Positions 1 through 61,950 of a stretch of 61,950 bases of DNA are shown here, in pieces. The position numbers and the translations under genes were made by a program. Numbering within the stretch: the first letter of the stretch is position 1; the number at the start of each line of letters is the position of its first letter. The notes beneath the pieces are model-generated. The model searched no databases. It saw only the letters and a list, made by a program, of their open reading frames with translations, and was not told the DNA's origin. The DNA comes from Fibrobacterota bacterium (lineage in GTDB: Bacteria; Fibrobacterota; Fibrobacteria; UBA11236), in NCBI GenBank assembly GCA_028287465.1, contig JAQBPO010000017.1, positions 1 to 61,950 on the forward strand, read 5' to 3'.

Positions 1-17
1 AGTTCTGATTCGGGAAC

Positions 18-46
18 GGGCCGGCCGCGATCCGCGGCCCCGGCCC
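18..46 (+). terminator. GC-rich stem-loop at window start
   Basis: GGGCCGG (18-24) plus CCGCG (25-29) pair with CGCGG (33-37) and CCGGCCC (40-46), with a two-base bulge. No clear T-run follows, so it is only a possible terminator of a gene lying left of the window. Confidence 0.3.
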
Positions 47-128
47 TTCCGGCATGCCCAACCCGATCGGTTCCTGAACCGGTCCCGCAACCCGTAGCAG
101 CCGCCCGCAAGCAGCAAGAGGTCTTGAA

Positions 129-1601
129 GTGCCCGTCCTGAATCACATCCAAAAATACGCGTGGGTGGCGGCCTTGGCCCTGCTCCTCACGGGCTGCGCG
201 GACAAGAGCCTGCTCCGTTTCGAGAAGATCGCCAACAGCGCCCAGCGGGACGATTATGCCAAGGCCGCCGCGGACGTCCGCAAGAACAAGTCCTTGTACG
301 GCTCCTCCAGCCAGCTCCTCTACCATATGGATCTGGGCATCCTTCACCATTACGCGGGCCAGTACGATTCCAGCATCATCGAATTGTCCAAGGCCGTTTC
401 CATCCATGACGACCTGTTCGCCAAGTCGGTAACCAACGAGGCGCTCTCCCTGGTGGCCAACGACAACGTGCGCCCCTATCGCGGCAAGCCCCATGAGATC
501 GTGCTGTTGCACCAGTTCCTGGCCTTCGATTACCTCGCCTTGGGCAAGTATGACGATGCCCTGGTGGAATCGCGCCAGGCCCAGCTCTACCTCGAAGAAT
601 TGAAGCGCAAGGCCGGCAAGGACGTCAAGGCCTTCGCGGACGACGGAATGTTCCGCTACCTGACAGCCCTGACCTACCAGGCCGGCGGCCAGCGCGACGA
701 CGCGGCCATCTCCATGTACCAGGCCATAAAGGCGTACCGCAGCGGTCCGGTGCCGCTTCCGGCCACGGTGGCGCGGGATGCGTATTCGACGCTCAAGGCG
801 CGCGATCGCCAAAGCGACATCGAAGAGCTGAAGTTGTCGCCACCGGCCGCTCCCAATGCCGGGGCCGCGGCATCCTCGGCGGCCGCGGACGCGGAAGGCG
901 CGGAAATCATCGTGATAGGAGAGGCGGGCCGCAGCCCGGCCCTCGGCCAGAATGCCTTCTGGGGGACCTGGGCCCGCGACGGCGTCCTGGTCATCCACTA
1001 CCATGATGCCAAAGGCCAGGAGGTGACCCAGGTATTGCCCGCCCCGGGCCTGCCCGCTTCGGAAATCAACAAGGCCAATCGCGGGCGCCGCACGCAATCG
1101 GGCACCACCTTCCATATCAAGTTCGCCATGCCCGCGGTCAAGGAAGCGCCGTCCCGCACGCGCTTTTTCACCGTGGCCGGGGAGGCCGCTCCCGTTCCCG
1201 TGAAGACCGAGGCCTTGACCGATCTGGATCCCCTGCTCAGCGCCTACCTGGAGGAGAACAAGACCGCCATGCTCCTGCGCACCGTGGTGCGCGTGGTGAC
1301 CCGCACCATCGCCGCCCAGGAGACCAAATCCGCGATCTCCGGGAGCAACCCCCTGGTGAACCTCCTCCTCAATATCGGGACGGACGTCCTGGCCGATCAG
1401 TTCGAGCAGGCCGATACGCGTACCTGGTTCCTGCTTCCCAAGACCATCCAAATCGCCCGCCTCCCGGTGAAGCCGGGCGTGCATTCCTTCACGGTCCAGG
1501 CCCACGATCCCTCGGGCCAGACCCTGGGCACCGCGTCCTTCGACAACGTGGCCGTAAAAGCCGGCGAAAAGAAATTCATCTTCTATACTTCCCTTAAGTA
1601 G
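129..1601 (+). CDS. TPR-like lipoprotein, COG3014-type
   Basis: Starts at GTG 129, with AAGAGG at 116-121 as ribosome site. Residues 1-23 are a lipoprotein signal ending in lipobox LLTGC, so C23 should be lipidated and the protein held at a membrane facing the periplasm. Residues about 35-220 read as helical TPR-like repeats (for example LAFDYLALGKYDDAL). An Ala-rich linker near 235-255 leads to a beta-rich C-terminal half beginning around IIVIGEAG. The layout matches predicted lipoproteins of the COG3014 type, whose function is unknown; that assignment is from memory of the family. It stands alone: a hairpin terminator follows at 1673-1702 and the next gene begins a separate operon. The gene itself is well supported; its role is not known. 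Confidence 0.8.
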   Translation: MPVLNHIQKYAWVAALALLLTGCADKSLLRFEKIANSAQRDDYAKAAADVRKNKSLYGSSSQLLYHMDLGILHHYAGQYDSSIIELSKAVSIHDDLFAKSVTNEALSLVANDNVRPYRGKPHEIVLLHQFLAFDYLALGKYDDALVESRQAQLYLEELKRKAGKDVKAFADDGMFRYLTALTYQAGGQRDDAAISMYQAIKAYRSGPVPLPATVARDAYSTLKARDRQSDIEELKLSPPAAPNAGAAASSAAADAEGAEIIVIGEAGRSPALGQNAFWGTWARDGVLVIHYHDAKGQEVTQVLPAPGLPASEINKANRGRRTQSGTTFHIKFAMPAVKEAPSRTRFFTVAGEAAPVPVKTEALTDLDPLLSAYLEENKTAMLLRTVVRVVTRTIAAQETKSAISGSNPLVNLLLNIGTDVLADQFEQADTRTWFLLPKTIQIARLPVKPGVHSFTVQAHDPSGQTLGTASFDNVAVKAGEKKFIFYTSLK

Positions 1602-1672
1602 GGCCCGCCTCCCTGGGGTCGGCTCCGTCCGGCTTGCGTTTTTTGGACCGTCCTCCGCTCCGTTTCCGGAAT

Positions 1673-1702
1673 CGCCATCCCCTGGCCGGGAGGCGTTTTT
1701 TT
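1673..1702 (+). terminator. Rho-independent terminator after lipoprotein gene
   Basis: A stem formed by CGCC/TCCC and GGGAG/GCG (1673-1695, one mismatch) is followed directly by seven T (1696-1702). It separates the first gene from the sigma-factor operon. Confidence 0.6.
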
Positions 1703-1779
1703 ACGGGCGGAAGGTAGCAGACAGGCTCCGCGCATTCGTTCTTGTGCCAGGTATGGAGTGAATTCTGGAAGAAATTTTC

Positions 1780-2331
1780 ATGCGGTTTTCCCCGATGGTC
1801 TTCTCCATCGGGTTGTCCATACTGAAGACTCGCGAAGATGCGGAGGACTTGGTGCAGGATATGTTCGCCCATAAGGTACCGGCGCTATTGAGCGAACGGC
1901 CGGACCTGACGCGGGAGGAGCTGGGCCGGGTACTGGCGGTATCGGCCCGCAACCTGTGCATCGATCGCTATCGCCGCAAGCGGCGCTTCCCGGAATCCGA
2001 ACTCGATCCGGAAATCCATGGAACCGATGGCGCGGGCACCGGAACCGACACCGAGGACGGCGCCCTGGGAAACCCGGAGTCCCTGTTGGAGGGCCTCAAG
2101 CCGAAATACCGCGAAGTCCTCACCCTGAAATACCTCTGGTCCATGACCTGGGAAGAGGTTTCCATCCGCTTGGGAATCTCCCAGGCCGGAGCCCGCAAGC
2201 GCGCCGGCCTGGCCCGGCAGGATATCCTTGCCCGGCATCCCGGCCGCGGCGCTTACCCCGGTGGCGATGGGCCACTCCCCGGCTCCCGGAAGAAAACCCG
2301 GGACGGAACGGGAAACGGGGAGGCGCCATGA
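1780..2331 (+). CDS. ECF-type sigma-70 family RNA polymerase sigma factor
   Basis: A 183-residue extracytoplasmic-function-type sigma factor. Region 2 lies at residues 8-60 with the AEDLVQDMF core; region 4 lies at about 105-150 with YREVLTLKYLWSMTWEEV and a helix-turn-helix (IRLGISQAGARKR). ATG 1780 was chosen because a stop lies in frame nine codons upstream and GGAAG sits at about 1767-1771. The N-terminus is short, beginning directly in region 2. The basic tail after residue 155 is probably not conserved. Its stop overlaps the next start by four bases, so this is the first gene of a four-gene operon. By analogy it should direct polymerase to a small regulon, probably including this operon, and be held in check by the next gene product. 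Confidence 0.88.
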   Translation: MRFSPMVFSIGLSILKTREDAEDLVQDMFAHKVPALLSERPDLTREELGRVLAVSARNLCIDRYRRKRRFPESELDPEIHGTDGAGTGTDTEDGALGNPESLLEGLKPKYREVLTLKYLWSMTWEEVSIRLGISQAGARKRAGLARQDILARHPGRGAYPGGDGPLPGSRKKTRDGTGNGEAP

Positions 2332-3254
2332 TCGGCAAGACCGGGTTGGGCGAAACCGATCTGCACCTCTACCTGGCGGGCGCCCTGCCGCCTTCCAAAC
2401 GCTTCCTGATGGTCTGGGCCCTTTTGATGGACCGGGATCTCAGGGAGTCGCTTCGCGCCCTTCGGGACCGCAATGGCTCCTACCGCAAAGGCGAGATGCG
2501 CCGGTTGCGCGGCATCCTCTTTCCGGCCCTTCCCGCCGTTCCGGGCGCCCTACCCGCGCGCCCGGCCTCCGGCGGGAAGGCCGCCGGATCGGGCCCTGCC
2601 CGCCGGCTTGCCGAATGGCTTGATAGGGCGCCGGATTGGATGGCCGGCGGGAACAGGTTCCCGGCGCTCGCCGCGGCCTGCGCCATGGCCATCCTGTGCG
2701 TAGTGCCCTTGCGGAACCTGCGCGACCTGCGCGCGTCCTCCGGGGTCGAAGGAGGAGCCGGCGCTACCTTCGACGGCGAAGCCTTCGGCCAAGTCGAGTC
2801 GAAGGGCGACGACGGGCAGGACTTCATCGCCAAGGGCCGGGGGCTGGGCGTGAACCTCTTCGTCAAGGGCGACACCGCCTACCGCGTAGAACACCAATCC
2901 GCCCTGGTCTCCGTCACGGACACCCTGCAGGTGATGCCGATGGGCTCGGAGGCCCAGCACCTGGTCCTGTTGGGCTGGGACGAGCATCAGGGCCTGGTGC
3001 GCCTGTTCCCCAAGGCCGGGGATCGCGCGCGAAAGGTCTCGCGGCAGGATCCCCCTCCCGCGCTTCTGCTCCAGGACATGGCGGACAACCGTCTCATCTG
3101 CGTTACCGCGGTCGGCCCTTTCCGCATCGCCGACGCGGAAGCCGCCCTGCGCCGCAAACCCTTCCTGCCCATGGAAAAGGCGCCGCCCTCCCACCTGGAA
3201 AAGGGGCTCTACCTGCAGGTCTTCTCGATCACCAAGGGCGGGGGGCGCATATGA
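2328..3254 (+). CDS. One-span membrane protein, putative anti-sigma factor
   Basis: A 308-residue protein whose ATG overlaps the sigma-factor stop (ATGA), with GGGGAGG just upstream. The N-terminal 105 residues are charged and cytoplasm-like, with no zinc-finger anti-sigma motif that I can see. Residues about 111-128 (FPALAAACAMAILCVVPL) are one membrane span. The remaining 180 residues should face the periplasm and are beta-rich (YRVEHQSALVSVTDTL, HLVLLGWDEHQGLVRLFP), similar in style to DUF4384-like sensor domains next to caspase-like proteins. Position between an ECF sigma factor and an exported protease suggests an anti-sigma or signal-transmission role; this is inferred from context and topology, not from a recognised domain. 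Confidence 0.75.
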   Translation: MIGKTGLGETDLHLYLAGALPPSKRFLMVWALLMDRDLRESLRALRDRNGSYRKGEMRRLRGILFPALPAVPGALPARPASGGKAAGSGPARRLAEWLDRAPDWMAGGNRFPALAAACAMAILCVVPLRNLRDLRASSGVEGGAGATFDGEAFGQVESKGDDGQDFIAKGRGLGVNLFVKGDTAYRVEHQSALVSVTDTLQVMPMGSEAQHLVLLGWDEHQGLVRLFPKAGDRARKVSRQDPPPALLLQDMADNRLICVTAVGPFRIADAEAALRRKPFLPMEKAPPSHLEKGLYLQVFSITKGGGRI

Positions 3255-5272
3255 AAGCGGGGTCCCTTCGCGCCACGTCCCTGATGCTGGCCTGCGCGGC
3301 CGCGCTATCCGCCGCCGGGCATTTGATCCCTTCCGCGGGCCCGTTGCCGGCGGCCGCGTCCTTAAAACCCGGAACGGCGGGCTCGGACGGAGCGGCGGGA
3401 TTCCAGGCGGGTCCCGACGATTCCTGGGTCCGTATCGGCGTGATCGCCGCCTCGGCCAAGGGCCTGGACGGGGATAAGCCCCTGCGTTACGCCTACCGGG
3501 ACGGGGAGCGGTTGGAATCCATGCTGGCCGGGGTGGGCCAGATCGAGTCCGGGAACCTGTTCCTCCTGAAGGCGGAAGGCAAGGACGAGTTCCTCAAGAG
3601 CCTGTCCCGAATCGGCGCCCGCATCGCGGAACTCAAGGCGAAAAACCGCAAGGTATTCCTCCAGTTCTATTACTCCGGGCACGGCGGGGCGAAGCGGTTC
3701 CATTTCGCGGACGGAAGCATTTCTTTCGACGAGGTCAAGGCCGCCTTGGGAGGCGAGCGCGCGGATGCCCGGGTCTACGTGCTGGACGTTTGTTTCGGCG
3801 CGTCCTTCTTCAACGCCAAGGGATTCCGTACGGCCCCTCCCGTGCAATTGCAGATGGAGATGGACCAGGCCGCCCGCGGCGAAGTGACCATCAGCTCCTC
3901 GTCCCTGGACGAACAGGCCTACGAGGTGAAATCCCTGGGCGGCTCCATCTTCACCAGCCATTGGATAATGGCCCTGCGCGGAGCGGGCGACCGCAACCGT
4001 GACGGGCAGGTTACCTTGTTCGAGGCGTACAATTACGCCTACGACCGCACCTCCGGGTATTCCGCCGAAACCCTGGATCGGCCCCAGCATCCCTCCTTCC
4101 AGATGGACCTGACCGGCGCCCGGGACGTGACCCTGGCCCGGCTCCTGCGTTCCTCCACCGGCATCCTTTTCAAGGGATGCCCGGTGGGCCTGTACAACGT
4201 GGTGGACCTGCAACGAGGGATCCAAATCGGTGAGCTCCGCGTACCCGAAGGCGAGGAGTTCACCCTCGCCCTGGAACCCGGCCGTTACCGGGTCTTCTAC
4301 ATGCAGGGCGGTCCGCTGAAGGCCCGCGCGCCCTCCCAAGCCGCGGATCTGGAACTGACGAACGCCTCCATGGCGACCCTTCCCTTCACGGCCTTCCAGG
4401 TCCAGACGGCCGCCCAGGGGATGCCCAAGGGCTTGATGGAACCCGGAGCGGACGGCTCCGGAGAAACCTCGCTCCCATCCGGGCCCGATGCGCCGCCCCC
4501 AGATGGGCGAGAAGAGCGCGTTCCGGAGAGGATCGGGTTCTGGTCGCGTATAGGGTATTCCGCGTGGATGGGAGCGTCCGGTTTCGAGGACGGGAACCTG
4601 TCGAAGGGAATGGACGCCGAGCGCGCCCTGGACGGCTATTTCGGGACCGGGGGGCGCTTCGCCAAACCGGCCTTGAAATCCGATTGGGGCTTGGATGCGA
4701 TCGTCCGCTCGGAGGGAGCCTGGTACGCGGGAGCCCGTCTCGGCTTCTCGGGCCTGGAATATTCCCGGGAAGCCTCCGGAACCGAGCCCCTGAACTCCCT
4801 CTCCCCGGCGGAACGGGCGCGTTACCCGGTCAGGCTTTCAACGGTCTGGGGATTCAATGACACCCGTTACGGGATATTCCTTGGGCGCGGCTTCCAGGCC
4901 GGCCGCTTCCAGGGATTCTTCGCGGAAGCGGGGGCTTTCTCCTTGAAACGGTCGGCGGACGGAAAACGCATCCTGACCCGGACCCTTTATGAAACCACCG
5001 GGAGAACCTCCATGCAGGCTTCCGGGGAAGGGTATCGCCTGGAAGCGGGAGTGGGATATCGCCTGATCCTTCCTGGACGGCTTATCGGAAGGGGGTTCGC
5101 CTTCGGCCTGCGTCTTTCCCCCTACTACTCCGAAGTTTCCGGAATGCGGGACGACGATGCTGGAGTGGACCTCGCATCCCGTGAATCGGGGTGCGCCGCG
5201 GTCTTGACCTTTAATATGCTGGGCCGGACGGGGAGCGTTAACGGCGCGGGACCGGGGAGAGGGCTGAAATGA
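3251..5272 (+). CDS. Secreted caspase-like (C14) protease with beta-rich C-terminal domain
   Basis: A 673-residue protein starting at ATG 3251, overlapping the previous stop by ATGA. An N-terminal signal (about 1-37) predicts export. The caspase-like domain spans about 58-300: catalytic His in YSGHGG (H144) and catalytic Cys in LDVCFGAS (C181), with the preceding beta strand VFLQFYY typical of the fold. An EF-hand-like GDRNRDGQVTLFEA follows near 240-255. Residues about 430-673 are a Gly/aromatic-rich beta-strand series (WSRIGYSAWMGASGF, YRLEAGVGYRLILPGR) like a small outer-membrane barrel, although the last residues lack a terminal aromatic. Both catalytic residues are present, so activity is plausible. 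Co-transcription with a sigma factor and membrane regulator suggests a stress-linked envelope protease. Confidence 0.82.
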   Translation: MKAGSLRATSLMLACAAALSAAGHLIPSAGPLPAAASLKPGTAGSDGAAGFQAGPDDSWVRIGVIAASAKGLDGDKPLRYAYRDGERLESMLAGVGQIESGNLFLLKAEGKDEFLKSLSRIGARIAELKAKNRKVFLQFYYSGHGGAKRFHFADGSISFDEVKAALGGERADARVYVLDVCFGASFFNAKGFRTAPPVQLQMEMDQAARGEVTISSSSLDEQAYEVKSLGGSIFTSHWIMALRGAGDRNRDGQVTLFEAYNYAYDRTSGYSAETLDRPQHPSFQMDLTGARDVTLARLLRSSTGILFKGCPVGLYNVVDLQRGIQIGELRVPEGEEFTLALEPGRYRVFYMQGGPLKARAPSQAADLELTNASMATLPFTAFQVQTAAQGMPKGLMEPGADGSGETSLPSGPDAPPPDGREERVPERIGFWSRIGYSAWMGASGFEDGNLSKGMDAERALDGYFGTGGRFAKPALKSDWGLDAIVRSEGAWYAGARLGFSGLEYSREASGTEPLNSLSPAERARYPVRLSTVWGFNDTRYGIFLGRGFQAGRFQGFFAEAGAFSLKRSADGKRILTRTLYETTGRTSMQASGEGYRLEAGVGYRLILPGRLIGRGFAFGLRLSPYYSEVSGMRDDDAGVDLASRESGCAAVLTFNMLGRTGSVNGAGPGRGLK

Positions 5273-6009
5273 TGAGGAACAAGATGGACGCAGGCCCGAA
5301 GCACCCGACCCTTCCAAAGGTTTTGGTTACCTGGTGCCTGCTCACCGTCGTCCCCGGATGGATGGGCGGATGCATGACGAACGATTCGAAGGGAACGGAG
5401 ACCAATGATCTCTTCCCGAAACCCCTCGGGGAAACCATCATTCCCCTGTCGCAAGAGGCCTATTCCAACTTCAATTATGTCGAATTCGATTCCGCGGGCG
5501 GCCTGGTGATGCGGCGGAACCTGACCTTGTACATCCTTCCGAAGGCCGTGGACGTGTACGGGTACGCCTTCGAGGATCCCCGCCGCGGATTCCTCCTGAA
5601 ATTCGACGACGCGAACGGGAACCGTGATTCCGCCGGCATCTACATCGTCGGGACCTACCGCGATTCGACCCTCGCCTATGATTCGGTTCCGGTTTTGTGG
5701 CTGCCCCAGCTTCCGAAGCGGGGCGTGAAATGGTCCACGGATCCGGGCCGGCAAATGGAACTGGTCAGCCCGGACACCAGCTTCTATACCGCGGTTCTGT
5801 TCCCGTGGGGCGATGAAACCGGCGAGGCCCCGATCCAATACGGCTTCCAGCGGCAACCGGCCCTGCTGTTCCGCGAAACGGCCGGGGATACGATCACGTA
5901 CTACAATTTCCGGCGCGGGGTGGGCTGCCTGGGATTCGAGCGCGCCGTGAACGGCAAGCTGGTCGCCTCCGGCGTCCTCCAGTCCTTCTCATCGAAATAC
6001 CGGCCTTAG
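5269..6009 (+). CDS. Putative lipoprotein, last gene of sigma/caspase operon
   Basis: A 246-residue protein that begins by overlapping the caspase stop (ATGATGA, 5269-5272). A hydrophobic stretch around residues 15-34 ends in WMGGC, giving a lipobox-like C35, although the lipobox is not canonical. The mature part is rich in beta-strand patterns and aromatic residues (VMRRNLTLYILPKAVDVYGY) with no catalytic motif that I recognise. Tight coupling to the three upstream genes argues that it works with the exported caspase-like protein, perhaps as its envelope partner or substrate. I do not recognise the family. Confidence 0.72.
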   Translation: MMRNKMDAGPKHPTLPKVLVTWCLLTVVPGWMGGCMTNDSKGTETNDLFPKPLGETIIPLSQEAYSNFNYVEFDSAGGLVMRRNLTLYILPKAVDVYGYAFEDPRRGFLLKFDDANGNRDSAGIYIVGTYRDSTLAYDSVPVLWLPQLPKRGVKWSTDPGRQMELVSPDTSFYTAVLFPWGDETGEAPIQYGFQRQPALLFRETAGDTITYYNFRRGVGCLGFERAVNGKLVASGVLQSFSSKYRP

Positions 6010-6237
6010 GGTCGGCACGCGAGTATTGAAGCGCTCAATCCCTTCCGCTTGACGATCCGGCCGCCCTGCGCGGCCATCCACCGATGCCATCAAGGCCCCG
6101 GCATGCCGCAAGGCCTCCTGCGAAACCACCGGATTTGCGACCCAGCGGCCCCAAGGCAACCCGCCGCTCCGCTTAGGCTTTACCCAGCGCATGGTTGAGG
6201 CGTGAAGCGTGACCCGGAGGATTTTCAGGGGGAAATG

Positions 6238-6268
6238 AAAAAGGGCCCCGCCGGATGGCAGGGCCCTT
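6238..6268 (-). terminator. Rho-independent terminator of cytochrome gene
   Basis: Read on the minus strand, AAGGGCCC and GGGCCC form a strong stem around a 12-base loop, followed by TTTTT. It lies 24 bases past the end of the cytochrome gene. The rest of 6010-6291 holds nothing else that I can name. Confidence 0.8.
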
Positions 6269-6291
6269 GTGGGGAAAGGTACGCTTCGCGC

Positions 6292-7809
6292 TTAGAACAG
6301 GTAGCGCGTGAAGCTCTGCCGGCCGACCCGGATGACGTATACGCCGGGGGTAAGGCTGGAAGGCAAGGCGTAATTGGTGCGGCTGATCTGGGTCAGATCC
6401 TGGCTGCGGCCGCTGATGCCGGTCAGGGTGACCTTCACCATGCCGGGTCCGGCCATTTCCATGGGCAGGATGACCTGGCGGCCCTGGACCATGGGGGTCT
6501 TCAGGCGGGTGCGGACGCTGTACGCATGGATGCCGCTGGAGTAGGGAGCGGGAATCGGGGTCCACTCCTTGATCCAACGTTCGATGAGGTTGGTCGCGGG
6601 GACGTTGACCTCGAAGGTGGCCAAAGGCGGCATCTGGTTGCGGTTCGGATCGTAATCCCCGGGCGCGGTGGAGCGGGCGCGCTGGCGGAACAGGATGACC
6701 GACTTCTGCGGATAGCCGGGAACGACGAGGGCGGGGATGATCTCCAGGGAGTCATAGCCGTTCGGGTTGTTGCCCTTATCGGTCTTCGGGTAGAACTTGG
6801 GGGTGATGCTGCTGTCGTCGAGACCGAAGGACCAGGAGGTCGACTTGTGGCGGAACTCCATCTTGGATTCCATGGTGTAGAAGTCGTAGTTCAGGTCCAC
6901 GCCGAAGGTGGCGCCGGTTTCCATGCCGCGCTTGCCGTGGCAGCCCGAGCAGTTGGCGGCGATGTAGGAGCGGGCCCGCACGTCGAGGCCGATCTTCTGG
7001 CCGTTGACGAGGCTGTCATCGATGCCGTACCAGCGAGGGGTGGTGGAGGCGGTCCAGTTGGACTTGGTGCCCGAGAGGACGTTCTGCTGGAAGAAGTATT
7101 CCAGCTGGTTGATGTTGGCGACGTCGGGATGAGGGCGATTCAGCTGAGCGGTGAAGAATCCCAAAACCGAGCGGCCGTGGAGCGTGTCCGCGTAATCCAC
7201 GCGATGGCAGGTTTCGCACTGGCGGCGGCCGGGGAACCGCCATTTCTTCATGACCGTAGGCTTGCCAGGGGGATAGATCTTGATGGAGTCGTCGAAGCCG
7301 AATTCCGGGACCAGCTTGGCGTCCTTCTGATCTTTGTTCCATTTGTAGGTGTACCCGTACCAACGGTCCATCTTCTTTCCGGTCACCGAGTCCACGATCT
7401 CCTTGCGGTTCACGAGGAAGCGGGTTTCCCAAAGCATGCGGGAGTTGGTGTCCCCGGGAATGGTGTCGATGGCGAACTGCTTGATGAAGATGGAGCTGTC
7501 CGGAAACCCCCAATAGTCGTTCTTCTCTTCGTACTTGATGGAAGTGCCGGGTTTGTTCATCACCCAGCGCATCTTATGGGCGCCGTCGCTCCAAAGGGCC
7601 GAGTTCACTTCGAAGTGATAGACATTGGTCAGCACCTTCTTCTTGGCGCTGATGATGTCCGTGTACATGCCTGTCTGCGACAGCAGCTTGGGCACCGCAC
7701 CGGTATCCAGCACGTTCCAGTATTTGAACGTCTGGGCGCCTGCCAGGACCGGTAGTCCCAGGGCGATCACGAGTTTCTTGGTTAGACCTGAAAAACCTGA
7801 TTTAAACAT
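6292..7809 (-). CDS. Secreted diheme cytochrome c-like protein with C-terminal sorting-like domain
   Basis: A 505-residue exported protein. ATG 7809 was chosen over upstream in-frame codons because GAGGGG lies about 10 bases before it and it gives a clean signal peptide (FKSGFSGLTKKLVIALG... cleaved near AGAQ). Two haem c attachment motifs are visible: CETCH (198-202) and CSGCH (287-291). Between and around them is a long Trp/Tyr-rich region, with a nearby MPPL motif (QMPPLATFEV) that could supply a Met ligand. The last 75 residues (VKVTLTGISGRSQ, LTPGVYVIRVG, ending FTRYLF) resemble type IX (Por) sorting tails. The overall shape recalls large diheme cytochromes acting in periplasmic or extracellular oxidation; the substrate is unknown. 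It is monocistronic, with its own terminator and a 443-base upstream region. Confidence 0.82.
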   Translation of the reverse strand: MFKSGFSGLTKKLVIALGLPVLAGAQTFKYWNVLDTGAVPKLLSQTGMYTDIISAKKKVLTNVYHFEVNSALWSDGAHKMRWVMNKPGTSIKYEEKNDYWGFPDSSIFIKQFAIDTIPGDTNSRMLWETRFLVNRKEIVDSVTGKKMDRWYGYTYKWNKDQKDAKLVPEFGFDDSIKIYPPGKPTVMKKWRFPGRRQCETCHRVDYADTLHGRSVLGFFTAQLNRPHPDVANINQLEYFFQQNVLSGTKSNWTASTTPRWYGIDDSLVNGQKIGLDVRARSYIAANCSGCHGKRGMETGATFGVDLNYDFYTMESKMEFRHKSTSWSFGLDDSSITPKFYPKTDKGNNPNGYDSLEIIPALVVPGYPQKSVILFRQRARSTAPGDYDPNRNQMPPLATFEVNVPATNLIERWIKEWTPIPAPYSSGIHAYSVRTRLKTPMVQGRQVILPMEMAGPGMVKVTLTGISGRSQDLTQISRTNYALPSSLTPGVYVIRVGRQSFTRYLF

Positions 7810-7829
7810 ATTTGCAAAACCCCTCATAA

Positions 7830-7848
7830 TCCGGACCCGACGTCCGGA
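7830..7848. other. Inverted repeat in cytochrome gene leader
   Basis: TCCGGAC (7830-7836) and GTCCGGA (7842-7848) form a 7-bp stem with a 5-base loop, 21 bases upstream of the chosen ATG on the minus strand. It could be a leader hairpin or a binding site. Confidence 0.4.
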
Positions 7849-8017
7849 CCAAAGTGAAAAACCCAAGCTCCACTATACTTAATCAAATCTCCGCCAAATT
7901 TCCGGGCTTTTCTCACTGAAAAAATGGCAAGGACTCCCCTACCAATTTACCCCCGCCCCGGGGAAAATACTGGTCAAATGCTCAAATCAGCGGATTTCAG
8001 AAGGCGCTTCCAAGGTG

Positions 8018-8033
8018 GTATCCCTAGGGATAC
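8018..8033. promoter_or_regulatory. Perfect 16-bp palindrome upstream of cytochrome gene
   Basis: GTATCCCTAGGGATAC is a perfect palindrome about 210 bases upstream of the cytochrome start, flanked by CCAA and TTGG. It looks like a dimeric repressor or activator site, but no regulator gene lies next to it. Confidence 0.45.
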
Positions 8034-8072
8034 TTGGACGTCATCTGTATTTCCGCTGACCTTTCGCAAATG

Positions 8073-8182
8073 GTCCATTGCTCTATAATCATACCCCGAA
8101 CCGCGTTCCCATTGGGATGGCCCCCGGGAAAAGGCGCTCCCCGCCGGAGAGCGCGCCTGTCGGGGTATGATACGCAATGGAC
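8073..8182. other. Long interrupted inverted repeat, possible structured RNA or MITE-like element
   Basis: Left arms 8073-8081 (GTCCATTGC) and 8088-8099 (ATCATACCCCGA) pair exactly with 8174-8182 and 8160-8171, giving 21 base pairs broken by one asymmetric internal loop. The 60-base centre holds a second hairpin (GCGCTC with GAGCGC). It fills the gap between the cytochrome promoter region and the HupE gene end and has no reading frame. No target-site duplication is visible at its ends. Confidence 0.5.
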
Positions 8183-8210
8183 TATACGTAAGGGTCCACC
8201 CATCTGGATG

Positions 8211-8254
8211 GATCCCGCTCCGGGTTTGGGAAAGAAGGGAACCCGGGCGGGATC
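8211..8254 (-). other. Stem-loop at 3' end of HupE-like gene
   Basis: GATCCCG..CCGGGTT (8211-8226) pairs with AACCCGG..CGGGATC (8240-8254), overlapping the stop codon of the minus-strand gene. No T-run follows, so it may protect the 3' end rather than terminate on its own. Confidence 0.5.
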
Positions 8255-9449
8255 AGCCGGTGACCAGGAGGATCCGCTGGATGAACCAGAAAAAGCCCAC
8301 GGCGGCGATGAGGGCGCTGACCGGGATCACCACCCGGCGGAAATACCACGGTTTGTTCCACATCCAGACGGTCAGGGCCGAGGCCAAGGCGATGACGGCC
8401 AACTGGCCCAATTCCACCCCTAGGTTGAAACTGACCAGAACCTTGAAGAACTGGCCTTCCGGCAGGCCCAGGCCTTTGAGCACCCCGGCGAACCCCAGGC
8501 CATGGATGAGCCCGAACCCGAATACGATCAGGAACCGGGACGGCCGCATCTTCCTGAAGAAGATGTTTTCCATCGCCACCACCACGATCGACAAGGCGAT
8601 GAGAGGCTCCACGATCCGGGAGGGCAGGGAGAACACGCCCAAGAGCGAGAGCCCCAAGGTGAGGGAATGGGCGATGGTGAAGGCCGTGACCTGCATCAGC
8701 AGGGGCCGCAGCAGGGTGGAAAAGAAGAAAAGGCCCAGGACGAACAGGATATGATCCGTGCCTTCCGGGAGGATATGCGTGAAGCCGAGCCATAGGAAGC
8801 GCCCGGCCACGGATTCGTCATCGGGGGCGCCTTTGCCGGAGACCCGTTCGCCAGGGGGCCGGATGGCGTCCGCGCGCATGGCTTCCAGGGAATCCGGAGC
8901 CACCGCCAGGCTGAAGCGATCGTCCAGGCTGAGGAATTTGCGTTTGATCTCCAGGTCCCGGTAGAAGATGCGGAGGTGGCATAGGGGCTGGACCTCCAGC
9001 TCCGCGAACAGTTTGCTGCCCAGCTCCATTCGATGCGCTCCGGGAGGGATGCGCCAGGCCATGCGCAGGGCGATGGTCGTATCCGCCAGGTCCGCGCTGT
9101 CCAGCTTCGCGGCCCGGTCGGCGGGATCCGGGTGCTTCTTCCATTGCACCACCTTCATGTCGGGCACGCGGCCGTCGAATTTGAGATCGAGGCGGGTCTG
9201 GTAGTAATAGGCGATGCGATCGGCCATGGAACCGTACTCGGATCTGGGAGTATCCCTGACCTGCTTGAATCCGAGGGCGTACCACAGATCGTCGCGATTG
9301 ACGTCGACCAAGGCTTCCAGGGTATCCTGCCGCAGGGTCATGTCCACCTTGGAGACCCCGCTGGGATGGGCCGCCGCGGCGCGCGGCCACAAGGCGGCGA
9401 CGCAGGTGAGAAGGATAAGACGTACGGTGAAGGCGCGCGCGATACGCAT
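8253..9449 (-). CDS. HupE/UreJ-family membrane protein with periplasmic N-terminal domain
   Basis: A 398-residue protein starting at ATG 9449 with GGGGA seven bases upstream. Signal peptide residues 1-26 (cleaved near AAAHPSG) lead into a periplasmic domain of about 190 residues. The C-terminal 170 residues form about six membrane spans and carry the HupE/UreJ signature: FTHILPEGTDHILFVLGL, TAFTIAHSLTL and GFGLIHGLGFAG, with conserved His/Asp. Relatives are linked to nickel or other metal handling for hydrogenase and urease, but no such enzyme lies in the window, so the cargo is open. It sits 44 bases after the last ABC ATPase gene and is probably co-transcribed with it. Confidence 0.82.
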   Translation of the reverse strand: MRIARAFTVRLILLTCVAALWPRAAAAHPSGVSKVDMTLRQDTLEALVDVNRDDLWYALGFKQVRDTPRSEYGSMADRIAYYYQTRLDLKFDGRVPDMKVVQWKKHPDPADRAAKLDSADLADTTIALRMAWRIPPGAHRMELGSKLFAELEVQPLCHLRIFYRDLEIKRKFLSLDDRFSLAVAPDSLEAMRADAIRPPGERVSGKGAPDDESVAGRFLWLGFTHILPEGTDHILFVLGLFFFSTLLRPLLMQVTAFTIAHSLTLGLSLLGVFSLPSRIVEPLIALSIVVVAMENIFFRKMRPSRFLIVFGFGLIHGLGFAGVLKGLGLPEGQFFKVLVSFNLGVELGQLAVIALASALTVWMWNKPWYFRRVVIPVSALIAAVGFFWFIQRILLVTG

Positions 9450-9493
9450 ATTATGTTTCCCCGGGACTCGAGCGTCCCCGTTTCCTGATTCAG

Positions 9494-10519
9494 TCATCGA
9501 TCGAGGTAGAGGATATCGGCGGGATCGACCCCGAGCCGGAACCGATCGCCGGCCTTGACCCGCAAGGAGGGCGGGGCCGTCACGCGCAATACGATGCCTT
9601 GCACGTCCAGCACCAGGGCCATCTGCGGCCCCAGGTGTTCCACCACCGAGGCCACCGCCGGGCCAGCCGGATCGGCCGTGACCCGCCAGCTTTCCGGGCG
9701 GACGCCCAGCAGGCGTTTTTCCGAAAGCGGCAGACCCATCCGGCCTCCTTCCTCCGAAGTCAGCAGGTTGATGCCGGGCCGGCCAAGCATGCGCGCCACG
9801 CGGCTGTCGCAAGGATGCCGGTAGATCTCTTCCGGAGGGCCCGCCTGAAGCACCTTGCCGCGGTCCAACACCAGGATCCGATCCGCCAGGCTCATGGCCT
9901 CCACATGGTCATGGGTCACGTAGATCATGCCGCAGCCCAGGGAGCGTTGCAGGCCGCGGATTTCCAGCACCATGCGTTCGCGCAGCTTGGCATCCAGGCT
10001 GGCCAGGGGTTCATCCATCAGGAAAAGCCTGGGACGCCGCACCAGGGCCCGTCCGATGGCGACGCGCTGCATCTCGCCTCCGGAGAGTTCCGTGGGGCTC
10101 CTGCAGAGCTTGTCGGAAAGGCCCAAGGTTTCGGCGGCCTGGGACACGCGGGCTTCGATTTCCCCCGCGGATAGGCCCAGGGCCTTGGCGCGCAAGGGGA
10201 AGGCCAGGTTCTCCTTCACGCTCATGCGCGGGTACAGGGAGAAGTTCTGGAACACCATGGCCATGTCACGGCCGTGGGGGGGCAAGGACGAAATGTCGAC
10301 CGGGCCCTGAGGCCCGCCGCCGTCCTCGAGGATGCGGCCCGCGGCCGGCTTCTGCAGACCGGAGATGCTGCGGAGCAAGGTGGTCTTGCCCGAACCGGTG
10401 CGGCCCAGGACCACCAGGAGTTCGCCCGCGCCCACCTTGAAGCTCACGCCATCCAGGGCCGGCCGCGCGCCGGCATTCCCGAACGCGACGGTGAGCCCGG
10501 CTATCTCGTAGGCCGGCAT
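9494..10519 (-). CDS. ABC importer ATPase, MalK/UgpC type (second of two)
   Basis: A 341-residue ATPase that would energise the importer encoded upstream. ATG 10519 has GGAGG eight bases before it and overlaps the end of the previous ATPase gene by 19 bases. Walker A is GRTGSGKTT, Q-loop MVFQNFSLYP, signature LSGGEMQR, Walker B LFLMDEP, H-loop VTHD. The C-terminal 110 residues are the OB-like regulatory domain of carbohydrate-type importers (LGVRPESW). It is clearly divergent from the neighbouring ATPase, so the pair probably form a heterodimer as in glycerol GlpST systems. Confidence 0.88.
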   Translation of the reverse strand: MPAYEIAGLTVAFGNAGARPALDGVSFKVGAGELLVVLGRTGSGKTTLLRSISGLQKPAAGRILEDGGGPQGPVDISSLPPHGRDMAMVFQNFSLYPRMSVKENLAFPLRAKALGLSAGEIEARVSQAAETLGLSDKLCRSPTELSGGEMQRVAIGRALVRRPRLFLMDEPLASLDAKLRERMVLEIRGLQRSLGCGMIYVTHDHVEAMSLADRILVLDRGKVLQAGPPEEIYRHPCDSRVARMLGRPGINLLTSEEGGRMGLPLSEKRLLGVRPESWRVTADPAGPAVASVVEHLGPQMALVLDVQGIVLRVTAPPSLRVKAGDRFRLGVDPADILYLDR

Positions 10520-11628
10520 GCCGCCTCCAGGGTCCGCCAGGGCAGAGCCTCGCCGCTGACGCCGTCGAACCAGCGGCATCCCGACGGCAGGAAGGTCACG
10601 CGCACGGTCTCCCCCTCGTTGAAGCGGATGCCCGCCGGTATCCAGGCCTTGAGGAACCCCTCACCCATCCGCAGGGAAAGCATGTTGTGGGACCCCAGCG
10701 CTTCGGTGTGCTCCACTACGCAAGGCGCACCGTTCTCGCTGAGCAATACGTTCTCCGGGCGCACGCCCAGGCGGCATTCCCCGCCCGGTCCCTTGTTGGC
10801 CGTGACGCCTTCGACGTCCCCGTCCTCGGCCACCCGCAAGAGGAGGTCCAGGCCCGCCAGGGCGATCCATTCGCCCTCCCGGCGGGCGCGCAGGATGTTC
10901 ATGCCGGGAGAACCCACGAAATCCGCGACGAAGAGGTTGGCGGGGGAATCATAGATGGTACGGGGGTGGTCGAACTGGATCAGGCGGCCATCCTTCATCA
11001 CCGCGATCCGATCGGCCAGGCTCATGGCCTCTTCCTGATCATGGGTGACGAGCAGGGTGGTTGCGCCCGATCGGTTATGGATGTCCCGCAGGGATTCGCG
11101 CATCTCCTCGCGCAGGCTCCCGTCCAGGGTTCCCAGGGGTTCGTCCATGAGGAAAGCCTGCGGCGATCGCACCAGGGCGCGGGCGAGGGCCACGCGCTGT
11201 TGGTCGCCTCCGGAAAGGGCGCCGGGGCGCGCTTCGGCCAGGCGTTCCAGGCCCAGGCGGCGGAGCATATCGACGGCGCGCCGCCCGGCCTCGGTGGCCG
11301 GCAGGCCTTGCGCCAGCATGGTGAAGGCCACGTTCTCCTTCACCGTCATGTGGGGGTACAGGGAGAACATCTGGAATACGAAGGCGATGTCGCGTTCGCC
11401 CGCCCGCAGGCGCGTCACGTCCTTGCCGTTGATATGGATGCTCCCCTGGGACGGCCGTTCCAGCCCCGCGATCATGCGCAGGGTCGTGGTCTTGCCGCAG
11501 CCGCTGGGGCCGAGGATCACGACGAACTCGCCCGGGGCCACGGCCAGATCCGTGGGATAGACCGCGATGGTCGCGCCGAACTTGCGCGCCACGCCTTCGA
11601 GCCGGATCCTATCCTGCGGGGCGCTCAC
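10501..11628 (-). CDS. ABC importer ATPase, MalK/UgpC type (first of two)
   Basis: A 375-residue ATPase starting at GTG 11628, which overlaps the stop of the small membrane-protein gene (GTGA); GGAGG lies eight bases upstream. Walker A is GPSGCGKTT, Q-loop FVFQMFSLYPHM, signature LSGGDQQR, Walker B FLMDEP, H-loop VTHDQEEAM. A C-terminal regulatory OB-like domain follows (CRLGVRPENV). The canonical Walker A contrasts with the GRTGSGKTT of its partner. It acts on the cytoplasmic face, coupling ATP hydrolysis to the two permeases encoded just upstream. Confidence 0.9.
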   Translation of the reverse strand: MSAPQDRIRLEGVARKFGATIAVYPTDLAVAPGEFVVILGPSGCGKTTTLRMIAGLERPSQGSIHINGKDVTRLRAGERDIAFVFQMFSLYPHMTVKENVAFTMLAQGLPATEAGRRAVDMLRRLGLERLAEARPGALSGGDQQRVALARALVRSPQAFLMDEPLGTLDGSLREEMRESLRDIHNRSGATTLLVTHDQEEAMSLADRIAVMKDGRLIQFDHPRTIYDSPANLFVADFVGSPGMNILRARREGEWIALAGLDLLLRVAEDGDVEGVTANKGPGGECRLGVRPENVLLSENGAPCVVEHTEALGSHNMLSLRMGEGFLKAWIPAGIRFNEGETVRVTFLPSGCRWFDGVSGEALPWRTLEAACRPTR

Positions 11629-11840
11629 AATCCCGCCTCCGCCTTCTGCTTCTCGACCTCGCGGGTCTTTTCCGCGCGCTCCCCGGTAAGCCATCCCGCG
11701 ACGTTGTACCCCATGATGGCCGCCAGGGTAAAGGGGAAACCGACGGCGAAAAGGCCTTCCGACCAGGGCTGCACGATCATGAAAAGGCCCAGGGCCATGC
11801 CGATGAGGGATGCCCTCTGGAAGGTCATTTCCTTTCTCAT
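11625..11840 (-). CDS. Small two-span membrane protein of ABC operon (GlpU/DUF2160-like)
   Basis: A 71-residue protein. ATG 11840 overlaps the permease stop (ATGA) and its own stop overlaps the ATPase GTG. Two hydrophobic stretches (SLIGMALGLFMIV; LFAVGFPFTLAAIMGYNVAGW) predict two membrane spans, followed by a charged cytoplasmic tail rich in Lys and Glu. Glycerol importers of the Rhizobium GlpSTPQUV type carry a similar small membrane protein in the same operon, which is why I compare it to GlpU/DUF2160; similarity is by size, topology and position only. Its function in such transporters is unknown. Confidence 0.72.
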   Translation of the reverse strand: MRKEMTFQRASLIGMALGLFMIVQPWSEGLFAVGFPFTLAAIMGYNVAGWLTGERAEKTREVEKQKAEAGL

Positions 11841-12712
11841 CCCTTCACCGCCCCGAAAGTGACTCCCCGTATCAAATGCTTCCTCATCATCAGCCCGAAG
11901 AACACGATGGGCAGCAGGAACAATGTGGATGCGGCAGCCAAGGGCCCCCATGGGACCCCGCTATTGTCGCCGATGATGGCGTGGATGCGCACCGGCATGG
12001 TGACGGCGTCCGTGCTGGTGAGGGTGAGGGCGAAGGCGTATTCGTTCCAGGCGGAGATGAGCGAGAAAACGGCGGTGGCGGCGATGCCGGGGGCCGCCTG
12101 GGGCAGCACCACGCGCAGCAGGGCCTCCAGGCGCGAATGCCCGTCGAGCATGGCGGCCTCTTCGTAGGCGGCGGGGATCTCGTCGATGAAGGCCTTCATC
12201 ATCCAGGTGGTGAAGGAAAGGTTGAAGCACGTGTAGAGCAGGATGAGCCCGAAGCGGGTATCCAGCAGTCCCAGACGGCTGTACATGAAGCTGATAGGCA
12301 CGGCCACGGCCAAGGGCGGGAGCATGCGCGTGGAGAGCACGAAGAAAAGCGCGTCGCGGCCGCCGCGGAACGGGAAGCGGCTGAAGCCGTACCCCGCCAG
12401 GGAACCGATGGCGACGGAGAGCGCGGTGCTGATCACGGAGACGAAGACGGAGTTGAACAGGTAGCGCAAGGTCTCCAGATCCGAGAGGACGCGCCGGAAA
12501 TTCCCGAGGGTGAATCGGAACCAAAGGGAGTTCTCCGGAGCGGAGAGACCGGGCAGGAATCGCGGCGGCAGGGCGGCGGTATCCGCCGGAAGCTTGAACG
12601 CCGTGACGACCATGTAGAACACCGGGGCCATGCTGATCAGGGCGTAGGCCGCCAGCAACGCGGCCCTGAAGGGCGCGGCGCGATCCCCATGGGCCTGGCC
12701 CCTGGCGGTCAT
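11837..12712 (-). CDS. ABC importer permease, MalG type
   Basis: A 291-residue inner-membrane permease with six predicted spans. ATG 12712 overlaps the stop of the partner permease gene (ATGA). The EAA loop that docks on the ATPase is visible as EEAAMLDGHSRLEALLRVVL with the downstream LPQAAPG. The first span carries the MalG-like VFYMVVTAFK. It is shorter than full MalF-type permeases and pairs with the upstream gene product to form the channel. Its place in a gap-free operon supports one importer complex. Confidence 0.88.
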   Translation of the reverse strand: MTARGQAHGDRAAPFRAALLAAYALISMAPVFYMVVTAFKLPADTAALPPRFLPGLSAPENSLWFRFTLGNFRRVLSDLETLRYLFNSVFVSVISTALSVAIGSLAGYGFSRFPFRGGRDALFFVLSTRMLPPLAVAVPISFMYSRLGLLDTRFGLILLYTCFNLSFTTWMMKAFIDEIPAAYEEAAMLDGHSRLEALLRVVLPQAAPGIAATAVFSLISAWNEYAFALTLTSTDAVTMPVRIHAIIGDNSGVPWGPLAAASTLFLLPIVFFGLMMRKHLIRGVTFGAVKG

Positions 12713-13632
12713 GGGCGCCTCCCGCGTTCCGGGGCGCCGACGCCGCGGACATGATCCAGGTAGCGCAGGACCAAGGTCGCAAGGGCCAGGGACGCGATGA
12801 GCAGCAGGTAGGCCAGGGCCGTGGGTTCGCCCAGGGATCGGCTTCCGCCGAAACCCCGCGCATGGAGGAGTACGCTGACGAAGGTGGTATGCTGGCCTTC
12901 CAGGTTGCCGTTCAGCACCATGGCCGTGTCGAACAGGCGGAAGGTGTCCATCGCCCGGAAAACGATCCCGAGGAGCACCATGGGCGCGGCCAAGGGCAGG
13001 GTGATATGCCGGAAGCGGAACCAGGCGCCCGCGCGATCGACTTCGGCGGCCTCGTAAAGGGTCTCGGGGATGGCGTTCAATCCCGCCAGGGAAAGGAGGA
13101 TCATGAACGGGGTCCACATCCACACTTCGGCGATCACGACCGCCCAGAAGGCCAGAGCGCGCGAACCGTCCCAATTCAGGCGCGCGTCCAGGAACCAGTT
13201 GAGCGCGCCGTAATCGGCGTTGAAGAGGTAACGCCAGAACGACCCCATCACCGCGGGCGAGAGCATCATGGGGATGAGCAGGATGGCCGTGAACAATCCG
13301 CGGCCCCGGAAGCTCCTGCGCAGCAGCAGGGCCACGGCGAACCCGATCAGGGTTTCCAGGCCCACGGTCACCAGCACCAGGAAGCCGGTGCGCGAAAAGG
13401 ACCGCCATACCTCCTGCCGCGGGCTTTCCACCAGGTCCCGGTAATTCCCCATTCCCACGAAGCGCGGCGCGGTGTCGATGATGGGATTGAAATCCGTGAG
13501 GCTGATGCCCAGGGAGGCCAGCAACGGGAAGACGTTGAAGGCGATCAAGAGCGCCAGGGCGGGCATGATGCAGAGATTGCGGACGGAGGATTCCGACATG
13601 AAGCGCGCCGGCGCGCCGCGGCCCTGGTTCAC
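12709..13632 (-). CDS. ABC importer permease, MalF/UgpA type
   Basis: A 307-residue permease with six predicted spans. GTG 13632 overlaps the stop of the binding-protein gene (GTGA). The EAA loop is YEAAEVDRAGAWFRFRHITL followed by LPLAAP. Early residues (FNVFPLLASLGISLTDF) match the first span of MalF/UgpA-like sugar and polyol permeases. It forms the heterodimeric channel with the next gene product. Substrate cannot be read from the permease alone. Confidence 0.88.
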   Translation of the reverse strand: MNQGRGAPARFMSESSVRNLCIMPALALLIAFNVFPLLASLGISLTDFNPIIDTAPRFVGMGNYRDLVESPRQEVWRSFSRTGFLVLVTVGLETLIGFAVALLLRRSFRGRGLFTAILLIPMMLSPAVMGSFWRYLFNADYGALNWFLDARLNWDGSRALAFWAVVIAEVWMWTPFMILLSLAGLNAIPETLYEAAEVDRAGAWFRFRHITLPLAAPMVLLGIVFRAMDTFRLFDTAMVLNGNLEGQHTTFVSVLLHARGFGGSRSLGEPTALAYLLLIASLALATLVLRYLDHVRGVGAPERGRRP

Positions 13633-15008
13633 TGGATGCGCCCGTGTTTGCGGAGGATGGCCTCGTGCTCCGCCTGGATCTGTTTAACGGCCTCCACCGG
13701 GTCCGCCCCGTCCTGGAAAACGGCGCAAAACTCGCGCTGGCACGATTTCATCAGATCGTCGTACTCGGGTACGGACCAGAAGTCCCGCATGAGCTGGAAG
13801 GCCTCCTCGAAAAGGGGATTGTAGGGCGCGGCCTTTTTGAAGGACGGGCTGGCTAGCACGCGCTTGTTGGAGGAGAATCCCCCCTTTTCGGCCCACAGTT
13901 GCTGGTTCCCGGATTCGAGGAACCATTTCAGGAATTCCTTGGCGCGCGCCTGGCGCTCCGGGGAGATATGGGCGTTGACGCTCATGCCCTGGCCTCCCAG
14001 GGCGACCGCCCGCAGGGAAGCGCCCGAGGCGTCCGTATGCGAAGGGGAATTGAAATACCCTGTCTTGTCGTAGAAGTCCGGGTTGTTGCCGGGGTTGGCG
14101 ATGGCGGGGAAAAAGGCGAAGAAGTTGCAGGCCATGGCCGCGCGCCCGGCGATATATTCCGCCGACACCTCTCCGTAACCCATGTTCCGGCCCCCCGCGG
14201 AAGTGGTCTGCATCAGGTCCGCATAGAACCGCAGGGCGTTGACCGTCCCGCGCGAGTCGATGGTCACGCGGTTGGTGAGGTAGTCGCCGAAGTCCCCGCC
14301 GAAGGACCACATCACCGGCTCGAAACTCATGGTGGCGACGTCGTAGTTCCGCGAGGTGGGCATCACAAGGCCGGCCATGCCGGGAACGGCCTGCTTGAAA
14401 TACCGTGCGATCCAGCGGAGCTGATCCCAGGTCCCGGGCGGGGCCAGGGGAAAGGCGGGCGAGACCTTGTTGGCCGCCAGGTAGCGGGCGAATCCGGCCC
14501 GGTGGCCGGGATCCTCGAAGAGGTCCTTGCGGTAGGCCCAGGCCATGGCATCCGCCTCGCAGGGGACGGCATAATAGCGCGCCGCGCCCTTGGGGTATTC
14601 GCAGTACCATTTCAAGGCCGCCGGCTCCAGTTCGTCCAGCTTCACGTTCTCTTTCATCCAATCGGTCAGTTCCAGGTAATGGCCGCCTACCACCCCCAGG
14701 CCCATCCACTGGCTATCGCCGATGATGATGTCGTAATTGTCGTCCCGGTTCCGGAACTCGGAAAAGGTCGCGTCCCCGAAGGCCCCGTCCCAAGACTTCT
14801 TCACGACCTTGACCGATACGCCGGATTTGGCCTCATAGAGCCGGCCCAACTCCGCCAGGGCTTCGGAAGGGCGCCATTCGGCCCAGAGGATCTTGATTTC
14901 GGGGGTTTCCCTTCGGGAACCGCAGCCGGTAAGGAGGGACAGCAGCGCCGGCAGCAAAATAACCGTCCGGATCAGGAGGGACGGGGAATGGATATGAGGG
15001 TTGGCCAT
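13629..15008 (-). CDS. ABC importer substrate-binding lipoprotein
   Basis: A 459-residue family-1-type solute-binding protein. ATG 15008 is preferred over a TTG four codons upstream. The N-terminus ends in lipobox LLTGC (C29), so it is lipid-anchored at the cytoplasmic membrane. The mature part starts with the typical strand IKILWAEWRPSEALAEL and contains YDIIIGDSQWMGLGVVGG, AVPCEADAMAWAYRKDLF and WAEKGG. This is a large carbohydrate/polyol-type receptor. It is first in a six-gene importer operon with overlapping starts. The two-ATPase layout resembles glycerol importers, but the sugar or polyol bound is not known. Confidence 0.88.
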   Translation of the reverse strand: MANPHIHSPSLLIRTVILLPALLSLLTGCGSRRETPEIKILWAEWRPSEALAELGRLYEAKSGVSVKVVKKSWDGAFGDATFSEFRNRDDNYDIIIGDSQWMGLGVVGGHYLELTDWMKENVKLDELEPAALKWYCEYPKGAARYYAVPCEADAMAWAYRKDLFEDPGHRAGFARYLAANKVSPAFPLAPPGTWDQLRWIARYFKQAVPGMAGLVMPTSRNYDVATMSFEPVMWSFGGDFGDYLTNRVTIDSRGTVNALRFYADLMQTTSAGGRNMGYGEVSAEYIAGRAAMACNFFAFFPAIANPGNNPDFYDKTGYFNSPSHTDASGASLRAVALGGQGMSVNAHISPERQARAKEFLKWFLESGNQQLWAEKGGFSSNKRVLASPSFKKAAPYNPLFEEAFQLMRDFWSVPEYDDLMKSCQREFCAVFQDGADPVEAVKQIQAEHEAILRKHGRIQ

Positions 15009-15156
15009 TGGGATTCCCAAATATAACCCGGGAATGGGCCGGGGTTGGGACGGGAATTGCAGGTTTTTCCGCAGGGGAGGGCGGAAGCCGCCCCACCAGG
15101 AGACCGGGTCCAGGGAGATTAAGCGGGAACGGGAACGGGCGGAGGAGACAAGAGCG

Positions 15157-15182
15157 GCCGGGGTATCGTGGGATCCCCCGGC
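15157..15182 (-). other. Stem-loop after outer-membrane gene cluster
   Basis: GCCGGGG (15157-15163) pairs with CCCCGGC (15176-15182), just past the end of the third outer-membrane gene. There is no T-run; it may mark the 3' end of that transcript. Confidence 0.4.
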
Positions 15183-15190
15183 TTAGGCGG

Positions 15191-16678
15191 TCAAATGCCC
15201 CAGGAGAGCTGGGTCATCCAATACCAATCCTTCTTGGAAACGGTAATCTCATTATGGTCGTATTGAGGGCCATAGTAGTACCGGGAGGAGACGAGGCGCA
15301 TGTGATCGTTGGCAGCCTGGGCGGACCAGGTGATGTAGCCCCCGATCTTCTTTTGGACCAGGATGCTCCACTTCAGGTCGTCCTTGGTGGCCAAGTCGTT
15401 CCATTCCTTCTCCGAGGCCACCAGATCCGATTTGATGGGGAAATGCGGTAGGGGAATTGCCTGGTTGGCGATCTGGGCGGTATTGTTCAGCCAAGGCGAT
15501 TTGAATTGCTCGGCCTGTACCGAAATCAGGTCCAGGAAATGGAAGCCGGGGAAATTGAATCCCACCATGATGGGCATCCGCTCCGACTTCTTCGTATAGA
15601 AAACCGGGTAGTCCTTCAGCCCCAGAAGGGCCGCTTCCGTATAAAGCTTCAGGTCCTGCGGGCCGAAGAGATCGGATGCGAACAGCTTTTTGAAGTCCAG
15701 GCTGGCCTTGGCCATCATGATGATGCCGGCGCTGGTGTAGTAGTTCATCTCGGGCCTGATCGGCGTCCTGTTCGGATCCAGTAAGGAATCAATCATGTCG
15801 CGCTGCGCCTGGATTTCGGCGGCTTTGGCGGTCCCTTCGGCGGTTCCCTTTTGCGTGTAGAAATCGGATTGGTTGTCGTAATAATTCAGGTTGGTGGAAT
15901 AATATTTCCCGCCCACCGACAAATAGCCGTTGGCATCGGTATGCGGCGAGGTGCGCGAGGGCTTTACCTGGATCAAACGCTTGAAGTTGACTCCGGCGCC
16001 CAGGTCCAACAGTCCCCCGGCGATTGAATACCCGGCAATGGCGCCCAGGGACCAGTCGTACAAAGGGGCCAGGCTGGTTTCCGTGGTCAGGAGCAGATCC
16101 GCCTTGAAATTACCGAAGTGCAGGCTGGACTTGAGGCCTTGAAGGTTGGCCGCCGCGCTGTTGACCAGGAGGTATCCGCCGGTCACGGTATAATTCGGGT
16201 AGGCACCCGAACGGTACAGGTATTCGCCCAGATCGCTCGCATCGTCATTGTACTTGTACATGAACATGCCCGCGCCCAAGGTCACCTTGGGATTTTCGGG
16301 ATCGCCGAAATGGTAATCGGCCATGGCCTTGGTCGGGCCAAGGAAAAATCCCTTATGCTGGCTTCCGGGGAACCCGGCATCCACCACTTCCGGCTTGCGG
16401 AACTGGAAAATGCCCCCGATACCGCCCGTGAGGAACAGGCGGTCATTGACCACGGCCTCCTTGGTGAGGAAGGCCCCGAAATGATCGATCCAGTCGTAGG
16501 TCCATACCTCGCCCGGCTGGGTCGGACCTGTCTTGTAGATTCCCCGGCCCAATTGGCCGAATTCCTGCAAGGCCCCGATGGCCAGGGGTTTGTAGACGAC
16601 CTTGGGTGCGTCTTCCGCCGAGGCCACGGCGGCGGCGACCGAGAAAAGACCCGCTAATGCGATGGTTGACTTCTTCAT
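15191..16678 (-). CDS. Outer-membrane beta-barrel protein, paralog 3 of 3
   Basis: A 495-residue exported protein with a clear signal peptide (KKSTIALAGLFSVAAAVASA, cleaved before EDAP). The mature chain alternates hydrophobic and polar residues with many aromatic girdles and closes with WYWMTQLSWGI, as expected for an outer-membrane barrel. It shares with its two upstream paralogs the blocks WIDHFG, GGIGGIF, LLLTTET, LLDLGAG, RMPIMVGFN and the C-terminal WYWM.QL. Start ATG 16678 lies 12 bases after the preceding paralog stop, with AGGGAAA as ribosome site. I do not recognise a named family. A role as porin or receptor for the neighbouring ABC importer is a contextual guess. Confidence 0.78.
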   Translation of the reverse strand: MKKSTIALAGLFSVAAAVASAEDAPKVVYKPLAIGALQEFGQLGRGIYKTGPTQPGEVWTYDWIDHFGAFLTKEAVVNDRLFLTGGIGGIFQFRKPEVVDAGFPGSQHKGFFLGPTKAMADYHFGDPENPKVTLGAGMFMYKYNDDASDLGEYLYRSGAYPNYTVTGGYLLVNSAAANLQGLKSSLHFGNFKADLLLTTETSLAPLYDWSLGAIAGYSIAGGLLDLGAGVNFKRLIQVKPSRTSPHTDANGYLSVGGKYYSTNLNYYDNQSDFYTQKGTAEGTAKAAEIQAQRDMIDSLLDPNRTPIRPEMNYYTSAGIIMMAKASLDFKKLFASDLFGPQDLKLYTEAALLGLKDYPVFYTKKSERMPIMVGFNFPGFHFLDLISVQAEQFKSPWLNNTAQIANQAIPLPHFPIKSDLVASEKEWNDLATKDDLKWSILVQKKIGGYITWSAQAANDHMRLVSSRYYYGPQYDHNEITVSKKDWYWMTQLSWGI

Positions 16679-16690
16679 TGCGGTTTCCCT

Positions 16691-18247
16691 TTACAGGTTC
16701 CACCCCAGCTGGAACATCCAATACCAGCTGGAGGTCTTATGGAGAATTTCATTCGGTTCGAAGCGGGATCCATAGAACCAATCGGTCCCGATGGTGCGCA
16801 TATGATCGCGGGCCACCTGGGCGTTCACGGTCAGGGCTCCGAGAATCCTCTTCCGCGCGACGATGGACCAGGCATAATTATCCTTCGTGGTCAGATCGTT
16901 CCATTCCTTCTGGGAAAAGAGCCCATCCTCGGGCAGGTACGGGATGGCCCAGTTCTTTTCACCCATGGTGTAGGTATTGTTCAGGTTGGGGGAATTGAAA
17001 TATTCCCATTGCACCGAGAGCAGGTCCAGGATATGGAAGGTGGGGAAATTGAATCCGAGCATGATGGGCATGCGATCGGTGACCTTTTCGTAGTAGACCG
17101 GATAATCCTTGACGCCGAGGATCGCGATTTCACCATAGAGGCGGAGGTCTTCGGGCGAGAACGCATCCGATGCGATGATCTTCTTGAGGTCCAGACCGGC
17201 TCTCGCCATGACCATGGTGCCCGCGGGAGTATAGTACTTGGCGCCGGGGACCCGATTGGTCGCGTCCAGCCAAGGGCCGCCCTGTTTCAGGGAATCCACG
17301 ATCGCCAACATGGCCTGAGCGCGCACCATCAAGGCATTGCCGATGGCCGAATCCGCAGGGGTATTCTTCGCATAAGCCCGGCGCGCCTGGGTCGACAGGA
17401 AAGACGCTGGATTATTGTAATTGGCGACCTGTCCCGAATACCAGGTTCCATTCTTCTGGAAATAGGAATTTTCCAAAGCCTCGACGCTGGTCTTTTCCGA
17501 CTTGATTTGAATGAGGCGCTTGAACTCGACTCCCGCGCCCAAATCCAGGAGCCCGTCGGCGACCTTGTAATTGGCCAGGAAGGCGAGGGACCAATCATAA
17601 AGGGGCGGTAAGCCGGTTTCCGTGGTCAGGAGCATGTCGAGGCCCAGATTGCCCGCCTGCATCTTCCCTTGGAAGCCTTGGAGCATGGTGAACTGATCGC
17701 CAATCACGGTCAGGCCGCCATTGCCGCCGGTGGTAAGGGAAGTGGGATAGGGCTGCGAACGCAACAGGTACCCGCCCAGGTCGTTCGCGTCCGGATTGGA
17801 CTTGAAGGGGAACATGCCCCCGCCCAAGCTGAACATCCCATCCATGCCGCCGAAATGGTAGGTCGCCTTGGCGATCGACGGGCCGACATAGAACATCTTG
17901 TATTGGCTTCCGCCGTATTCTTCGTTGGTCTTCTCCGGCTTGGGCCATTCGAAGATTCCCCCGATACCGCCCTGCAATTCCAGGCGATCGTTGATCAAGG
18001 CTTCCTGCACGATGAAGGTTCCGAAATGGTCGATCCATTCGTCCTTCATCAACTGGATGGGGGTGGATCCCAGCAGTCCCGAATGGACCATGCCGAATTC
18101 CTGCAATCCGCCGAACTGCAGCGGTTTCATCTTCACGTCCGCGCCGCCGTCTTCGGCCCGGACCAAGCCCGTCAGGGCCAAACCGGCCATCAGCAGGCCC
18201 GCCGCCATTTTCGCCCTCATCATGGCTCCATTCTGTTTCGTGGTCAT
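16691..18247 (-). CDS. Outer-membrane beta-barrel protein, paralog 2 of 3
   Basis: A 518-residue paralog of the flanking genes. ATG 18247 is chosen because AGGAGG lies nine bases upstream and it sits 14 bases after the preceding stop; a signal peptide follows (KMAAGLLMAGLALTGLVRA). Shared blocks include EWIDHFGTF, GGIGGIFEW, MLLTTETGLPPLYDWS, LLDLGAGVEFKRLI, RMPIMLGFNFP and C-terminal SWYWMFQLGWNL. The end in an aromatic plus hydrophobic residue suits BAM recognition. Three tandem copies with low overall identity indicate an old duplication rather than a recent one. Function is unknown. Confidence 0.78.
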   Translation of the reverse strand: MTTKQNGAMMRAKMAAGLLMAGLALTGLVRAEDGGADVKMKPLQFGGLQEFGMVHSGLLGSTPIQLMKDEWIDHFGTFIVQEALINDRLELQGGIGGIFEWPKPEKTNEEYGGSQYKMFYVGPSIAKATYHFGGMDGMFSLGGGMFPFKSNPDANDLGGYLLRSQPYPTSLTTGGNGGLTVIGDQFTMLQGFQGKMQAGNLGLDMLLTTETGLPPLYDWSLAFLANYKVADGLLDLGAGVEFKRLIQIKSEKTSVEALENSYFQKNGTWYSGQVANYNNPASFLSTQARRAYAKNTPADSAIGNALMVRAQAMLAIVDSLKQGGPWLDATNRVPGAKYYTPAGTMVMARAGLDLKKIIASDAFSPEDLRLYGEIAILGVKDYPVYYEKVTDRMPIMLGFNFPTFHILDLLSVQWEYFNSPNLNNTYTMGEKNWAIPYLPEDGLFSQKEWNDLTTKDNYAWSIVARKRILGALTVNAQVARDHMRTIGTDWFYGSRFEPNEILHKTSSWYWMFQLGWNL

Positions 18248-18261
18248 GGTGCCCGCCCTCC

Positions 18262-19776
18262 TCAAATCCCGAAGCCCAGTTGGAGCATCCAATACCAATC
18301 GCCGGGCTTTCCCAGGACCTGGGTCGGTTCAGGCGCGGTCCAGGTCTCGATACTCACGGTGCGGATATGGTCGTGCGCCACCTGGCCCGAGATATAGGCA
18401 CCCCGGCCGATGCTCTTCTTTGCCAATACCGACCAGGACAGGTTGTCATGCTTTGTGATGTCGTTGTATTCCAGGTCCGAGCGCGCGACGTCGGTTGAGC
18501 TCACATGGGTAGGCACGGCGGAATTCGTGCCGACCAGATCCGTGTACGAGTTCAGGTGCGGGGAATTGTAATACTCCGCTTGGACCGAGAGCAGGTCGAG
18601 GACCTTGAAACAAGGCAGGTTCAATCCCACCATCATGGGCATGCGTTCGGTGATTTTTTCGTAGTAAAGCGGGTAATTCTGGATGCCCAGGATGGCCATT
18701 TCCGCGAACAAACGCAGATCCTCGCCCCCGAATGCCTCTGACTGGAATACCTTCTTCAGGTCCAGGGAGGCCCGGGCCATGGCGATCAACCCCTGCTGGG
18801 TATAGTACTTGAGCGCGATGCCGCTATCCTTGGGGGCCAGCACCCAGGCGCGCACATTCGCCCCCTTGATGGAGTCCGCCGCGGCCCTCGCCAGGTAGGT
18901 GGCGGCATTGGCCGGATCCTGCTCCGCCCTTTTCTTATAAAAGTTGGACGACTGGAAGTACAGGTCGTCCTTGCCCGAATAAGTCACCCCGCCCTTTTCG
19001 AAATAGGCATTCTTGGCGATATGCGGTGAAACACGCGAGGGCTTCACCGGAATCATATGCTTGTAATTCAGGCCGGCACCGAGGTCGAGAAGGCCGTCCG
19101 CAATCTTGTAGCTCACTACGGCGGCGCCTGAAAGATCGTACAAGGCGGGAATCGAGGTTTCCGTCGTCAGGAAGAAATCGCTTTTCAGGGCTCCCGCACC
19201 GTATCCCGCCCGAAGGCCCTGCATCTGCACGCCGCTATTATTCAGGAACCAGAATCCTCCCGAGGTGACATAGCCCGGATAGGTGCCGGAGCGGAACAGG
19301 TATTCCCCCAGGTTGCTGGCATCGTGATTGTACTTGTAATCAAACATGCCGAATTGCAGACCGAAGCCCTGCCCGTCGCGGCTGGCGGCTCCATAACGGA
19401 TATCCGCCACGGCCGGACCGATGAAGAAGTTCTTGTATTGGGTGCCGCCCCATTGGGAGCGGATGGTCTCGCGCTTCTGGTATTCAAATACGCCTCCGAT
19501 GCCCACATCGAACGCCAAGTTCTCGGAAGGCAGGACCGTCTGGGCCACGTAGGCGCCGAAATGATCCACCCATTCATTCTTGAAGTCGAACTCGCCGTAT
19601 TGGCCGCTGCGCATCAGGCCGAATTCGGAAAAGCCGCCGAAAGCGAGCGGCTTGTACTCCACCTTGGCGTCTTCGCCATGCGCGGAGGCAAGGAGCCCCG
19701 CGCCTATCAACATCAGGCCAAACTTTTGGACCATCTTCACGCCCCGGGATTCGGACCTAGCCGAGTTGGAAAGCAT
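18262..19776 (-). CDS. Outer-membrane beta-barrel protein, paralog 1 of 3
   Basis: A 504-residue first member of the paralog trio. ATG 19776 has AAAGG ten bases upstream; an internal ATG at 19734 (MVQKFGLMLIGAG) gives a tidier signal peptide and is the alternative. Cleavage is expected near ASAHGED. Conserved blocks are EWVDHFGAY, GIGGVFEYQ, FFLTTETSIPALYD, LLDLGAGLNYKHMI, RMPMMVGLNLP and C-terminal DWYWMLQLGFGI. Gaps of 12-14 bases between the three genes imply one transcript starting in the 273-base space above it. The role, probably transport across the outer membrane, is inferred from shape and neighbours. Confidence 0.77.
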   Translation of the reverse strand: MLSNSARSESRGVKMVQKFGLMLIGAGLLASAHGEDAKVEYKPLAFGGFSEFGLMRSGQYGEFDFKNEWVDHFGAYVAQTVLPSENLAFDVGIGGVFEYQKRETIRSQWGGTQYKNFFIGPAVADIRYGAASRDGQGFGLQFGMFDYKYNHDASNLGEYLFRSGTYPGYVTSGGFWFLNNSGVQMQGLRAGYGAGALKSDFFLTTETSIPALYDLSGAAVVSYKIADGLLDLGAGLNYKHMIPVKPSRVSPHIAKNAYFEKGGVTYSGKDDLYFQSSNFYKKRAEQDPANAATYLARAAADSIKGANVRAWVLAPKDSGIALKYYTQQGLIAMARASLDLKKVFQSEAFGGEDLRLFAEMAILGIQNYPLYYEKITERMPMMVGLNLPCFKVLDLLSVQAEYYNSPHLNSYTDLVGTNSAVPTHVSSTDVARSDLEYNDITKHDNLSWSVLAKKSIGRGAYISGQVAHDHIRTVSIETWTAPEPTQVLGKPGDWYWMLQLGFGI

Positions 19777-19986
19777 TGTTTGAGAACCTTTGAAAATCTG
19801 TCTTTACCTTGAGGAATTTGCAAGGGCGAATATTCCAAGGGAAACCTGGAGGTTACCCCTGTCCCATCCGCGTCTTGTAACTTCCGGATTGTATCGTCAA
19901 TCGCGGCCGCTCTGGAACCCAGAAACCGGCCCGCTTGAACCCAAAGAATCAGGAGAAACCGGCCGTTCGGGAAAGTCCAGCCGCTT

Positions 19987-20010
19987 CGCATCCGGATTGC
20001 TCCGGATGCG
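19987..20010. other. Stem-loop between DUF1080 and outer-membrane genes
   Basis: CGCATCCGG (19987-19995) pairs with CCGGATGCG (20002-20010) around a 6-base loop. It follows the DUF1080 gene on the minus strand; there is no T-run, so it may be a processing or weak termination site. Confidence 0.45.
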
Positions 20011-20049
20011 CGCAGCCCAAGGCCTATGTCTATTCCAGGGGTCTCCCGC

Positions 20050-21132
20050 TCAGAGGAGGTTCAGCTTCTGGGTGACGACGCCCGAAGCCGTTTCCAGCCG
20101 CAAGAAATAAAGGCCCGTCTTGAACGAATCCGAGAATTCAGCCTTATGGCCGGCGCCGGAAACCACGCCATGGCCGATGACCTTGCCATCCATTCCCACC
20201 AAGGCAGCGCTCTTCACGACGTCCTCGGCGAAGGTAAGGGTGACCGAGCCCAAGCCCTGACGCGCTACGGCGAATTGGACCGGAACGTTCTTGGCGCGCT
20301 GGAGCGCGATCCCGGTGCTGGCGCAAACCGAACCATCGGGCTTGATGGGGCCGAAGCAAGGAGTCTCGGTGACCTTCAGGTCCTTGAGCTGCCACTTGCC
20401 GCCGTGATCGGCCTGGAGTCCGAGGTAGCCTTCCGTGATGAAACCGCTGCCGACATCCTGGCTGCCCGCAACGAGGTTGGTCAGGGACCGGCCGCCGGTC
20501 GTCACCCATTTGCTCACGTTATAGTGGGCCCAGAAGTCCTTGCTATGGTACCTGTATCCGACGACCTTGACGTCATTGGCCCAATGTTCCACGCTATCGC
20601 CGATCACGACGATGCGGCCTTTGTTCCACAAGCCGGTGTTCGTCACGGCATCGAAGGTGTTATACGGCACCGGGGTCGGCGGGGCATAAAGATCGTATGC
20701 GGCCCCGGGATTGTCGACGCCGAGATTGGTGACGTTGTTGATGGCGTATTCGACGCCTGAGAGATAGGCGCGATCGTATTGCAGCGTGCTGCGGTAGAAT
20801 ACGCCCTGATTCGCATGGATTCGGTACGTCCAACGGAACTCGAAATCCTTGTACATCTTGACGGAACGGGCGTCCTCGGGAATCGATCCCTTGGGCAAGG
20901 TGATGGTATGGTCGGTCGGATTCACTTTCCATTCCGAGCTTAGGGTGGTCGTATTGGGATCCCCCTTCACGTAATTCACCCAATAGGCCTTGAAACTGGC
21001 CACGGTGCTTCCGTCGAACATCAGCTTATAGCCTTCCTTGACCTCGGCGGGCGTAAGGACATTGTCCTCGGCTTGAGCAGCGCCCAAGCCGATGGAAGCG
21101 ACTGTCATAGACGCAAGAATCCACTTTTTCAT
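20050..21132 (-). CDS. Secreted DUF1080 (3-keto-disaccharide hydrolase-like) protein with sorting-like tail
   Basis: A 360-residue exported protein. ATG 21132 follows GGGGAGA and opens a signal peptide (KKWILASMTVASIGLGAAQA). Residues about 30-260 match the DUF1080 concanavalin-like sandwich: GYKLMFDGSTVASFKAYW at the start, DFEFRWTYRIHANQGVFYR in the middle, and GYLGLQADHGGKWQLKDLKV near its end. Members bind or hydrolyse sugars, some being 3-keto-disaccharide hydrolases. The last 70 residues (ALVGMDGKVIGHG, GLYFLRLETASG) look like a type IX sorting tail, suggesting delivery to the cell surface. It lies just upstream of outer-membrane proteins and a sugar-type importer, which fits a saccharide-uptake locus. 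Confidence 0.82.
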   Translation of the reverse strand: MKKWILASMTVASIGLGAAQAEDNVLTPAEVKEGYKLMFDGSTVASFKAYWVNYVKGDPNTTTLSSEWKVNPTDHTITLPKGSIPEDARSVKMYKDFEFRWTYRIHANQGVFYRSTLQYDRAYLSGVEYAINNVTNLGVDNPGAAYDLYAPPTPVPYNTFDAVTNTGLWNKGRIVVIGDSVEHWANDVKVVGYRYHSKDFWAHYNVSKWVTTGGRSLTNLVAGSQDVGSGFITEGYLGLQADHGGKWQLKDLKVTETPCFGPIKPDGSVCASTGIALQRAKNVPVQFAVARQGLGSVTLTFAEDVVKSAALVGMDGKVIGHGVVSGAGHKAEFSDSFKTGLYFLRLETASGVVTQKLNLL

Positions 21133-21547
21133 TGATCTTCTCCCCACTTACTGAATTAAACCCACCTTAACCCTGTCGTCCGGACTCAGGGGGCCCCTGA
21201 AGGCGCTTTGGAACGATGCTAATATATCGCGGCCGTTTGGGTTCCACATGGCGATTGTTCCCGAAACTTGCGCAAAAACGCGATTTCGGACATGACCGGG
21301 AAAATAGCGTATTCATGTAGAGAACAATAGGCGATTCTATGAAAATCGAAGCAGGTATTAAGGGAAACGGCAAAAAGGGGTTCTCTGACGAGAGAACTTC
21401 CGGGTTTGTTAACAGGCTTGTTTAGTCCAGAACCGGCACTTGGGCGTTGTCCCATCGACAACGGAAAATCGAAGTCCGCAGAAGAGGAAGAATGGCAATG
21501 AAAGGTCAGAGGTGGGATAAATCCTCCTCCAACCTATTTTCAAATCC
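21133..21547. other. Intergenic region between DUF1080 gene and giant lipoprotein gene
   Basis: No gene seen. It holds a terminator for the giant gene (21372-21397) and, near the DUF1080 start, a 15-base near-perfect palindrome TCAGGGGGCCCCTGA (21186-21200) that could be an operator. No convincing promoter pair was found. Confidence 0.5.
21372..21397 (-). terminator. Rho-independent terminator of giant lipoprotein gene
   Basis: On the minus strand GTTCTCT-CGTC-AGAGAAC forms a 7-bp stem, followed by CCCCTTTTT. It lies about 150 bases past the stop codon. Confidence 0.65.
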
Positions 21548-24500
21548 TTAGTAAGTGATGTTACCCGCGCCCCATTTTACGAACTGGGATCCGGAATCTT
21601 CCGTTGGATAGACACCCGCTCGACCAGCCTGGATGGTGTTTTGATCGATATCCATAAGTCCGCCATTGTAGTTGTATATCTGGTAATTCCCGCTACCGCC
21701 CGCATTCTTGTACAACTTGGAATTCCTGATTATCGCTGATCCGCCGTATTCATTCAGGATTCCCGCGCTGCCCCAGCCTGTTCCAATGGAATTGCTTGTT
21801 ATTTCCGAATTCGAAATGCTGATCCTTCCTCCGGAAAAGATGTAAAGAGCGGTATAACTTTCGGAATAATTCTCCCTGATATACACCTTGTCGAAAGCCA
21901 CGTCCCCTCCAGCGACAGCGACGAGCCCGGCACCTCCCACCGTATTCTGATTTCCTTCATACCAAAAATTAGAGACGGTCGCGTTTTCCGCTTGAGATAT
22001 CAACGTGGCCTGGCCGATTTCTTTGTTGATATGGAATCCATCCATTATGGCATCACGGCAGATTCCATCCTGCCCATATATCCATGCCATTTGACCGTCC
22101 GCATTAGGACGGACACGGGATATCTTAGTCGACAAGTCCCGTCCATTGATCGAATTGGGATTTCCCGTTGAACTGAAGCCCCCATATATGGATGTCTGGC
22201 TCCTTGAAAGATTGAACCCTAGATAGGTTCCCTCGCTGACCCAAATTTCGATCCGGCCTGTCCGATTCCCAATCGCAGAAAGGGCGTCTGGAATGGTCGC
22301 GAACGCCGCATCCCAAGACGAACCGTTTTTAGCCCCCGTACCGCCCTCTTTCACAAAAAGCACATTACTCCGGTACCAAACCTTCCGGGACACGGTTGCG
22401 CCATTACCCGCGGCATCGGACACCGATTTGGAGCAGGTCGTGGATGCATTATCCGCCAAGTCGCACGAGAAGGACTCGGCGGCCCCATCCTTGGTGTAGC
22501 TGACCGTGATCGGGGACGTATTAGTGATGAACCCATCCGCGATATTGTAACCGGCTATGACCGGGGCCGTCTTATCGACGGCGATGCTGACGCAGGTTTC
22601 GCCTCCGAACCCGATAGCATCCTTTTCGGATACGCAAAGGTTGTAGGAGCCTTCAGCGAGGTTAGGCGTATACTCGGTCGCCGCGCCTTCAGCCAGGTAG
22701 GTTGCGACTCCGTTCCACCTGTACCGGTACGTACCGTTTCCGCCCCCGCCGGAGGACCAGGTCCATTTGGGGGCATTGGTGGTCGCCGCGTTCCGGGAAA
22801 CCGATGGCGGGTTCGGCGCGGAAGCCTTGATGACGACTACGGAACTGGAGGACCAGGCGCTCCAGTTGTCGGCTGCATCCTTTTCGCGCACCTGGAAATA
22901 CCAGGTACCGTCCGCGAGGCTGTTGGCCGGAGCCGGGGTAAAGGTCACCGCGGCAAGGGCGGTACCCGTGCCCGTGGGATCGGCATTCTGGGCCAATCGG
23001 TATTCGAACTGCCCGCTCGCCGAGGAGGTCCATGTCCAAGTGGGCGTATTGTCGCGGGTGGGCGAAGCCGTTCCGGGGCTTGGGACGGTGGGCAAAGATC
23101 GGTCCACCAGGACATTGGCGCCGGTAAGGATCGTGGATGCGTTCCCGGCCAAATCCTTTTCGACCACCGCGAGCTGGTAATTGCCATCCGCGGGATTGTT
23201 GACCGAATAGGAAGTTCCGGTCTGGCGGGAAACCTCGGATCCGTTCAGGCTCACCAGGAAGGAGTCCGTTGCGGCATCCGTGCGCGTCCATGTCCATTGC
23301 AGGCTGGTGCGGAGGTCGCTTTTGTTCACGATGGCGGGAGGGGTGGCCGTGAATACGGGAGGCGCGGGAGCCGTATTGTCCATGGTGAGGGAAAGGGTCG
23401 CCTCGCCCGTGTTCCCGATATTGTCCGTGGCGATGACCTTGAGGGCGATGGTCTTGTCCTTGACGAGGGGAAGCGCCTTGATGCTCCAGGATCCATCCGC
23501 GGCCAGGTTGGTCGCAAGGGTGCCCGCCACCCCATCCACGGTGTAGGCCAAGGTCTTGATGGTGCCGGGTCCTTGGGGACTACCGGAAGTGCCGGCGATG
23601 TCCATTGCGGCGGCCTTGGTGAGGTAGGTGCCGGAAGCCTGAGGCGAGGTGAAGGTTACCGTGGGCTTGGAAAGGTCATATAGGATCACCAGGTTGGCCG
23701 GTGCGGACCAGTTCCCGACGGCATCCCGCTCTTCGACATAAAGGTTGTACGCCGTTTTCGAGACCGCCGTCGATAAGGCATATTCCAATAGCTTGGTTTC
23801 GGGGGCATTGGCCGGGAAATTCGCATCGCCCAGACGGAACCGGAAGTCTCCGGTTCCCCCACCGCCCGTGGACCAGGTCCACTTGGGCATGGCGCTCGTT
23901 GGCGAGGCGCCGACAAGCTTTGGGGCGCTCGGAGGAACGGTGTCCAGGTAGACCGTTACGGATTTGGAGAAAAGGGTCCCTACCGCATCACGGGCGGACC
24001 GGGTGATGGTATTGGCGCCGCTCTTCAGGGTCTCCTTGGTCAAGGAGTCCTGTTTCACGCCGCCGATGGTCCAGTCCACGGTTATGAGCGCCTGATTGGT
24101 GTAACTGTTGTCCAAGGGCGACTGGATGAGCACGACCGGCCCGCCGATGGCCTTGACCTTCTTGGACACCACGGTTTCATTCCCTTCCGTGTCCCGGACA
24201 TAGAACCGGACCGTGTATTCCTTTTCCAGGTCGAACTTGTACGAGACCGACTTGACCGCGACCGAGGAATCGTCCCAGGCGGAGTTTCCGTCCAAGTCCC
24301 ATTTGAACTGGGTCACCACGCCGTATTCCTGGGTGGCGACCACGGGCAGGAAGGTCACGGTCTGGCCCAGGGAAATGACGGTATCCTTTCCGATGGAAAC
24401 CACCGGGGCGTCCCGGGTCACGGTCACCTCGACACTGTCCCTCTTAAGGCTATCCGCCTGGCTCACCGCGAGGATCCGGGCATTGCCGGCAGAAACGGGG

Positions 24501-25819
24501 CTCACCTTGCCTGCGGCGTCGACTGTGGCGATGTCCTCGCGGGTCGAGCGCCATTGGATCTTGGGAGATGCCGAAGCGGGAATGACCTTGGCGGTCAGGG
24601 TCTGGCTGACGGCTCCGGTGAAGAGCTTGAGGGAGCGCGGGGAAATCGTGACGCTGTCGACGATTTGGCTTGGCAGGACCGTCACGAGGAGGGTGTCCTT
24701 TTTAAGGGAATTCTCCTTGGACTGGACCACCACCCAGGCGGTTCCTTCGACCAGGCCGCTGATGCGCCCGTCCTTAAGTCCGACCTTGGCCGGATCGCTG
24801 ACCGTGAAGGTTACTTCCGGATTCGCCGTGGCCGGCAAAACCTCGACCTGTAGGGCCTCGCTGGCCCCGCGGACGTACAGATCCGCGGTGGATTTGAGGA
24901 AACGTACGCTTTCCACCGCAATGGGTTCCGATACCACCACCCTGGCGGTATCGAAGATGGCGGGATTCTCCTTGGACATGGCCCAGAGCTTGGTGGACCC
25001 TCTTTTGAGGCCGCGCACCAAGCCGTCCTGGGCGACGGTAGCCACGGTGGAATCATCGAGCTTCCAGGAGACCGCATTGCTTGCGCTGTTGGGGACGGCA
25101 TGGACCGTCAGGTTACCGGTGGCCCCGTTCACGGCGACCAAAAGGGTGTCGGCGGAGAGCACCAGGCTTTCCGGGATGCGGCCGTTGGCTGAAACCGTGA
25201 ATTTCAGGATGAGCTTCTTGGAGGGATCGGACTTCAGGGCTACCGTAACCTCGGTGTAACCCGACTTGATCGCCTTGATGAAGGTTGCGCCCAGGATGAG
25301 GATCCCGGGTTTGTCCGCCGTCCAGAGCAGCTCCTGGCTGGAAATGGCCGCGGGTTTCACGGTGATGACGGGAAGGGGTATGGAGTCGTCTTCCGCCAAA
25401 ATGAAGTCGCTTACGGGCGTGGTCAGGCTTCCGGGGGCGAGAATCACTACGGTGCCATCGGTCCTATCCGTCTTGCCGTCGTAAGTCTTCTCGATCCGGT
25501 ATACGGGCGCGCCGTTCATGAAGCCCTCGAAGGAGATGAGGACCTTGCCCGTGTTCCAATTCTTCACCTTGATGCCTTCGAGGCGCTCCGGCGAATCCAC
25601 CTTGCCGATGAATACCGTATCCGCGGGGCTGCCGTCGATGGGGCTGAACACGATTACGACCTTATCGTACGCCTTCAGGCTGTCAAACAGGTCCGGGGAG
25701 AAGGAGACATGTTCCTCGACCACATTGGTTTCCCCCAGGTGGCAGGCCCAGAAGGCCAGACCCGAAAGGGCCAGAAGGATCGCGAAGCGCGCATAGGAAA
25801 GGAAAGGCCGGTTTTTCAT
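21548..25819 (-). CDS. Giant multidomain surface lipoprotein (Ig-like repeats, PKD, beta-helix)
   Basis: A 1423-residue protein. ATG 25819 is chosen because it directly opens a signal (MKNRPFLSYARFAILLALSG) ending at a lipobox-like AFWAC (C26); an ATG six codons upstream is the alternative. Visible order: N-terminal beta domain; three bacterial Ig-like (Big_2) units around 210-470, each with the VEVLPATANP / VSWKLDDSTVATV type core; a PKD-like unit (FKWDLDGNSAWDD) near 490-560; several Ig/Fn3-like repeats marked by PKWTWSTGGGG-type motifs; and a C-terminal right-handed beta-helix (about 1170-1423) rich in Asn. It is probably an adhesin or surface scaffold. The beta-helix part is clearly poorer in GC than the rest, suggesting domain acquisition. 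It follows a membrane protein gene by 20 bases. Confidence 0.82.
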   Translation of the reverse strand: MKNRPFLSYARFAILLALSGLAFWACHLGETNVVEEHVSFSPDLFDSLKAYDKVVIVFSPIDGSPADTVFIGKVDSPERLEGIKVKNWNTGKVLISFEGFMNGAPVYRIEKTYDGKTDRTDGTVVILAPGSLTTPVSDFILAEDDSIPLPVITVKPAAISSQELLWTADKPGILILGATFIKAIKSGYTEVTVALKSDPSKKLILKFTVSANGRIPESLVLSADTLLVAVNGATGNLTVHAVPNSASNAVSWKLDDSTVATVAQDGLVRGLKRGSTKLWAMSKENPAIFDTARVVVSEPIAVESVRFLKSTADLYVRGASEALQVEVLPATANPEVTFTVSDPAKVGLKDGRISGLVEGTAWVVVQSKENSLKKDTLLVTVLPSQIVDSVTISPRSLKLFTGAVSQTLTAKVIPASASPKIQWRSTREDIATVDAAGKVSPVSAGNARILAVSQADSLKRDSVEVTVTRDAPVVSIGKDTVISLGQTVTFLPVVATQEYGVVTQFKWDLDGNSAWDDSSVAVKSVSYKFDLEKEYTVRFYVRDTEGNETVVSKKVKAIGGPVVLIQSPLDNSYTNQALITVDWTIGGVKQDSLTKETLKSGANTITRSARDAVGTLFSKSVTVYLDTVPPSAPKLVGASPTSAMPKWTWSTGGGGTGDFRFRLGDANFPANAPETKLLEYALSTAVSKTAYNLYVEERDAVGNWSAPANLVILYDLSKPTVTFTSPQASGTYLTKAAAMDIAGTSGSPQGPGTIKTLAYTVDGVAGTLATNLAADGSWSIKALPLVKDKTIALKVIATDNIGNTGEATLSLTMDNTAPAPPVFTATPPAIVNKSDLRTSLQWTWTRTDAATDSFLVSLNGSEVSRQTGTSYSVNNPADGNYQLAVVEKDLAGNASTILTGANVLVDRSLPTVPSPGTASPTRDNTPTWTWTSSASGQFEYRLAQNADPTGTGTALAAVTFTPAPANSLADGTWYFQVREKDAADNWSAWSSSSVVVIKASAPNPPSVSRNAATTNAPKWTWSSGGGGNGTYRYRWNGVATYLAEGAATEYTPNLAEGSYNLCVSEKDAIGFGGETCVSIAVDKTAPVIAGYNIADGFITNTSPITVSYTKDGAAESFSCDLADNASTTCSKSVSDAAGNGATVSRKVWYRSNVLFVKEGGTGAKNGSSWDAAFATIPDALSAIGNRTGRIEIWVSEGTYLGFNLSRSQTSIYGGFSSTGNPNSINGRDLSTKISRVRPNADGQMAWIYGQDGICRDAIMDGFHINKEIGQATLISQAENATVSNFWYEGNQNTVGGAGLVAVAGGDVAFDKVYIRENYSESYTALYIFSGGRISISNSEITSNSIGTGWGSAGILNEYGGSAIIRNSKLYKNAGGSGNYQIYNYNGGLMDIDQNTIQAGRAGVYPTEDSGSQFVKWGAGNITY

Positions 25820-25839
25820 TTGAATGTCTTTTCGCATCG

Positions 25840-26532
25840 TTACGGGACGCTGTGATTGTTGATCGAAGTGGTGGTCTTGGGCTCATCGGAGAAAATGAAG
25901 TAGGTGGCGACTCCGGCCGCGGCGATGGCCGTCGCGCCGACCCAGAATACGGCCGCATGGCCGCTCTTGTTTCCGGGAGAGGCCTTGGGCTCCGGTTCCG
26001 GATCCTGCTTGGGCATCGGTTCCCTGCGGTTGTTCTGGGCGACATGGTCCTCGGCCCGGTCCAACCTGACTCGGGTCGATTCGAACTCGTCCTGGATGTT
26101 CTTGAAGATCATGTAGATCATGTCGCTGGCGTACATGTCCATGATGCGGGCCGTGGGTTCGGTGGCCAGCAATTGGTGCATGTAGTACTTGCCCTTTTCC
26201 CGGGTTTCGTATTTCGCGGCGTACATGACCCCGAGATGCTTGAAGATGAAGACGCTGTCGTGATGGTCGAACGGCCGCTTATCCTTCAGGCCTTGATCCA
26301 GGATTTCGATCGCTTCCTCGAAATCCCCGTCGAGGTAGAGTTTGCGGATCCGGGTGGTATCCAACAGGGGTTTGGCCTTCGAGGGCATCATGATCACGGT
26401 GGGCTCGGGAGAATTGCGCGATGCCGATTTCGCGGGGGCTTTTTTCGCGCCCGCGAAAACGGCGCCGATGCAGGCCAGAAGGAGGGCCATGAAAGGCGCC
26501 GGGCGAAAGACGTAGGTTGTTTTTTTCGACAT
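25840..26532 (-). CDS. Exported membrane-anchored helical protein, partner of giant lipoprotein
   Basis: A 230-residue protein starting at ATG 26532 with AGGAGA eight bases upstream. An N-terminal signal or anchor (PFMALLLACIGAVFAGA) precedes a helical domain with a TPR-like start (IRKLYLDGDFEEAIEILDQGL). A coiled, charged segment (STRVRLDRAEDHVAQ) and a Pro-rich stretch lead to a second hydrophobic segment near the C-terminus (AVFWVGATAIAAAGVATYFI) and a short tail. Topology is thus signal, periplasmic domain, membrane span. Its stop lies 20 bases before the giant lipoprotein start, so the two are probably co-expressed. I do not recognise a named family. Confidence 0.75.
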   Translation of the reverse strand: MSKKTTYVFRPAPFMALLLACIGAVFAGAKKAPAKSASRNSPEPTVIMMPSKAKPLLDTTRIRKLYLDGDFEEAIEILDQGLKDKRPFDHHDSVFIFKHLGVMYAAKYETREKGKYYMHQLLATEPTARIMDMYASDMIYMIFKNIQDEFESTRVRLDRAEDHVAQNNRREPMPKQDPEPEPKASPGNKSGHAAVFWVGATAIAAAGVATYFIFSDEPKTTTSINNHSVP

Positions 26533-27050
26533 TGCGCTTCTCCTGAAATCCGGCCGGATCATCCTTGGGAATCCAAAGCGTTCGGCGAAGGGAAAAATAA
26601 TCCATATCCGATCAATCAAGTATGACGGCAATCACATCGATGCGGGATTGCCGGGTCCCTTCCATCGGAAGGCATATCGGGTTGGCCTGGGTTGCCTTTA
26701 CGGGTCCGGGCCTGTGGCCCACGGAACCGCTTGCGGCAAATTAACTAACCCTTGGCCCCGGATCCAAGGTGGCGGATGGCTTTAGGCACGGTATTTCCCC
26801 ACGCACCGCAAATTCACCACACACTCCGGCCAAGGAGGGACCACGATCCTTGGTCCCCATCACGAAAATATCCCAATTGCCCGAAATGGGTTGGACGCCT
26901 CCCGGGCCGAAAATGAGACCTCGACCTTGGGGATTATGGGTACAGGTCAAACTACGCAATCGCCTGAGAGTCCCGAGGCCGTAAGGCTCCTCACAGCGAA
27001 CCCTTTCGTTTTTGAATACCTTTCCCCTGCCTGCCACCTTGGAAACCATC
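26533..27050. other. 518-base intergenic region between divergent genes
   Basis: No coding frame that I would defend. It must contain divergent promoters for the minus-strand pair and the plus-strand effector-like gene. A short stem (GGGCC-TGT-GGCCC) lies near 26708. I see no clear -35/-10 pair or riboswitch. Confidence 0.4.
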
Positions 27051-29410
27051 ATGTCGAATGTTTCGAATCGCATTTCCGGCGATGAACTGCTTTATCCCGG
27101 CAGAAAAACATCGGCGTCTCCCGCAGACGCCACCCTCGTATCCTCCAAACCCGGCAGCGCCCGGGCCTATCGAAAAACGGAAGCCCAGAGCCCTTCCCCG
27201 GCGGAAGACTCTTTTCAACCGGAACCCCTGAAAGAGGAAAAGACCGATCCCAAGGCCAAGGTACTCCTTTCCAATCCCCATTGGCTGGAGTCCAAGGGGG
27301 AGTTTGAAGCCAAGGCGACGGCTTGCGTGGATGCGGATCAACCCGCTGGCGCGGCGACCCGGGTGATATTCGAGGCTTGGGCCGAATGGGGCGCCGGCAA
27401 TCGACATGATCTGGAAAACGGAGAAGGCCATATCCAAGAGGGGAAAGCTTCGGCCGAATTCATCCTGGAAGCGCCTATCGAGATGGAAAGACGAAACTGC
27501 CGGTCACTTCCTGCAAATACCATTTCCGCGCCAAACACTCCCGGTCCGATGCGGTGCTGGGCGGGCCATTGGAAACCGTTCCGGGGTCGAACAAGCCTTT
27601 TGAAGGCGTGATGTTCTATTCGCCCTCCCGGGGTGAATACCTGGTGCTGCCTGAAGAGGCGGATTTCAAGCCGTTATGGGATGAGATCCAAGAGGTTCGC
27701 TCCCTCCGCGACAAGTCCCGGTTGGCCTGGGAGGTTCCCGACCCCGCCCAGCGTTACGAAAAACTGGGAGGATTGGAAAAGGAATCCGAGGAGCTGTTCG
27801 GCGGGAAGAAGGTCGGGGATTCGAAGGCCGGGGTGGAAGAACTGCTCCTCATCCAAGGCAATCCGAAATGGGGCAAGACTCCGGCCTGGGTGCATATCCC
27901 TGCGCATGATCGGTCCAAGGGCCAGGTGCATGTCAAAGGCCATTGGCGCAAGGCCACGGAAAAGCAGGTCCAAAAGAACCTGGATACCCTCCTCAATCCC
28001 AAGGCCGCGAAACTGAATTCCCCTTTCCTGGACGGAAAGCTGAAGGCCAACCTGTTCAAGACCGAGCCGAAGGCCGGGGATATGTGGCATTGGAGCACCC
28101 CCTCTGGGAAGGAGGGAAAGCCCACGGACCAAAAGGAAAACGCTGCCACGATTTTCGACTATTCCGCCGAGGCCGCCGCCATGCGCTATTTCGCGGGCTG
28201 GGACGGGATGGAGGCGTCATTCGATCCCAAGAAGAAAACCCTGAAACTGGGAACGGCGGGAAGCGCGAGCGCGGCCATTTTCGAGGGCAAGGTCTCCATC
28301 AAGGTCGACCTGCCGGACAGCCGCGGATACAATATCCTGGCCTGGGTCTCCAAGGTCAAGCTGCGCGAAACCTACCTCGCCGACCCGAAACGGGGATGTT
28401 ACCTCAAGCTCTGCCTGGACGGATCCCTTTCGACCTTCGTAGGCGGATCCGTCCATGGAGCCTTGTCCGTCAGCGGTAACTTCGCCGGGGATCATAAGGC
28501 GACGGCGGAGGCCGGGGGCGGCGGTTTTGCCGGAGCCCGGGTCAACGGCGATTTGAAGGCCGGCTTGAACTGGGCGGCCCAGCCGGCCGGGCCCTTCGCG
28601 GTCCTCTTTGCCATCAAGGCGGGTTGGGGCGCGTCGGCGGGCGCTGGCCTGGAAGGCAAATTGGCGGTGGAATACGGGAACGGGGTCTTCTGCTTCCGGA
28701 TGTCGGCGGCGGCCTGCTTTGGACTGGGGCTCAAAGGCGATACGGGTTTCGAGGTGGAAGCCAAGGAGGGATGGGAATTCGTGGGGCATCTTTTGGATTG
28801 CCTGGATTTCCACTATGTGGCGGAAATCACCGAGGAGGCCTTCGTGGCCTATCGCAATTATGCCTTCGCCGTTTTCACGGCCGAACTGGAACGGGGAAAT
28901 GCGGTTGTGGCCGCTACCCAGGCGCAAATCAATTGGACCAAACATGCTCTCGGCGATTTCACGGAATGGCTGGGGGATAAGGCACGGGAACTCGAATCGA
29001 TCAAGGAAAAAATCACGGCCAGGGCCGGCGACCGCTCCCTTTTCCGAAAGGTCCCGCCCGAAGCCTTGGGGCGTTTGCTGGCAACGGTGATGCAGACCCG
29101 GAGCCAAACCGACTTCCAGGTCATTAGGTATATTCTCGGTTCCACCGTGCAGGATGGCCCAAGCCCCGCCAAGGCGGCCTCGGGGGACCATAAGCTGAAG
29201 TGGACATTGAGATCCGTTTCCGAAATCGTGATTCCGGCGGGTCCCGAGACGGTGAAGGAAGCGAAGAAGGAGGAAGCCTTGCGGGATGGGATACGGATCA
29301 TCCGGGAGTTTGGCAGTGCGTCAGGGAAATGGGAGGAAAATGGCCAGGGGAAATCCGACAAGGCCTTCTTGCCATGGTTCAAAGCATTTCTAGCTGAAAA
29401 TGGAGTGTGA
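27051..29410 (+). pseudogene. Frameshifted type VI effector-like gene
   Basis: Two frames form one protein of about 786 residues. The first frame starts at ATG 27051 and reads through ...FILEAPIE (about 27482); from there the sense continues one base back in another frame (DGKTKLPVTSCKYHFRAKHS), running to TGA 29408-29410. Loss of a single G near 27480-27483 would explain it. The N-terminal part has an Ig-like domain; the middle (AAAMRYFAGWDGMEASFDP, then a Gly/Ala-rich region to about 28740) and the segment KEGWEFVGHLLDCLDFHYV resemble the core of large type VI secretion effectors with a pore-like Gly-rich domain, as I remember that family. No VgrG, PAAR or Hcp gene is nearby. If the shift is real the gene is broken; if it is a sequence error it is intact. 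The next gene is a plausible immunity gene, two bases downstream. Confidence 0.6.
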
Positions 29411-29411
29411 C

Positions 29412-30209
29412 ATGGGAATCAGAATCTTAATCCTTTTTTTGCTACTGGGAATAATGCAAGTGGTCGCGAAGCCGGAACCGTATTCTTGCGGAGAAAAGAA
29501 GATGGTCAAGCGACCCTATGGTAGAGTGGAGGTCCGAGTCGATTGCGAATTGACCGAGGGTCGGATGTGGGTTGCGGAATTCAAGGGGGAAGTTTTGAAT
29601 GGATTCTCGCAGGAATTTATTCGAGCTACAGGGAAGCGTCACGATAGCTGTTTCTATGTGAATGGAATCGAAACCGGCAGAAGTTTAGTATGGGACTCTT
29701 CAGGGAATATCCTTACCGAAGCGTTTTCAAAGGATGGACACAACATCGGCAAGTTCACTTCCTTTTTCCGGCCTGGAGTTCCTGCGGCCTTCCGAAATTA
29801 CGACTCATCCGGACGTCTGGAAGGTAGGCAACAAGAGTGGTGGAAGAACGGCCAGCCCAAATCCGATCTGATGTCCAAGAACGGCCAGATCATTTCCGGG
29901 ACCGAATATTATCCGGACGGCAAGCCGCGCATCCGATACGCTTCCGTGTACGACCCCAAGCGGACCGTATTCGGCACCAAGACCATCGAATCCGAAAGCT
30001 GGGCGCCGGATGGCCGGTTCGCAGGCAAGGTGGAGAAGGGGCAGGGCGAACAGCTGCTGTTCCATGCGGAACCGAAGAAAGGCTCCATCGCCGCGCATCG
30101 GGAAATCTATAAGGACAGTCTCATGACCCATCTCGATGAGTTCGATTCCGCCGCGGTGGAAAAGTGGCTGAAGGAACATGCGAAGCCTGTGAAACCCCCC
30201 GTAAAATAG
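29412..30209 (+). CDS. Exported YwqK/MORN-like protein, putative immunity factor
   Basis: A 265-residue protein starting at ATG 29412, one base after the stop of the effector-like gene, with GGAG eight bases upstream. A signal peptide (GIRILILFLLLGIMQVVA) predicts periplasmic location. The mature part carries MORN-like YwqK repeats: GRLEGRQQEWWKNGQPKSDL, then NGQIISGTEYYPDGKPRIRY, then SWAPDGRFAGKVEKGQGEQL. YwqK-family proteins are the antitoxins of several toxin pairs. Position right behind an effector-like gene supports an immunity role acting in the periplasm, but this is inferred. The first 350 bases are noticeably poorer in GC than the flanks, which suggests transfer. Confidence 0.7.
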   Translation: MGIRILILFLLLGIMQVVAKPEPYSCGEKKMVKRPYGRVEVRVDCELTEGRMWVAEFKGEVLNGFSQEFIRATGKRHDSCFYVNGIETGRSLVWDSSGNILTEAFSKDGHNIGKFTSFFRPGVPAAFRNYDSSGRLEGRQQEWWKNGQPKSDLMSKNGQIISGTEYYPDGKPRIRYASVYDPKRTVFGTKTIESESWAPDGRFAGKVEKGQGEQLLFHAEPKKGSIAAHREIYKDSLMTHLDEFDSAAVEKWLKEHAKPVKPPVK

Positions 30210-30231
30210 GTCTATCCAATACCAGACCCTC

Positions 30232-30301
30232 ATACCCTACAGGGTATATTGACAGAATATCCCCTGTAGGGTATAATAATGGAATATACCCTACAGGGGA
30301 T
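30232..30301 (+). promoter_or_regulatory. Three phased HipB operators over the hipBA promoter
   Basis: Three 16-base sites, ATACCCTACAGGGTAT (30232-30247), its inverted form ATCCCCTGTAGGGTAT (30259-30274) and ATACCCTACAGGGGAT (30286-30301), start exactly 27 bases apart. They lie upstream of the -35, across the spacer and -10, and over the ribosome site. HipB dimers are expected to bind here and repress the operon. Confidence 0.85.
30249..30277 (+). promoter_or_regulatory. Consensus sigma-70 promoter of hipBA
   Basis: TTGACA (30249-30254), a 17-base spacer and TATAAT (30272-30277): a perfect consensus. Transcription should start near 30284, about 24 bases before the hipB ATG. Such a strong promoter fits tight repression by the three operators. 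Confidence 0.88.
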
Positions 30302-30307
30302 GGAAAC

Positions 30308-30562
30308 ATGGAATACCCGATACTGACCACCCGGCAATTGGCCCAATCCCTGAAGGGATGGCGTAAGAGCCTCGACTTGACCCAAAGCGAAGCCGCGGGC
30401 CGGGTGGGGATGCAACCCAAGACCATTTCCGCCCTTGAGTCCGACCCGGATAAGAGCGCCTTGGGAAGCCTCTTCAAGCTGCTCTCGGCCTTGGATCTGG
30501 AACTGGTCATCCGGCCCAAGTCCAAAGGGGCCGCCGGAAAGGCCGCCACGGGGGAGTGGTGA
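30308..30562 (+). CDS. hipB: HipB-like antitoxin, XRE-family repressor
   Basis: An 84-residue DNA-binding protein. ATG 30308 is chosen since AGGGGA (30295-30300) precedes it and the promoter lies just upstream; an upstream in-frame start would cover the promoter. The helix-turn-helix spans about residues 10-60 (LAQSLKGWRKSLDLTQSEAA, then VGMQPKTISALE) followed by a dimer segment (SLFKLLSALDLELVIRPKS). It should neutralise HipA and repress the operon through the three sites in front. The stop is three bases before hipA, the usual order and spacing. Confidence 0.9.
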   Translation: MEYPILTTRQLAQSLKGWRKSLDLTQSEAAGRVGMQPKTISALESDPDKSALGSLFKLLSALDLELVIRPKSKGAAGKAATGEW

Positions 30563-30565
30563 ATC

Positions 30566-31900
30566 ATGGGAAGGCCCGCTAAAACCAGGCGTCTCGACGT
30601 GTGGATGAACGGGGAATTGGCGGGCGGCTGGACCATCACCGCATCCGGTGATCATGTCTTCTCCTACGATCCGGCCTGGCCCGATTCGAAATTCGCGCGG
30701 CCGATTTCGATTTCAATGCCGCTCCGCTCTTCCAATACACCCTACCGCGGGCCCGCCGTCGAAGCCTTTTTCGATAACCTGATTCCCGACAGCATGGAAA
30801 TCCGCAAACGTTTCCAATCCCGCTTCGGCACTCCCACCCCCAAGGCCTTCGATCTCTTGGCCGAAATGGGCCGGGATTGCGCGGGGGCTTTGCAACTCAT
30901 TCCGGCCGGGGAGGATCCCGGTAAGGTGATGAAGATTGAGTCCGTCCCCCAAAGGGAGGCCGAAGTGGCGGCGTCCCTCAGAGCGGCCTTATCGCCCCCG
31001 GGCTTGGGACAAACCGATCCGGATGATTTCCGCATTTCCCTGGCAGGCGCCCAGGAGAAAACGGCCTTCCTGAAGCTGAAGGGGAAATGGCATCGTCCGA
31101 AAGGAGCGACCCCGACGAGCCATATCTTCAAACTCCCCATGGGAAACCGCGTAGGTAGGGAGCAAATGGATTTGTCGACGTCGGTGGAAAACGAATGGCT
31201 TTGTTCCCGGATTGTCGACGCTTTCGGAATCCCGATGGCGAGCAGCGAAATGGCCAGCTTCGAAGACCAGCGGGTCCTGATCGTGGAGCGTTTCGACCGG
31301 CAATGGTCGGATGACAAATCCTGGCTGATCCGCCTTCCCCAGGAGGATATGTGCCAGGCCATGGGGGCTCCAATGGGCCGGAAATATGAGTCGGATGGGG
31401 CGCCCGGGATCCCCGGCATCCTGAATTTCCTGCTCGGGTCCCGCCAATCCCCCGCGGACAGGAGGATGTTCTTGAAGGCGCAGGTGCTCTTCTGGATGCT
31501 CTGCGCAATCGACGGCCATGCCAGGAACTTCAGCATCTTCATCGGGAGGGGAGGAGGATACAACCTGACGCCCTTGTACGATGTGCTCTCCGCTTTCCCG
31601 ATCCTGGGCCATGGCAAGAACAAGCTTCATCCGGAAAGGGCCAAGATGGCGATGTCGGTAAGGGGAGGAGGCAAACATTACCTGTGGGAGCGCATCACCC
31701 GGAAGCATTGGGTCGAAACCGCGCGAGTATGCGGCTTGGAGATGGAGATCGAAGGAGTCCTTTCGGAGTTGATTGAAAGGGCGAAGCCGACGGCCGAAAG
31801 GGTTGCAGCGGCGCTTCCCTCCGGATTTCCATCCTCGGTGGCCGACCCGATACTTTCGGGCCTGAAAAAGTCCGCTCATCGTCTTGGACAAAAATCCTGA
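30566..31900 (+). CDS. hipA: HipA-like toxin, serine/threonine kinase
   Basis: A 444-residue HipA-family kinase. An N-terminal HipA_N domain (residues 1-105, with VEAFFDNLIPDS) precedes the kinase domain. The nucleotide region is marked by ISLAGAQEKTA and SHIFKLP, the hinge region by IVERFDR, the catalytic loop by AIDGHARNFSIF, and the metal Asp by LTPLYDVLSA, so all key residues are present. In known systems HipA phosphorylates glutamyl-tRNA synthetase or other tRNA synthetases and stops growth; the target here is unknown. Length is normal for the family. It is co-transcribed with hipB and ends 13 bases from a convergent gene, with no obvious terminator between them. Confidence 0.9.
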   Translation: MGRPAKTRRLDVWMNGELAGGWTITASGDHVFSYDPAWPDSKFARPISISMPLRSSNTPYRGPAVEAFFDNLIPDSMEIRKRFQSRFGTPTPKAFDLLAEMGRDCAGALQLIPAGEDPGKVMKIESVPQREAEVAASLRAALSPPGLGQTDPDDFRISLAGAQEKTAFLKLKGKWHRPKGATPTSHIFKLPMGNRVGREQMDLSTSVENEWLCSRIVDAFGIPMASSEMASFEDQRVLIVERFDRQWSDDKSWLIRLPQEDMCQAMGAPMGRKYESDGAPGIPGILNFLLGSRQSPADRRMFLKAQVLFWMLCAIDGHARNFSIFIGRGGGYNLTPLYDVLSAFPILGHGKNKLHPERAKMAMSVRGGGKHYLWERITRKHWVETARVCGLEMEIEGVLSELIERAKPTAERVAAALPSGFPSSVADPILSGLKKSAHRLGQKS

Positions 31901-31913
31901 GGTCGGATCGGCT

Positions 31914-34886
31914 TCAGCGGCCTCCGTTCGTCCCCGCCGTCAAGGCATCCACCCTTTTCCGGGCCACGGCCAGCAGCCCTTCGTCCGCGGAACCGGTTTC
32001 CAATACGCGCCGGTACAGGGGCAGGGCATCTTCCCACGCCCCGGCCTGATCGTACAGGGACGCCATCGCCAACAGGGCTTGCGGTTCCTCGCCTCCTGCC
32101 GAAGCCAGACGCCTGCGCAGCCCCTCGAATTGGGCGGCCACGCAGGCCCGCCGCGTCTCCGCAGGCTCGAAAAGAGCGAAGTCCGATACCGAGTAGGAGC
32201 CGCAGTATCCGGCCACCAGGGCATGGTAACGCGCGCGTTGCCCCTCATCCGCGCGCGCCAGATCGACCATCCCCGGAAAGGGCCGGAACACGGACAGGGC
32301 GTAAGCGGCGAAATCGATCTGGCCGTCCACGTTCCGATCGGTAGCGCCGGCCAGGGCCCTTAGGCGCGGGGAGAGCCTGGCCCCGGCACGGATGCGGCCG
32401 CGGATATCGCCGCCGCCGTCCACGTAGATGAGGCGCGGGGCCGCGAACTCCAACAGGGGCCGGTCGTCGGTATGGATGGGGCCGTCCCCGAACAGGCCGG
32501 CGAGGTCGTCGGATTCGATGAGGCGGAAAATCACGTCCGCGCCGGGCAGATCCACGTTGCGGGAACGTTTCGCATGGGCGAGGTTGCGGTTGACCGCCTC
32601 TCGATCGGGCCGGCCTTCGCCATTGCAGCCCACGAGCAGGTAGTCGCTTTCGGGTCCCGATCCCGGCCCGGCGCCCGGCAGGGTGCGCACCAGCATGGCA
32701 TGGGGAAAGGCCCGCGAGAAGGTGCGCCCCACCATGGAAAAGGTCTCCCAATCCATCTGGTAGGAATGCAGGAACTGCACGAAAAGCCCGTCCGGGTTGA
32801 GGCGGGCGCGGGCGGTGCGGAAGAAATCCAGGGAATAGAGTTCCGCCAGGCCGGCCATCCAGGGATTGGACGGCTCGGAGATGATCACATCGTAGCGCTT
32901 GTCCGTGAGGGTCAGGTGCGCCTTGCCGTCCTCGAGGATGAGCCGCGTGCGCGGGTCCCCCATCACCCCGTTGTTCCAGCGCTCGAAGAAGCGGCTGGCC
33001 CCGACCACCTGGCGGTTGATCTCGAGGATGTCCAGGCCATCGACCGGGTAATGGAGGACCTCGCCTGCGGTGATGCCGCTCGCCAGGCCCAGCACCATTA
33101 CGGATCGGGCCGAGGGGTGGAAGAGCATGGGGAAATGCGCGCACAGGGCCTGGGTGAACATGTCGGCCTGGGCGGAAGCGTCCGCCTTCCCGGAGTTGAA
33201 CAGGGTGAAGTCCTCGTCGCCCAGGGGTCCGGTGGTTTTCCAGACGGTGGTAAACCCGCCTATCCCGTCCCCGTAGAACACCTCCTCCCCGCCGGACGGG
33301 CCGGCGGCGAAATGCCGGGGCCGGAACAACGCTTCGAGCCAGCCGTAACGCAGAAGGGACGGGGAGGCGTCGTAATAGGCGGAACGGGAAAGGCCCAGGC
33401 GATCCCAGCGCGGGAGCATGCAGGCCAATGCCAAGGCCCCGATGGCTCCCGTTGCGGCGAGGATCAATCCGCCGGAAACGGGAAGCGGCCGGGATCCGGC
33501 CCGGAACCGCATGGCGGCGGCGGCCAGGGCGAGCGCGCCCAGGGCCTGCATTCCCGCGATCAGGGACAGGCCGCCTTCCTTGCCCAGCCAAGGGATGAGC
33601 AGGAAGCCCGCGCCCAGGGACCCGAGCACGCCTCCGGCGGTATTGGCGGCATAGGCCCGCCCCACGAAACGGCCGGCGCCGCCGCCGGGACGGAAGCCCA
33701 GGCGCACCATGAGCGGGAAGGCCGCGCCCAGGGCCATGGCGGGCGGGAACATGAACAGGGAGAGGGCGGCGGCTTCCCAGGCGCGGCCGATCCAGAAGCC
33801 GTGGCGGAAGGTCACCGCCAGCTTGGAAAAGAAGACGGGGCTGTTGCCGAGCAGTTGGCTTGAACCGAGGATCAGGAGGGCGGCCCCGGCCTGGGTCGCC
33901 GCGAACAAGGCCCAGACTCCGCCCCCGGGATCCCCTTGGTCCTCCCGGTCCGCGCGATCGGCCAACCTGCCGAAGGCGAGATTGCCGAGCGCCAGCCCCA
34001 GGATGAAGGTGCAGAGCACCAAGGTGAAGGCATAGGGGGTGGGACCGAGCACCAGTCCCAGCAGGCGCGTCCAGATGACTTCGCAGGCCATGGCGCAGAA
34101 GCCGGACAAGGCGAATACCGAAAGGGCCAGGGCGGCGAAGCGGCCGCGCAGGAGGGGGCGGTGCACGGTCGGCTCCTCCGCCGGCAAGGCCATTCCGCCC
34201 TGGGTAACTTCCACGGTACCCAACCGATCCGTTTCCTGCACGGCCGGGATCGCGCCTGCTTCCGACTTGACGGGCCGGCCCGACTTCGCCAGGCACAGAA
34301 TCCCGATGGACCCGTTGATCGCGGCCGCCAAAAGCGAAGTGCCCCGCAGACCCAGGGTTTCCAAGGCCCAGAAGCCGCTGACGAGCGCTCCCACGGACGC
34401 TCCGACGGTATTCAGCCCGTACAGCAGGCCCAGGCGCGCGGTCCAATGCCCGCCTTCCCAGGTGATGCGCCTCCCCAGTACGGGCAGGGTCGCGCCCATG
34501 CAAAGTACGGGCGGCAGCAGGAGCAGGCCGCAGAGGACGAAGAGCATGGCGTTATAGGCGATGGGTTCCCCGTAGTACCGCCGATAGAGCTGGGCGCAGA
34601 CCGGGACCAGTTCCGCAAGCAACCAGGGGAGGAAAAGGGCGTAGATGCCGATGCCCGTTTCCAGGAGGCCGTATACGCGCAGGAGGCCGGCGGGACCGGA
34701 CTGGCGGTCCGCGATGCGACCGCCCAATAGGGCGCCCAGGCCCAATCCTCCCATGAATACCGCCAGCACCAGGCTCACGGCGTAGGGAGCGGCGCCGATG
34801 AGATGGCCCAACATGCGGGTCCACAGGACCTCGTAGACGAGGCCGGTGAGACCGGACAGGAAGAAGCAGAAGTGGATCCAGGCCAT
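31914..34886 (-). CDS. Fused MFS-like / spermidine-synthase-like membrane protein
   Basis: A 990-residue protein starting at ATG 34886 after GGGGAGGG. Two related membrane halves (about 1-210 and 240-500) each start with a similar block: VYEVLWTRMLGHLIGAAPYA and ACEVIWTRLLGLVLGPTPYA, an internal duplication. Residues about 560-800 are a spermidine-synthase-type Rossmann domain: VMVLGLASGITAGEVL, the acidic LDILEIN and the catalytic-region ISEPSNPWMAG. A TPR-like helical tail closes the chain (LLAMASLYDQAGAWEDAL). Fused proteins of this kind are common in environmental bacteria; true polyamine synthesis is unproven for them. It is monocistronic, convergent with hipA. Confidence 0.85.
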   Translation of the reverse strand: MAWIHFCFFLSGLTGLVYEVLWTRMLGHLIGAAPYAVSLVLAVFMGGLGLGALLGGRIADRQSGPAGLLRVYGLLETGIGIYALFLPWLLAELVPVCAQLYRRYYGEPIAYNAMLFVLCGLLLLPPVLCMGATLPVLGRRITWEGGHWTARLGLLYGLNTVGASVGALVSGFWALETLGLRGTSLLAAAINGSIGILCLAKSGRPVKSEAGAIPAVQETDRLGTVEVTQGGMALPAEEPTVHRPLLRGRFAALALSVFALSGFCAMACEVIWTRLLGLVLGPTPYAFTLVLCTFILGLALGNLAFGRLADRADREDQGDPGGGVWALFAATQAGAALLILGSSQLLGNSPVFFSKLAVTFRHGFWIGRAWEAAALSLFMFPPAMALGAAFPLMVRLGFRPGGGAGRFVGRAYAANTAGGVLGSLGAGFLLIPWLGKEGGLSLIAGMQALGALALAAAAMRFRAGSRPLPVSGGLILAATGAIGALALACMLPRWDRLGLSRSAYYDASPSLLRYGWLEALFRPRHFAAGPSGGEEVFYGDGIGGFTTVWKTTGPLGDEDFTLFNSGKADASAQADMFTQALCAHFPMLFHPSARSVMVLGLASGITAGEVLHYPVDGLDILEINRQVVGASRFFERWNNGVMGDPRTRLILEDGKAHLTLTDKRYDVIISEPSNPWMAGLAELYSLDFFRTARARLNPDGLFVQFLHSYQMDWETFSMVGRTFSRAFPHAMLVRTLPGAGPGSGPESDYLLVGCNGEGRPDREAVNRNLAHAKRSRNVDLPGADVIFRLIESDDLAGLFGDGPIHTDDRPLLEFAAPRLIYVDGGGDIRGRIRAGARLSPRLRALAGATDRNVDGQIDFAAYALSVFRPFPGMVDLARADEGQRARYHALVAGYCGSYSVSDFALFEPAETRRACVAAQFEGLRRRLASAGGEEPQALLAMASLYDQAGAWEDALPLYRRVLETGSADEGLLAVARKRVDALTAGTNGGR

Positions 34887-35112
34887 GCCGGCCCTCCCCG
34901 TTCATTGTCCGCATATCCCGCGATGATCGCAACCCCGATCGCGGCCGGTAACATCCCCGTTCCGGACGGGGGTTTCGAAAACTAGCAAAGCCCTTGGGCC
35001 GGGAACCTTCCTGAACGCGGAATCATCACGAACGGTACGGGGGGATTGATGGCAGGAATGCCCGGATGCACTTCATGGGAAAGCCATCCTTCGGGACCGG
35101 CCGGTGGAGGCC

Positions 35113-35943
35113 CTACAGGGCCGGGGTGAGGACCCCGTGCTTGCGCAGGAAGGTTTCGGATGCCTCCAGGGCGGGACCGTAGGCGTCCTTGAAGGGATAG
35201 AGGTCCGGGGTATAATCGCCCCGGTAGCCGATATCATGCAGAGCCTGGAAGATGGCCGCGAAATCCACGTCCCCGTCCCCGTACAGATGGTGCCGGTGCA
35301 CCCGGCCCTTGATGTCCTCCAGGTGGACGTTCCGCAGCAGCGGTCCCAGGGCCCGGATGGCCGCGGCGATGTCCTCGCCCACCACCTCGCTATGGCCCAC
35401 GTCGAAATTGGCGTACACCTCGCCCGGAAAGGCGCGGCCGAGGGACAGGAGCTGGGCGGCGGAGTTGATCACGTGTTCCGGCTCCTGCTCGATGAGGATC
35501 TTGAGGGATCGCGGCTTGCGCCTCACGATTTCCGCCAGGGCGCCCCGGAAGGCCTGTTCCTGGGCCGCGCGCCCGGGCTCCGATTCCGTGAGGCCGGTGG
35601 TGAGGGTGAGGTGCGGGCAGCCCAGGGCCTTTGCGATCACCATGCTTTTGACGGTGGCTTCGATACGGACCGACCGTTCCGCGGGGGCGAGCGAGGAAAG
35701 CCCGGGACGATGGGCGTCCGGGCCCAACAGGTGCGGAGCGCCCAGGTGCACGTTGCGGAAGGCGAGGCCGCGCTTCATGAAGGAGTCCCTCAGATCCTCC
35801 CAATGGCGCGTATCGTCCGCGCGCGCGAGCATGGGCGCGGTGACCACGAGCTCCACGCCGGTAAAGGGCGTGGGAGCGAGGATGTCGGCGATTTCGGCGA
35901 AGGGGATTCCGTCCGGCAGGGAGCCGGTGCTATAACAAAGCAT
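35113..35943 (-). CDS. TIM-barrel sugar phosphate isomerase/epimerase-like protein
   Basis: A 276-residue xylose-isomerase-like (AP2Ec) TIM barrel. Metal-ligand-type residues are visible in KILIEQEPEHV, ANFDVGHSEVV, VHLEDIKGRVHRHHLYGDGD and the closing YTPDLYPFKD. ATG 35943 overlaps the end of the eboD-like gene by 14 bases, so the two are translationally coupled. This gene is not one of the six standard ebo genes as I know them; it may take the place of the missing TatD-type EboB or add a separate step. The substrate is unknown. Family assignment is strong; the role in this cluster is inferred from position. Confidence 0.82.
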   Translation of the reverse strand: MLCYSTGSLPDGIPFAEIADILAPTPFTGVELVVTAPMLARADDTRHWEDLRDSFMKRGLAFRNVHLGAPHLLGPDAHRPGLSSLAPAERSVRIEATVKSMVIAKALGCPHLTLTTGLTESEPGRAAQEQAFRGALAEIVRRKPRSLKILIEQEPEHVINSAAQLLSLGRAFPGEVYANFDVGHSEVVGEDIAAAIRALGPLLRNVHLEDIKGRVHRHHLYGDGDVDFAAIFQALHDIGYRGDYTPDLYPFKDAYGPALEASETFLRKHGVLTPAL

Positions 35944-37120
35944 CCCAGTACTCGAGCAGGACCTTGTTGAGCTGGAATTCGCAGACCGGCGTGAGCACGG
36001 ATTCGTTCTGCGCGGGAGAGACGCCCCGGGCGTCCTGGGGCATGTTGACTTGGCCCACCGCCTTCATCAGGATGAAGGCCATGCCCTTGCCGACCTTCTT
36101 GTTGTCCCGCTGGACGCTGGTGAGGATCTGCCCCACCGAGATGTCGTTGGGGATGGGCGGGATGCCGCGCAGGCGGCTGAGGAGCAGGGATTGCTTTTTG
36201 AGTTCTTCCACGGGCATGATGCCCAGGTGGTGGGCGAGCTGGCCCGCCACGTTCATGCCGTGGTACACGGCCTCGCCGTGCAGGAGGCGTCCCTGGGACA
36301 GCCATTCCAGGGCATGGCCCACGGTATGGCCGTATTCCAGCATCAGCCCGAGGGACTTCTCCTTCGGGTCCAGGCGCGCGATCTCGAATTTCTGGGCCAG
36401 GCTGTTCACCAGCAGGCGCTCGAGCTGGGCCTCGGAAAAGGTCTCCTTGACGGAGAAGAAGCGCAAGGCCTCCTCGTAATGGGCGCCGCCCAGGAGGATG
36501 GCGTTCTTGCAGTATTCGACCGCGGCGGCGCGCAGGTGGCGCAGGGGTTCGGTGGCGCAGTAGCGGGAATCGGCCAAGGCCGCGACCGGCGTGCTGAATA
36601 CGCCCAGGCGGTTCTTGCCGCCGGCGAAGTTGATGCCTTGCTTGTTGGAGACGATGACGTCGCTCTGGGCCATCAGGGTGGTGGGCACCTGGACGAAGCG
36701 GACGCCTCGATAGACCAGGGACGCGGCCAGGCCGCCTATGTTCAGGACCACGCCGCCGCCGAAGTTCACCACCACCGAGGATTTGGTGATGCCGCGCTCG
36801 AAGAGCTGGTTGCAGAGGAATTCCAGGTTGGACATCTTCTTCTCGCCCTCGCCTTCGGCGATGAGCAGGATTTCCGGCGCGAAATGGGGGGACAGAAGCT
36901 GGAGCAGGGATGCGCCGTGCAGGGAGAAGACATGCTGGTCGGAAAGGATGAAGACCCGATCGGGCTTGAGTCCCAGGAGCAGATCGGGCAGCAGGTCGAT
37001 GGCTCCCTTGCCGAAGTGGATGGGCATGCCGCCGGTGAGCGGCGAGTTCCAGGTGAGGACCGGGGACGCCGATGGCATGTTGCCGGTCACGGCGGGGTCC
37101 TGCATTTTCATGTTACCCAA
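35930..37120 (-). CDS. eboD: EboD-like sugar phosphate cyclase (3-dehydroquinate synthase family)
   Basis: A 396-residue NAD-dependent sugar phosphate cyclase homolog. Visible motifs: NAD-binding VVVNFGGGVVLNIGG, VPTTLMAQSD (the PTTLLAQVDS site), the metal His in LEYGHTVGHALEW, and HGEAVYHGM. Starts at TTG 37120 with GGGGG eight bases upstream; ATG 37111 is an alternative. EboD proteins of this family sit in ebo clusters that serve export or trafficking of aromatic or indole metabolites in cyanobacteria and other bacteria. The presence of EboE, EboF and EboC homologs on the divergent transcript is what assigns this cyclase to Ebo rather than to the shikimate pathway. Confidence 0.85.
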   Translation of the reverse strand: MGNMKMQDPAVTGNMPSASPVLTWNSPLTGGMPIHFGKGAIDLLPDLLLGLKPDRVFILSDQHVFSLHGASLLQLLSPHFAPEILLIAEGEGEKKMSNLEFLCNQLFERGITKSSVVVNFGGGVVLNIGGLAASLVYRGVRFVQVPTTLMAQSDVIVSNKQGINFAGGKNRLGVFSTPVAALADSRYCATEPLRHLRAAAVEYCKNAILLGGAHYEEALRFFSVKETFSEAQLERLLVNSLAQKFEIARLDPKEKSLGLMLEYGHTVGHALEWLSQGRLLHGEAVYHGMNVAGQLAHHLGIMPVEELKKQSLLLSRLRGIPPIPNDISVGQILTSVQRDNKKVGKGMAFILMKAVGQVNMPQDARGVSPAQNESVLTPVCEFQLNKVLLEYWDALL

Positions 37121-37356
37121 GGTCTATTCCCCCCTACCGATGGCCCTGCCGCAATCACCCCGTTCGCCTCCTAATGGCGGGAACCTTTCGATTCCAAGGG
37201 AAATCCGCACGTTTGGTTTACTAAATTAATCTAATCCGGGGGCCGGACTTTGGGATCCGGATCTTTGGCCGTCCGCCCCTTCGGCGGGGTCAAGGCGGCT
37301 TGCCCCTTTGGATTCGGTTTTCTTTGCGGTCTTGGCCGATCGGAAGGCTATAAAAC
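37121..37356. promoter_or_regulatory. Divergent promoter region of the ebo-like cluster
   Basis: A 236-base space between two divergent transcripts. An AT-rich stretch near 37213-37236 (TTTGGTTTACTAAATTAATC) is the likely promoter core. A short stem CCGCC-CCTTC-GGCGG lies downstream toward eboE. No exact operator was recognised. Confidence 0.4.
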
Positions 37357-38574
37357 TTGAAAAACCTCGGCTTGACCTATTGCACCAATGTGCATCCGCT
37401 GGGGGAATGGGCCTCCTGGAGCGACCTCATCGGGCGCTTCGGCCCCGCCATCCGGGCCGAACTCGGATGGAAAAGCCTGCCCATGGGGCTCTGGTTCCCC
37501 GCCTCCCTCATAGAGGAGCTGAACCGGGATCCGGTGGGCGGACGCCAACGCCTGCAGTCCCTCATGGCCGATAACCGGCTTTCGGCCTTCACCTGCAATG
37601 CCTTCCCCTACGGTAACTTCCATGACAAGGTGGTCAAGACCAAGGTCTACCATCCCGATTGGACCACGCCTGAGCGCCTGGCCTATACGGTAGCCTGCGC
37701 GCGCCTGCTCGCCATCCTGTCCCAGGAGGGCACGGATGGATCGGTGTCCACCCTGCCCCTGGGCTGGCGCATCGGCTGGAGCGAGGAGCATTCCCGGAAA
37801 AGCGCCGAGAACCTGTGCGCCTTCGTGCGGGAGGCGCGGGCCATAGAGGATATGGAAGGGCGGATGATCCGCCTGGGCCTGGAGCCGGAACCCGGCTGCG
37901 TCCTGGAAACCATCGATCAGGTGCTTTCGTTCTGGGGCATGCATCTGCGTCCCGCGGCCCAACGCGCGGGCATCGCTCCCGCGGATCTGGAGAACCACCT
38001 GGGCATCTGCTACGATACCTGCCATCAGGCCATCCAATACGAGGACCCGGAGGACGTGCTCGATCGCCTGAAGGCGAACGGCATCCGCGTGGTCAAGATG
38101 CAATTGTCCAGCGGCCTGGTCTTCAAGCCGGATCCGGAACGGACGTCCCTGGGCCTGCGGCGGCAATTCGTGGAGGAGCGGTTCCTCCACCAGACGAGGG
38201 TGAAGACGCCCTCCGGCATCGTTTCCTTCGACGATCTTCCGGAAGCCCTGGCGGCGGCCGAGGGAGCCGCGCAAGGCGTAGACTTGTGGGCCCATCCCTG
38301 GCGCGTGCATTTCCACCTGCCCATCGATTCCCGCAACCTGTTGGAATCCGAATCCATCGGCACCACCCGGGACGATATGCTCAAGGCCTACCGGTACGCC
38401 GTGGCCAAGCGCCTGTGCAGCCATTTCGAGGTGGAGACCTATACCTGGAGCGTGCTGCCGGAAGCCCATCGCCCCAAGGACGACGCCGAGCTGGCCCATT
38501 CCATCGCCCGGGAGATCCGTTTCATCGAGGCGCATACCCCGGCCGGAAGCACGATAAAGGATGCCGATGCATAA
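37357..38574 (+). CDS. eboE: EboE-like metabolite traffic TIM-barrel protein
   Basis: A 405-residue EboE homolog. It starts at TTG 37357 with GGAAGG nine bases upstream. Hallmarks of the family are plain: LTYCTNVHPLGEW at the N-terminus, CNAFPYGNFHDKVVKTKVY, GSVSTLPLGWRIGW, LGICYDTCHQAIQYEDPED, KMQLSSGLVF, VHFHLPIDSRNLL and HFEVETYTWSVLPE. The fold is a sugar-isomerase-like TIM barrel; the reaction is not known. In described ebo clusters it is needed for moving a metabolite precursor to the periplasm. First gene of the rightward ebo transcript; its end overlaps the eboF start by eight bases. Confidence 0.9.
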   Translation: MKNLGLTYCTNVHPLGEWASWSDLIGRFGPAIRAELGWKSLPMGLWFPASLIEELNRDPVGGRQRLQSLMADNRLSAFTCNAFPYGNFHDKVVKTKVYHPDWTTPERLAYTVACARLLAILSQEGTDGSVSTLPLGWRIGWSEEHSRKSAENLCAFVREARAIEDMEGRMIRLGLEPEPGCVLETIDQVLSFWGMHLRPAAQRAGIAPADLENHLGICYDTCHQAIQYEDPEDVLDRLKANGIRVVKMQLSSGLVFKPDPERTSLGLRRQFVEERFLHQTRVKTPSGIVSFDDLPEALAAAEGAAQGVDLWAHPWRVHFHLPIDSRNLLESESIGTTRDDMLKAYRYAVAKRLCSHFEVETYTWSVLPEAHRPKDDAELAHSIAREIRFIEAHTPAGSTIKDADA

Positions 38575-39955
38575 GACCGTGGTCCTGAACGTCGTGGGGT
38601 TGACCCCGTCCCTGATCGGCCCGAGCACGCCCCGCATCCGCCGGTTCATGCAGGAAGGGTGGAGCGCCCGGCTCCAGGAGCAATTCCCCGCGGTCACCTG
38701 CACCAGCCAGGCCGCCATGCTGACCGGGACCCCGCCCTCGGGGAACGGCATCGTCGCCAACGGCTGGTATTTCCGGGACCTGGCCGAGGTGGGATTCTGG
38801 AAGCAGAACAACGCCCTGGTCCAAGGCGAGAAGATTTTCGAGAAGCTGAAACGCGAGCAGCCGGGCTTCACCTGCGCCAAGCTGTTCTGGTGGTACAACA
38901 TGTACGCGGACGCGGATTGGACCGTGACGCCCCGGCCGCAGTATCCCGCCGACGGCCGGAAGATCTTCGACGTCTACACCCAGCCCGCCGAGATCCACGA
39001 TTACCTGGTCAAGGACCTGGGCCCCTTCCCCTTCTTCCAGTTCTGGGGCCCGGGTTCCGGCATCGAATCCTCCCGATGGATCGCCGAAAGCGCCAAATGG
39101 ATCTTCGAACGCAAGCGTCCGACCCTGAGCCTGGTCTACCTGCCGCACCTGGACTACGGCCTGCAGCGCTTCGGGCCCGGCGCCCCGGAGATCCGCAAGG
39201 AACTGGAGGCCATCGATACCGTGGTAGGCGACCTGATCGAATATTACCGCGAACGCCAGGTCCGCATCATGATCGTCTCGGAATACGGTATCTCCAAGGT
39301 TACCCGGCATACCCACCCCAACCGCATCCTGCGCCGGGCGGGCTTCCTGGAAGTGCGCCCCAGCCTGACCTGGGAGATGCTGGACGCCGGGGGCAGCGCC
39401 GCCTTCGCGGTCTCGGATCACCAGATCTGCCATATCTACGTGAAGGACAAGTCCCGCATCCCCGAGGTGGCGGCCCTGTTCGAGAAGGAACCGGGCCAGC
39501 GCGCCGTGCTCACGGGCGAGGCCATCGAGAAGGCCGGGCTCAAGCATGAGCGCAGCGGAGACGTGATCCTGATGGCCGAGCCGGACAATTGGTATACGTA
39601 TTACTACTGGGAGGACGACCGCAAGGCCCCGGACTTCGCCCGGTGCGTGGACATCCACCGCAAGCCCGGCTATGATCCCGTGGAACTTTTCGTCGACCCG
39701 GCCATCAAGAACATCAAGCTCAAGCTGGGCATGACCCTGCTCCGCAAGAAGCTGGGATTCCGCTATTACATGGACGTGATCCCGCTGACCCCGGAACTGG
39801 TGGGCGGCAGCCACGGCACTCCCGCGGGCAAGGCGGAAGAGGCCCCTCTCGTCATTTCCGATGTCATGCTCCTGAAGCCCGCTTCCGGCTCCATGCCCAT
39901 GACCGCGGTCCGGGATTTGATCGAGGCCCACGTCATGGCCGGGGACGCGGTTTGA
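38567..39955 (+). CDS. eboF: EboF-like alkaline phosphatase / nucleotide pyrophosphatase family protein
   Basis: A 462-residue member of the alkaline-phosphatase superfamily (type I phosphodiesterase/nucleotide pyrophosphatase). ATG 38567 is preferred over ATG 38561 because AAAGGA then sits about six bases upstream. The nucleophile region AVTCTSQAAMLTG has the Thr of the CTSQAA block, and metal-ligand motifs include YLPHLDYGLQRFGP, IVSEYGISKVTRHTH and a late GGSHGTP. These are the usual EboF features. No signal peptide is seen, so it acts in the cytoplasm unless exported otherwise. Phosphate-ester substrate is unknown. It ends by overlapping the eboC start (TTGA). Confidence 0.88.
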   Translation: MHKTVVLNVVGLTPSLIGPSTPRIRRFMQEGWSARLQEQFPAVTCTSQAAMLTGTPPSGNGIVANGWYFRDLAEVGFWKQNNALVQGEKIFEKLKREQPGFTCAKLFWWYNMYADADWTVTPRPQYPADGRKIFDVYTQPAEIHDYLVKDLGPFPFFQFWGPGSGIESSRWIAESAKWIFERKRPTLSLVYLPHLDYGLQRFGPGAPEIRKELEAIDTVVGDLIEYYRERQVRIMIVSEYGISKVTRHTHPNRILRRAGFLEVRPSLTWEMLDAGGSAAFAVSDHQICHIYVKDKSRIPEVAALFEKEPGQRAVLTGEAIEKAGLKHERSGDVILMAEPDNWYTYYYWEDDRKAPDFARCVDIHRKPGYDPVELFVDPAIKNIKLKLGMTLLRKKLGFRYYMDVIPLTPELVGGSHGTPAGKAEEAPLVISDVMLLKPASGSMPMTAVRDLIEAHVMAGDAV

Positions 39956-40842
39956 AGCCCCGCGCCTTCCTCGCCCTGGTCCGCATCCCGACCGTATTCA
40001 GTTCCATGTCCAACGCCTATGCCGGGTATTTCATCGGCGGCGGGCGCGATCTTTCGCCCAACCTGGTCGAAGGCATCCTGGCGGCCGCCCTGTTCATCAT
40101 GGCCGGCATGGCCCTGAACGACGTGGCCGACAAGGATGTGGACGCGCGGGAACGGCCCGGACGGCCCATCCCATCCGGCGCCGTCTCCCTGGGCTCGGCC
40201 TGGGGCCTTAGCCTGGGCATGATGGCCCTGGGCCTCGCCCTGCTCTGGTTCGCGAACCCGCTTTCGGTACTGGCGGGCGCGGCCCTGTGCCTGTGCATCC
40301 TGGCGTACAACTTCGCCTTGAAGGGGACCATTCTGGGGCCCGCGTCCATGGGCCTGTGCCGGGCCTTGAATCTGCTGACCGGCATGTCCCTGGGTTGGAC
40401 GTCCCTCCCCAATCCCGCCTCCTTCCCGAAGGGGGTCTGGATCGCGCTCTTTTCCCTGTGGGGCTATATCGCCCTGGTGACCTTCCTGGCGCGGGACGAA
40501 GTGGGCGGCAATTCGAAAACGCGTTCGCGTCTCTTCCTGGCCGGCATCGCCTTGTGGTTCATCGCCTGGTCGGTCGCGGCCTTCACCTGGTTCCGGCCGG
40601 AGATCTTCCTGCCCGTGGCCTGGCTGGCCCTGGCCATGTTCCTGCGCGGGCCCTTGCGCAACCTGGCGGCCGATCCTTCCCCCAAGCATACCGGACAGAT
40701 GGTGGGCGGCATGCTGCGCCTGGTGCCCCTGGTAGACGTGCTCACGATGCTGGCCAACCATGTGCCGCCGGAATACGCCCTGCCGGGCGTGCTATGGATC
40801 GCGCCCGCATTCGCGGTCGGAAAATGGTTTTACTCGACATAG
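39952..40842 (+). CDS. eboC: EboC-like UbiA-family prenyltransferase homolog
   Basis: A 296-residue integral membrane protein with about eight spans. It starts at TTG 39952, overlapping the eboF stop (TTGA). The UbiA Asp-rich motif is NDVADKDVDARERPGRPIPSG in the first loop; the second loop carries YNFALKGTILGPASMGLCRA and LLTGMSLGW, typical of EboC rather than UbiA proper. UbiA enzymes join prenyl chains to aromatic acceptors; EboC may bind or modify the trafficked metabolite in the membrane. Last gene of the rightward transcript; REP-like repeats begin at its very end. Confidence 0.88.
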   Translation: MKPRAFLALVRIPTVFSSMSNAYAGYFIGGGRDLSPNLVEGILAAALFIMAGMALNDVADKDVDARERPGRPIPSGAVSLGSAWGLSLGMMALGLALLWFANPLSVLAGAALCLCILAYNFALKGTILGPASMGLCRALNLLTGMSLGWTSLPNPASFPKGVWIALFSLWGYIALVTFLARDEVGGNSKTRSRLFLAGIALWFIAWSVAAFTWFRPEIFLPVAWLALAMFLRGPLRNLAADPSPKHTGQMVGGMLRLVPLVDVLTMLANHVPPEYALPGVLWIAPAFAVGKWFYST

Positions 40843-40973
40843 GCGCTTCGCTCCGGAGTTGCAAGGCAACTCCACGCTCAACGCATCTTATTGATTGATA
40901 GGCGCTTCGCTCCGGAGTTGCAAGGCGACGCCACGCTTAACGCATCTTATTGATTGATAGGCGCTTCGCCGCC
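40840..40973. repeat. Tandem 59-bp REP-like repeats
   Basis: Two full units starting at 40840 and 40899 and a third broken start at 40958 share TAGGCGCTTCGCTCCGGAG and end in CATCTTATTGATTGA. The first unit holds a perfect stem GGAGTTGC-AAG-GCAACTCC; the second has lost part of it. The element starts within the stop of eboC and fills the gap to the GNAT gene. It is related to the repeats at 42685-42894. Confidence 0.8.
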
Positions 40974-41525
40974 TCAGCGGATCTTCGCGTACAGGAATTC
41001 GTCCGCCACGACCCCGTCCTTGATCGCGCTGCGGCGCAGGCGGCCTTCGGGCTGATAGCCAGCCTTTTCCAGGACGCGCATGGAGGCGGGATTCCATTCC
41101 AGCACGCGGGCATACAGGCGCCGCAAAAGGAAGGTTTCGAAGGCGTAATCGGAAAACGCCTCCAGGGCGGAGGTCATGAGGCCCCGGCCCCAAAAGGGCT
41201 CCCCCAACCAATAGCCTATTTCGGCGGAGCCCTGGTGGATATCCTCCTGGGGGATGATGCCCATGCCGCCCGCCAATACGGGCGGGCCGGAATCCGGGCC
41301 TCCGGCCTCGATGGCGAAATGGGCGTTGGGAAACTGGCGGGTTACCCCCCTGATCCATGCCCTCGCGTCCGAGCGGGTATAGGGATTGGGGAAGGCGTCG
41401 CGCATGTTCCGCCACACCTTGCTATTGTCGGCGAGGGCTACGAGCCCGTCCAGGTCGCCGGGCAGCCAGGGACGGATGGAGCCGCCCCGAAAAGGGATGC
41501 CGGGGTGGGAAAGAGCGCCTGCCAT
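40974..41525 (-). CDS. GNAT N-acetyltransferase, RimJ/RimL type
   Basis: A 183-residue acetyltransferase with ATG 41525. The fold runs from SIRPWLPGDLDGLVALAD at the N-terminus, through the RimJ-like block GSAEIGYWLGEPFWGRGLMT that holds the acetyl-CoA loop (residues about 105-125), to RRLYARVLEWNPASMRVLEKAGYQ, which is the classic end of the domain. RimJ/RimL-like proteins acetylate N-terminal amino groups of ribosomal proteins, or amino groups of small molecules; the substrate cannot be read from sequence. It is monocistronic, between repeats and a divergent lipoprotein gene. Confidence 0.88.
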   Translation of the reverse strand: MAGALSHPGIPFRGGSIRPWLPGDLDGLVALADNSKVWRNMRDAFPNPYTRSDARAWIRGVTRQFPNAHFAIEAGGPDSGPPVLAGGMGIIPQEDIHQGSAEIGYWLGEPFWGRGLMTSALEAFSDYAFETFLLRRLYARVLEWNPASMRVLEKAGYQPEGRLRRSAIKDGVVADEFLYAKIR

Positions 41526-41575
41526 GGGTCCCCAAGCTACAAAAAGGACCGCTCAATAAGCCCAAACTCCTCGTT

Positions 41576-41603
41576 CCGGCCTTGGCCGGGCTTTTTTGCC
41601 CGG
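41576..41603. terminator. Bidirectional hairpin with T-run
   Basis: CCGGCC-TT-GGCCGG (41576-41589) is followed by GC and six T; an alternative stem CCGGGC-TTTTTT-GCCCGG also fits (41586-41603). No gene ends just upstream on the plus strand, so it may end a short unseen transcript in the GNAT leader. Confidence 0.5.
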
Positions 41604-41816
41604 AGGCGGATATTGCCTCATGATTGAAGGTACGGAGGACCCGGGCGACGCTCGACGAACCGGGCGGGCGGGGGCGAATACCGGCCTTTCCGGCCGGTTT
41701 CGTGAGTGGGGTCACCTATCCGGGCGCTCAGGACCCGGCATCGGCGAATAATCCCATCCAGTGCTCAAGTTTTGAATCCAACCGTCCGAAATCCGATAAT
41801 GGAACAGGGAGGATAC

Positions 41817-42680
41817 ATGATCAAACGCGCAACGACTTTCAAACTCATCATCGGCCTGCTGGCCCCGGTCTTCTTCGCCCATTGCGGCACCAACCCCACC
41901 TCGACGGCCGGCATCACGCCCGACGACAAGGAAATGAACGCCACGGTGAAATCCACCGTCGTTCTCGGCAAGGTCGGCGTGCTCAGCAAGGGCTCGACCA
42001 TCAACCTCACCAAGCTGGTGCTGACCGCCGTATCCAGCGCGACCCCGCCGGACACGGTCCGCGACACGTCCACGGTCTCGGGAAGCGCCCAGGTCACCGT
42101 ATTGCGCGTACTGACCCTCGCTCCCTTGCGCAACTGGGTCGTGAGCGCCAAATCGCTGGATTCCAAGGATTCCGTCATCCATTCCGGCTCCAGTTCCTCC
42201 TTCTTCGTAAAGCCCGCGGATACCGCGGACGTGAGCCTCAACCTCACTTCCCGCTTCGCCATGTACGAGGCCCGGTTCAACTCCCTGCCCGACAGCATCA
42301 GCTCCTCCGTCTCCGGAACCGGCAAGGACAAGCTGAACCTGAACCGCGTGGTACTGAAGGTGGACGGGGTCATCAAGGCGGATTCCCTGCTCGCCTCCGG
42401 GTACTTCAGCGCCAACCAGAGCGTCAACGTGTTCTGGGATTACATCACGCCCGGCTCGCATACGGTGACCCTGGAAGCGTACGGCACCTTGCACACCTAT
42501 TCCGGCAAGCTTTACAGCGGCGCCTCCACTTTCACCGTGACCGCGGGCAGCGATGATACCCGCTCCGTGAACCTCGATTGGGTGGGCCCCACCACGGGAA
42601 CGGGCAAGCTGACCGTGACCCTCGGCAAGGTGGGCAAGGTGGTCGTTAATGGCGCGCTTCCGGGTACCGTTATCCCCTGA
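41817..42680 (+). CDS. Putative lipoprotein of unknown function
   Basis: A 287-residue exported protein. ATG 41817 follows AGGGAGGA closely and opens a signal (IKRATTFKLIIGLLAPVFFAHC) with C23 as the likely lipid site, although the lipobox (FAHC) is weak. The mature protein is Ser/Thr-rich and beta-like, with two similar TVVLGKVGVLSKG and TVTLGKVGKVVVNG blocks at its ends. A jelly-roll or Ig-like fold is possible. No catalytic motif is seen. It is followed by the second group of REP-like repeats. Family unknown. Confidence 0.75.
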   Translation: MIKRATTFKLIIGLLAPVFFAHCGTNPTSTAGITPDDKEMNATVKSTVVLGKVGVLSKGSTINLTKLVLTAVSSATPPDTVRDTSTVSGSAQVTVLRVLTLAPLRNWVVSAKSLDSKDSVIHSGSSSSFFVKPADTADVSLNLTSRFAMYEARFNSLPDSISSSVSGTGKDKLNLNRVVLKVDGVIKADSLLASGYFSANQSVNVFWDYITPGSHTVTLEAYGTLHTYSGKLYSGASTFTVTAGSDDTRSVNLDWVGPTTGTGKLTVTLGKVGKVVVNGALPGTVIP

Positions 42681-42684
42681 TTTA

Positions 42685-42894
42685 GGCTCGTCGCTAAGGA
42701 GTTTGCGGGGCAAACTCCACGCTCCTCGCGATAGTTTTCTTCCGGCTCGTCGCTAAAGCGCCTTCGCGGATTCCGCGGGGGCGCTTTGCTTTTCCGGGCA
42801 AACTCCACGCTCCTCGCGATTATTTCCACCGGCTCGTCGCTAAAGCGCCTTCGCGGATTCCGCGGGGGCGCTTTGCTTTTCCGGGCCGCCGACC
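42685..42894. repeat. REP-like repeats, second group
   Basis: Three units start GGCTCGTCGCTAA at 42685, 42744 and 42831. The first has a simple stem GGAGTTTG-CGGG-CAAACTCC like the 40840 group. In the other two, 87 bases apart and identical for about 56 bases, the left arm is replaced by a nested hairpin AAAGCGCC..CGCGG..CCGCG..GGCGCTTT. Units end with ACGCTCCTCGCGAT. The stretch 42895-43056 holds nothing else that I can name. Confidence 0.8.
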
Positions 42895-43056
42895 GCGGCG
42901 CATGGGCCTGGAGGAAGCCGATTCCAAGTCCCGCAAAGAACGCGAAACTCCACAAAGTCCTCCAGTCCTTTACCGATGAATGACTGGGCGCACCGGCGCG
43001 CCCCCCCGCATAATGGAACCAATCACGATCCCTAGTTCCTTTCGGAGAGTCCCGAT

Positions 43057-43587
43057 ATGGCTGACGATTCCCAGAACGAGTCCAATCTGGTCCAGCGCCG
43101 CGAAGACCGCCGCACCCTGGAAAAAATGCGCCGCAAGTTGGCGTCTTCCGGAAAGATCTCCTCCAAGCATAATCTCCCCCAGCTCAAAAGCGGGAAGCGT
43201 GCCGGCATGCGCATCTGGCCGCTGGCGATAGCGGCCGGCGTGCTGCTGATCGGCCTCAATTTCGGCCTGAGCCTGCGCCAGGACAAAATCACTTCCGCCG
43301 TGGACGCGAGCTCCTCCGCGAACCTATCCCCCCCACCCGGCCTGACCTTGGACGAACAGGTACGCTTCTGGGCCTATGCCGTCTATGACGTCCCCAAATT
43401 GCGTTCCAAGTTCCATATCCCCAAAGGCGCGGTCCTGAACCCCGTGGTCGCGCGCAAGAATCTGGAACAGTTGTTGGCCGAAAACCTGGGCATCGAAGTC
43501 CGGAATGAGATTTTCGCCTATCAGCAGAAGTTCCCGGACGCGGTGCCCAAGGCCAAAGCCAAAGCCAGAACCGCCGCTACCCGCTGA
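43057..43587 (+). CDS. Single-span membrane protein of unknown function
   Basis: A 176-residue protein with ATG 43057 and CGGAGAG upstream. Residues 1-50 are strongly charged (RREDRRTLEKMRRKLASSGK) and should be cytoplasmic. One span lies at about 52-70 (IWPLAIAAGVLLIGLNFG), and about 100 residues follow on the outer side, including WAYAVYDVPKLRSKFHIP and a Lys/Ala-rich C-terminus. No recognised domain. A stem-loop 7 bases after the stop probably ends the transcript before the TetR gene. Confidence 0.72.
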   Translation: MADDSQNESNLVQRREDRRTLEKMRRKLASSGKISSKHNLPQLKSGKRAGMRIWPLAIAAGVLLIGLNFGLSLRQDKITSAVDASSSANLSPPPGLTLDEQVRFWAYAVYDVPKLRSKFHIPKGAVLNPVVARKNLEQLLAENLGIEVRNEIFAYQQKFPDAVPKAKAKARTAATR

Positions 43588-43593
43588 GCGTCA

Positions 43594-43613
43594 GGCCCGG
43601 AACCTTCCGGGCC
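43594..43613 (+). terminator. Stem-loop after one-span membrane protein gene
   Basis: GGCCCGGA-ACCT-TCCGGGCC is an 8-bp perfect stem seven bases past the stop, followed by CGCTTCC rather than a full T-run; a weak terminator. Confidence 0.5.
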
Positions 43614-43645
43614 CGCTTCCCCGCGGCATGGCCGCCCCCCCGGCT

Positions 43646-43674
43646 TTGACAATTTCCCACCATTAGTTTACACT
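43646..43674 (+). promoter_or_regulatory. Promoter of tetR-family gene, giving a leaderless transcript
   Basis: TTGACA (43646-43651), 17-base spacer, TACACT (43669-43674). The expected start of transcription falls at about 43681-43682, the ATG itself, and there is no ribosome site, so the mRNA is probably leaderless. Confidence 0.7.
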
Positions 43675-43680
43675 GTTAAC
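43666..43680. promoter_or_regulatory. TetR-type operator 1
   Basis: GTTTACACTGTTAAC, a 15-base near-palindrome overlapping the -10 element and ending one base before the regulator ATG. The same motif recurs at 44329-44343, so the regulator probably represses itself. Confidence 0.75.
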
Positions 43681-43681
43681 C

Positions 43682-44278
43682 ATGACTGACCTGAGGGAGC
43701 GCATCCTGGAATGCGCCTTGGATCTGTACCTGGAGGATGGTCCAAAGGGACTTTCCATGCGGCACGTGGGCGAAAGCCTCGGGGTGAGCGCGACCGCCAT
43801 CTATAGGCATTACCGAAACAAGGAAGACCTCCTCAACAACGTCATGGGCGAAGCCGTGAAGGTCTTCGGCTCCTATCTTTTCGCCTCCCTTTCCGGCAAG
43901 ACCCCCGAGGAACGCTTCAACCGCGGAGGCGAGGCCTATCTCAACTTCGCGTTGGAGAAGGGCAAATACTACGAAGTCATCTTCATGGCCCCGTCCCAAT
44001 TCGGCGCGGCCGGCGATGGGTCCGGCCTTCCGGAGGCATTGCGCGCCCAAAGCATGGCGACCTTCCAATTCCTGGTGGATCGGGTCCAGGAGTGCATGGA
44101 ATCCGGATACCTCCGTAAAGCGGATGCCCAAGCGGTTTCCATGACCATCTGGGCGCATACGCACGGATTGGTATCCATCTATCTCGCGAAGAAATGGTCC
44201 CTGGATGAGGCCGGATTCCGCCGGCTTTTCCGGGAATCGACCGAACGCCTCATGCATGGCCTGCGGCCGGCGCCTTGA
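43682..44278 (+). CDS. TetR/AcrR-family transcriptional regulator
   Basis: A 198-residue regulator. The N-terminal helix-turn-helix covers about residues 5-50 (RERILECALDLYLEDGPKGL, then VGESLGVSATAIYRHYRNKEDLL). The C-terminal ligand domain is helical and ends in LMHGLRPAP; no ligand can be named. ATG 43682 is the only start that keeps the DNA-binding domain whole and lacks a ribosome site. Paired operators in front of this gene and the receptor gene 68 bases downstream of its stop point to control of the TonB uptake operon, with autoregulation. Confidence 0.9.
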   Translation: MTDLRERILECALDLYLEDGPKGLSMRHVGESLGVSATAIYRHYRNKEDLLNNVMGEAVKVFGSYLFASLSGKTPEERFNRGGEAYLNFALEKGKYYEVIFMAPSQFGAAGDGSGLPEALRAQSMATFQFLVDRVQECMESGYLRKADAQAVSMTIWAHTHGLVSIYLAKKWSLDEAGFRRLFRESTERLMHGLRPAP

Positions 44279-44307
44279 ACGGGCGTAACCGCGGCGGGCA
44301 AGGTGCG

Positions 44308-44337
44308 TTGACGCTGAACAACCTTCATGTTTACATT
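44308..44337 (+). promoter_or_regulatory. Promoter of TonB uptake operon
   Basis: TTGACG (44308-44313) and TACATT (44332-44337) with an 18-base spacer, laid out like the tetR promoter relative to its operator. Transcription should start near 44344. Confidence 0.6.
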
Positions 44338-44343
44338 GTTAAC
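44329..44343. promoter_or_regulatory. TetR-type operator 2
   Basis: GTTTACATTGTTAAC differs from operator 1 by one base and overlaps the -10 element in the same way, so the regulator should block the uptake operon when bound. Confidence 0.78.
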
Positions 44344-44388
44344 CTCATGGCCGGGAAGCGATTTCCCTGCCGAGAGGGACGGTTGCGC

Positions 44389-46911
44389 ATGCGGTTGGGC
44401 AGGCAAAGGGGGATGGGTCTGGCATGCGCCTGTCTTGCCGCCTTTTGCGCGTCGGCCGCGGCCAAAGGCGCCGAAACCAGGCCGGCTCCCGTCCCGGCGA
44501 CCATCCGCCTCCAGGGTAACCTGGTGGATACGGCCTTCCCCCCGCCGACCGACGTGCGGCTTGAAATCCTGGAGACCGGGGATACCCTGGGGTTCAAGGC
44601 GGGCATGCCGTTCCGGGTGGATCTTCCCCAGGATACGATCTGGAACCTTTGTTTCAGCGCGGCGGCCAGGGCCCCGATGACGGCTCCTCCGGCGGGTACT
44701 CCCGCCGATTCCGCCGCCCCGACCGGCCGGTTCGAAAAATGCTATGAGATCCAATACCGGGGCGGGGACTCCGCCTTCAGCGCCGATATCGGCGAGGGTC
44801 CCGCGGTGGTCGTCGAAGCCCCTTCGGAGCCCGCCAAGGCGGACGCGGCCGCGGCCCGGGATTCGACGGACGCGGACTCCGCTTCGGGAACCTTCAAATC
44901 CGAAGAGGCCGTGCAGCTCAAGAAGGTCCTGGTACGCGCCCAACGCGCCCCCAAGCGGTCCCTGGGCAAGTCCACGGTCTCCGCCAAGCTCATCAAACGC
45001 ATGCCCGGCCTCGCCGAAGCCGACGTTATCCGCTCCATCCAGGCTTTGCCCGGGGTGGTGGCCAGCTCGGACTTCTCCACCAAGATCTACGTGCGCGGCG
45101 GCGGATCCGATCAGAACCTGATCCTGCTGGACAAGGCCGTCGTCTACTCGCCGGTCCACTTCTTCGGCCTCTTCTCCACCTTCCTGGTGGAAGGCATAGA
45201 CGAGGTCAACTTCTACAAGGGAGGATTCCCTCCCGAATACGGCAACCGCCTCTCCTCCGTGCTCGACATCAAGTCCCGCATGGGCGGCAAGGACACGGCC
45301 GATACCGTTTTCAAGGGCTCCTCGGTCAAGATCAGCACCTTCGCCTCGCAACTCCATACGGAAGGAAGGCAGGGGCCGGTGCGGTGGCTGGTGGCCGGGC
45401 GCCGCACCTACATCGATGAGGTGCTCGGCGTGCTGCGCGACCAGGGCCTGACGGACCTCGATCTGGACTACTACTTCTACGATCTGCAGGGCAATGTGCA
45501 TTACGATATCGCCAGGGACAAGCAGGCCATGCTCTCCTGGTACAACGGCCGCGACCTCCTCGACTTCACCCCGTTCAAGGTGGAATGGGGCAATACCGTC
45601 ATCCCCTTCAATTATTCGCAAACCCTTTCCAAGGACCTGTCCCTCCAGGCCACCGCATCCTACAGCCTTTTCAGCCAGAAGTTCGAGCTGGAGAACATCT
45701 TCGAGTTCTACAACCGCATCCTCACCGCCAGCTACAAGCAGTCCTTCGAATACTCCGGCATCGACGGGCACCGCCTGACGGCGGGAGTCGATCTCAATTA
45801 CATGGAAGCCGTTTTCGCCAACAATCAGAAGATCGCCAAGGTGGAATTCCGCGACGAGACCAGATTCTTCCTGAACAGCCTTTTCCTCCAGGACAAATGG
45901 AGCACGGGCGACGCCGAGATCACCTCGGGCCTGCGGCTGACGCATTCCACCGTCCTGGACGAGCCGGGCATCGAACCGAGGGCATCCCTCAAATACAAAC
46001 TGCCCCACGGCCAATCCCTGGATTTCCATACCGGGTATTACGAGCAATACCTCAACTCCATCCAGTTCCAGGATCAGGAGAACCTGAACGAGTTCTATTA
46101 TCCCGCCAAGAAAGTCACCTACCATACCGTCAACCCGACCTCGTCCATCCTTTTCTCCGCCGGGTACGGCGCCGAGAAGGTGCGCGGGCAATGGGACCTG
46201 AGCCTGGAAGGATATTACAAGACCCTGAACCACCTGGCCGTGTTCGCCCCCAACGACGTTCCGGACTCGGTCCTGCTCAATGTGGACCGCAGCCTGGGCG
46301 ATCTGTTCAAGGAGGCGAACGGCTACAGCTACGGTTTCGAGGCGTCCCTGCGCCGCCCGGAAGGGCTCGTGTTCGGCGGCCTGAGCTATTCCAACGGGAC
46401 CTCGGTGATACGCGAGGACCTGAATCCGGAGTCCTTCTTCCCCAATTGGCACCAGCCCCACAGCTTCAAGGGCGACCTGGCGATCAACTGGCTCGGCAAG
46501 GACGGACTTTGGGGGAGCAAGCGGCGCAAGTACCTGCGCACTTCCACCCAGGTCAAGTATGCGACCGGCCTGCCGTTCACGGAATTCATCGGTTACAACA
46601 ACTCCCACCTGCTGGATCAGAACCAGGGCGAACAGGCGGGCGGGCCCAATCCCGAGTTCCGCGACAACATCAACCTGCTGCGCGGCAACCGCAACTCCGC
46701 CTTCGTGCCCGCGTATTTCCGCTGGGACGTGAAGGCCATAGACTGGGGCAGGGAGGGCAAGTGGAACTTCTCCTGGACCATCCTGAACATCACCAACCAC
46801 AAGAACATCTTCTTCTATACCTATCAGCGGCAGAAGAACCCGCCCGAGCGCGTGGAGATCACCCAATTCCCGAACTTCCCCTTCCTGGTGAACTATGAAT
46901 ACTACTTCTAG
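44389..46911 (+). CDS. TonB-dependent outer-membrane receptor
   Basis: An 840-residue receptor. ATG 44389 has GAGAGGGA nine bases upstream and opens a signal peptide (RQRGMGLACACLAAFCASAAA); ATG 44347 is possible, but starts further upstream would run over the operator. An N-terminal Ig/CarboxypepD-like segment (about 25-115) is followed by the plug domain (about 180-300): VLVRAQRAPKRSLGKSTVSA, ADVIRSIQALPGVV, IYVRGGGSDQNLILLDKAVV and GGFPPEYGNRLSSVLDIKS. The rest is a 22-strand-type barrel ending in LVNYEYYF, a proper C-terminal BAM signal. It imports a ligand across the outer membrane with energy from the TonB complex encoded downstream. Its 3' end overlaps the next gene by 17 bases. The ligand is unknown. 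Confidence 0.93.
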   Translation: MRLGRQRGMGLACACLAAFCASAAAKGAETRPAPVPATIRLQGNLVDTAFPPPTDVRLEILETGDTLGFKAGMPFRVDLPQDTIWNLCFSAAARAPMTAPPAGTPADSAAPTGRFEKCYEIQYRGGDSAFSADIGEGPAVVVEAPSEPAKADAAAARDSTDADSASGTFKSEEAVQLKKVLVRAQRAPKRSLGKSTVSAKLIKRMPGLAEADVIRSIQALPGVVASSDFSTKIYVRGGGSDQNLILLDKAVVYSPVHFFGLFSTFLVEGIDEVNFYKGGFPPEYGNRLSSVLDIKSRMGGKDTADTVFKGSSVKISTFASQLHTEGRQGPVRWLVAGRRTYIDEVLGVLRDQGLTDLDLDYYFYDLQGNVHYDIARDKQAMLSWYNGRDLLDFTPFKVEWGNTVIPFNYSQTLSKDLSLQATASYSLFSQKFELENIFEFYNRILTASYKQSFEYSGIDGHRLTAGVDLNYMEAVFANNQKIAKVEFRDETRFFLNSLFLQDKWSTGDAEITSGLRLTHSTVLDEPGIEPRASLKYKLPHGQSLDFHTGYYEQYLNSIQFQDQENLNEFYYPAKKVTYHTVNPTSSILFSAGYGAEKVRGQWDLSLEGYYKTLNHLAVFAPNDVPDSVLLNVDRSLGDLFKEANGYSYGFEASLRRPEGLVFGGLSYSNGTSVIREDLNPESFFPNWHQPHSFKGDLAINWLGKDGLWGSKRRKYLRTSTQVKYATGLPFTEFIGYNNSHLLDQNQGEQAGGPNPEFRDNINLLRGNRNSAFVPAYFRWDVKAIDWGREGKWNFSWTILNITNHKNIFFYTYQRQKNPPERVEITQFPNFPFLVNYEYYF

Positions 46912-48625
46912 GCATCGCCGCGTTCTCGCCGTCCTCGCGGGAGCGGCAACGGCATCGGCTTTGGCGCTGGCCGCGTGCATCCAGGGACCCTGGGATTATT
47001 ACCCGGAAGATCCGCCGGTCTTCCGCGGCCTCTACGTATACGGGTACGTCATCTCGGGAAGGCCGGTGCAGAACCTTTGCTTCGAGCGGATCCTGGACGT
47101 GAAGGAGGAGGCCACCCAGGCCTTCGCCTTCTACGACAGCGCGGTGGTGACCGTCACCGGCAGCTTCGGGGGCTCCGTCCGGTCCCAGACCCTGACGGCC
47201 GTGGTCGACACTCCCGATTGCTTCAAGGGCGATCCCGCCTTGCTGGTCGAGCGGGGATCGGCCTATGACCTGTCGGCGCGCATCCAATGGGACAGCGCCG
47301 GGAAGCGGGTGACCACCCTGGCCACCGCCACCGCCAAGGTGCCCGCATCCTTTTCCATCCACCGTACCGCCGCCGCCCCCAGCTTCGCCAAGACCGGCGG
47401 GATACCCAGCAACATCTTCACCCTGGAATTCCTCGCCGCCCTGCCTCCCAACGTGCGGGAAATCATGGCGAGGGAATATGGGGATACCCTGACCAAGATC
47501 CAGAAGGATACGGCCGCCCTGCGCAAGTACATCACCGCGAACGGGCCCGCCATGCAGAAGCGTCTTATCGGCCTGCTGGAAAAGGACAAGTTCACCTATA
47601 CGGAAGGCGACACGCTCTTCTACCTGAACGGCGCGCTCAACACCTTGTCCCATTACTTCAGTTCCGACCGATCGGCGGACGTGAATTCGGTGCTCATCAC
47701 CCAGCGGTTCGAACGGAACAGCGAGCGCCCGGAAACGCGTTTCGATTCCCCCGTAGGCATCAAGCCGGATTCCGGCCAATACTATTTCCCCGGGGACATC
47801 CGCCGCCTGCTCATCTACCCGGACGCCAAGGGGGACAAGGGCGCGGGCGGCCTGAGGGATTATAACCTGCTGGACAGCCTGGGAGTGGTGAACGTCTTCT
47901 TCCACACCTTGCGGAACCGCCTATACTTCTACGGATTCGAGCAGGCTTATTACGCCTACCTGTCCACCGTGACGGAGACCCAGGGCGGCGGCGGCGGGGA
48001 CGCGGATCCGCGCATCAAGCCCAAGTACAACGTGACCGGCGCCGCGGGCATTTTCGCCGGGGCAATCCCGGATTCCTTCGACGTGTTCATCAAGGTGGAC
48101 TCCCTGACCAAGGCCTATTCCCTTCCCGCCGTGCACGGCCGCTTCTGCCATAAGGACGGCTGGTTCGACAGCAAGGATTGCCGCGAATACTACCGGCCTT
48201 ATTGCTCAGAGCGGAACTGGCAGCCGGCGGACTGCCTTCAGGACGCCCTCGAGGCCTGCATGCTGGCGGACCTGAAAGGAGACACGGCCCTTAAGGCGCG
48301 TTGCACTCCGATGGCGGATTCGGCCCGCAAGGATACGGCCATGGTCAGGCGGGCGGAGAACCGCTTTTGCGTGCAGAACGATTTCCCCGCCGGCGCGGAA
48401 GTGTGCGCCGCGCCCAAGGCCCAATGCCTGGAGACCCGCGGGGTAAACGACTGCAAGCGGAACCTATGGGACTACTGCCTGGACAATGCCTGGCGGCCGG
48501 AACAATGCGGGCCCGGATTGGCCGGCTATTGCAATGACAAGCCCAGATTGTCGGAGACCCTGTGCAGGAACGCGGACGCCTGGTGCGCCGAGCCGGGGAA
48601 CGCCGGATCGCCGCTTTGCAGGTAG
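46895..48625 (+). CDS. DUF4249-like lipoprotein with Cys-rich C-terminal repeats
   Basis: A 576-residue lipoprotein, lipobox ALALAAC near residue 27. The N-terminal half starts with beta-strand features like DUF4249 proteins (PVFRGLYVYGYVISGRPVQN), which commonly follow TonB receptors in Bacteroidota. From residue 418 to the end (48146-48622) there are 16 cysteines in about 158 residues in a repeating C-x(6,7)-C-x(8,10) rhythm, with units like YCSERNWQPADC, YCLDNAWRPEQC and YCNDKPRLSETLC. No CXXCH haem site occurs. Such a tail suggests disulfide-stabilised small repeats or metal binding outside the cytoplasm. It is co-transcribed with the receptor and is likely its partner on the outer membrane. 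Confidence 0.82.
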   Translation: MNTTSRHRRVLAVLAGAATASALALAACIQGPWDYYPEDPPVFRGLYVYGYVISGRPVQNLCFERILDVKEEATQAFAFYDSAVVTVTGSFGGSVRSQTLTAVVDTPDCFKGDPALLVERGSAYDLSARIQWDSAGKRVTTLATATAKVPASFSIHRTAAAPSFAKTGGIPSNIFTLEFLAALPPNVREIMAREYGDTLTKIQKDTAALRKYITANGPAMQKRLIGLLEKDKFTYTEGDTLFYLNGALNTLSHYFSSDRSADVNSVLITQRFERNSERPETRFDSPVGIKPDSGQYYFPGDIRRLLIYPDAKGDKGAGGLRDYNLLDSLGVVNVFFHTLRNRLYFYGFEQAYYAYLSTVTETQGGGGGDADPRIKPKYNVTGAAGIFAGAIPDSFDVFIKVDSLTKAYSLPAVHGRFCHKDGWFDSKDCREYYRPYCSERNWQPADCLQDALEACMLADLKGDTALKARCTPMADSARKDTAMVRRAENRFCVQNDFPAGAEVCAAPKAQCLETRGVNDCKRNLWDYCLDNAWRPEQCGPGLAGYCNDKPRLSETLCRNADAWCAEPGNAGSPLCR

Positions 48626-48650
48626 GGAAGGATAACGGAGGATGCAAGCC

Positions 48651-49586
48651 ATGATTCATACCAAAGGACGGACGCCGCTCGCGGCGCTTTTGTTCGCGAT
48701 AGCGATCCCCCTGGCCGCCTTGGGCCAGGAAGGCGAAGGCGCGCGCCTGGATTCGGAAATACAGAAGGCGAAGGCGGAAATGGCCCAGGCCAGGAAGGAC
48801 GCCGCGAAGGCCGATGCGGAATTGCGCAAGACCGACTCCCTGCTCCGGGAAGAGTCGTCCCGCGCCGTGGCCGCGGAAGAGCGGCAGGCCAAGGATCGCG
48901 ATCGCCGCGAGAAGGAGAACGCCTCCCTCCAGGCCCGCCTCCAGGAAACCCAAGCCAAGATCAATGCGGAGCGCTCCGGGATGGGCCGCTTCCAGAACAA
49001 CCAGGACGAGATCAAGGCGCGGCAGAAGCGGTTGTCCCTGGTGCTGGCCGGATACTGCGATTCCGTGGCGGCGCGCATCGAAGCGGGCCCCCCGATGGAC
49101 CGGGAAACGCGCATCGATCGGGTGAAATCCCTGAAGAAAGACCTGGAGGCCGGATCGGCGAGCATGGAAGAAGGCTTCGCGCGACTCAACGCCGTGATCA
49201 AGGAAGAGATCAAGGGCGGGGACGAGATCGCCTTGTTCAACAAGCCCGTCACCCGCAAGAACGGGGACGTGGTGAACGCCCAGGTGCTGAAGATCGGGAA
49301 CCAATGGGTGGTTTACATGGACGATGAAGGCCAACGCTTCGGCGTGCTGGAGCGCAGGCAGACCGCGAACGGCGCCTGGGCCTGGGACTGGCGCGAGGAT
49401 CCCGGCTTCGAAGAGAAGAACCGGATCAAGGCCGCCCTGGAAGTGAAGTCGGCCAAGCGGCCCCCGCAATTGGCCCTGCTCGACCTGGGCCTGGCCACCT
49501 CGGCGCCCGCGGCTTCGGCCCCGGCGCCCTCCCCCGCGGCCGCGTCCCAACCCGTCGAAGCCGCTCCCGTGAAAGGAGGCAAGTGA
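48651..49586 (+). CDS. DUF3450-type periplasmic coiled-coil protein of TonB system
   Basis: A 311-residue exported protein. ATG 48651 is chosen over ATG 48642 because GGAGG (48637-48641) is then nine bases upstream. Signal peptide (TPLAALLFAIAIPLAALGQ) precedes a long coiled coil (about 25-125, rich in Lys, Glu, Ala), then a small beta domain (VLKIGNQWVVYMDDEGQRFG) and an Ala/Pro-rich tail. DUF3450 proteins stand first in TonB2-type energising operons and are thought to act in the periplasm with TtpC. The stop overlaps the next start by one base. Confidence 0.83.
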   Translation: MIHTKGRTPLAALLFAIAIPLAALGQEGEGARLDSEIQKAKAEMAQARKDAAKADAELRKTDSLLREESSRAVAAEERQAKDRDRREKENASLQARLQETQAKINAERSGMGRFQNNQDEIKARQKRLSLVLAGYCDSVAARIEAGPPMDRETRIDRVKSLKKDLEAGSASMEEGFARLNAVIKEEIKGGDEIALFNKPVTRKNGDVVNAQVLKIGNQWVVYMDDEGQRFGVLERRQTANGAWAWDWREDPGFEEKNRIKAALEVKSAKRPPQLALLDLGLATSAPAASAPAPSPAAASQPVEAAPVKGGK

Positions 49587-51112
49587 TGAACCGCTTAGCC
49601 ACCGCCGCTCTAGCGGCCCTGCTCGCATTGGGTTCCGCCTTCGCCAAGGACGATCCCGACGCCATCAAGCGGAAGGCGCTCGAGGACCTGCGGCGCGAAC
49701 TCGCGTCCCTGGACAACCTGAAGTCCGAAAAGCTCGAGGCCCTGGAGAAGAAGGAGGCCGAGCGCTGGGACGCGCGTTACCGCGCTTCCGCCCATGCCAA
49801 GGAAAACGACGAGAAGGCGCGATCCCTGGAAGAGAAATACGGGCGCCTGGCCTCGGATCTGACCCGGCTGGAAGAGGACCTCGTGAAGGCCAGGAACGAG
49901 GCCAAGGACAAGGCCGATGAGGCCGCGGCCGTGCAGTCCGGTTGGGACGCTTTCAACGCGACCCTCAAGCGCGCCGTGGACGGCGCCGCCGAGAACCTCT
50001 CCCTGGACGTGCCCGTGGCCCTGGAGGAGCGCACCATGCGGCTTTCGCGCGCCGGGGATCTCATGACCCCCAAGTCCGGCCCACCGGCCACCCAGGACGC
50101 CCTGACCGCCCTCCTCGACGTCTCCCTGATCCGCCTGGATCAGACCCTGCGCCAGGTCCTGGAGTCCCGCCAGGCGGTATTCTCCGGCGGCCGCCCCGCG
50201 GACGCCTGGCGCCTGCAGTTGGGCACCGTCTTCGTGGGCGAGCTCGAAAAGGGCGGCGAAGCGGGCAGCGACGGCCGAAGCGGCCGTTCAGCGGAATCGC
50301 AAATCCTCCTCCGCACCGGCAACCTCCAGGGCAAGACCTTCGTCTGGCGCGAGGACCTGGCCCAGGACTACAACCGTAAGCTCGCGACCGCCATCTCCGA
50401 GGCCGCGCAGGGCAAGGCCCAGGTCACCCTGCCCTTGGACGTGCTGCAATACAAGAGCCTTGGCTCCGGATTCGTGAAGGGGGAAGAGGTGACCTTGACC
50501 CGCAAGTTCGCGGCCTGGTTCAAGGCGGGCGGAGTCACCCTCTATCCCCTCTTCGCCGTAGGGATCCTGTCCCTGCTCATGATCCTGGAACGCCTGATCT
50601 ATTTCGCCCGCAAGAACACCAATGCCCGCGCCTTCACCGCGCGGTTCCTGCAGATGGCCGAGAACCGCCGTTGGCACGAGGCCAAGGAACTCTGCGCCAA
50701 ATCCGGCAGCGCCCTCGCCCGCACCTTGGGCGCCGTGGCCTCCCATGGGGATCAGTCCCGGGAAGCGGCGGAAAAAGCGGTGCGCGAAGCCATGCTGCGC
50801 GAGGTCCCGGCCCTCGAAAAACGGCTCCCCCTCATCGCCGCCATGGGCGCGGCCGCGCCCTTGTTGGGCCTGCTGGGAACGGTAAGCGGCCTGGTCACGC
50901 TCTTCCAGGTGCTGAACCAGCTGGGCGCCAATGATCCCAAGGTCCTGGCGGGAGGCATTTCCGAAGCCCTGATCAATACGGAGACGGGCCTGGCCATCGC
51001 CATCCCCGTGCTCCTGTTCCACGGCTTCCTGAATGAGAAGCTCGATACCATGAACGCGGCGTTGAGCAGTTCCGCCCTGGAAGTCATGAATCGAATCTGG
51101 CCCAAAGGCTAA
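49586..51112 (+). CDS. Long ExbB (TtpC-like) proton-channel protein
   Basis: A 508-residue MotA/TolQ/ExbB protein with a long periplasmic N-terminus. ATG 49586 (six bases after GGAGG) is preferred to GTG 49583. A signal peptide (LATAALAALLALGSAFA) leads to a coiled coil (27-125) and a second periplasmic segment to about 300. Membrane spans follow near 310-330 (GVTLYPLFAVGILSLLMILE), 420-445 and 465-490, with the ExbB block LIAAMGAAAPLLGLLGTVSG and GGISEALINTETGLAIAIP. Such proteins (TtpC in Vibrio) are needed for TonB2 systems, in addition to ExbB, ExbD and TonB. The gene order here is the standard one. Confidence 0.9.
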   Translation: MNRLATAALAALLALGSAFAKDDPDAIKRKALEDLRRELASLDNLKSEKLEALEKKEAERWDARYRASAHAKENDEKARSLEEKYGRLASDLTRLEEDLVKARNEAKDKADEAAAVQSGWDAFNATLKRAVDGAAENLSLDVPVALEERTMRLSRAGDLMTPKSGPPATQDALTALLDVSLIRLDQTLRQVLESRQAVFSGGRPADAWRLQLGTVFVGELEKGGEAGSDGRSGRSAESQILLRTGNLQGKTFVWREDLAQDYNRKLATAISEAAQGKAQVTLPLDVLQYKSLGSGFVKGEEVTLTRKFAAWFKAGGVTLYPLFAVGILSLLMILERLIYFARKNTNARAFTARFLQMAENRRWHEAKELCAKSGSALARTLGAVASHGDQSREAAEKAVREAMLREVPALEKRLPLIAAMGAAAPLLGLLGTVSGLVTLFQVLNQLGANDPKVLAGGISEALINTETGLAIAIPVLLFHGFLNEKLDTMNAALSSSALEVMNRIWPKG

Positions 51113-51120
51113 GGACTCCG

Positions 51121-51756
51121 ATGTTTTCAGTCATCTACGAAACCTGGCAGCAAGGCGGCTTCGTCCTCATCCCCATCCTGTTGGTGGGGTTCTGGGGATT
51201 CTGGCTCGTATTGTCCACCTACGTGGAATTGGGCGCCGGGCTGTGGCAGACGAACCTGAATCCGCTCTTCGATCGCGTCCGCGGCAGCCTGTCCAAAGGG
51301 GACGTGGAGGGCGCCAAGCGCCAGGCCGGCCGGGCCCCGCAACTCGTGGGTTACGGCCTGTCCCTGGCGATGGACAACCGCGGCCTGCCGGAAACGGAAC
51401 TCCGCAGGCTGCTCTCGGAGAAGCTCGCCTTCTCCCTCTTCAACCTGGAACGGCACCTGCCCCTGGTCCGGGTGATGGCCGGCGCCGCGCCGCTGCTGGG
51501 CCTGCTCGGGACCGTCAGCGGGCTCATCCATACCTTCCAGGTCATGACGGAATACGGGAACGGGAACGCCACGCTCCTGGCCCACGGGATTTCCGAGGCC
51601 CTGATCGCCACCCAGAGCGGCCTGCTGCTCGCCATCGTCCTCATCCTGCTGGGCCAGCGCCTGGAAGGCCGCGTGCATTGGCTCCAGAACCAGGCCGAGT
51701 ACGGCATCACCATGATGCTCAATCAGATCTATTATCCCCAGGAAGGAGGCTCCTGA
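51121..51756 (+). CDS. exbB: ExbB proton-channel protein
   Basis: A 211-residue ExbB/TolQ family inner-membrane protein with AAGGA upstream of ATG 51121. Three spans: about 12-35 (FVLIPILLVGFWGFWLVL), 115-140 and 155-180. The conserved core is VMAGAAPLLGLLGTVSGLIH and HGISEALIATQSGLLLAIV, with the Thr lining the channel. With ExbD it forms the proton-driven motor that powers TonB. Starts nine bases after the long ExbB gene and ends one base before exbD, so the subunits are made together. Confidence 0.93.
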   Translation: MFSVIYETWQQGGFVLIPILLVGFWGFWLVLSTYVELGAGLWQTNLNPLFDRVRGSLSKGDVEGAKRQAGRAPQLVGYGLSLAMDNRGLPETELRRLLSEKLAFSLFNLERHLPLVRVMAGAAPLLGLLGTVSGLIHTFQVMTEYGNGNATLLAHGISEALIATQSGLLLAIVLILLGQRLEGRVHWLQNQAEYGITMMLNQIYYPQEGGS

Positions 51757-51757
51757 C

Positions 51758-52165
51758 ATGGAACCCTTCATGATCCCGACCAAGAAACGCGGGGGCTTCG
51801 AGCTCAACGTCGTGCCCCTCATCGACGTGGTGTTCGTTCTGCTCATCTTCACCATCCTCACTTCGTCCCTGACCAAGGAGACGGGCGTGACGGTGGACAA
51901 GCCCCAGGCGCAATCCGCCGGCGAGCTGAACCGCCAGAGCATCCTGGTCGCCATCACCCGGGAAGGCACCGTGCACGTGAACGAACGCCAGGTCGATCTG
52001 GAAAGCCTCCAGGACGTACTGCACCGGATGCTGGCCGACAACGCCTTGGGCGAGGTGGTCCTGATCGCCGATCGCGAATCGAACACCGGATTGCTGGTGA
52101 GCGTCATGGACGCCTGCAATCTGGCGGGCGCGAAGAAGATCTCCGTCGCGGCGATGAGCAAGTAA
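51758..52165 (+). CDS. exbD: ExbD motor subunit
   Basis: A 135-residue ExbD/TolR protein. The single N-terminal span contains the essential Asp: FELNVVPLIDVVFVLLIFTI (Asp in LIDVVF). The periplasmic domain follows (SILVAITREGTVHVNERQVD, then VVLIADRESNTGLLVSVMDA). It works with ExbB as proton-driven motor. GGAAGGAGG precedes ATG 51758. The stop overlaps the tonB start by one base (TAATG). Confidence 0.94.
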   Translation: MEPFMIPTKKRGGFELNVVPLIDVVFVLLIFTILTSSLTKETGVTVDKPQAQSAGELNRQSILVAITREGTVHVNERQVDLESLQDVLHRMLADNALGEVVLIADRESNTGLLVSVMDACNLAGAKKISVAAMSK

Positions 52166-52806
52166 TGATCAAGCTGGCGAGGAATGCCGGGATAGGGCTG
52201 GTGGCCCTGGTGCTGAGCGCCGGGGTGACCGTCCTGATCCCGGTGCTGAACCACCTGATGAATTCGGGCGGGCACGGCAAGGCCGCTCCGCGCATCGTCG
52301 CCCAGGTCGGACTCAAGCAATTGGAGTCCGCGCGCCAGGCCGAGCAGCCCAAGCGCAAGCTGAAGCAGCCCACCCGGGCCAAGCCCATGCAGACCAACAT
52401 GAAGGCGGGCCCGCGCTTCGCCATGGATCTGGCCGTGGGGGGCCTGGAAGGCGCCGCCGCGCCCATGGACATCGTGAACCGGCCCGGAGGCGGAGGCGGC
52501 GAGGCCGCGGGGGAATCCGGGGACGTGGACGAGAAACCCGTGCCCACCATGCCGCCGCCGTTCCGCCTTCCCTCCGAGATCAAGGCGGCCGAAAAGGACG
52601 CTTATCTGGTGCTTTCCTTCTGCGTCGATCCCTCCGGAAGGCCGTACGACGTGAGAGTGGCCGAAGAGAAGCCCCAGGGCCTGGGACTGGCGGACGCGGG
52701 GCGGGAGGCCCTGCGGCAGACCGTGTTCACCCCGGCGAAGAAAGCCGGCCTGCCCGTCGCCTTCTGCGGCCTGGAACAGCCCTTCGAAGTGAAATTCGGG
52801 AACTGA
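52165..52806 (+). CDS. tonB: TonB-type energy transducer (TonB2-like)
   Basis: A 213-residue protein with one N-terminal span (about 8-29, NAGIGLVALVLSAGVTVLIP), a basic Lys/Pro/Gln linker (KRKLKQPTRAKPMQTN) and a C-terminal domain with YLVLSFCVDPSGRPYDVRVA and ALRQTVFTPAKKAGLPV, matching the TonB C-terminal fold. It is short, as TonB2 proteins are. It carries force from the ExbBD motor to outer-membrane receptors, most obviously the one encoded at the head of this operon. Confidence 0.87.
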   Translation: MIKLARNAGIGLVALVLSAGVTVLIPVLNHLMNSGGHGKAAPRIVAQVGLKQLESARQAEQPKRKLKQPTRAKPMQTNMKAGPRFAMDLAVGGLEGAAAPMDIVNRPGGGGGEAAGESGDVDEKPVPTMPPPFRLPSEIKAAEKDAYLVLSFCVDPSGRPYDVRVAEEKPQGLGLADAGREALRQTVFTPAKKAGLPVAFCGLEQPFEVKFGN

Positions 52807-52816
52807 GGTAGCGCGA

Positions 52817-53962
52817 ATGGTACGGAAGATCCTTATCAACGCCATGGCCGCCGCCCTGGCGGGACTGGCCCTGGAGGCGGCCGCGGCCCAGGCGGCTCCG
52901 GTGCCCGTGGACCCGGCCCCGGCGGTCTCGCCGCGGCAAAGCGCCGCAGTCTCGCCGCGGCAAAGCGCCGTGGACATCGTGAACCGGGCCAATGCCTTAT
53001 ATAACAAAGGCGAGTTCGCGAAAGCCTTGATCCTCTACCGCAAGGCGGAGGCCCGCGGCGCCGATCTCGGCACCATCTCCTTCAATATCGGCAATTGCCT
53101 GTACCGCATGGGCAGGCTCCCGGAGGCCGCCGGCGCCTTCAAGAAGACCGAGCGCCTGACCGACGGCAAGTACCTGCCGGCCATCTTCAATCTGGCCGCG
53201 GTATTGTTCCGCCTGGAGCAATACGGCGAATCCATCGCGGCCTACCGGCGCGCCTTGCGCCAGGATCCGGAAAACGGCAGCGCCTGGCTGTACCTGGCGG
53301 ACGCCTACGGGCGCACCCGGGATTACGTCGGCGCCCTGCAAGCCCTGGAAAAGGCGCGGGCATTGGATCCGGAAGACCTCTCCATCGTCTATCAGATGGC
53401 GGAGGCCCATGCCGCCATGAAGGAATATCCGGCCGCCATCGCCCTGGTGCGAGAGGCCTTCGCGCGCAAGCCCTCGGAAGTGGACTTCATCCTGTACATC
53501 GGGGATCTGTACCGTTCCCAAGGGGATCTGGAAGGCGCCGCCGGGGCCTACCGGGAAGGCCTGGCTTTGCGGGAAAAGGATCCGGAAACCCTTTATAAGC
53601 TGGCGGACGTATTGGCCCAGGACAAGAAACCCTTCCTGGCCATGGAGTACCTGCAAAAGGCTTTGGGATTCAAACCCGACTTCACCGACGCCGCGGTATT
53701 CCTGGGCAACCTGGCCTATGACGCGAAGTGGTGGGACCGGGCGGAAGCCACGTATCTGCAGGCGCTCAAAGCCGGCAACAAGGAAGGCCTGGAAGGCCTG
53801 CGCAACCTCGCGTATGAGTACCATCAACAAGGCCGGAACGATCGTGCCGCCCAGGTATTGGGCGGCGCCGTAGCATTCCGGTCAACGGACAAGGTCTTGG
53901 CCGGGGAGGTCGAACAATACCGATCCCTGGACAAGGAGAAAAGGCCCGCCGCGCCTCAGTAG
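52817..53962 (+). CDS. Exported TPR protein closing the TonB operon
   Basis: A 381-residue exported protein with signal peptide (KILINAMAAALAGLALEAAAAQA). About eight TPR units run from residue 60 to 370, for example ALYNKGEFAKALILYRKAEA and AIFNLAAVLFRLEQYGESIA. TPR proteins of this sort are the usual last gene of TonB2 operons and may bridge TonB complexes and receptors. An exact peptide duplication AVSPRQSA occurs just before the repeats. Its 3' end overlaps the convergent hemerythrin gene by seven bases, and no terminator is seen. Confidence 0.87.
   Translation: MVRKILINAMAAALAGLALEAAAAQAAPVPVDPAPAVSPRQSAAVSPRQSAVDIVNRANALYNKGEFAKALILYRKAEARGADLGTISFNIGNCLYRMGRLPEAAGAFKKTERLTDGKYLPAIFNLAAVLFRLEQYGESIAAYRRALRQDPENGSAWLYLADAYGRTRDYVGALQALEKARALDPEDLSIVYQMAEAHAAMKEYPAAIALVREAFARKPSEVDFILYIGDLYRSQGDLEGAAGAYREGLALREKDPETLYKLADVLAQDKKPFLAMEYLQKALGFKPDFTDAAVFLGNLAYDAKWWDRAEATYLQALKAGNKEGLEGLRNLAYEYHQQGRNDRAAQVLGGAVAFRSTDKVLAGEVEQYRSLDKEKRPAAPQ
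52925..52970 (+). repeat. 24-bp tandem duplication in TPR gene
   Basis: GTCTCGCCGCGGCAAAGCGC appears at 52925 and again 24 bases later, adding one extra copy of the peptide AVSPRQSA. It is in frame and outside the TPR fold; such a site may vary in copy number between strains. Confidence 0.7.
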
Positions 53963-54408
53963 GATTCCAATTCCGCGTGCTCTTCCTTGAAGGAATCGAT
54001 ATCCTCGGCGATGCCCGCGGCTTCCTCGTCTTCCAGGACCCGTTGCGCCATGGGGAACAGCTCCTGCTCTTCCATTTCCACGTGTTCTTCCACGTTCTCC
54101 CGTAGCGTGCGGCATTTGGCCGTCCATTCGGGAGTGCCCTTGTCCATGGCTTCGAGTTCGCCCAGCAGGCGCTTCACCATCTTGTGCTCGTCTATGGATT
54201 CCAGGGTCAGTTCCCGCGTCTCATCCTCGCTCCTCAGCTGGCTGTAGAAGAATTTCTCCTCGGCCTGGGAATGGACATCCAGTTCCCGGAACAGGTGGGC
54301 GAAAAGGGTTTCGCGGCGGCTTTCCTGGTCCTCCCCGGTGGCTTCCAATTGATCGAAAAGGCTTTTCACCTTTTCATGGTCCCGGTGGAGCATTTCGTAA
54401 AGATTCAT
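53956..54408 (-). CDS. Hemerythrin-like HHE-domain protein
   Basis: A 150-residue four-helix protein. Di-iron ligand motifs are visible: LHRDHEKVKSLF, LDVHSQAEEKFFY, IDEHKMVKRLL and EEHVEMEEQELFP. Bacterial proteins of this family bind oxygen, nitric oxide or iron and help in redox or stress responses. It is cytoplasmic, with no signal. Starts at ATG 54408 with AGGATGAA upstream. Convergent with the TonB operon; its leader carries a strong inverted repeat at 54448-54478. Confidence 0.9.
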   Translation of the reverse strand: MNLYEMLHRDHEKVKSLFDQLEATGEDQESRRETLFAHLFRELDVHSQAEEKFFYSQLRSEDETRELTLESIDEHKMVKRLLGELEAMDKGTPEWTAKCRTLRENVEEHVEMEEQELFPMAQRVLEDEEAAGIAEDIDSFKEEHAELESY

Positions 54409-54447
54409 GATTCATCCTTTCATCTCCCCATGCGGGGTGTGGGCCGG

Positions 54448-54478
54448 GGGATCGGCCATCGCTACAATGGCCGATCCC
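54448..54478. promoter_or_regulatory. 12-bp inverted repeat in hemerythrin leader
   Basis: GGGATCGGCCAT (54448-54459) and ATGGCCGATCCC (54467-54478) form a perfect 12-bp stem with a 7-base loop, 40-70 bases upstream of the hemerythrin ATG. It may be a leader hairpin or an operator. The rest of 54409-54681 shows nothing more. Confidence 0.5.
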
Positions 54479-54681
54479 GGCGATTGGTCCCGGGAAGTTC
54501 TCTTGGGGCCGAGGACTCTCGGGATCATCACCGCCTGATCAGAAACAAAAAAATAAAGGCCCCCACTGGAACCTATTCTTCCGGAAATGCCGCACGGTTT
54601 TTTCCCCGCAGCATCGCCTGTAACTAGTGTCGACAGGGCGCTTACCCCGCGAGGAAAACGCAAGATCGGAGTGAGGGGGAT

Positions 54682-55947
54682 TCAGGCCTTGTCGGCGGAA
54701 GCCGGAGCGCTTCTGGTCCCTAGCGCGCCCTGCGATCCGACCGGATCCCGGGACGCGGCCGCATTCGGCGATCCGGCCGCATTCCGCGCGCCGGGGGCAT
54801 GGATGGACAGGAGGGAAGCGATCTCCGCGGCATGCCGGAGGAAGGTATCCGTCACGCGTTCCGGCCGATAGGGTACGACCGCCTCCCGGGCATTCCTCCC
54901 CAGGGTGTCGCGGAGGGCCGGATCGGCGGATAAGGCCTTCATGGCTTCGGCGAGGCCGGCCGCGTCATTCGCCGGGAAAAGCATGCCCGTTTCGCCGTGA
55001 CGCACGAAATCGCGGATTCCCGGCACGTCCGAAGCGATGGCCGGGACCCCGAAGTGGGCCGCTTCCAGGATGGTGGTGTTGAATCCTTCGATGCGCGAGG
55101 GGACGACCAGGGCATACGCGGAACGCAGCAGATCCGGCACCTTATCGAAGGCGGCGGCGTCTTCCAACGCCACGAATTGCGTGAGATAATCGTTGCGGAT
55201 GGTATTGTAGACCGCGCCGCGGAGCCCTCCGGACCCCACCATGCGCAAGGTCCGGGTCAGCGCCTTCTTGGATTTCAGCAGCAACATGGCTTCCAGCACC
55301 AGCAGCGGATTCTTGACCGGGTCGAACCGGCCCAGGAACAGGAAATAACGCTTCTCCGGCTCCGGGGCCGCGCCGGGCGCGATGGCAAGGATTTCCGGGG
55401 ACGGGCATGCGGGAAGGATGACCGGACGCTTGGGTGATCCCAAGGCTTCGGCCATGTCCTGCAGACCCCGGGACAGGAAGAAATTCAGGGCCGAACGGTT
55501 CCAGATCCGCCTCAGCAGGAACCGGTGGAAAAACCCCGGGCCTTCCGGACGGCCCGCATGGATGTCGTCGCCATGGTGCCATACGGCCAAAGGCGCCTTG
55601 AGGACGCGGCAGACGAACCAACCGGCCACACCCGCTGGAAGGGCCATGTTGGCGAGCACGAGGGCCGGCCGATCGTTCCGACTGCGCCAAGCGAGACGGC
55701 AGGCGCCCAGGATGAAAGAGCGCATGCTCCTGGGATTGGTTTCGAACCGCTCCGTTCTTTCGGTCTGGATGTATTCGACGGGGAATTCATGCTTCCACTG
55801 GTTCCGTTTCGCCGGATCCACCGTCCACACCCTCACCTTCACTCCGCGTCGCGTCAGTTCCCGGCACAATAAGTACAGGTTCTTGCCACCGCCCCCTCCC
55901 AAGGGAGGGAATTCGTGGCTGAGAACCAGGATCCAGGGCGATTCCAT
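54682..55947 (-). CDS. Glycosyltransferase family 4 protein
   Basis: A 421-residue GT-B enzyme. The N-terminal domain begins with WILVLSHEFPPLGGGGGKNL (glycine loop) and contains VWHHGDDIHAGRPEGPG. The C-terminal domain has FLFLGRFDPVKNPLLVLEAM, then SRIEGFNTTILEAAHFGVPA with the two Glu of the EX7E motif, and ASDVPGIRDFV. A low-complexity Ala/Ser/Gly tail of about 40 residues ends the protein. It probably adds a sugar during synthesis of surface polysaccharide or glycolipid. No neighbouring polysaccharide genes are visible. Confidence 0.88.
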   Translation of the reverse strand: MESPWILVLSHEFPPLGGGGGKNLYLLCRELTRRGVKVRVWTVDPAKRNQWKHEFPVEYIQTERTERFETNPRSMRSFILGACRLAWRSRNDRPALVLANMALPAGVAGWFVCRVLKAPLAVWHHGDDIHAGRPEGPGFFHRFLLRRIWNRSALNFFLSRGLQDMAEALGSPKRPVILPACPSPEILAIAPGAAPEPEKRYFLFLGRFDPVKNPLLVLEAMLLLKSKKALTRTLRMVGSGGLRGAVYNTIRNDYLTQFVALEDAAAFDKVPDLLRSAYALVVPSRIEGFNTTILEAAHFGVPAIASDVPGIRDFVRHGETGMLFPANDAAGLAEAMKALSADPALRDTLGRNAREAVVPYRPERVTDTFLRHAAEIASLLSIHAPGARNAAGSPNAAASRDPVGSQGALGTRSAPASADKA

Positions 55948-56108
55948 GCGGTATTTCCAGTCTTTTCTGCAGGTTTTATTATGGTAAACCCACCCCCTGC
56001 GGTTCCAGGTTTATTCCGATTTTACGCGCCCGCGGTCCAGGCCCTGGCCGTAAAATCCCCGGGTCCCGGCCCCTTAACCGGAAGGACGATGTAGATTTCC
56101 CCTTTCCC

Positions 56109-57068
56109 ATGGATTCCGCCCTTTCGAAAAGCGCCCCCCGCAAGGCCACCCTGGTCGCGTCCCTGGTGGCCCTGTTCCTCATCCTGATCAAGCTCTCGGT
56201 GGGCGTCACCACCGGGACCGTGGTGGTATTGGCCTCGGCCGTGGACTCCCTGCTGGACTTCCTCGTCTCCTCCTTCAACGCCTATGCCGTGCGCAGCGCC
56301 GAGAAGCCCAGCGACCAGACCTACAATTACGGGCGCGGTAAGATCGAGGGCGTAGCGGCGTTCTCGGAAGGCCTGTTCATCATCGTCTCCGCCCTCTACA
56401 TCCTGCGCGAAGCCATCTGGAAATTCCTGGAGCCCGGCGAAATCGGTTTCCATTTCCGGCTCCCGGAATCGATTCCCCCGGTCGCCCTCGATTGGTCCAT
56501 GGGGGCCATGGGCATCTCCCTGGCGGTGACCATCGCCTTGGTGGGCTATCTCAAGAAACGGGCGGAGGAATCGCCGAGCCTGATCATCCGCGCGGACACC
56601 ATCCATTACCAGACCGACCTGTTGAGCAACGGAGGCATCCTGGCGGCCTTGGCCCTGGTGCGCTTCACCCATTGGGCCTGGCTGGACCCGGCCATCGCCG
56701 CGGGCGTTTCCCTCTTCGTGGCGCGCGCCGCCATCCCGCTCCTCCGCAAGGGATTGGCCATGCTCTTGGATCGGGCGCTAGAGGAGGGCCTGGTGGAGAA
56801 CATCCGCAAGATCGCCGAGACCCATAGCGACCGCGTGACCAACGTCCATGAGCTCAAGACGCGCCGATCCGGGGATACCAACCTGGTCGAATTCCATCTG
56901 GTCTTCGACGAGAACATCAAGCTTCGCGAGGCCCATCGGATCGCCGACGAGATCGAGATGCGGGTGCGCGGATTGGAGAAGGCGCGCTGGATGATCAACA
57001 TCCACCTGGATCCCGTGGATGATTCCCACCGGGATCAGAAGCTGGCCAAGCACGGCCACGAGGATTGA
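56109..57068 (+). CDS. Cation diffusion facilitator, FieF-like
   Basis: A 319-residue metal/proton antiporter with six spans and a C-terminal cytoplasmic ferredoxin-like domain. The metal site is visible in span 2 as SAVDSLLDFLVS (two Asp) and in span 5 as HYQTDLLSN (HxxxD). The first metal-site His seen in some zinc carriers is absent in span 2, pointing to a DD-HD type FieF-like set. C-terminal domain: VTNVHELKTRRSGDTNLVEF, IADEIEMRV, MINIHLDP. It exports iron, zinc or manganese from the cytoplasm. Monocistronic; no strong ribosome site is seen before ATG 56109. Confidence 0.9.
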   Translation: MDSALSKSAPRKATLVASLVALFLILIKLSVGVTTGTVVVLASAVDSLLDFLVSSFNAYAVRSAEKPSDQTYNYGRGKIEGVAAFSEGLFIIVSALYILREAIWKFLEPGEIGFHFRLPESIPPVALDWSMGAMGISLAVTIALVGYLKKRAEESPSLIIRADTIHYQTDLLSNGGILAALALVRFTHWAWLDPAIAAGVSLFVARAAIPLLRKGLAMLLDRALEEGLVENIRKIAETHSDRVTNVHELKTRRSGDTNLVEFHLVFDENIKLREAHRIADEIEMRVRGLEKARWMINIHLDPVDDSHRDQKLAKHGHED

Positions 57069-57114
57069 GGCCCGAGGGCGCGCCGTCAAAAAACGGTAAA
57101 GCGCCGCCCCGCAT

Positions 57115-57129
57115 GGAACCTTAGGTTCC
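57115..57129. other. Short stem after CDF gene
   Basis: GGAACC-TTA-GGTTCC is a perfect 6-bp stem about 46 bases past the CDF stop, without a T-run. A 12-base palindrome GGCGGTACCGCC follows at 57201-57212. Confidence 0.35.
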
Positions 57130-57236
57130 GCGCCGAACCCCAAATTCCGGGTCCGGGAGCCCGGATCCGGTCGCGATTTTCGGGGAATTGGGGTAACCTT
57201 GGCGGTACCGCCCCCGAAATCCCCGAGGAATCCGCG

Positions 57237-57254
57237 TTTTCACAGCTGTGAAAA
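57237..57254. promoter_or_regulatory. Perfect 18-bp palindrome upstream of GH16 gene
   Basis: TTTTCACAGCTGTGAAAA is a perfect palindrome 83 bases before the glucanase start. It looks like a site for a dimeric regulator controlling this gene. No regulator gene is adjacent. Confidence 0.6.
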
Positions 57255-57337
57255 ATCAGTTGTTGCGACGCTAAATCAAGGCCACGCCCCCGGCACCGCG
57301 CTATAGAATGGATGGACACCGATTACGGGGGTCTTCC

Positions 57338-58303
57338 ATGCCGACAACGCTCATCCGCTCCCTCGCCTTTATCGCCGCCGCCTTCGCCGCCGCCCACTCG
57401 GAGACCGGCTGGGACCTCACCTTTTCGGACGAGTTCACCGGAACGGCCAACACCTACCCGGATCCCGCGAAGTGGAACGTGGAAGTGAACGGCAATCCGC
57501 CCAACAGCGAGGCCCAGGCCTACGTGAAGAGCACCTCTAACGTGAGCCTGAACGGTTCCGGCCAGTTGGAGCTGACCGCCTTGAAGCAGGTTTCCGGCAG
57601 CAAGCAGTACACCTCGGGCAAGGTCAACTCCTCGGGCAAGTACATGCAGACCTACGGGCGCTGGGAGGCGCGCATCAAGCTCCCCGCCGGCACCGGCTTC
57701 TGGCCGGCATTCTGGATGCTCGGCGGCAACAACGGATGCGGCGGTTGGCCCAGCTGCGGCGAGATAGACATCATCGAGAACCGCGGCCGCCTTGCCATGG
57801 TCTCGAGTTCGGCCATGCACGGACCCGGTTACTCCGGCAATACCCCCTTGGCGCATACCTACAACCTGCCCACCGGATCCGCCAGCTTCTTCGACAGCTA
57901 CCACCTGTTCGCCATGGAATGGAACGCCACCCAGGTCAAGTTCTACGTGGACAGCGCGCTCCATTACACGGTCAACAAGACCGATGTGCAGCAGTACGGC
58001 AACTGGGTCTACAACCACGATTTCTACACCATCCTCAACCTGGCGGTGGGCGGCCAGTTCGACGGCATGAAATTGCCCGCGGCCACGGCCTTCCCGGCCA
58101 AGGTGACGGTGGATTTCGTGCATATCTACAAGCCGGGGAACGGACAGCTCATCGTGGCCCTGCAGCCCAAGCGCCTGCAGGCGCGCGCGGCCGCGGACCT
58201 GGAAACCCTGACCGCCTACGACTTCTCCGGGCGCATGCGGCTGGTGAAGGAAAGCGCGGGGACGCCCTTGGCGGACCGGAATGCGTTCCTGATTCCCCGT
58301 TAA
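57338..58303 (+). CDS. Secreted GH16 glucanase with sorting-like tail
   Basis: A 321-residue glycoside hydrolase family 16 enzyme. ATG 57338 follows ACGGGGG and opens a signal peptide (TTLIRSLAFIAAAFAAAHS). The fold starts WDLTFSDEFTG and the catalytic ExDxxE motif is plain in CGEIDIIENRG. GTGFWPAFWMLGG, YHLFAMEWNATQVKFYVD and LNLAVGGQFDG are family hallmarks. Such enzymes cut beta-1,3 or mixed beta-1,3-1,4 glucans such as laminarin or lichenan. A tail of about 55 residues after the catalytic domain (TLTAYDFSGRMRLV) resembles a type IX sorting domain. A palindrome upstream suggests regulation; a strong terminator follows. Confidence 0.93.
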   Translation: MPTTLIRSLAFIAAAFAAAHSETGWDLTFSDEFTGTANTYPDPAKWNVEVNGNPPNSEAQAYVKSTSNVSLNGSGQLELTALKQVSGSKQYTSGKVNSSGKYMQTYGRWEARIKLPAGTGFWPAFWMLGGNNGCGGWPSCGEIDIIENRGRLAMVSSSAMHGPGYSGNTPLAHTYNLPTGSASFFDSYHLFAMEWNATQVKFYVDSALHYTVNKTDVQQYGNWVYNHDFYTILNLAVGGQFDGMKLPAATAFPAKVTVDFVHIYKPGNGQLIVALQPKRLQARAAADLETLTAYDFSGRMRLVKESAGTPLADRNAFLIPR

Positions 58304-58357
58304 GGAGACCCTTTAAGGAGAGGCCCTGCCGGCTCCAGGTATCGGGCAGGTAACCAG

Positions 58358-58388
58358 AGCGGGTCCCGGGCGCGGGTCCGCTTTTTTT
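58358..58388 (+). terminator. Rho-independent terminator after GH16 gene
   Basis: A 9-bp stem (58358-58366 with 58374-58382) including two G-T pairs and a 7-base loop is followed by seven T. It ends 25 bases before the next gene start. Confidence 0.82.
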
Positions 58389-58412
58389 ATAGCGTTTTGT
58401 TATCGTGTAGGG

Positions 58413-59423
58413 ATGGAATCCATCACCCCCCTGTCCATCCTCGATCTGGTCCCCGTGAAGGAAAACGGCTCGCCCGGCGAGTCCCTGAGGGAAAGCCTGG
58501 ATCTGGCCCAACGCGCCGAGAGCCTGGGGTACACGAGGTACTGGGTGGCCGAGCACCACAACATGGTCGGCATCGCCAGCGCGGCCACTTCGGTCGTCAT
58601 CGGCCATCTCGCCGGCGGCACCACCCGGATCCGGGTCGGGTCCGGCGGGGTCATGCTTCCGAACCATTCCCCCATGCTGATCGCGGAACAGTTCGGCACC
58701 CTGGAATCGCTTTATCCCGGCAGGATCGATCTGGGGCTCGGCCGGGCCCCGGGCACGGATCTGCAGACCCTGCGGGCCCTCCGCAAGACCCCGGCCCATT
58801 CCAACAACTTCCCCCAGGACGTCCTGGAACTCCAGGCCCTGCTCGCCGACGCGCAGCCGGGGCAGGCCATCCGGGCCGTTCCGGGCGCGGGCACGGAAGT
58901 CCCCCTGTGGATCCTGGGCTCCAGCCTGTTCGGCGCGCGCTTGGCGGCGGAACTGGGGCTGCCCTATGCCTTCGCCTCGCATTTCGCGCCGGATGCCCTG
59001 CTTCCCGCCCTGGAGGTCTACCGCGCCAACTTCAAGCCTTCCGCGCAGCAGAAGGTCCCCCACGCCATGATCGGCGTCAATGTCTTCGCCGCGGACACGG
59101 ACGCGGAGGCGCGCCGTCTCTTCACGACCATCCAACAGGCATTCGCCAATATCCTGCGCGACACCCGCGGTTACTGTCCCGCGCCCATCGACGATATCGA
59201 GGCCTACTGGTCCCCTTCCGAAAAGGCCCAGGCGGCGCGCATGCTGGAGTGCTCCATCGTGGGTTCCCCCGCGGCGGTGCGGGAGGGCCTGGAGCGTCTT
59301 ATCGCGAGGACCGGGGCGGATGAACTGATGGTCGCGTCGCACATCCACGATCATGCCGCACGGGTGCGGTCCTATGAAATACTTGCGGAGGCGGGCGGCC
59401 TACGCGGGGCCCGACCCGCTTAA
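58413..59423 (+). CDS. LLM-class flavin-dependent oxidoreductase
   Basis: A 336-residue luciferase-like monooxygenase homolog of the YhbW/MsnO8 type. The start [20 protein letters not shown] and [20 protein letters not shown] are hallmarks, followed by [20 protein letters not shown] and [13 protein letters not shown]. It would use reduced FMN and oxygen; the substrate is unknown. ATG 58413 sits just after a terminator with a short leader and poor ribosome site (TAGGG). Its end overlaps the start of the next reading frame by about 70 bases. Confidence 0.88.
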
Positions 59424-59718
59424 GGCCCCGGCGTCCGCCCAAGGCGCCGACTCCGCCGCCGCCAAGAAGCCCGCCCTGCAGGCCGCACCGGCACCCAAGG
59501 CGCAAGCCGTTTCCGCGCCCGTGACCGCTCCCGCGGCACCGGCCGCTTCCGGCCGCAAGACCTGCGAAGACGTCAAGGCGGAGATCGACGGGAAGCTCAA
59601 GGCCAAGGGCGTCAAGGCCTTCACCTTGGGCATCCTGCCCAGCGCCGATGTCAAGACCGAGAAGGTGGTGGGTTCCTGCGAAGCCGGGGCTAAGAAGATC
59701 ACCTATAAGCGGGGTTGA
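59353..59718 (+). CDS. DUF1161-domain protein, probably N-terminally truncated
   Basis: The C-terminal 55 residues ([19 protein letters not shown], then [15 protein letters not shown]) match the small DUF1161 domain with its two Cys. Family members normally carry a signal peptide and are periplasmic. Here the first third lies inside the end of the oxidoreductase gene in another frame, and no signal peptide is seen; an Ala/Pro-rich linker starts right after that stop. The gene seems to have lost its own start, by deletion or fusion. ATG 59353 is the first possible start, ATG 59374 an alternative; both are weak. Confidence 0.55.
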
Positions 59719-59725
59719 GCGCGGG

Positions 59726-60118
59726 TCAATCCGCGTGGGTGATCGTGCCCGTTACGGAATCGCCCTGCATCTCCAGGACCAGGCGGTCCTTCGTGTCCTT
59801 CCCGCCGATCACCTGGCCGCCTGTGACCCGGTACTCGGACCCGTTCTTCAGCTTGCCCGAGAGCAGGTAGGCGCCCTCCCCCACGTTCCGGAACAGGAAA
59901 ACGGTGCTGTCCCCGTTCGCGATGGGCCCGACCTCCTCTTCCTTGGGTTCGGAGGCGATGCGGATCCCGCCCCCCAGGATATCCGTTCCGGTCCGGTTCT
60001 GGATGATGAGAACCGCGCTTTTCCGGTTCAGGTAGTTGGCCAGGAAGGCCAGGGCCGTGAGGGTGCCGAGGATGAGGGGCGTAAGGACGGCGAGCAGGGT
60101 CCGGTGCTTCTTCTGCAT
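59726..60118 (-). CDS. Small membrane-anchored protein of unknown function
   Basis: A 130-residue protein. ATG 60118 has AAGGA upstream. One N-terminal span (about 8-28, LLAVLTPLILGTLTALAFLA) anchors a periplasmic beta-rich domain (SAVLIIQNRTGTDILGGGIR, TVFLFRNVGEGAYLLSGKLK) resembling a small Ig-like or lipocalin-like fold. Not recognised. It lies between the DUF1161 remnant and a DUF2330 lipoprotein, 51 bases after the latter. Confidence 0.72.
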   Translation of the reverse strand: MQKKHRTLLAVLTPLILGTLTALAFLANYLNRKSAVLIIQNRTGTDILGGGIRIASEPKEEEVGPIANGDSTVFLFRNVGEGAYLLSGKLKNGSEYRVTGGQVIGGKDTKDRLVLEMQGDSVTGTITHAD

Positions 60119-60169
60119 TTCAAGGATTCCTTGGATGAGGTTTCGGTTCGTGGTTGCGCGGCGCGGGAG

Positions 60170-61054
60170 CTAACGGAGGTCGATGACGGGATCGCGGTCC
60201 CAGTCCTTGATGGCTCCGGCCCCTTCACCGTTGAGCCGGCTGCCCAGGTAACGGATTATTTCCAGGCTGTCCTTGGGCAATCCGCGCAAATCGAGCCTGG
60301 CCCGCAGCTCCTGGGACAGGATCGCAAGGCCGCCACTGCGTCCGATCCGGAAGGCTTCCAGATCCGCACTCCCCTTCGGATCGCGGTTGGGGACCGGTAC
60401 CGGGCGGATCACGTAAACGTAGGCGTCGAAGGTCCCGGCATTGGCGAAGAACTTCAACGGTAACGTGGCCGTTTCCGCGGCATAGACGATATGGAGCGGC
60501 TTGATGGTTTCGTCCTTTCCCTGGAGGCCTTTGACCTTGATGGCCAGGAAGCAGTGCTTGGGGCGCAGGTAATACTTCAGGCCCGCTTGCGGAACCTTGG
60601 CGTACCCGTTCGAGTACAGCCAGTCGTTGATTTCCCCGCCGGCGGCGGTGTCCACCACCTCCAAGGCCTGGATCTCGTAGCGGCCGGCGAAAACCTTTTC
60701 ATGCACGATGAACGAGGGCTGGGCCGACAGGGTCGCGATTCCATCGGATCGCGGCACGCTCCTCGCCAGGATTTCGGTGGCCCTGAACAGGATGGGGAAC
60801 AGGTTGTCCTTTTCCTCATTGTATTCGGTCGGGACCGCGGGCAGGGGTATCACCCAGGCGATTTCCTTGGGCAGTTCCCGGTCGGAAGCGATCCTCTGGT
60901 TAGTGATGAGGTGGACCTTGCCGCCTTCGCGGTAGTAGAGCCATTCCTGGACCTTGCTCCCCAGCCTGCCGGGATAGTCCCGGGGCTGATGGACGCAAGC
61001 CAGGCCGGCGGTGATGAGGGCCAAGGGAAGGAGGAGGAGGAAGGGTCTGGGCAT
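60170..61054 (-). CDS. DUF2330-like lipoprotein
   Basis: A 294-residue lipoprotein. ATG 61054 opens a signal with lipobox AGLAC (C20). The mature part matches the pattern of DUF2330 proteins: VHLITNQRIASDRELPKEIA, then AWVIPLPAVPTEY, and a later FDAYVYVIRPVPVPN strand. DUF2330 proteins are exported and of unknown function. It ends 51 bases before the small membrane protein gene, so the two may be co-transcribed, perhaps with the partial gene at the window edge, which ends 36 bases before it. Confidence 0.78.
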   Translation of the reverse strand: MPRPFLLLLPLALITAGLACVHQPRDYPGRLGSKVQEWLYYREGGKVHLITNQRIASDRELPKEIAWVIPLPAVPTEYNEEKDNLFPILFRATEILARSVPRSDGIATLSAQPSFIVHEKVFAGRYEIQALEVVDTAAGGEINDWLYSNGYAKVPQAGLKYYLRPKHCFLAIKVKGLQGKDETIKPLHIVYAAETATLPLKFFANAGTFDAYVYVIRPVPVPNRDPKGSADLEAFRIGRSGGLAILSQELRARLDLRGLPKDSLEIIRYLGSRLNGEGAGAIKDWDRDPVIDLR

Positions 61055-61090
61055 GCGCGTTCCGTTGCTGGAGGTCACGGCCAAATATAT

Positions 61091-61950
61091 CTATTCGGAA
61101 GTCCTTCGCCCGAACGGGGGCATCCGTTCCACCGCCTTCACGAAATCCCTGATCGCTCCCGCCTCGGCCCGCGCCTTGTCCGAATGCCCGCCTTTCCCCC
61201 GCGCCTCCACCGGACCGGCGATACCGGGTATGGAGATCTGCGCGCGCACGGAAACGAAGAAAAGCCCGCCGAGGGAATCCAGGGTAGCCTCCAGGTTGCG
61301 GACCTCCAGAATGGGCGGAACCGTTTTCCCCCCGGAACGGAAAGGGAATTCCCCTGGAACGATCCGGTACGCCGGGCTCTTCAGTCCCGCCAAGGCATGG
61401 CGAAGTTCCAGCGCCAGGCCGCCTTCATCGGGAAGGCCCTCCTTCCGGATCGACAGGCCCAGGTCGACCTTGAGCCATGCGGCTTCCACGCCAAGGCTTT
61501 TTTCCGCATCCGTTCCGATCCACGCCACCTTCCATCGGCCAGGCTCCAGGCCGCATTCCAGGAAAGGCCGCCTCAGGTCCAGTCCGCCGTCCGCTCCGGT
61601 TTCGACCCGGCAGGGAGCGGTTTCCGGGCGCTGCCGGTCCGTCAGGGTCAGGGATAGAGGCCCCTTCCACCTCCCCCGGGTATCGGAATCGATCAGGAAT
61701 ACCTGGGGGGCGGGAGAGGTCGAAGAAGGCCCCGCATGGCCGGAGGACGTTCCCGGGGACGGGGGATGATGGCCCGCTGGCGCAGAATAGGACCAAGCCG
61801 CCGGGCCTGAAACCAATTCCGCCCGGCGCTCCGCGGCCTGGATCCTGGAGGTGATTCCCGCGTAACGGATCGGGATCAGGGCCGGTCCCGCGGCGGGTTC
61901 GCCGCCCGCGGCGGGTTCGCCGCCCGCGGCGGGTTCGCCGCCCGCGGCGG
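61091..61950 (-). CDS. Partial CDS of unknown function, cut by window end
   Basis: An open frame from the window edge to a stop at 61091. The visible part begins in a Gly-Glu-Pro-Ala repeat (GEPAAG, three copies), continues through LIPIRYAGITSRIQAAERRAE, a Pro/Ser-rich linker, then a domain with PQVFLIDSDTRGRWKGPLSL, WKVAWIGTDAEKSLGVEAAW and LFFVSVRAQISIPGIAG. The true start lies beyond 61950. Internal TTG 61816 could be read as a start, but the frame continues upstream without a stop. Not recognised. Spacing suggests co-transcription with the DUF2330 gene. Confidence 0.6.
   Translation of the reverse strand, partial: AAGGEPAAGGEPAAGGEPAAGPALIPIRYAGITSRIQAAERRAELVSGPAAWSYSAPAGHHPPSPGTSSGHAGPSSTSPAPQVFLIDSDTRGRWKGPLSLTLTDRQRPETAPCRVETGADGGLDLRRPFLECGLEPGRWKVAWIGTDAEKSLGVEAAWLKVDLGLSIRKEGLPDEGGLALELRHALAGLKSPAYRIVPGEFPFRSGGKTVPPILEVRNLEATLDSLGGLFFVSVRAQISIPGIAGPVEARGKGGHSDKARAEAGAIRDFVKAVERMPPFGRRTSE
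61890..61950 (-). repeat. 18-bp tandem repeat encoding GEPAAG hexapeptides
   Basis: The unit GCGGGTTCGCCGCCCGCG repeats about three times to the window end with period 18, in frame with the partial gene, so the copy number beyond the edge is unknown. Confidence 0.85.

Follow-up and report, generated by a model that had tools for sequence, protein, structure and literature searches.

A split ebo-type locus in Fibrobacterota with a putative DOIS-like cyclase and an isomerase at the EboD position

Described ebo clusters and the Fibrobacterota locus

The ebo cluster, eboABCDEF, has been described in Bacteroidota, Cyanobacteria and eustigmatophyte plastids (PMC5133447, PMC6282210). In Nostoc, arrival of the scytonemin monomer in the periplasm depended on each of the five ebo genes tested (A, B, C, E and F), and the role of the cluster in export is known from these Nostoc mutants only (PMC6282210). 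An EboC from Flavobacteria is a farnesyltransferase in vitro (PMC9235831), and EboD was proposed to form a cyclitol from sedoheptulose 7-phosphate (PMC5133447). The substrate of 2-deoxy-scyllo-inosose synthase (DOIS) is glucose 6-phosphate (PMC6170601). A fusion of EboA with a TIM-barrel isomerase/epimerase (hereafter ISO) has already been noted in actinomycetes (PMC5133447).

The window analysed here, a stretch of 61,950 nucleotides of contig JAQBPO010000017.1 (assembly GCA_028287465.1), originates from a soil or water bacterium of the phylum Fibrobacterota. Two of its genes are transcribed leftward: ISO (35113-35943, minus strand; 276 aa; PF01261, 88 bits) and, in the position of EboD, a DOIS-like sugar-phosphate cyclase (35930-37120, minus strand), whose 3' end overlaps the ISO start by 14 nt. 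An ATG located a few codons inside the annotated cyclase ORF may be its true start. A divergent intergenic region of 236 bp (37121-37356) separates, as judged from the sequence, this unit from a second one; scanned for promoters and terminators, the region gave no matches above chance. The rightward unit starts with eboE (37357-38574, plus strand, TTG start), coding for a TIM-barrel metabolite traffic protein, followed by an eboF-like gene of the type I phosphodiesterase/nucleotide pyrophosphatase type (38561-39955, plus strand, overlapping eboE by 14 nt) and an eboC-like gene for a UbiA prenyltransferase (39952-40842, plus strand, overlapping eboF by 4 nt). The five genes lie where an earlier note on this DNA had placed them, divergently arranged around the 236-bp gap. 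The translational coupling of isomerase to cyclase proposed in that note also held, the overlap being exactly 14 nt in 8/8 genomes of the host's family in which the contig reached that point (the window genome included). The divergent arrangement was conserved in every relative whose contig spanned the region.

Identification of EboE, likewise made in the earlier note, was confirmed by the curated model NF035939 (383.7 bits, cut-off 250), and a genome-wide search showed the gene to be present in a single copy. The EboF-like protein matched PF01663 (207 bits) and a profile of EboF proteins from other ebo clusters. For the EboC-like protein, the best NCBIfam models were those of EboC (NF035940, 137 bits, below the cut-off of 250) and SCO3242 (134 bits). 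Close homologues of this EboC were found in exactly those 11 of the 168 genomes of the phylum that encode EboE, and it is therefore regarded as a genuine part of the ebo system despite its score under the NF035940 cut-off. These 11 genomes were ten from the host's family, this genome included, and one from the same order, designated G154. Most genomes of the genus had EboC and EboF linked; in one genome (G156) the two were 8 kb apart on the same contig, and in the sister genus EboC was located elsewhere, away from EboF.

In comparison with the eboABCDEF cluster, EboA, EboB, EboC-like, EboE and EboF-like proteins were all encoded in the window genome, but the genes of this family were distributed over two or three loci, and a DOIS-like cyclase with ISO took the place of EboD. 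The earlier note had described the cluster as lacking eboA and eboB. They were indeed absent from the window, but a whole-genome search located both as an overlapping gene pair on contig C81. EboA scored about 155.6-159 bits against NF035938 (cut-off 50) and 245 bits, under the cut-off of 320, against the EboA_family model; EboB, directly downstream, belonged to the TatD family (63.4 bits). Reading of the translations placed msrA on one side of this pair and nuo genes further along. The pair was an isolated one and not part of the full ebo operon elsewhere that the earlier note had considered, and no operon of the window genome contained all six ebo genes. EboA was found in nine relatives within the family (9/10 relatives overall), in 9/9 cases on a contig differing from that of EboE, and these EboA loci carried EboB too. 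From the eboAB pair on C81 and the distribution of EboC, it follows that the system is complete here except for EboD, but dispersed, and that dispersal is an old trait of this family. Consequently the description as a split system, with eboAB on C81 and the other genes on C4, proved apt, and its description as a reduced one did not, since eboA and eboB both exist on another contig.

Kinship of the cyclase and of the ISO protein

The cyclase belongs to superfamily PF01761, of which two genes were found in the genome, this one and an AroB gene on contig C26. Among PDB entries, its best match was the DOIS BtrC (2d2x, 151.9 bits), ahead of dehydroquinate synthases (at most 141 bits). A search with a true EboD, from Maribacter, gave the opposite order, with dehydroquinate synthases first (151 bits) and BtrC last (81 bits). 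The best match by E-value among plasmid records was the DOIS of Sodalis (39.6% identity, 152 bits). A tree including EboD, sedoheptulose-phosphate cyclases, AroB and DOIS joined the window cyclase family to DOIS from Sodalis and Streptomyces and BtrC (support 100/99), whereas EboD proteins, that of G154 included, constituted a separate clade of 19 rows (100/100) with the window cyclase outside. The stem of the Fibrobacterota clade was however long (2.44 changes per column), and DOIS activity is therefore not to be assumed.

Active-site motifs led to the same assignment. The cyclase displayed SNKQ (SxKQ in DOIS), where AroB has GGKT and EboD has GVKN, and LEYGHTVGH (EYGHTxGH in DOIS), where AroB has NxGHT and EboD has RPLDFGHW. 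ExxKN and DNK were also as in DOIS, and the diagnostic Lys and Glu corresponded to K141 and E243 of BtrC. With 138 bits, the protein failed the EboD model NF004852 (cut-off 333), for which true EboDs scored 557.7 (Maribacter) and 526 (G154), the range among three EboD-type genomes being 519-558; a genome-wide search of ten members of the family and five ISO-type actinomycetes gave no protein above this cut-off. The AroB model TIGR01357 was failed as well (234.5 bits, cut-off 305). Hence tree, motifs and curated models ruled out the designation 'EboD-like' used in the earlier note, and an extra AroB was ruled out by the TIGR01357 score, the motifs and the presence of a separate AroB on C26; the earlier note had allowed for the case that the cyclase would score as an ordinary AroB. 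The cyclase groups with DOIS, not with EboD or AroB, a kinship from which its activity can be predicted only. BtrC, its closest solved relative, shares the diagnostic residues, but the window cyclase stands on a long separate branch, and its gene is coupled with ISO and ebo genes instead of aminocyclitol aminotransferases. An AlphaFold model of the cyclase had a mean pLDDT of 57 and was left out of the analysis.

The AlphaFold (AF2) model of ISO reached a mean pLDDT of 95.1, and its best fold match was the L-xylulose-5-phosphate 3-epimerase UlaE (PDB 3cqj; Z 30.2, 263 aligned residues, 22% identity). The subfamily differs from UlaE by invariant motifs of its own, ExEP, DxGH and HxH, and in the window family the fourth metal-ligand position is occupied by Asp, not Glu. 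With a profile built on Fibrobacterota ISOs, ebo-linked ISOs from Actinomycetota, haloarchaea and Gemmatirosa (Gemmatimonadota) scored 70-136 bits, whereas none of the unlinked PF01261 proteins, taken from the window genome and several ebo-bearing genomes, exceeded 31 bits. Reciprocally, an actinomycete profile gave 81 bits for the window ISO and at most 47 for unlinked proteins. By these profiles and motifs, ISO is assigned to a subfamily, defined here, whose members occur in EboD-less ebo-type clusters. The isomerase, seen in the earlier note as an extra gene, would thus be part of an EboD replacement module that recurs in other phyla.

Distribution of EboD, ISO and cyclase types among lineages

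Among loci gathered by EboE similarity and plasmid searches, and hence unevenly sampled, EboD and ISO never occurred together (0 loci), 45 loci having EboD only and 38 having ISO only (33 after removal of duplicate records). These 33 distinct loci comprised 21 with a cyclase resembling inositol-phosphate synthase (MIPS-like, identified by PF07994 plus PF01658) and 8 with a DOIS-like one; of the other four, three were truncated by the end of the contig within the cluster, and the last was a haloarchaeal plasmid. MIPS and DOIS have unrelated folds, both cyclise a sugar phosphate, and the substrate of MIPS is also glucose 6-phosphate. MIPS was not found in Fibrobacterota genomes, which leaves the DOIS-like enzyme as the only candidate substitute for EboD there. 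No mention of an ebo cluster with MIPS or DOIS, or of one from archaea, turned up in the literature searched.

Actinomycete ebo operons (for instance L038 and L184) share with the window family the ISO subfamily, the A, B (TatD), C (an SCO3242 prenyltransferase), E and F families and the lack of EboD. They differ by a MIPS-like cyclase, an ISO either fused or adjacent to EboA, and a single-operon layout; downstream of one such operon lies a polyprenyl synthetase gene. In Gemmatirosa, ISO overlaps the stop of the MIPS-like gene by one base (TGATG). Haloarchaeal plasmids presented a UbiA gene flanked by two ISOs and adjoining TatD, with an EboF-like gene nearby (order F/MIPS/B/ISO/C/ISO), and MIPS-like genes in 3 of 4 plasmid records. 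EboE and EboA were both looked for in these haloarchaeal clusters and neither was detected, for which reason they may represent a sister system, not ebo proper.

A single origin of all ISO-type clusters was rejected by the EboB tree (p 6e-42), in which the EboB of the window family falls within Bacteroidota (99/97). This tree indicated at least four switches of type, and the branches of three of them were well supported (sign test, p 0.25). Mutual exclusion of EboD and ISO is thus a consistent pattern that falls statistically short of proof, because independent switches are few. In a quick tree, EboC appeared to go with cyclase type. Strict tracking did not hold: G154, a genome with a true EboD, has an EboC that nests with those of the window family, and a strict ISO-type clade was on this account rejected (p 9e-5). 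The EboC phylogeny gives a hint of pairing with cyclase type, to which G154 is an exception.

Candidate pathway and its alternatives

The most probable interpretation, which we favor with some reserve, is that the window contains most of a split, cyclase-swapped ebo system, in which a DOIS-like (elsewhere MIPS-like) cyclase and ISO would occupy the EboD slot, with a predicted cyclitol chemistry. The earlier note's suggestion of an alternative ebo system yielding another small molecule fits the evidence well, its chemical side being conditional on the predicted activities. The occupation of one slot by two unrelated enzyme superfamilies suggests that a cyclitol may be the core ebo intermediate, and we regard it as the strongest indirect sign to date of such a need. 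Cyclase and ISO would produce a six-membered carbocyclic polyol of the inosose/inositol type from a hexose 6-phosphate, this hexose-derived ring replacing the cyclitol that EboD was proposed to derive from sedoheptulose 7-phosphate. ISO may epimerise or isomerise either the hexose phosphate before ring closure or the keto-cyclitol after it. EboC would prenylate the ring, the hydrolases EboF and EboB would act on intermediates, in later or side steps, EboE would be a further TIM-barrel enzyme of a later or side step, and EboA a partner protein. The prenylated cyclitol could be, or lead toward, a lipid-bound carrier moving a metabolite to the periplasm.

Three other explanations were considered. 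An independent small pathway, for instance one for an aminocyclitol or another natural product, may be formed by cyclase and ISO beside the ebo genes and not feed them. Their location in a separate divergent transcription unit agrees with this, as does the fact that DOIS enzymes elsewhere work in aminocyclitol clusters. However, inspection of the adjoining ORFs revealed no recognisable aminotransferase or glycosyltransferase, the divergent layout was kept in all relatives with a spanning contig, ISO accompanies ebo genes in three other lineages, and the genome is devoid of any other EboD-like enzyme. This explanation appears unlikely. Even less plausible, in our opinion, is a shikimate-related function, with the cyclase as a second 3-dehydroquinate synthase providing extra flux, ISO as a 3-dehydroshikimate dehydratase-like enzyme and EboC prenylating an aromatic ring. 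A flavobacterial EboC does farnesylate an aromatic compound, 8-hydroxyquinoline-2-carboxylate, in vitro (PMC9235831), AsbF has the fold of ISO (rank 16), and the cyclase scores 234.5 bits against the AroB model. Yet the genome already possesses its own AroB on C26, the cyclase has, like DOIS, a Glu where the dehydroquinate synthase motif has Asn, and AsbF lies outside the best structural matches of ISO.

The remaining explanation, that the cyclase is a divergent EboD in an ordinary ebo operon merely broken up, with ISO as a hitch-hiker, is highly improbable. Membership of PF01761, the common neighborhood and the 138 bits obtained with NF004852 are in its favor, but the two enzymes fall into separate, strongly supported clades with differing active-site motifs, and the distance to the cut-off of 333 contrasts with the 526 bits reached by the EboD of G154 within the same order. 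Moreover, the ISO subfamily is found again beside non-EboD cyclases in other phyla.

A wider extension of the cyclase-swapped interpretation can be put forward only tentatively, and we hold it to be doubtful. In its terms, ebo would be a cyclitol pathway fed by at least three cyclases (EboD, DOIS-like and MIPS-like) from two superfamilies, with ISO required for the six-carbon route and EboC prenylating the cyclitol to give a previously unknown lipid carrier, used for transmembrane metabolite transport in bacteria and haloarchaea.

The product of ebo has been sought since 2016, and the cluster is spread over many bacterial phyla and algal plastids. The interchange of unrelated cyclitol-forming enzymes in one slot points to a carbocyclic polyol as a need of the pathway. 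ISO would constitute a seventh ebo-associated gene family, the cyclase/ISO content would separate two chemical ebo subtypes in genomes, and clusters of the ebo type would extend to archaea. Cyclase and ISO are small and soluble, their candidate substrates are few, and the predicted chemistry should be directly assayable.

Surroundings of the window cluster

The stretch 30164-31900 holds a small gene for a helix-turn-helix protein and, after it, one for a HipA-like kinase; judged by eye, the two look like a hipBA toxin-antitoxin pair. The next gene (31914-34886), which adjoins that of ISO, the PF01261 TIM-barrel isomerase, encodes a 990-aa membrane protein whose C-terminal part appeared, also by eye, spermidine-synthase-like. 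At the other end, directly 3' of the eboC stop, a tandem repeat (40839-40969) was composed of two copies of a 59-bp unit (95% identity) and the 13-bp beginning of a third, and no further copies of this unit were found elsewhere within the window.

Related Fibrobacterota genomes

In G156, a relative from the window family, eboF and eboC were approximately 8 kb apart (L217:258-10728), and the genes 3' of eboC corresponded to those of the window; together, these two features of gene order suggest an insertion between eboF and eboC. G154, a genome of the same order with a true EboD, carried a HipA-like gene between eboD and eboE (L107:7214-8541). Its additional cyclase-superfamily gene (L214:8237-9439) scored 179 bits against the local EboD profile versus 90 against the DOIS-like profile, and was neighboured by nucleotidyltransferase-like and short-chain-dehydrogenase-like genes.

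Haloarchaeal and actinomycete clusters

Haloarchaeal plasmids (L185, L186, L187 and L188) hosted an ebo-type cluster of EboF-like, MIPS-like (inositol-phosphate-synthase-like cyclase), TatD, ISO, UbiA and ISO genes, in which no EboE was detected; no description of this plasmid cluster was found in the literature searched. Catellatospora bangladeshensis possessed, in addition to its ebo operon (L038), a second cluster (L171) comprising C, ISO-EboA and B genes. In the L038 operon, eboF was immediately followed downstream by a polyprenyl synthetase gene (L038:11470-12780; PF00348, 150 bits), whose product may provide the prenyl donor.
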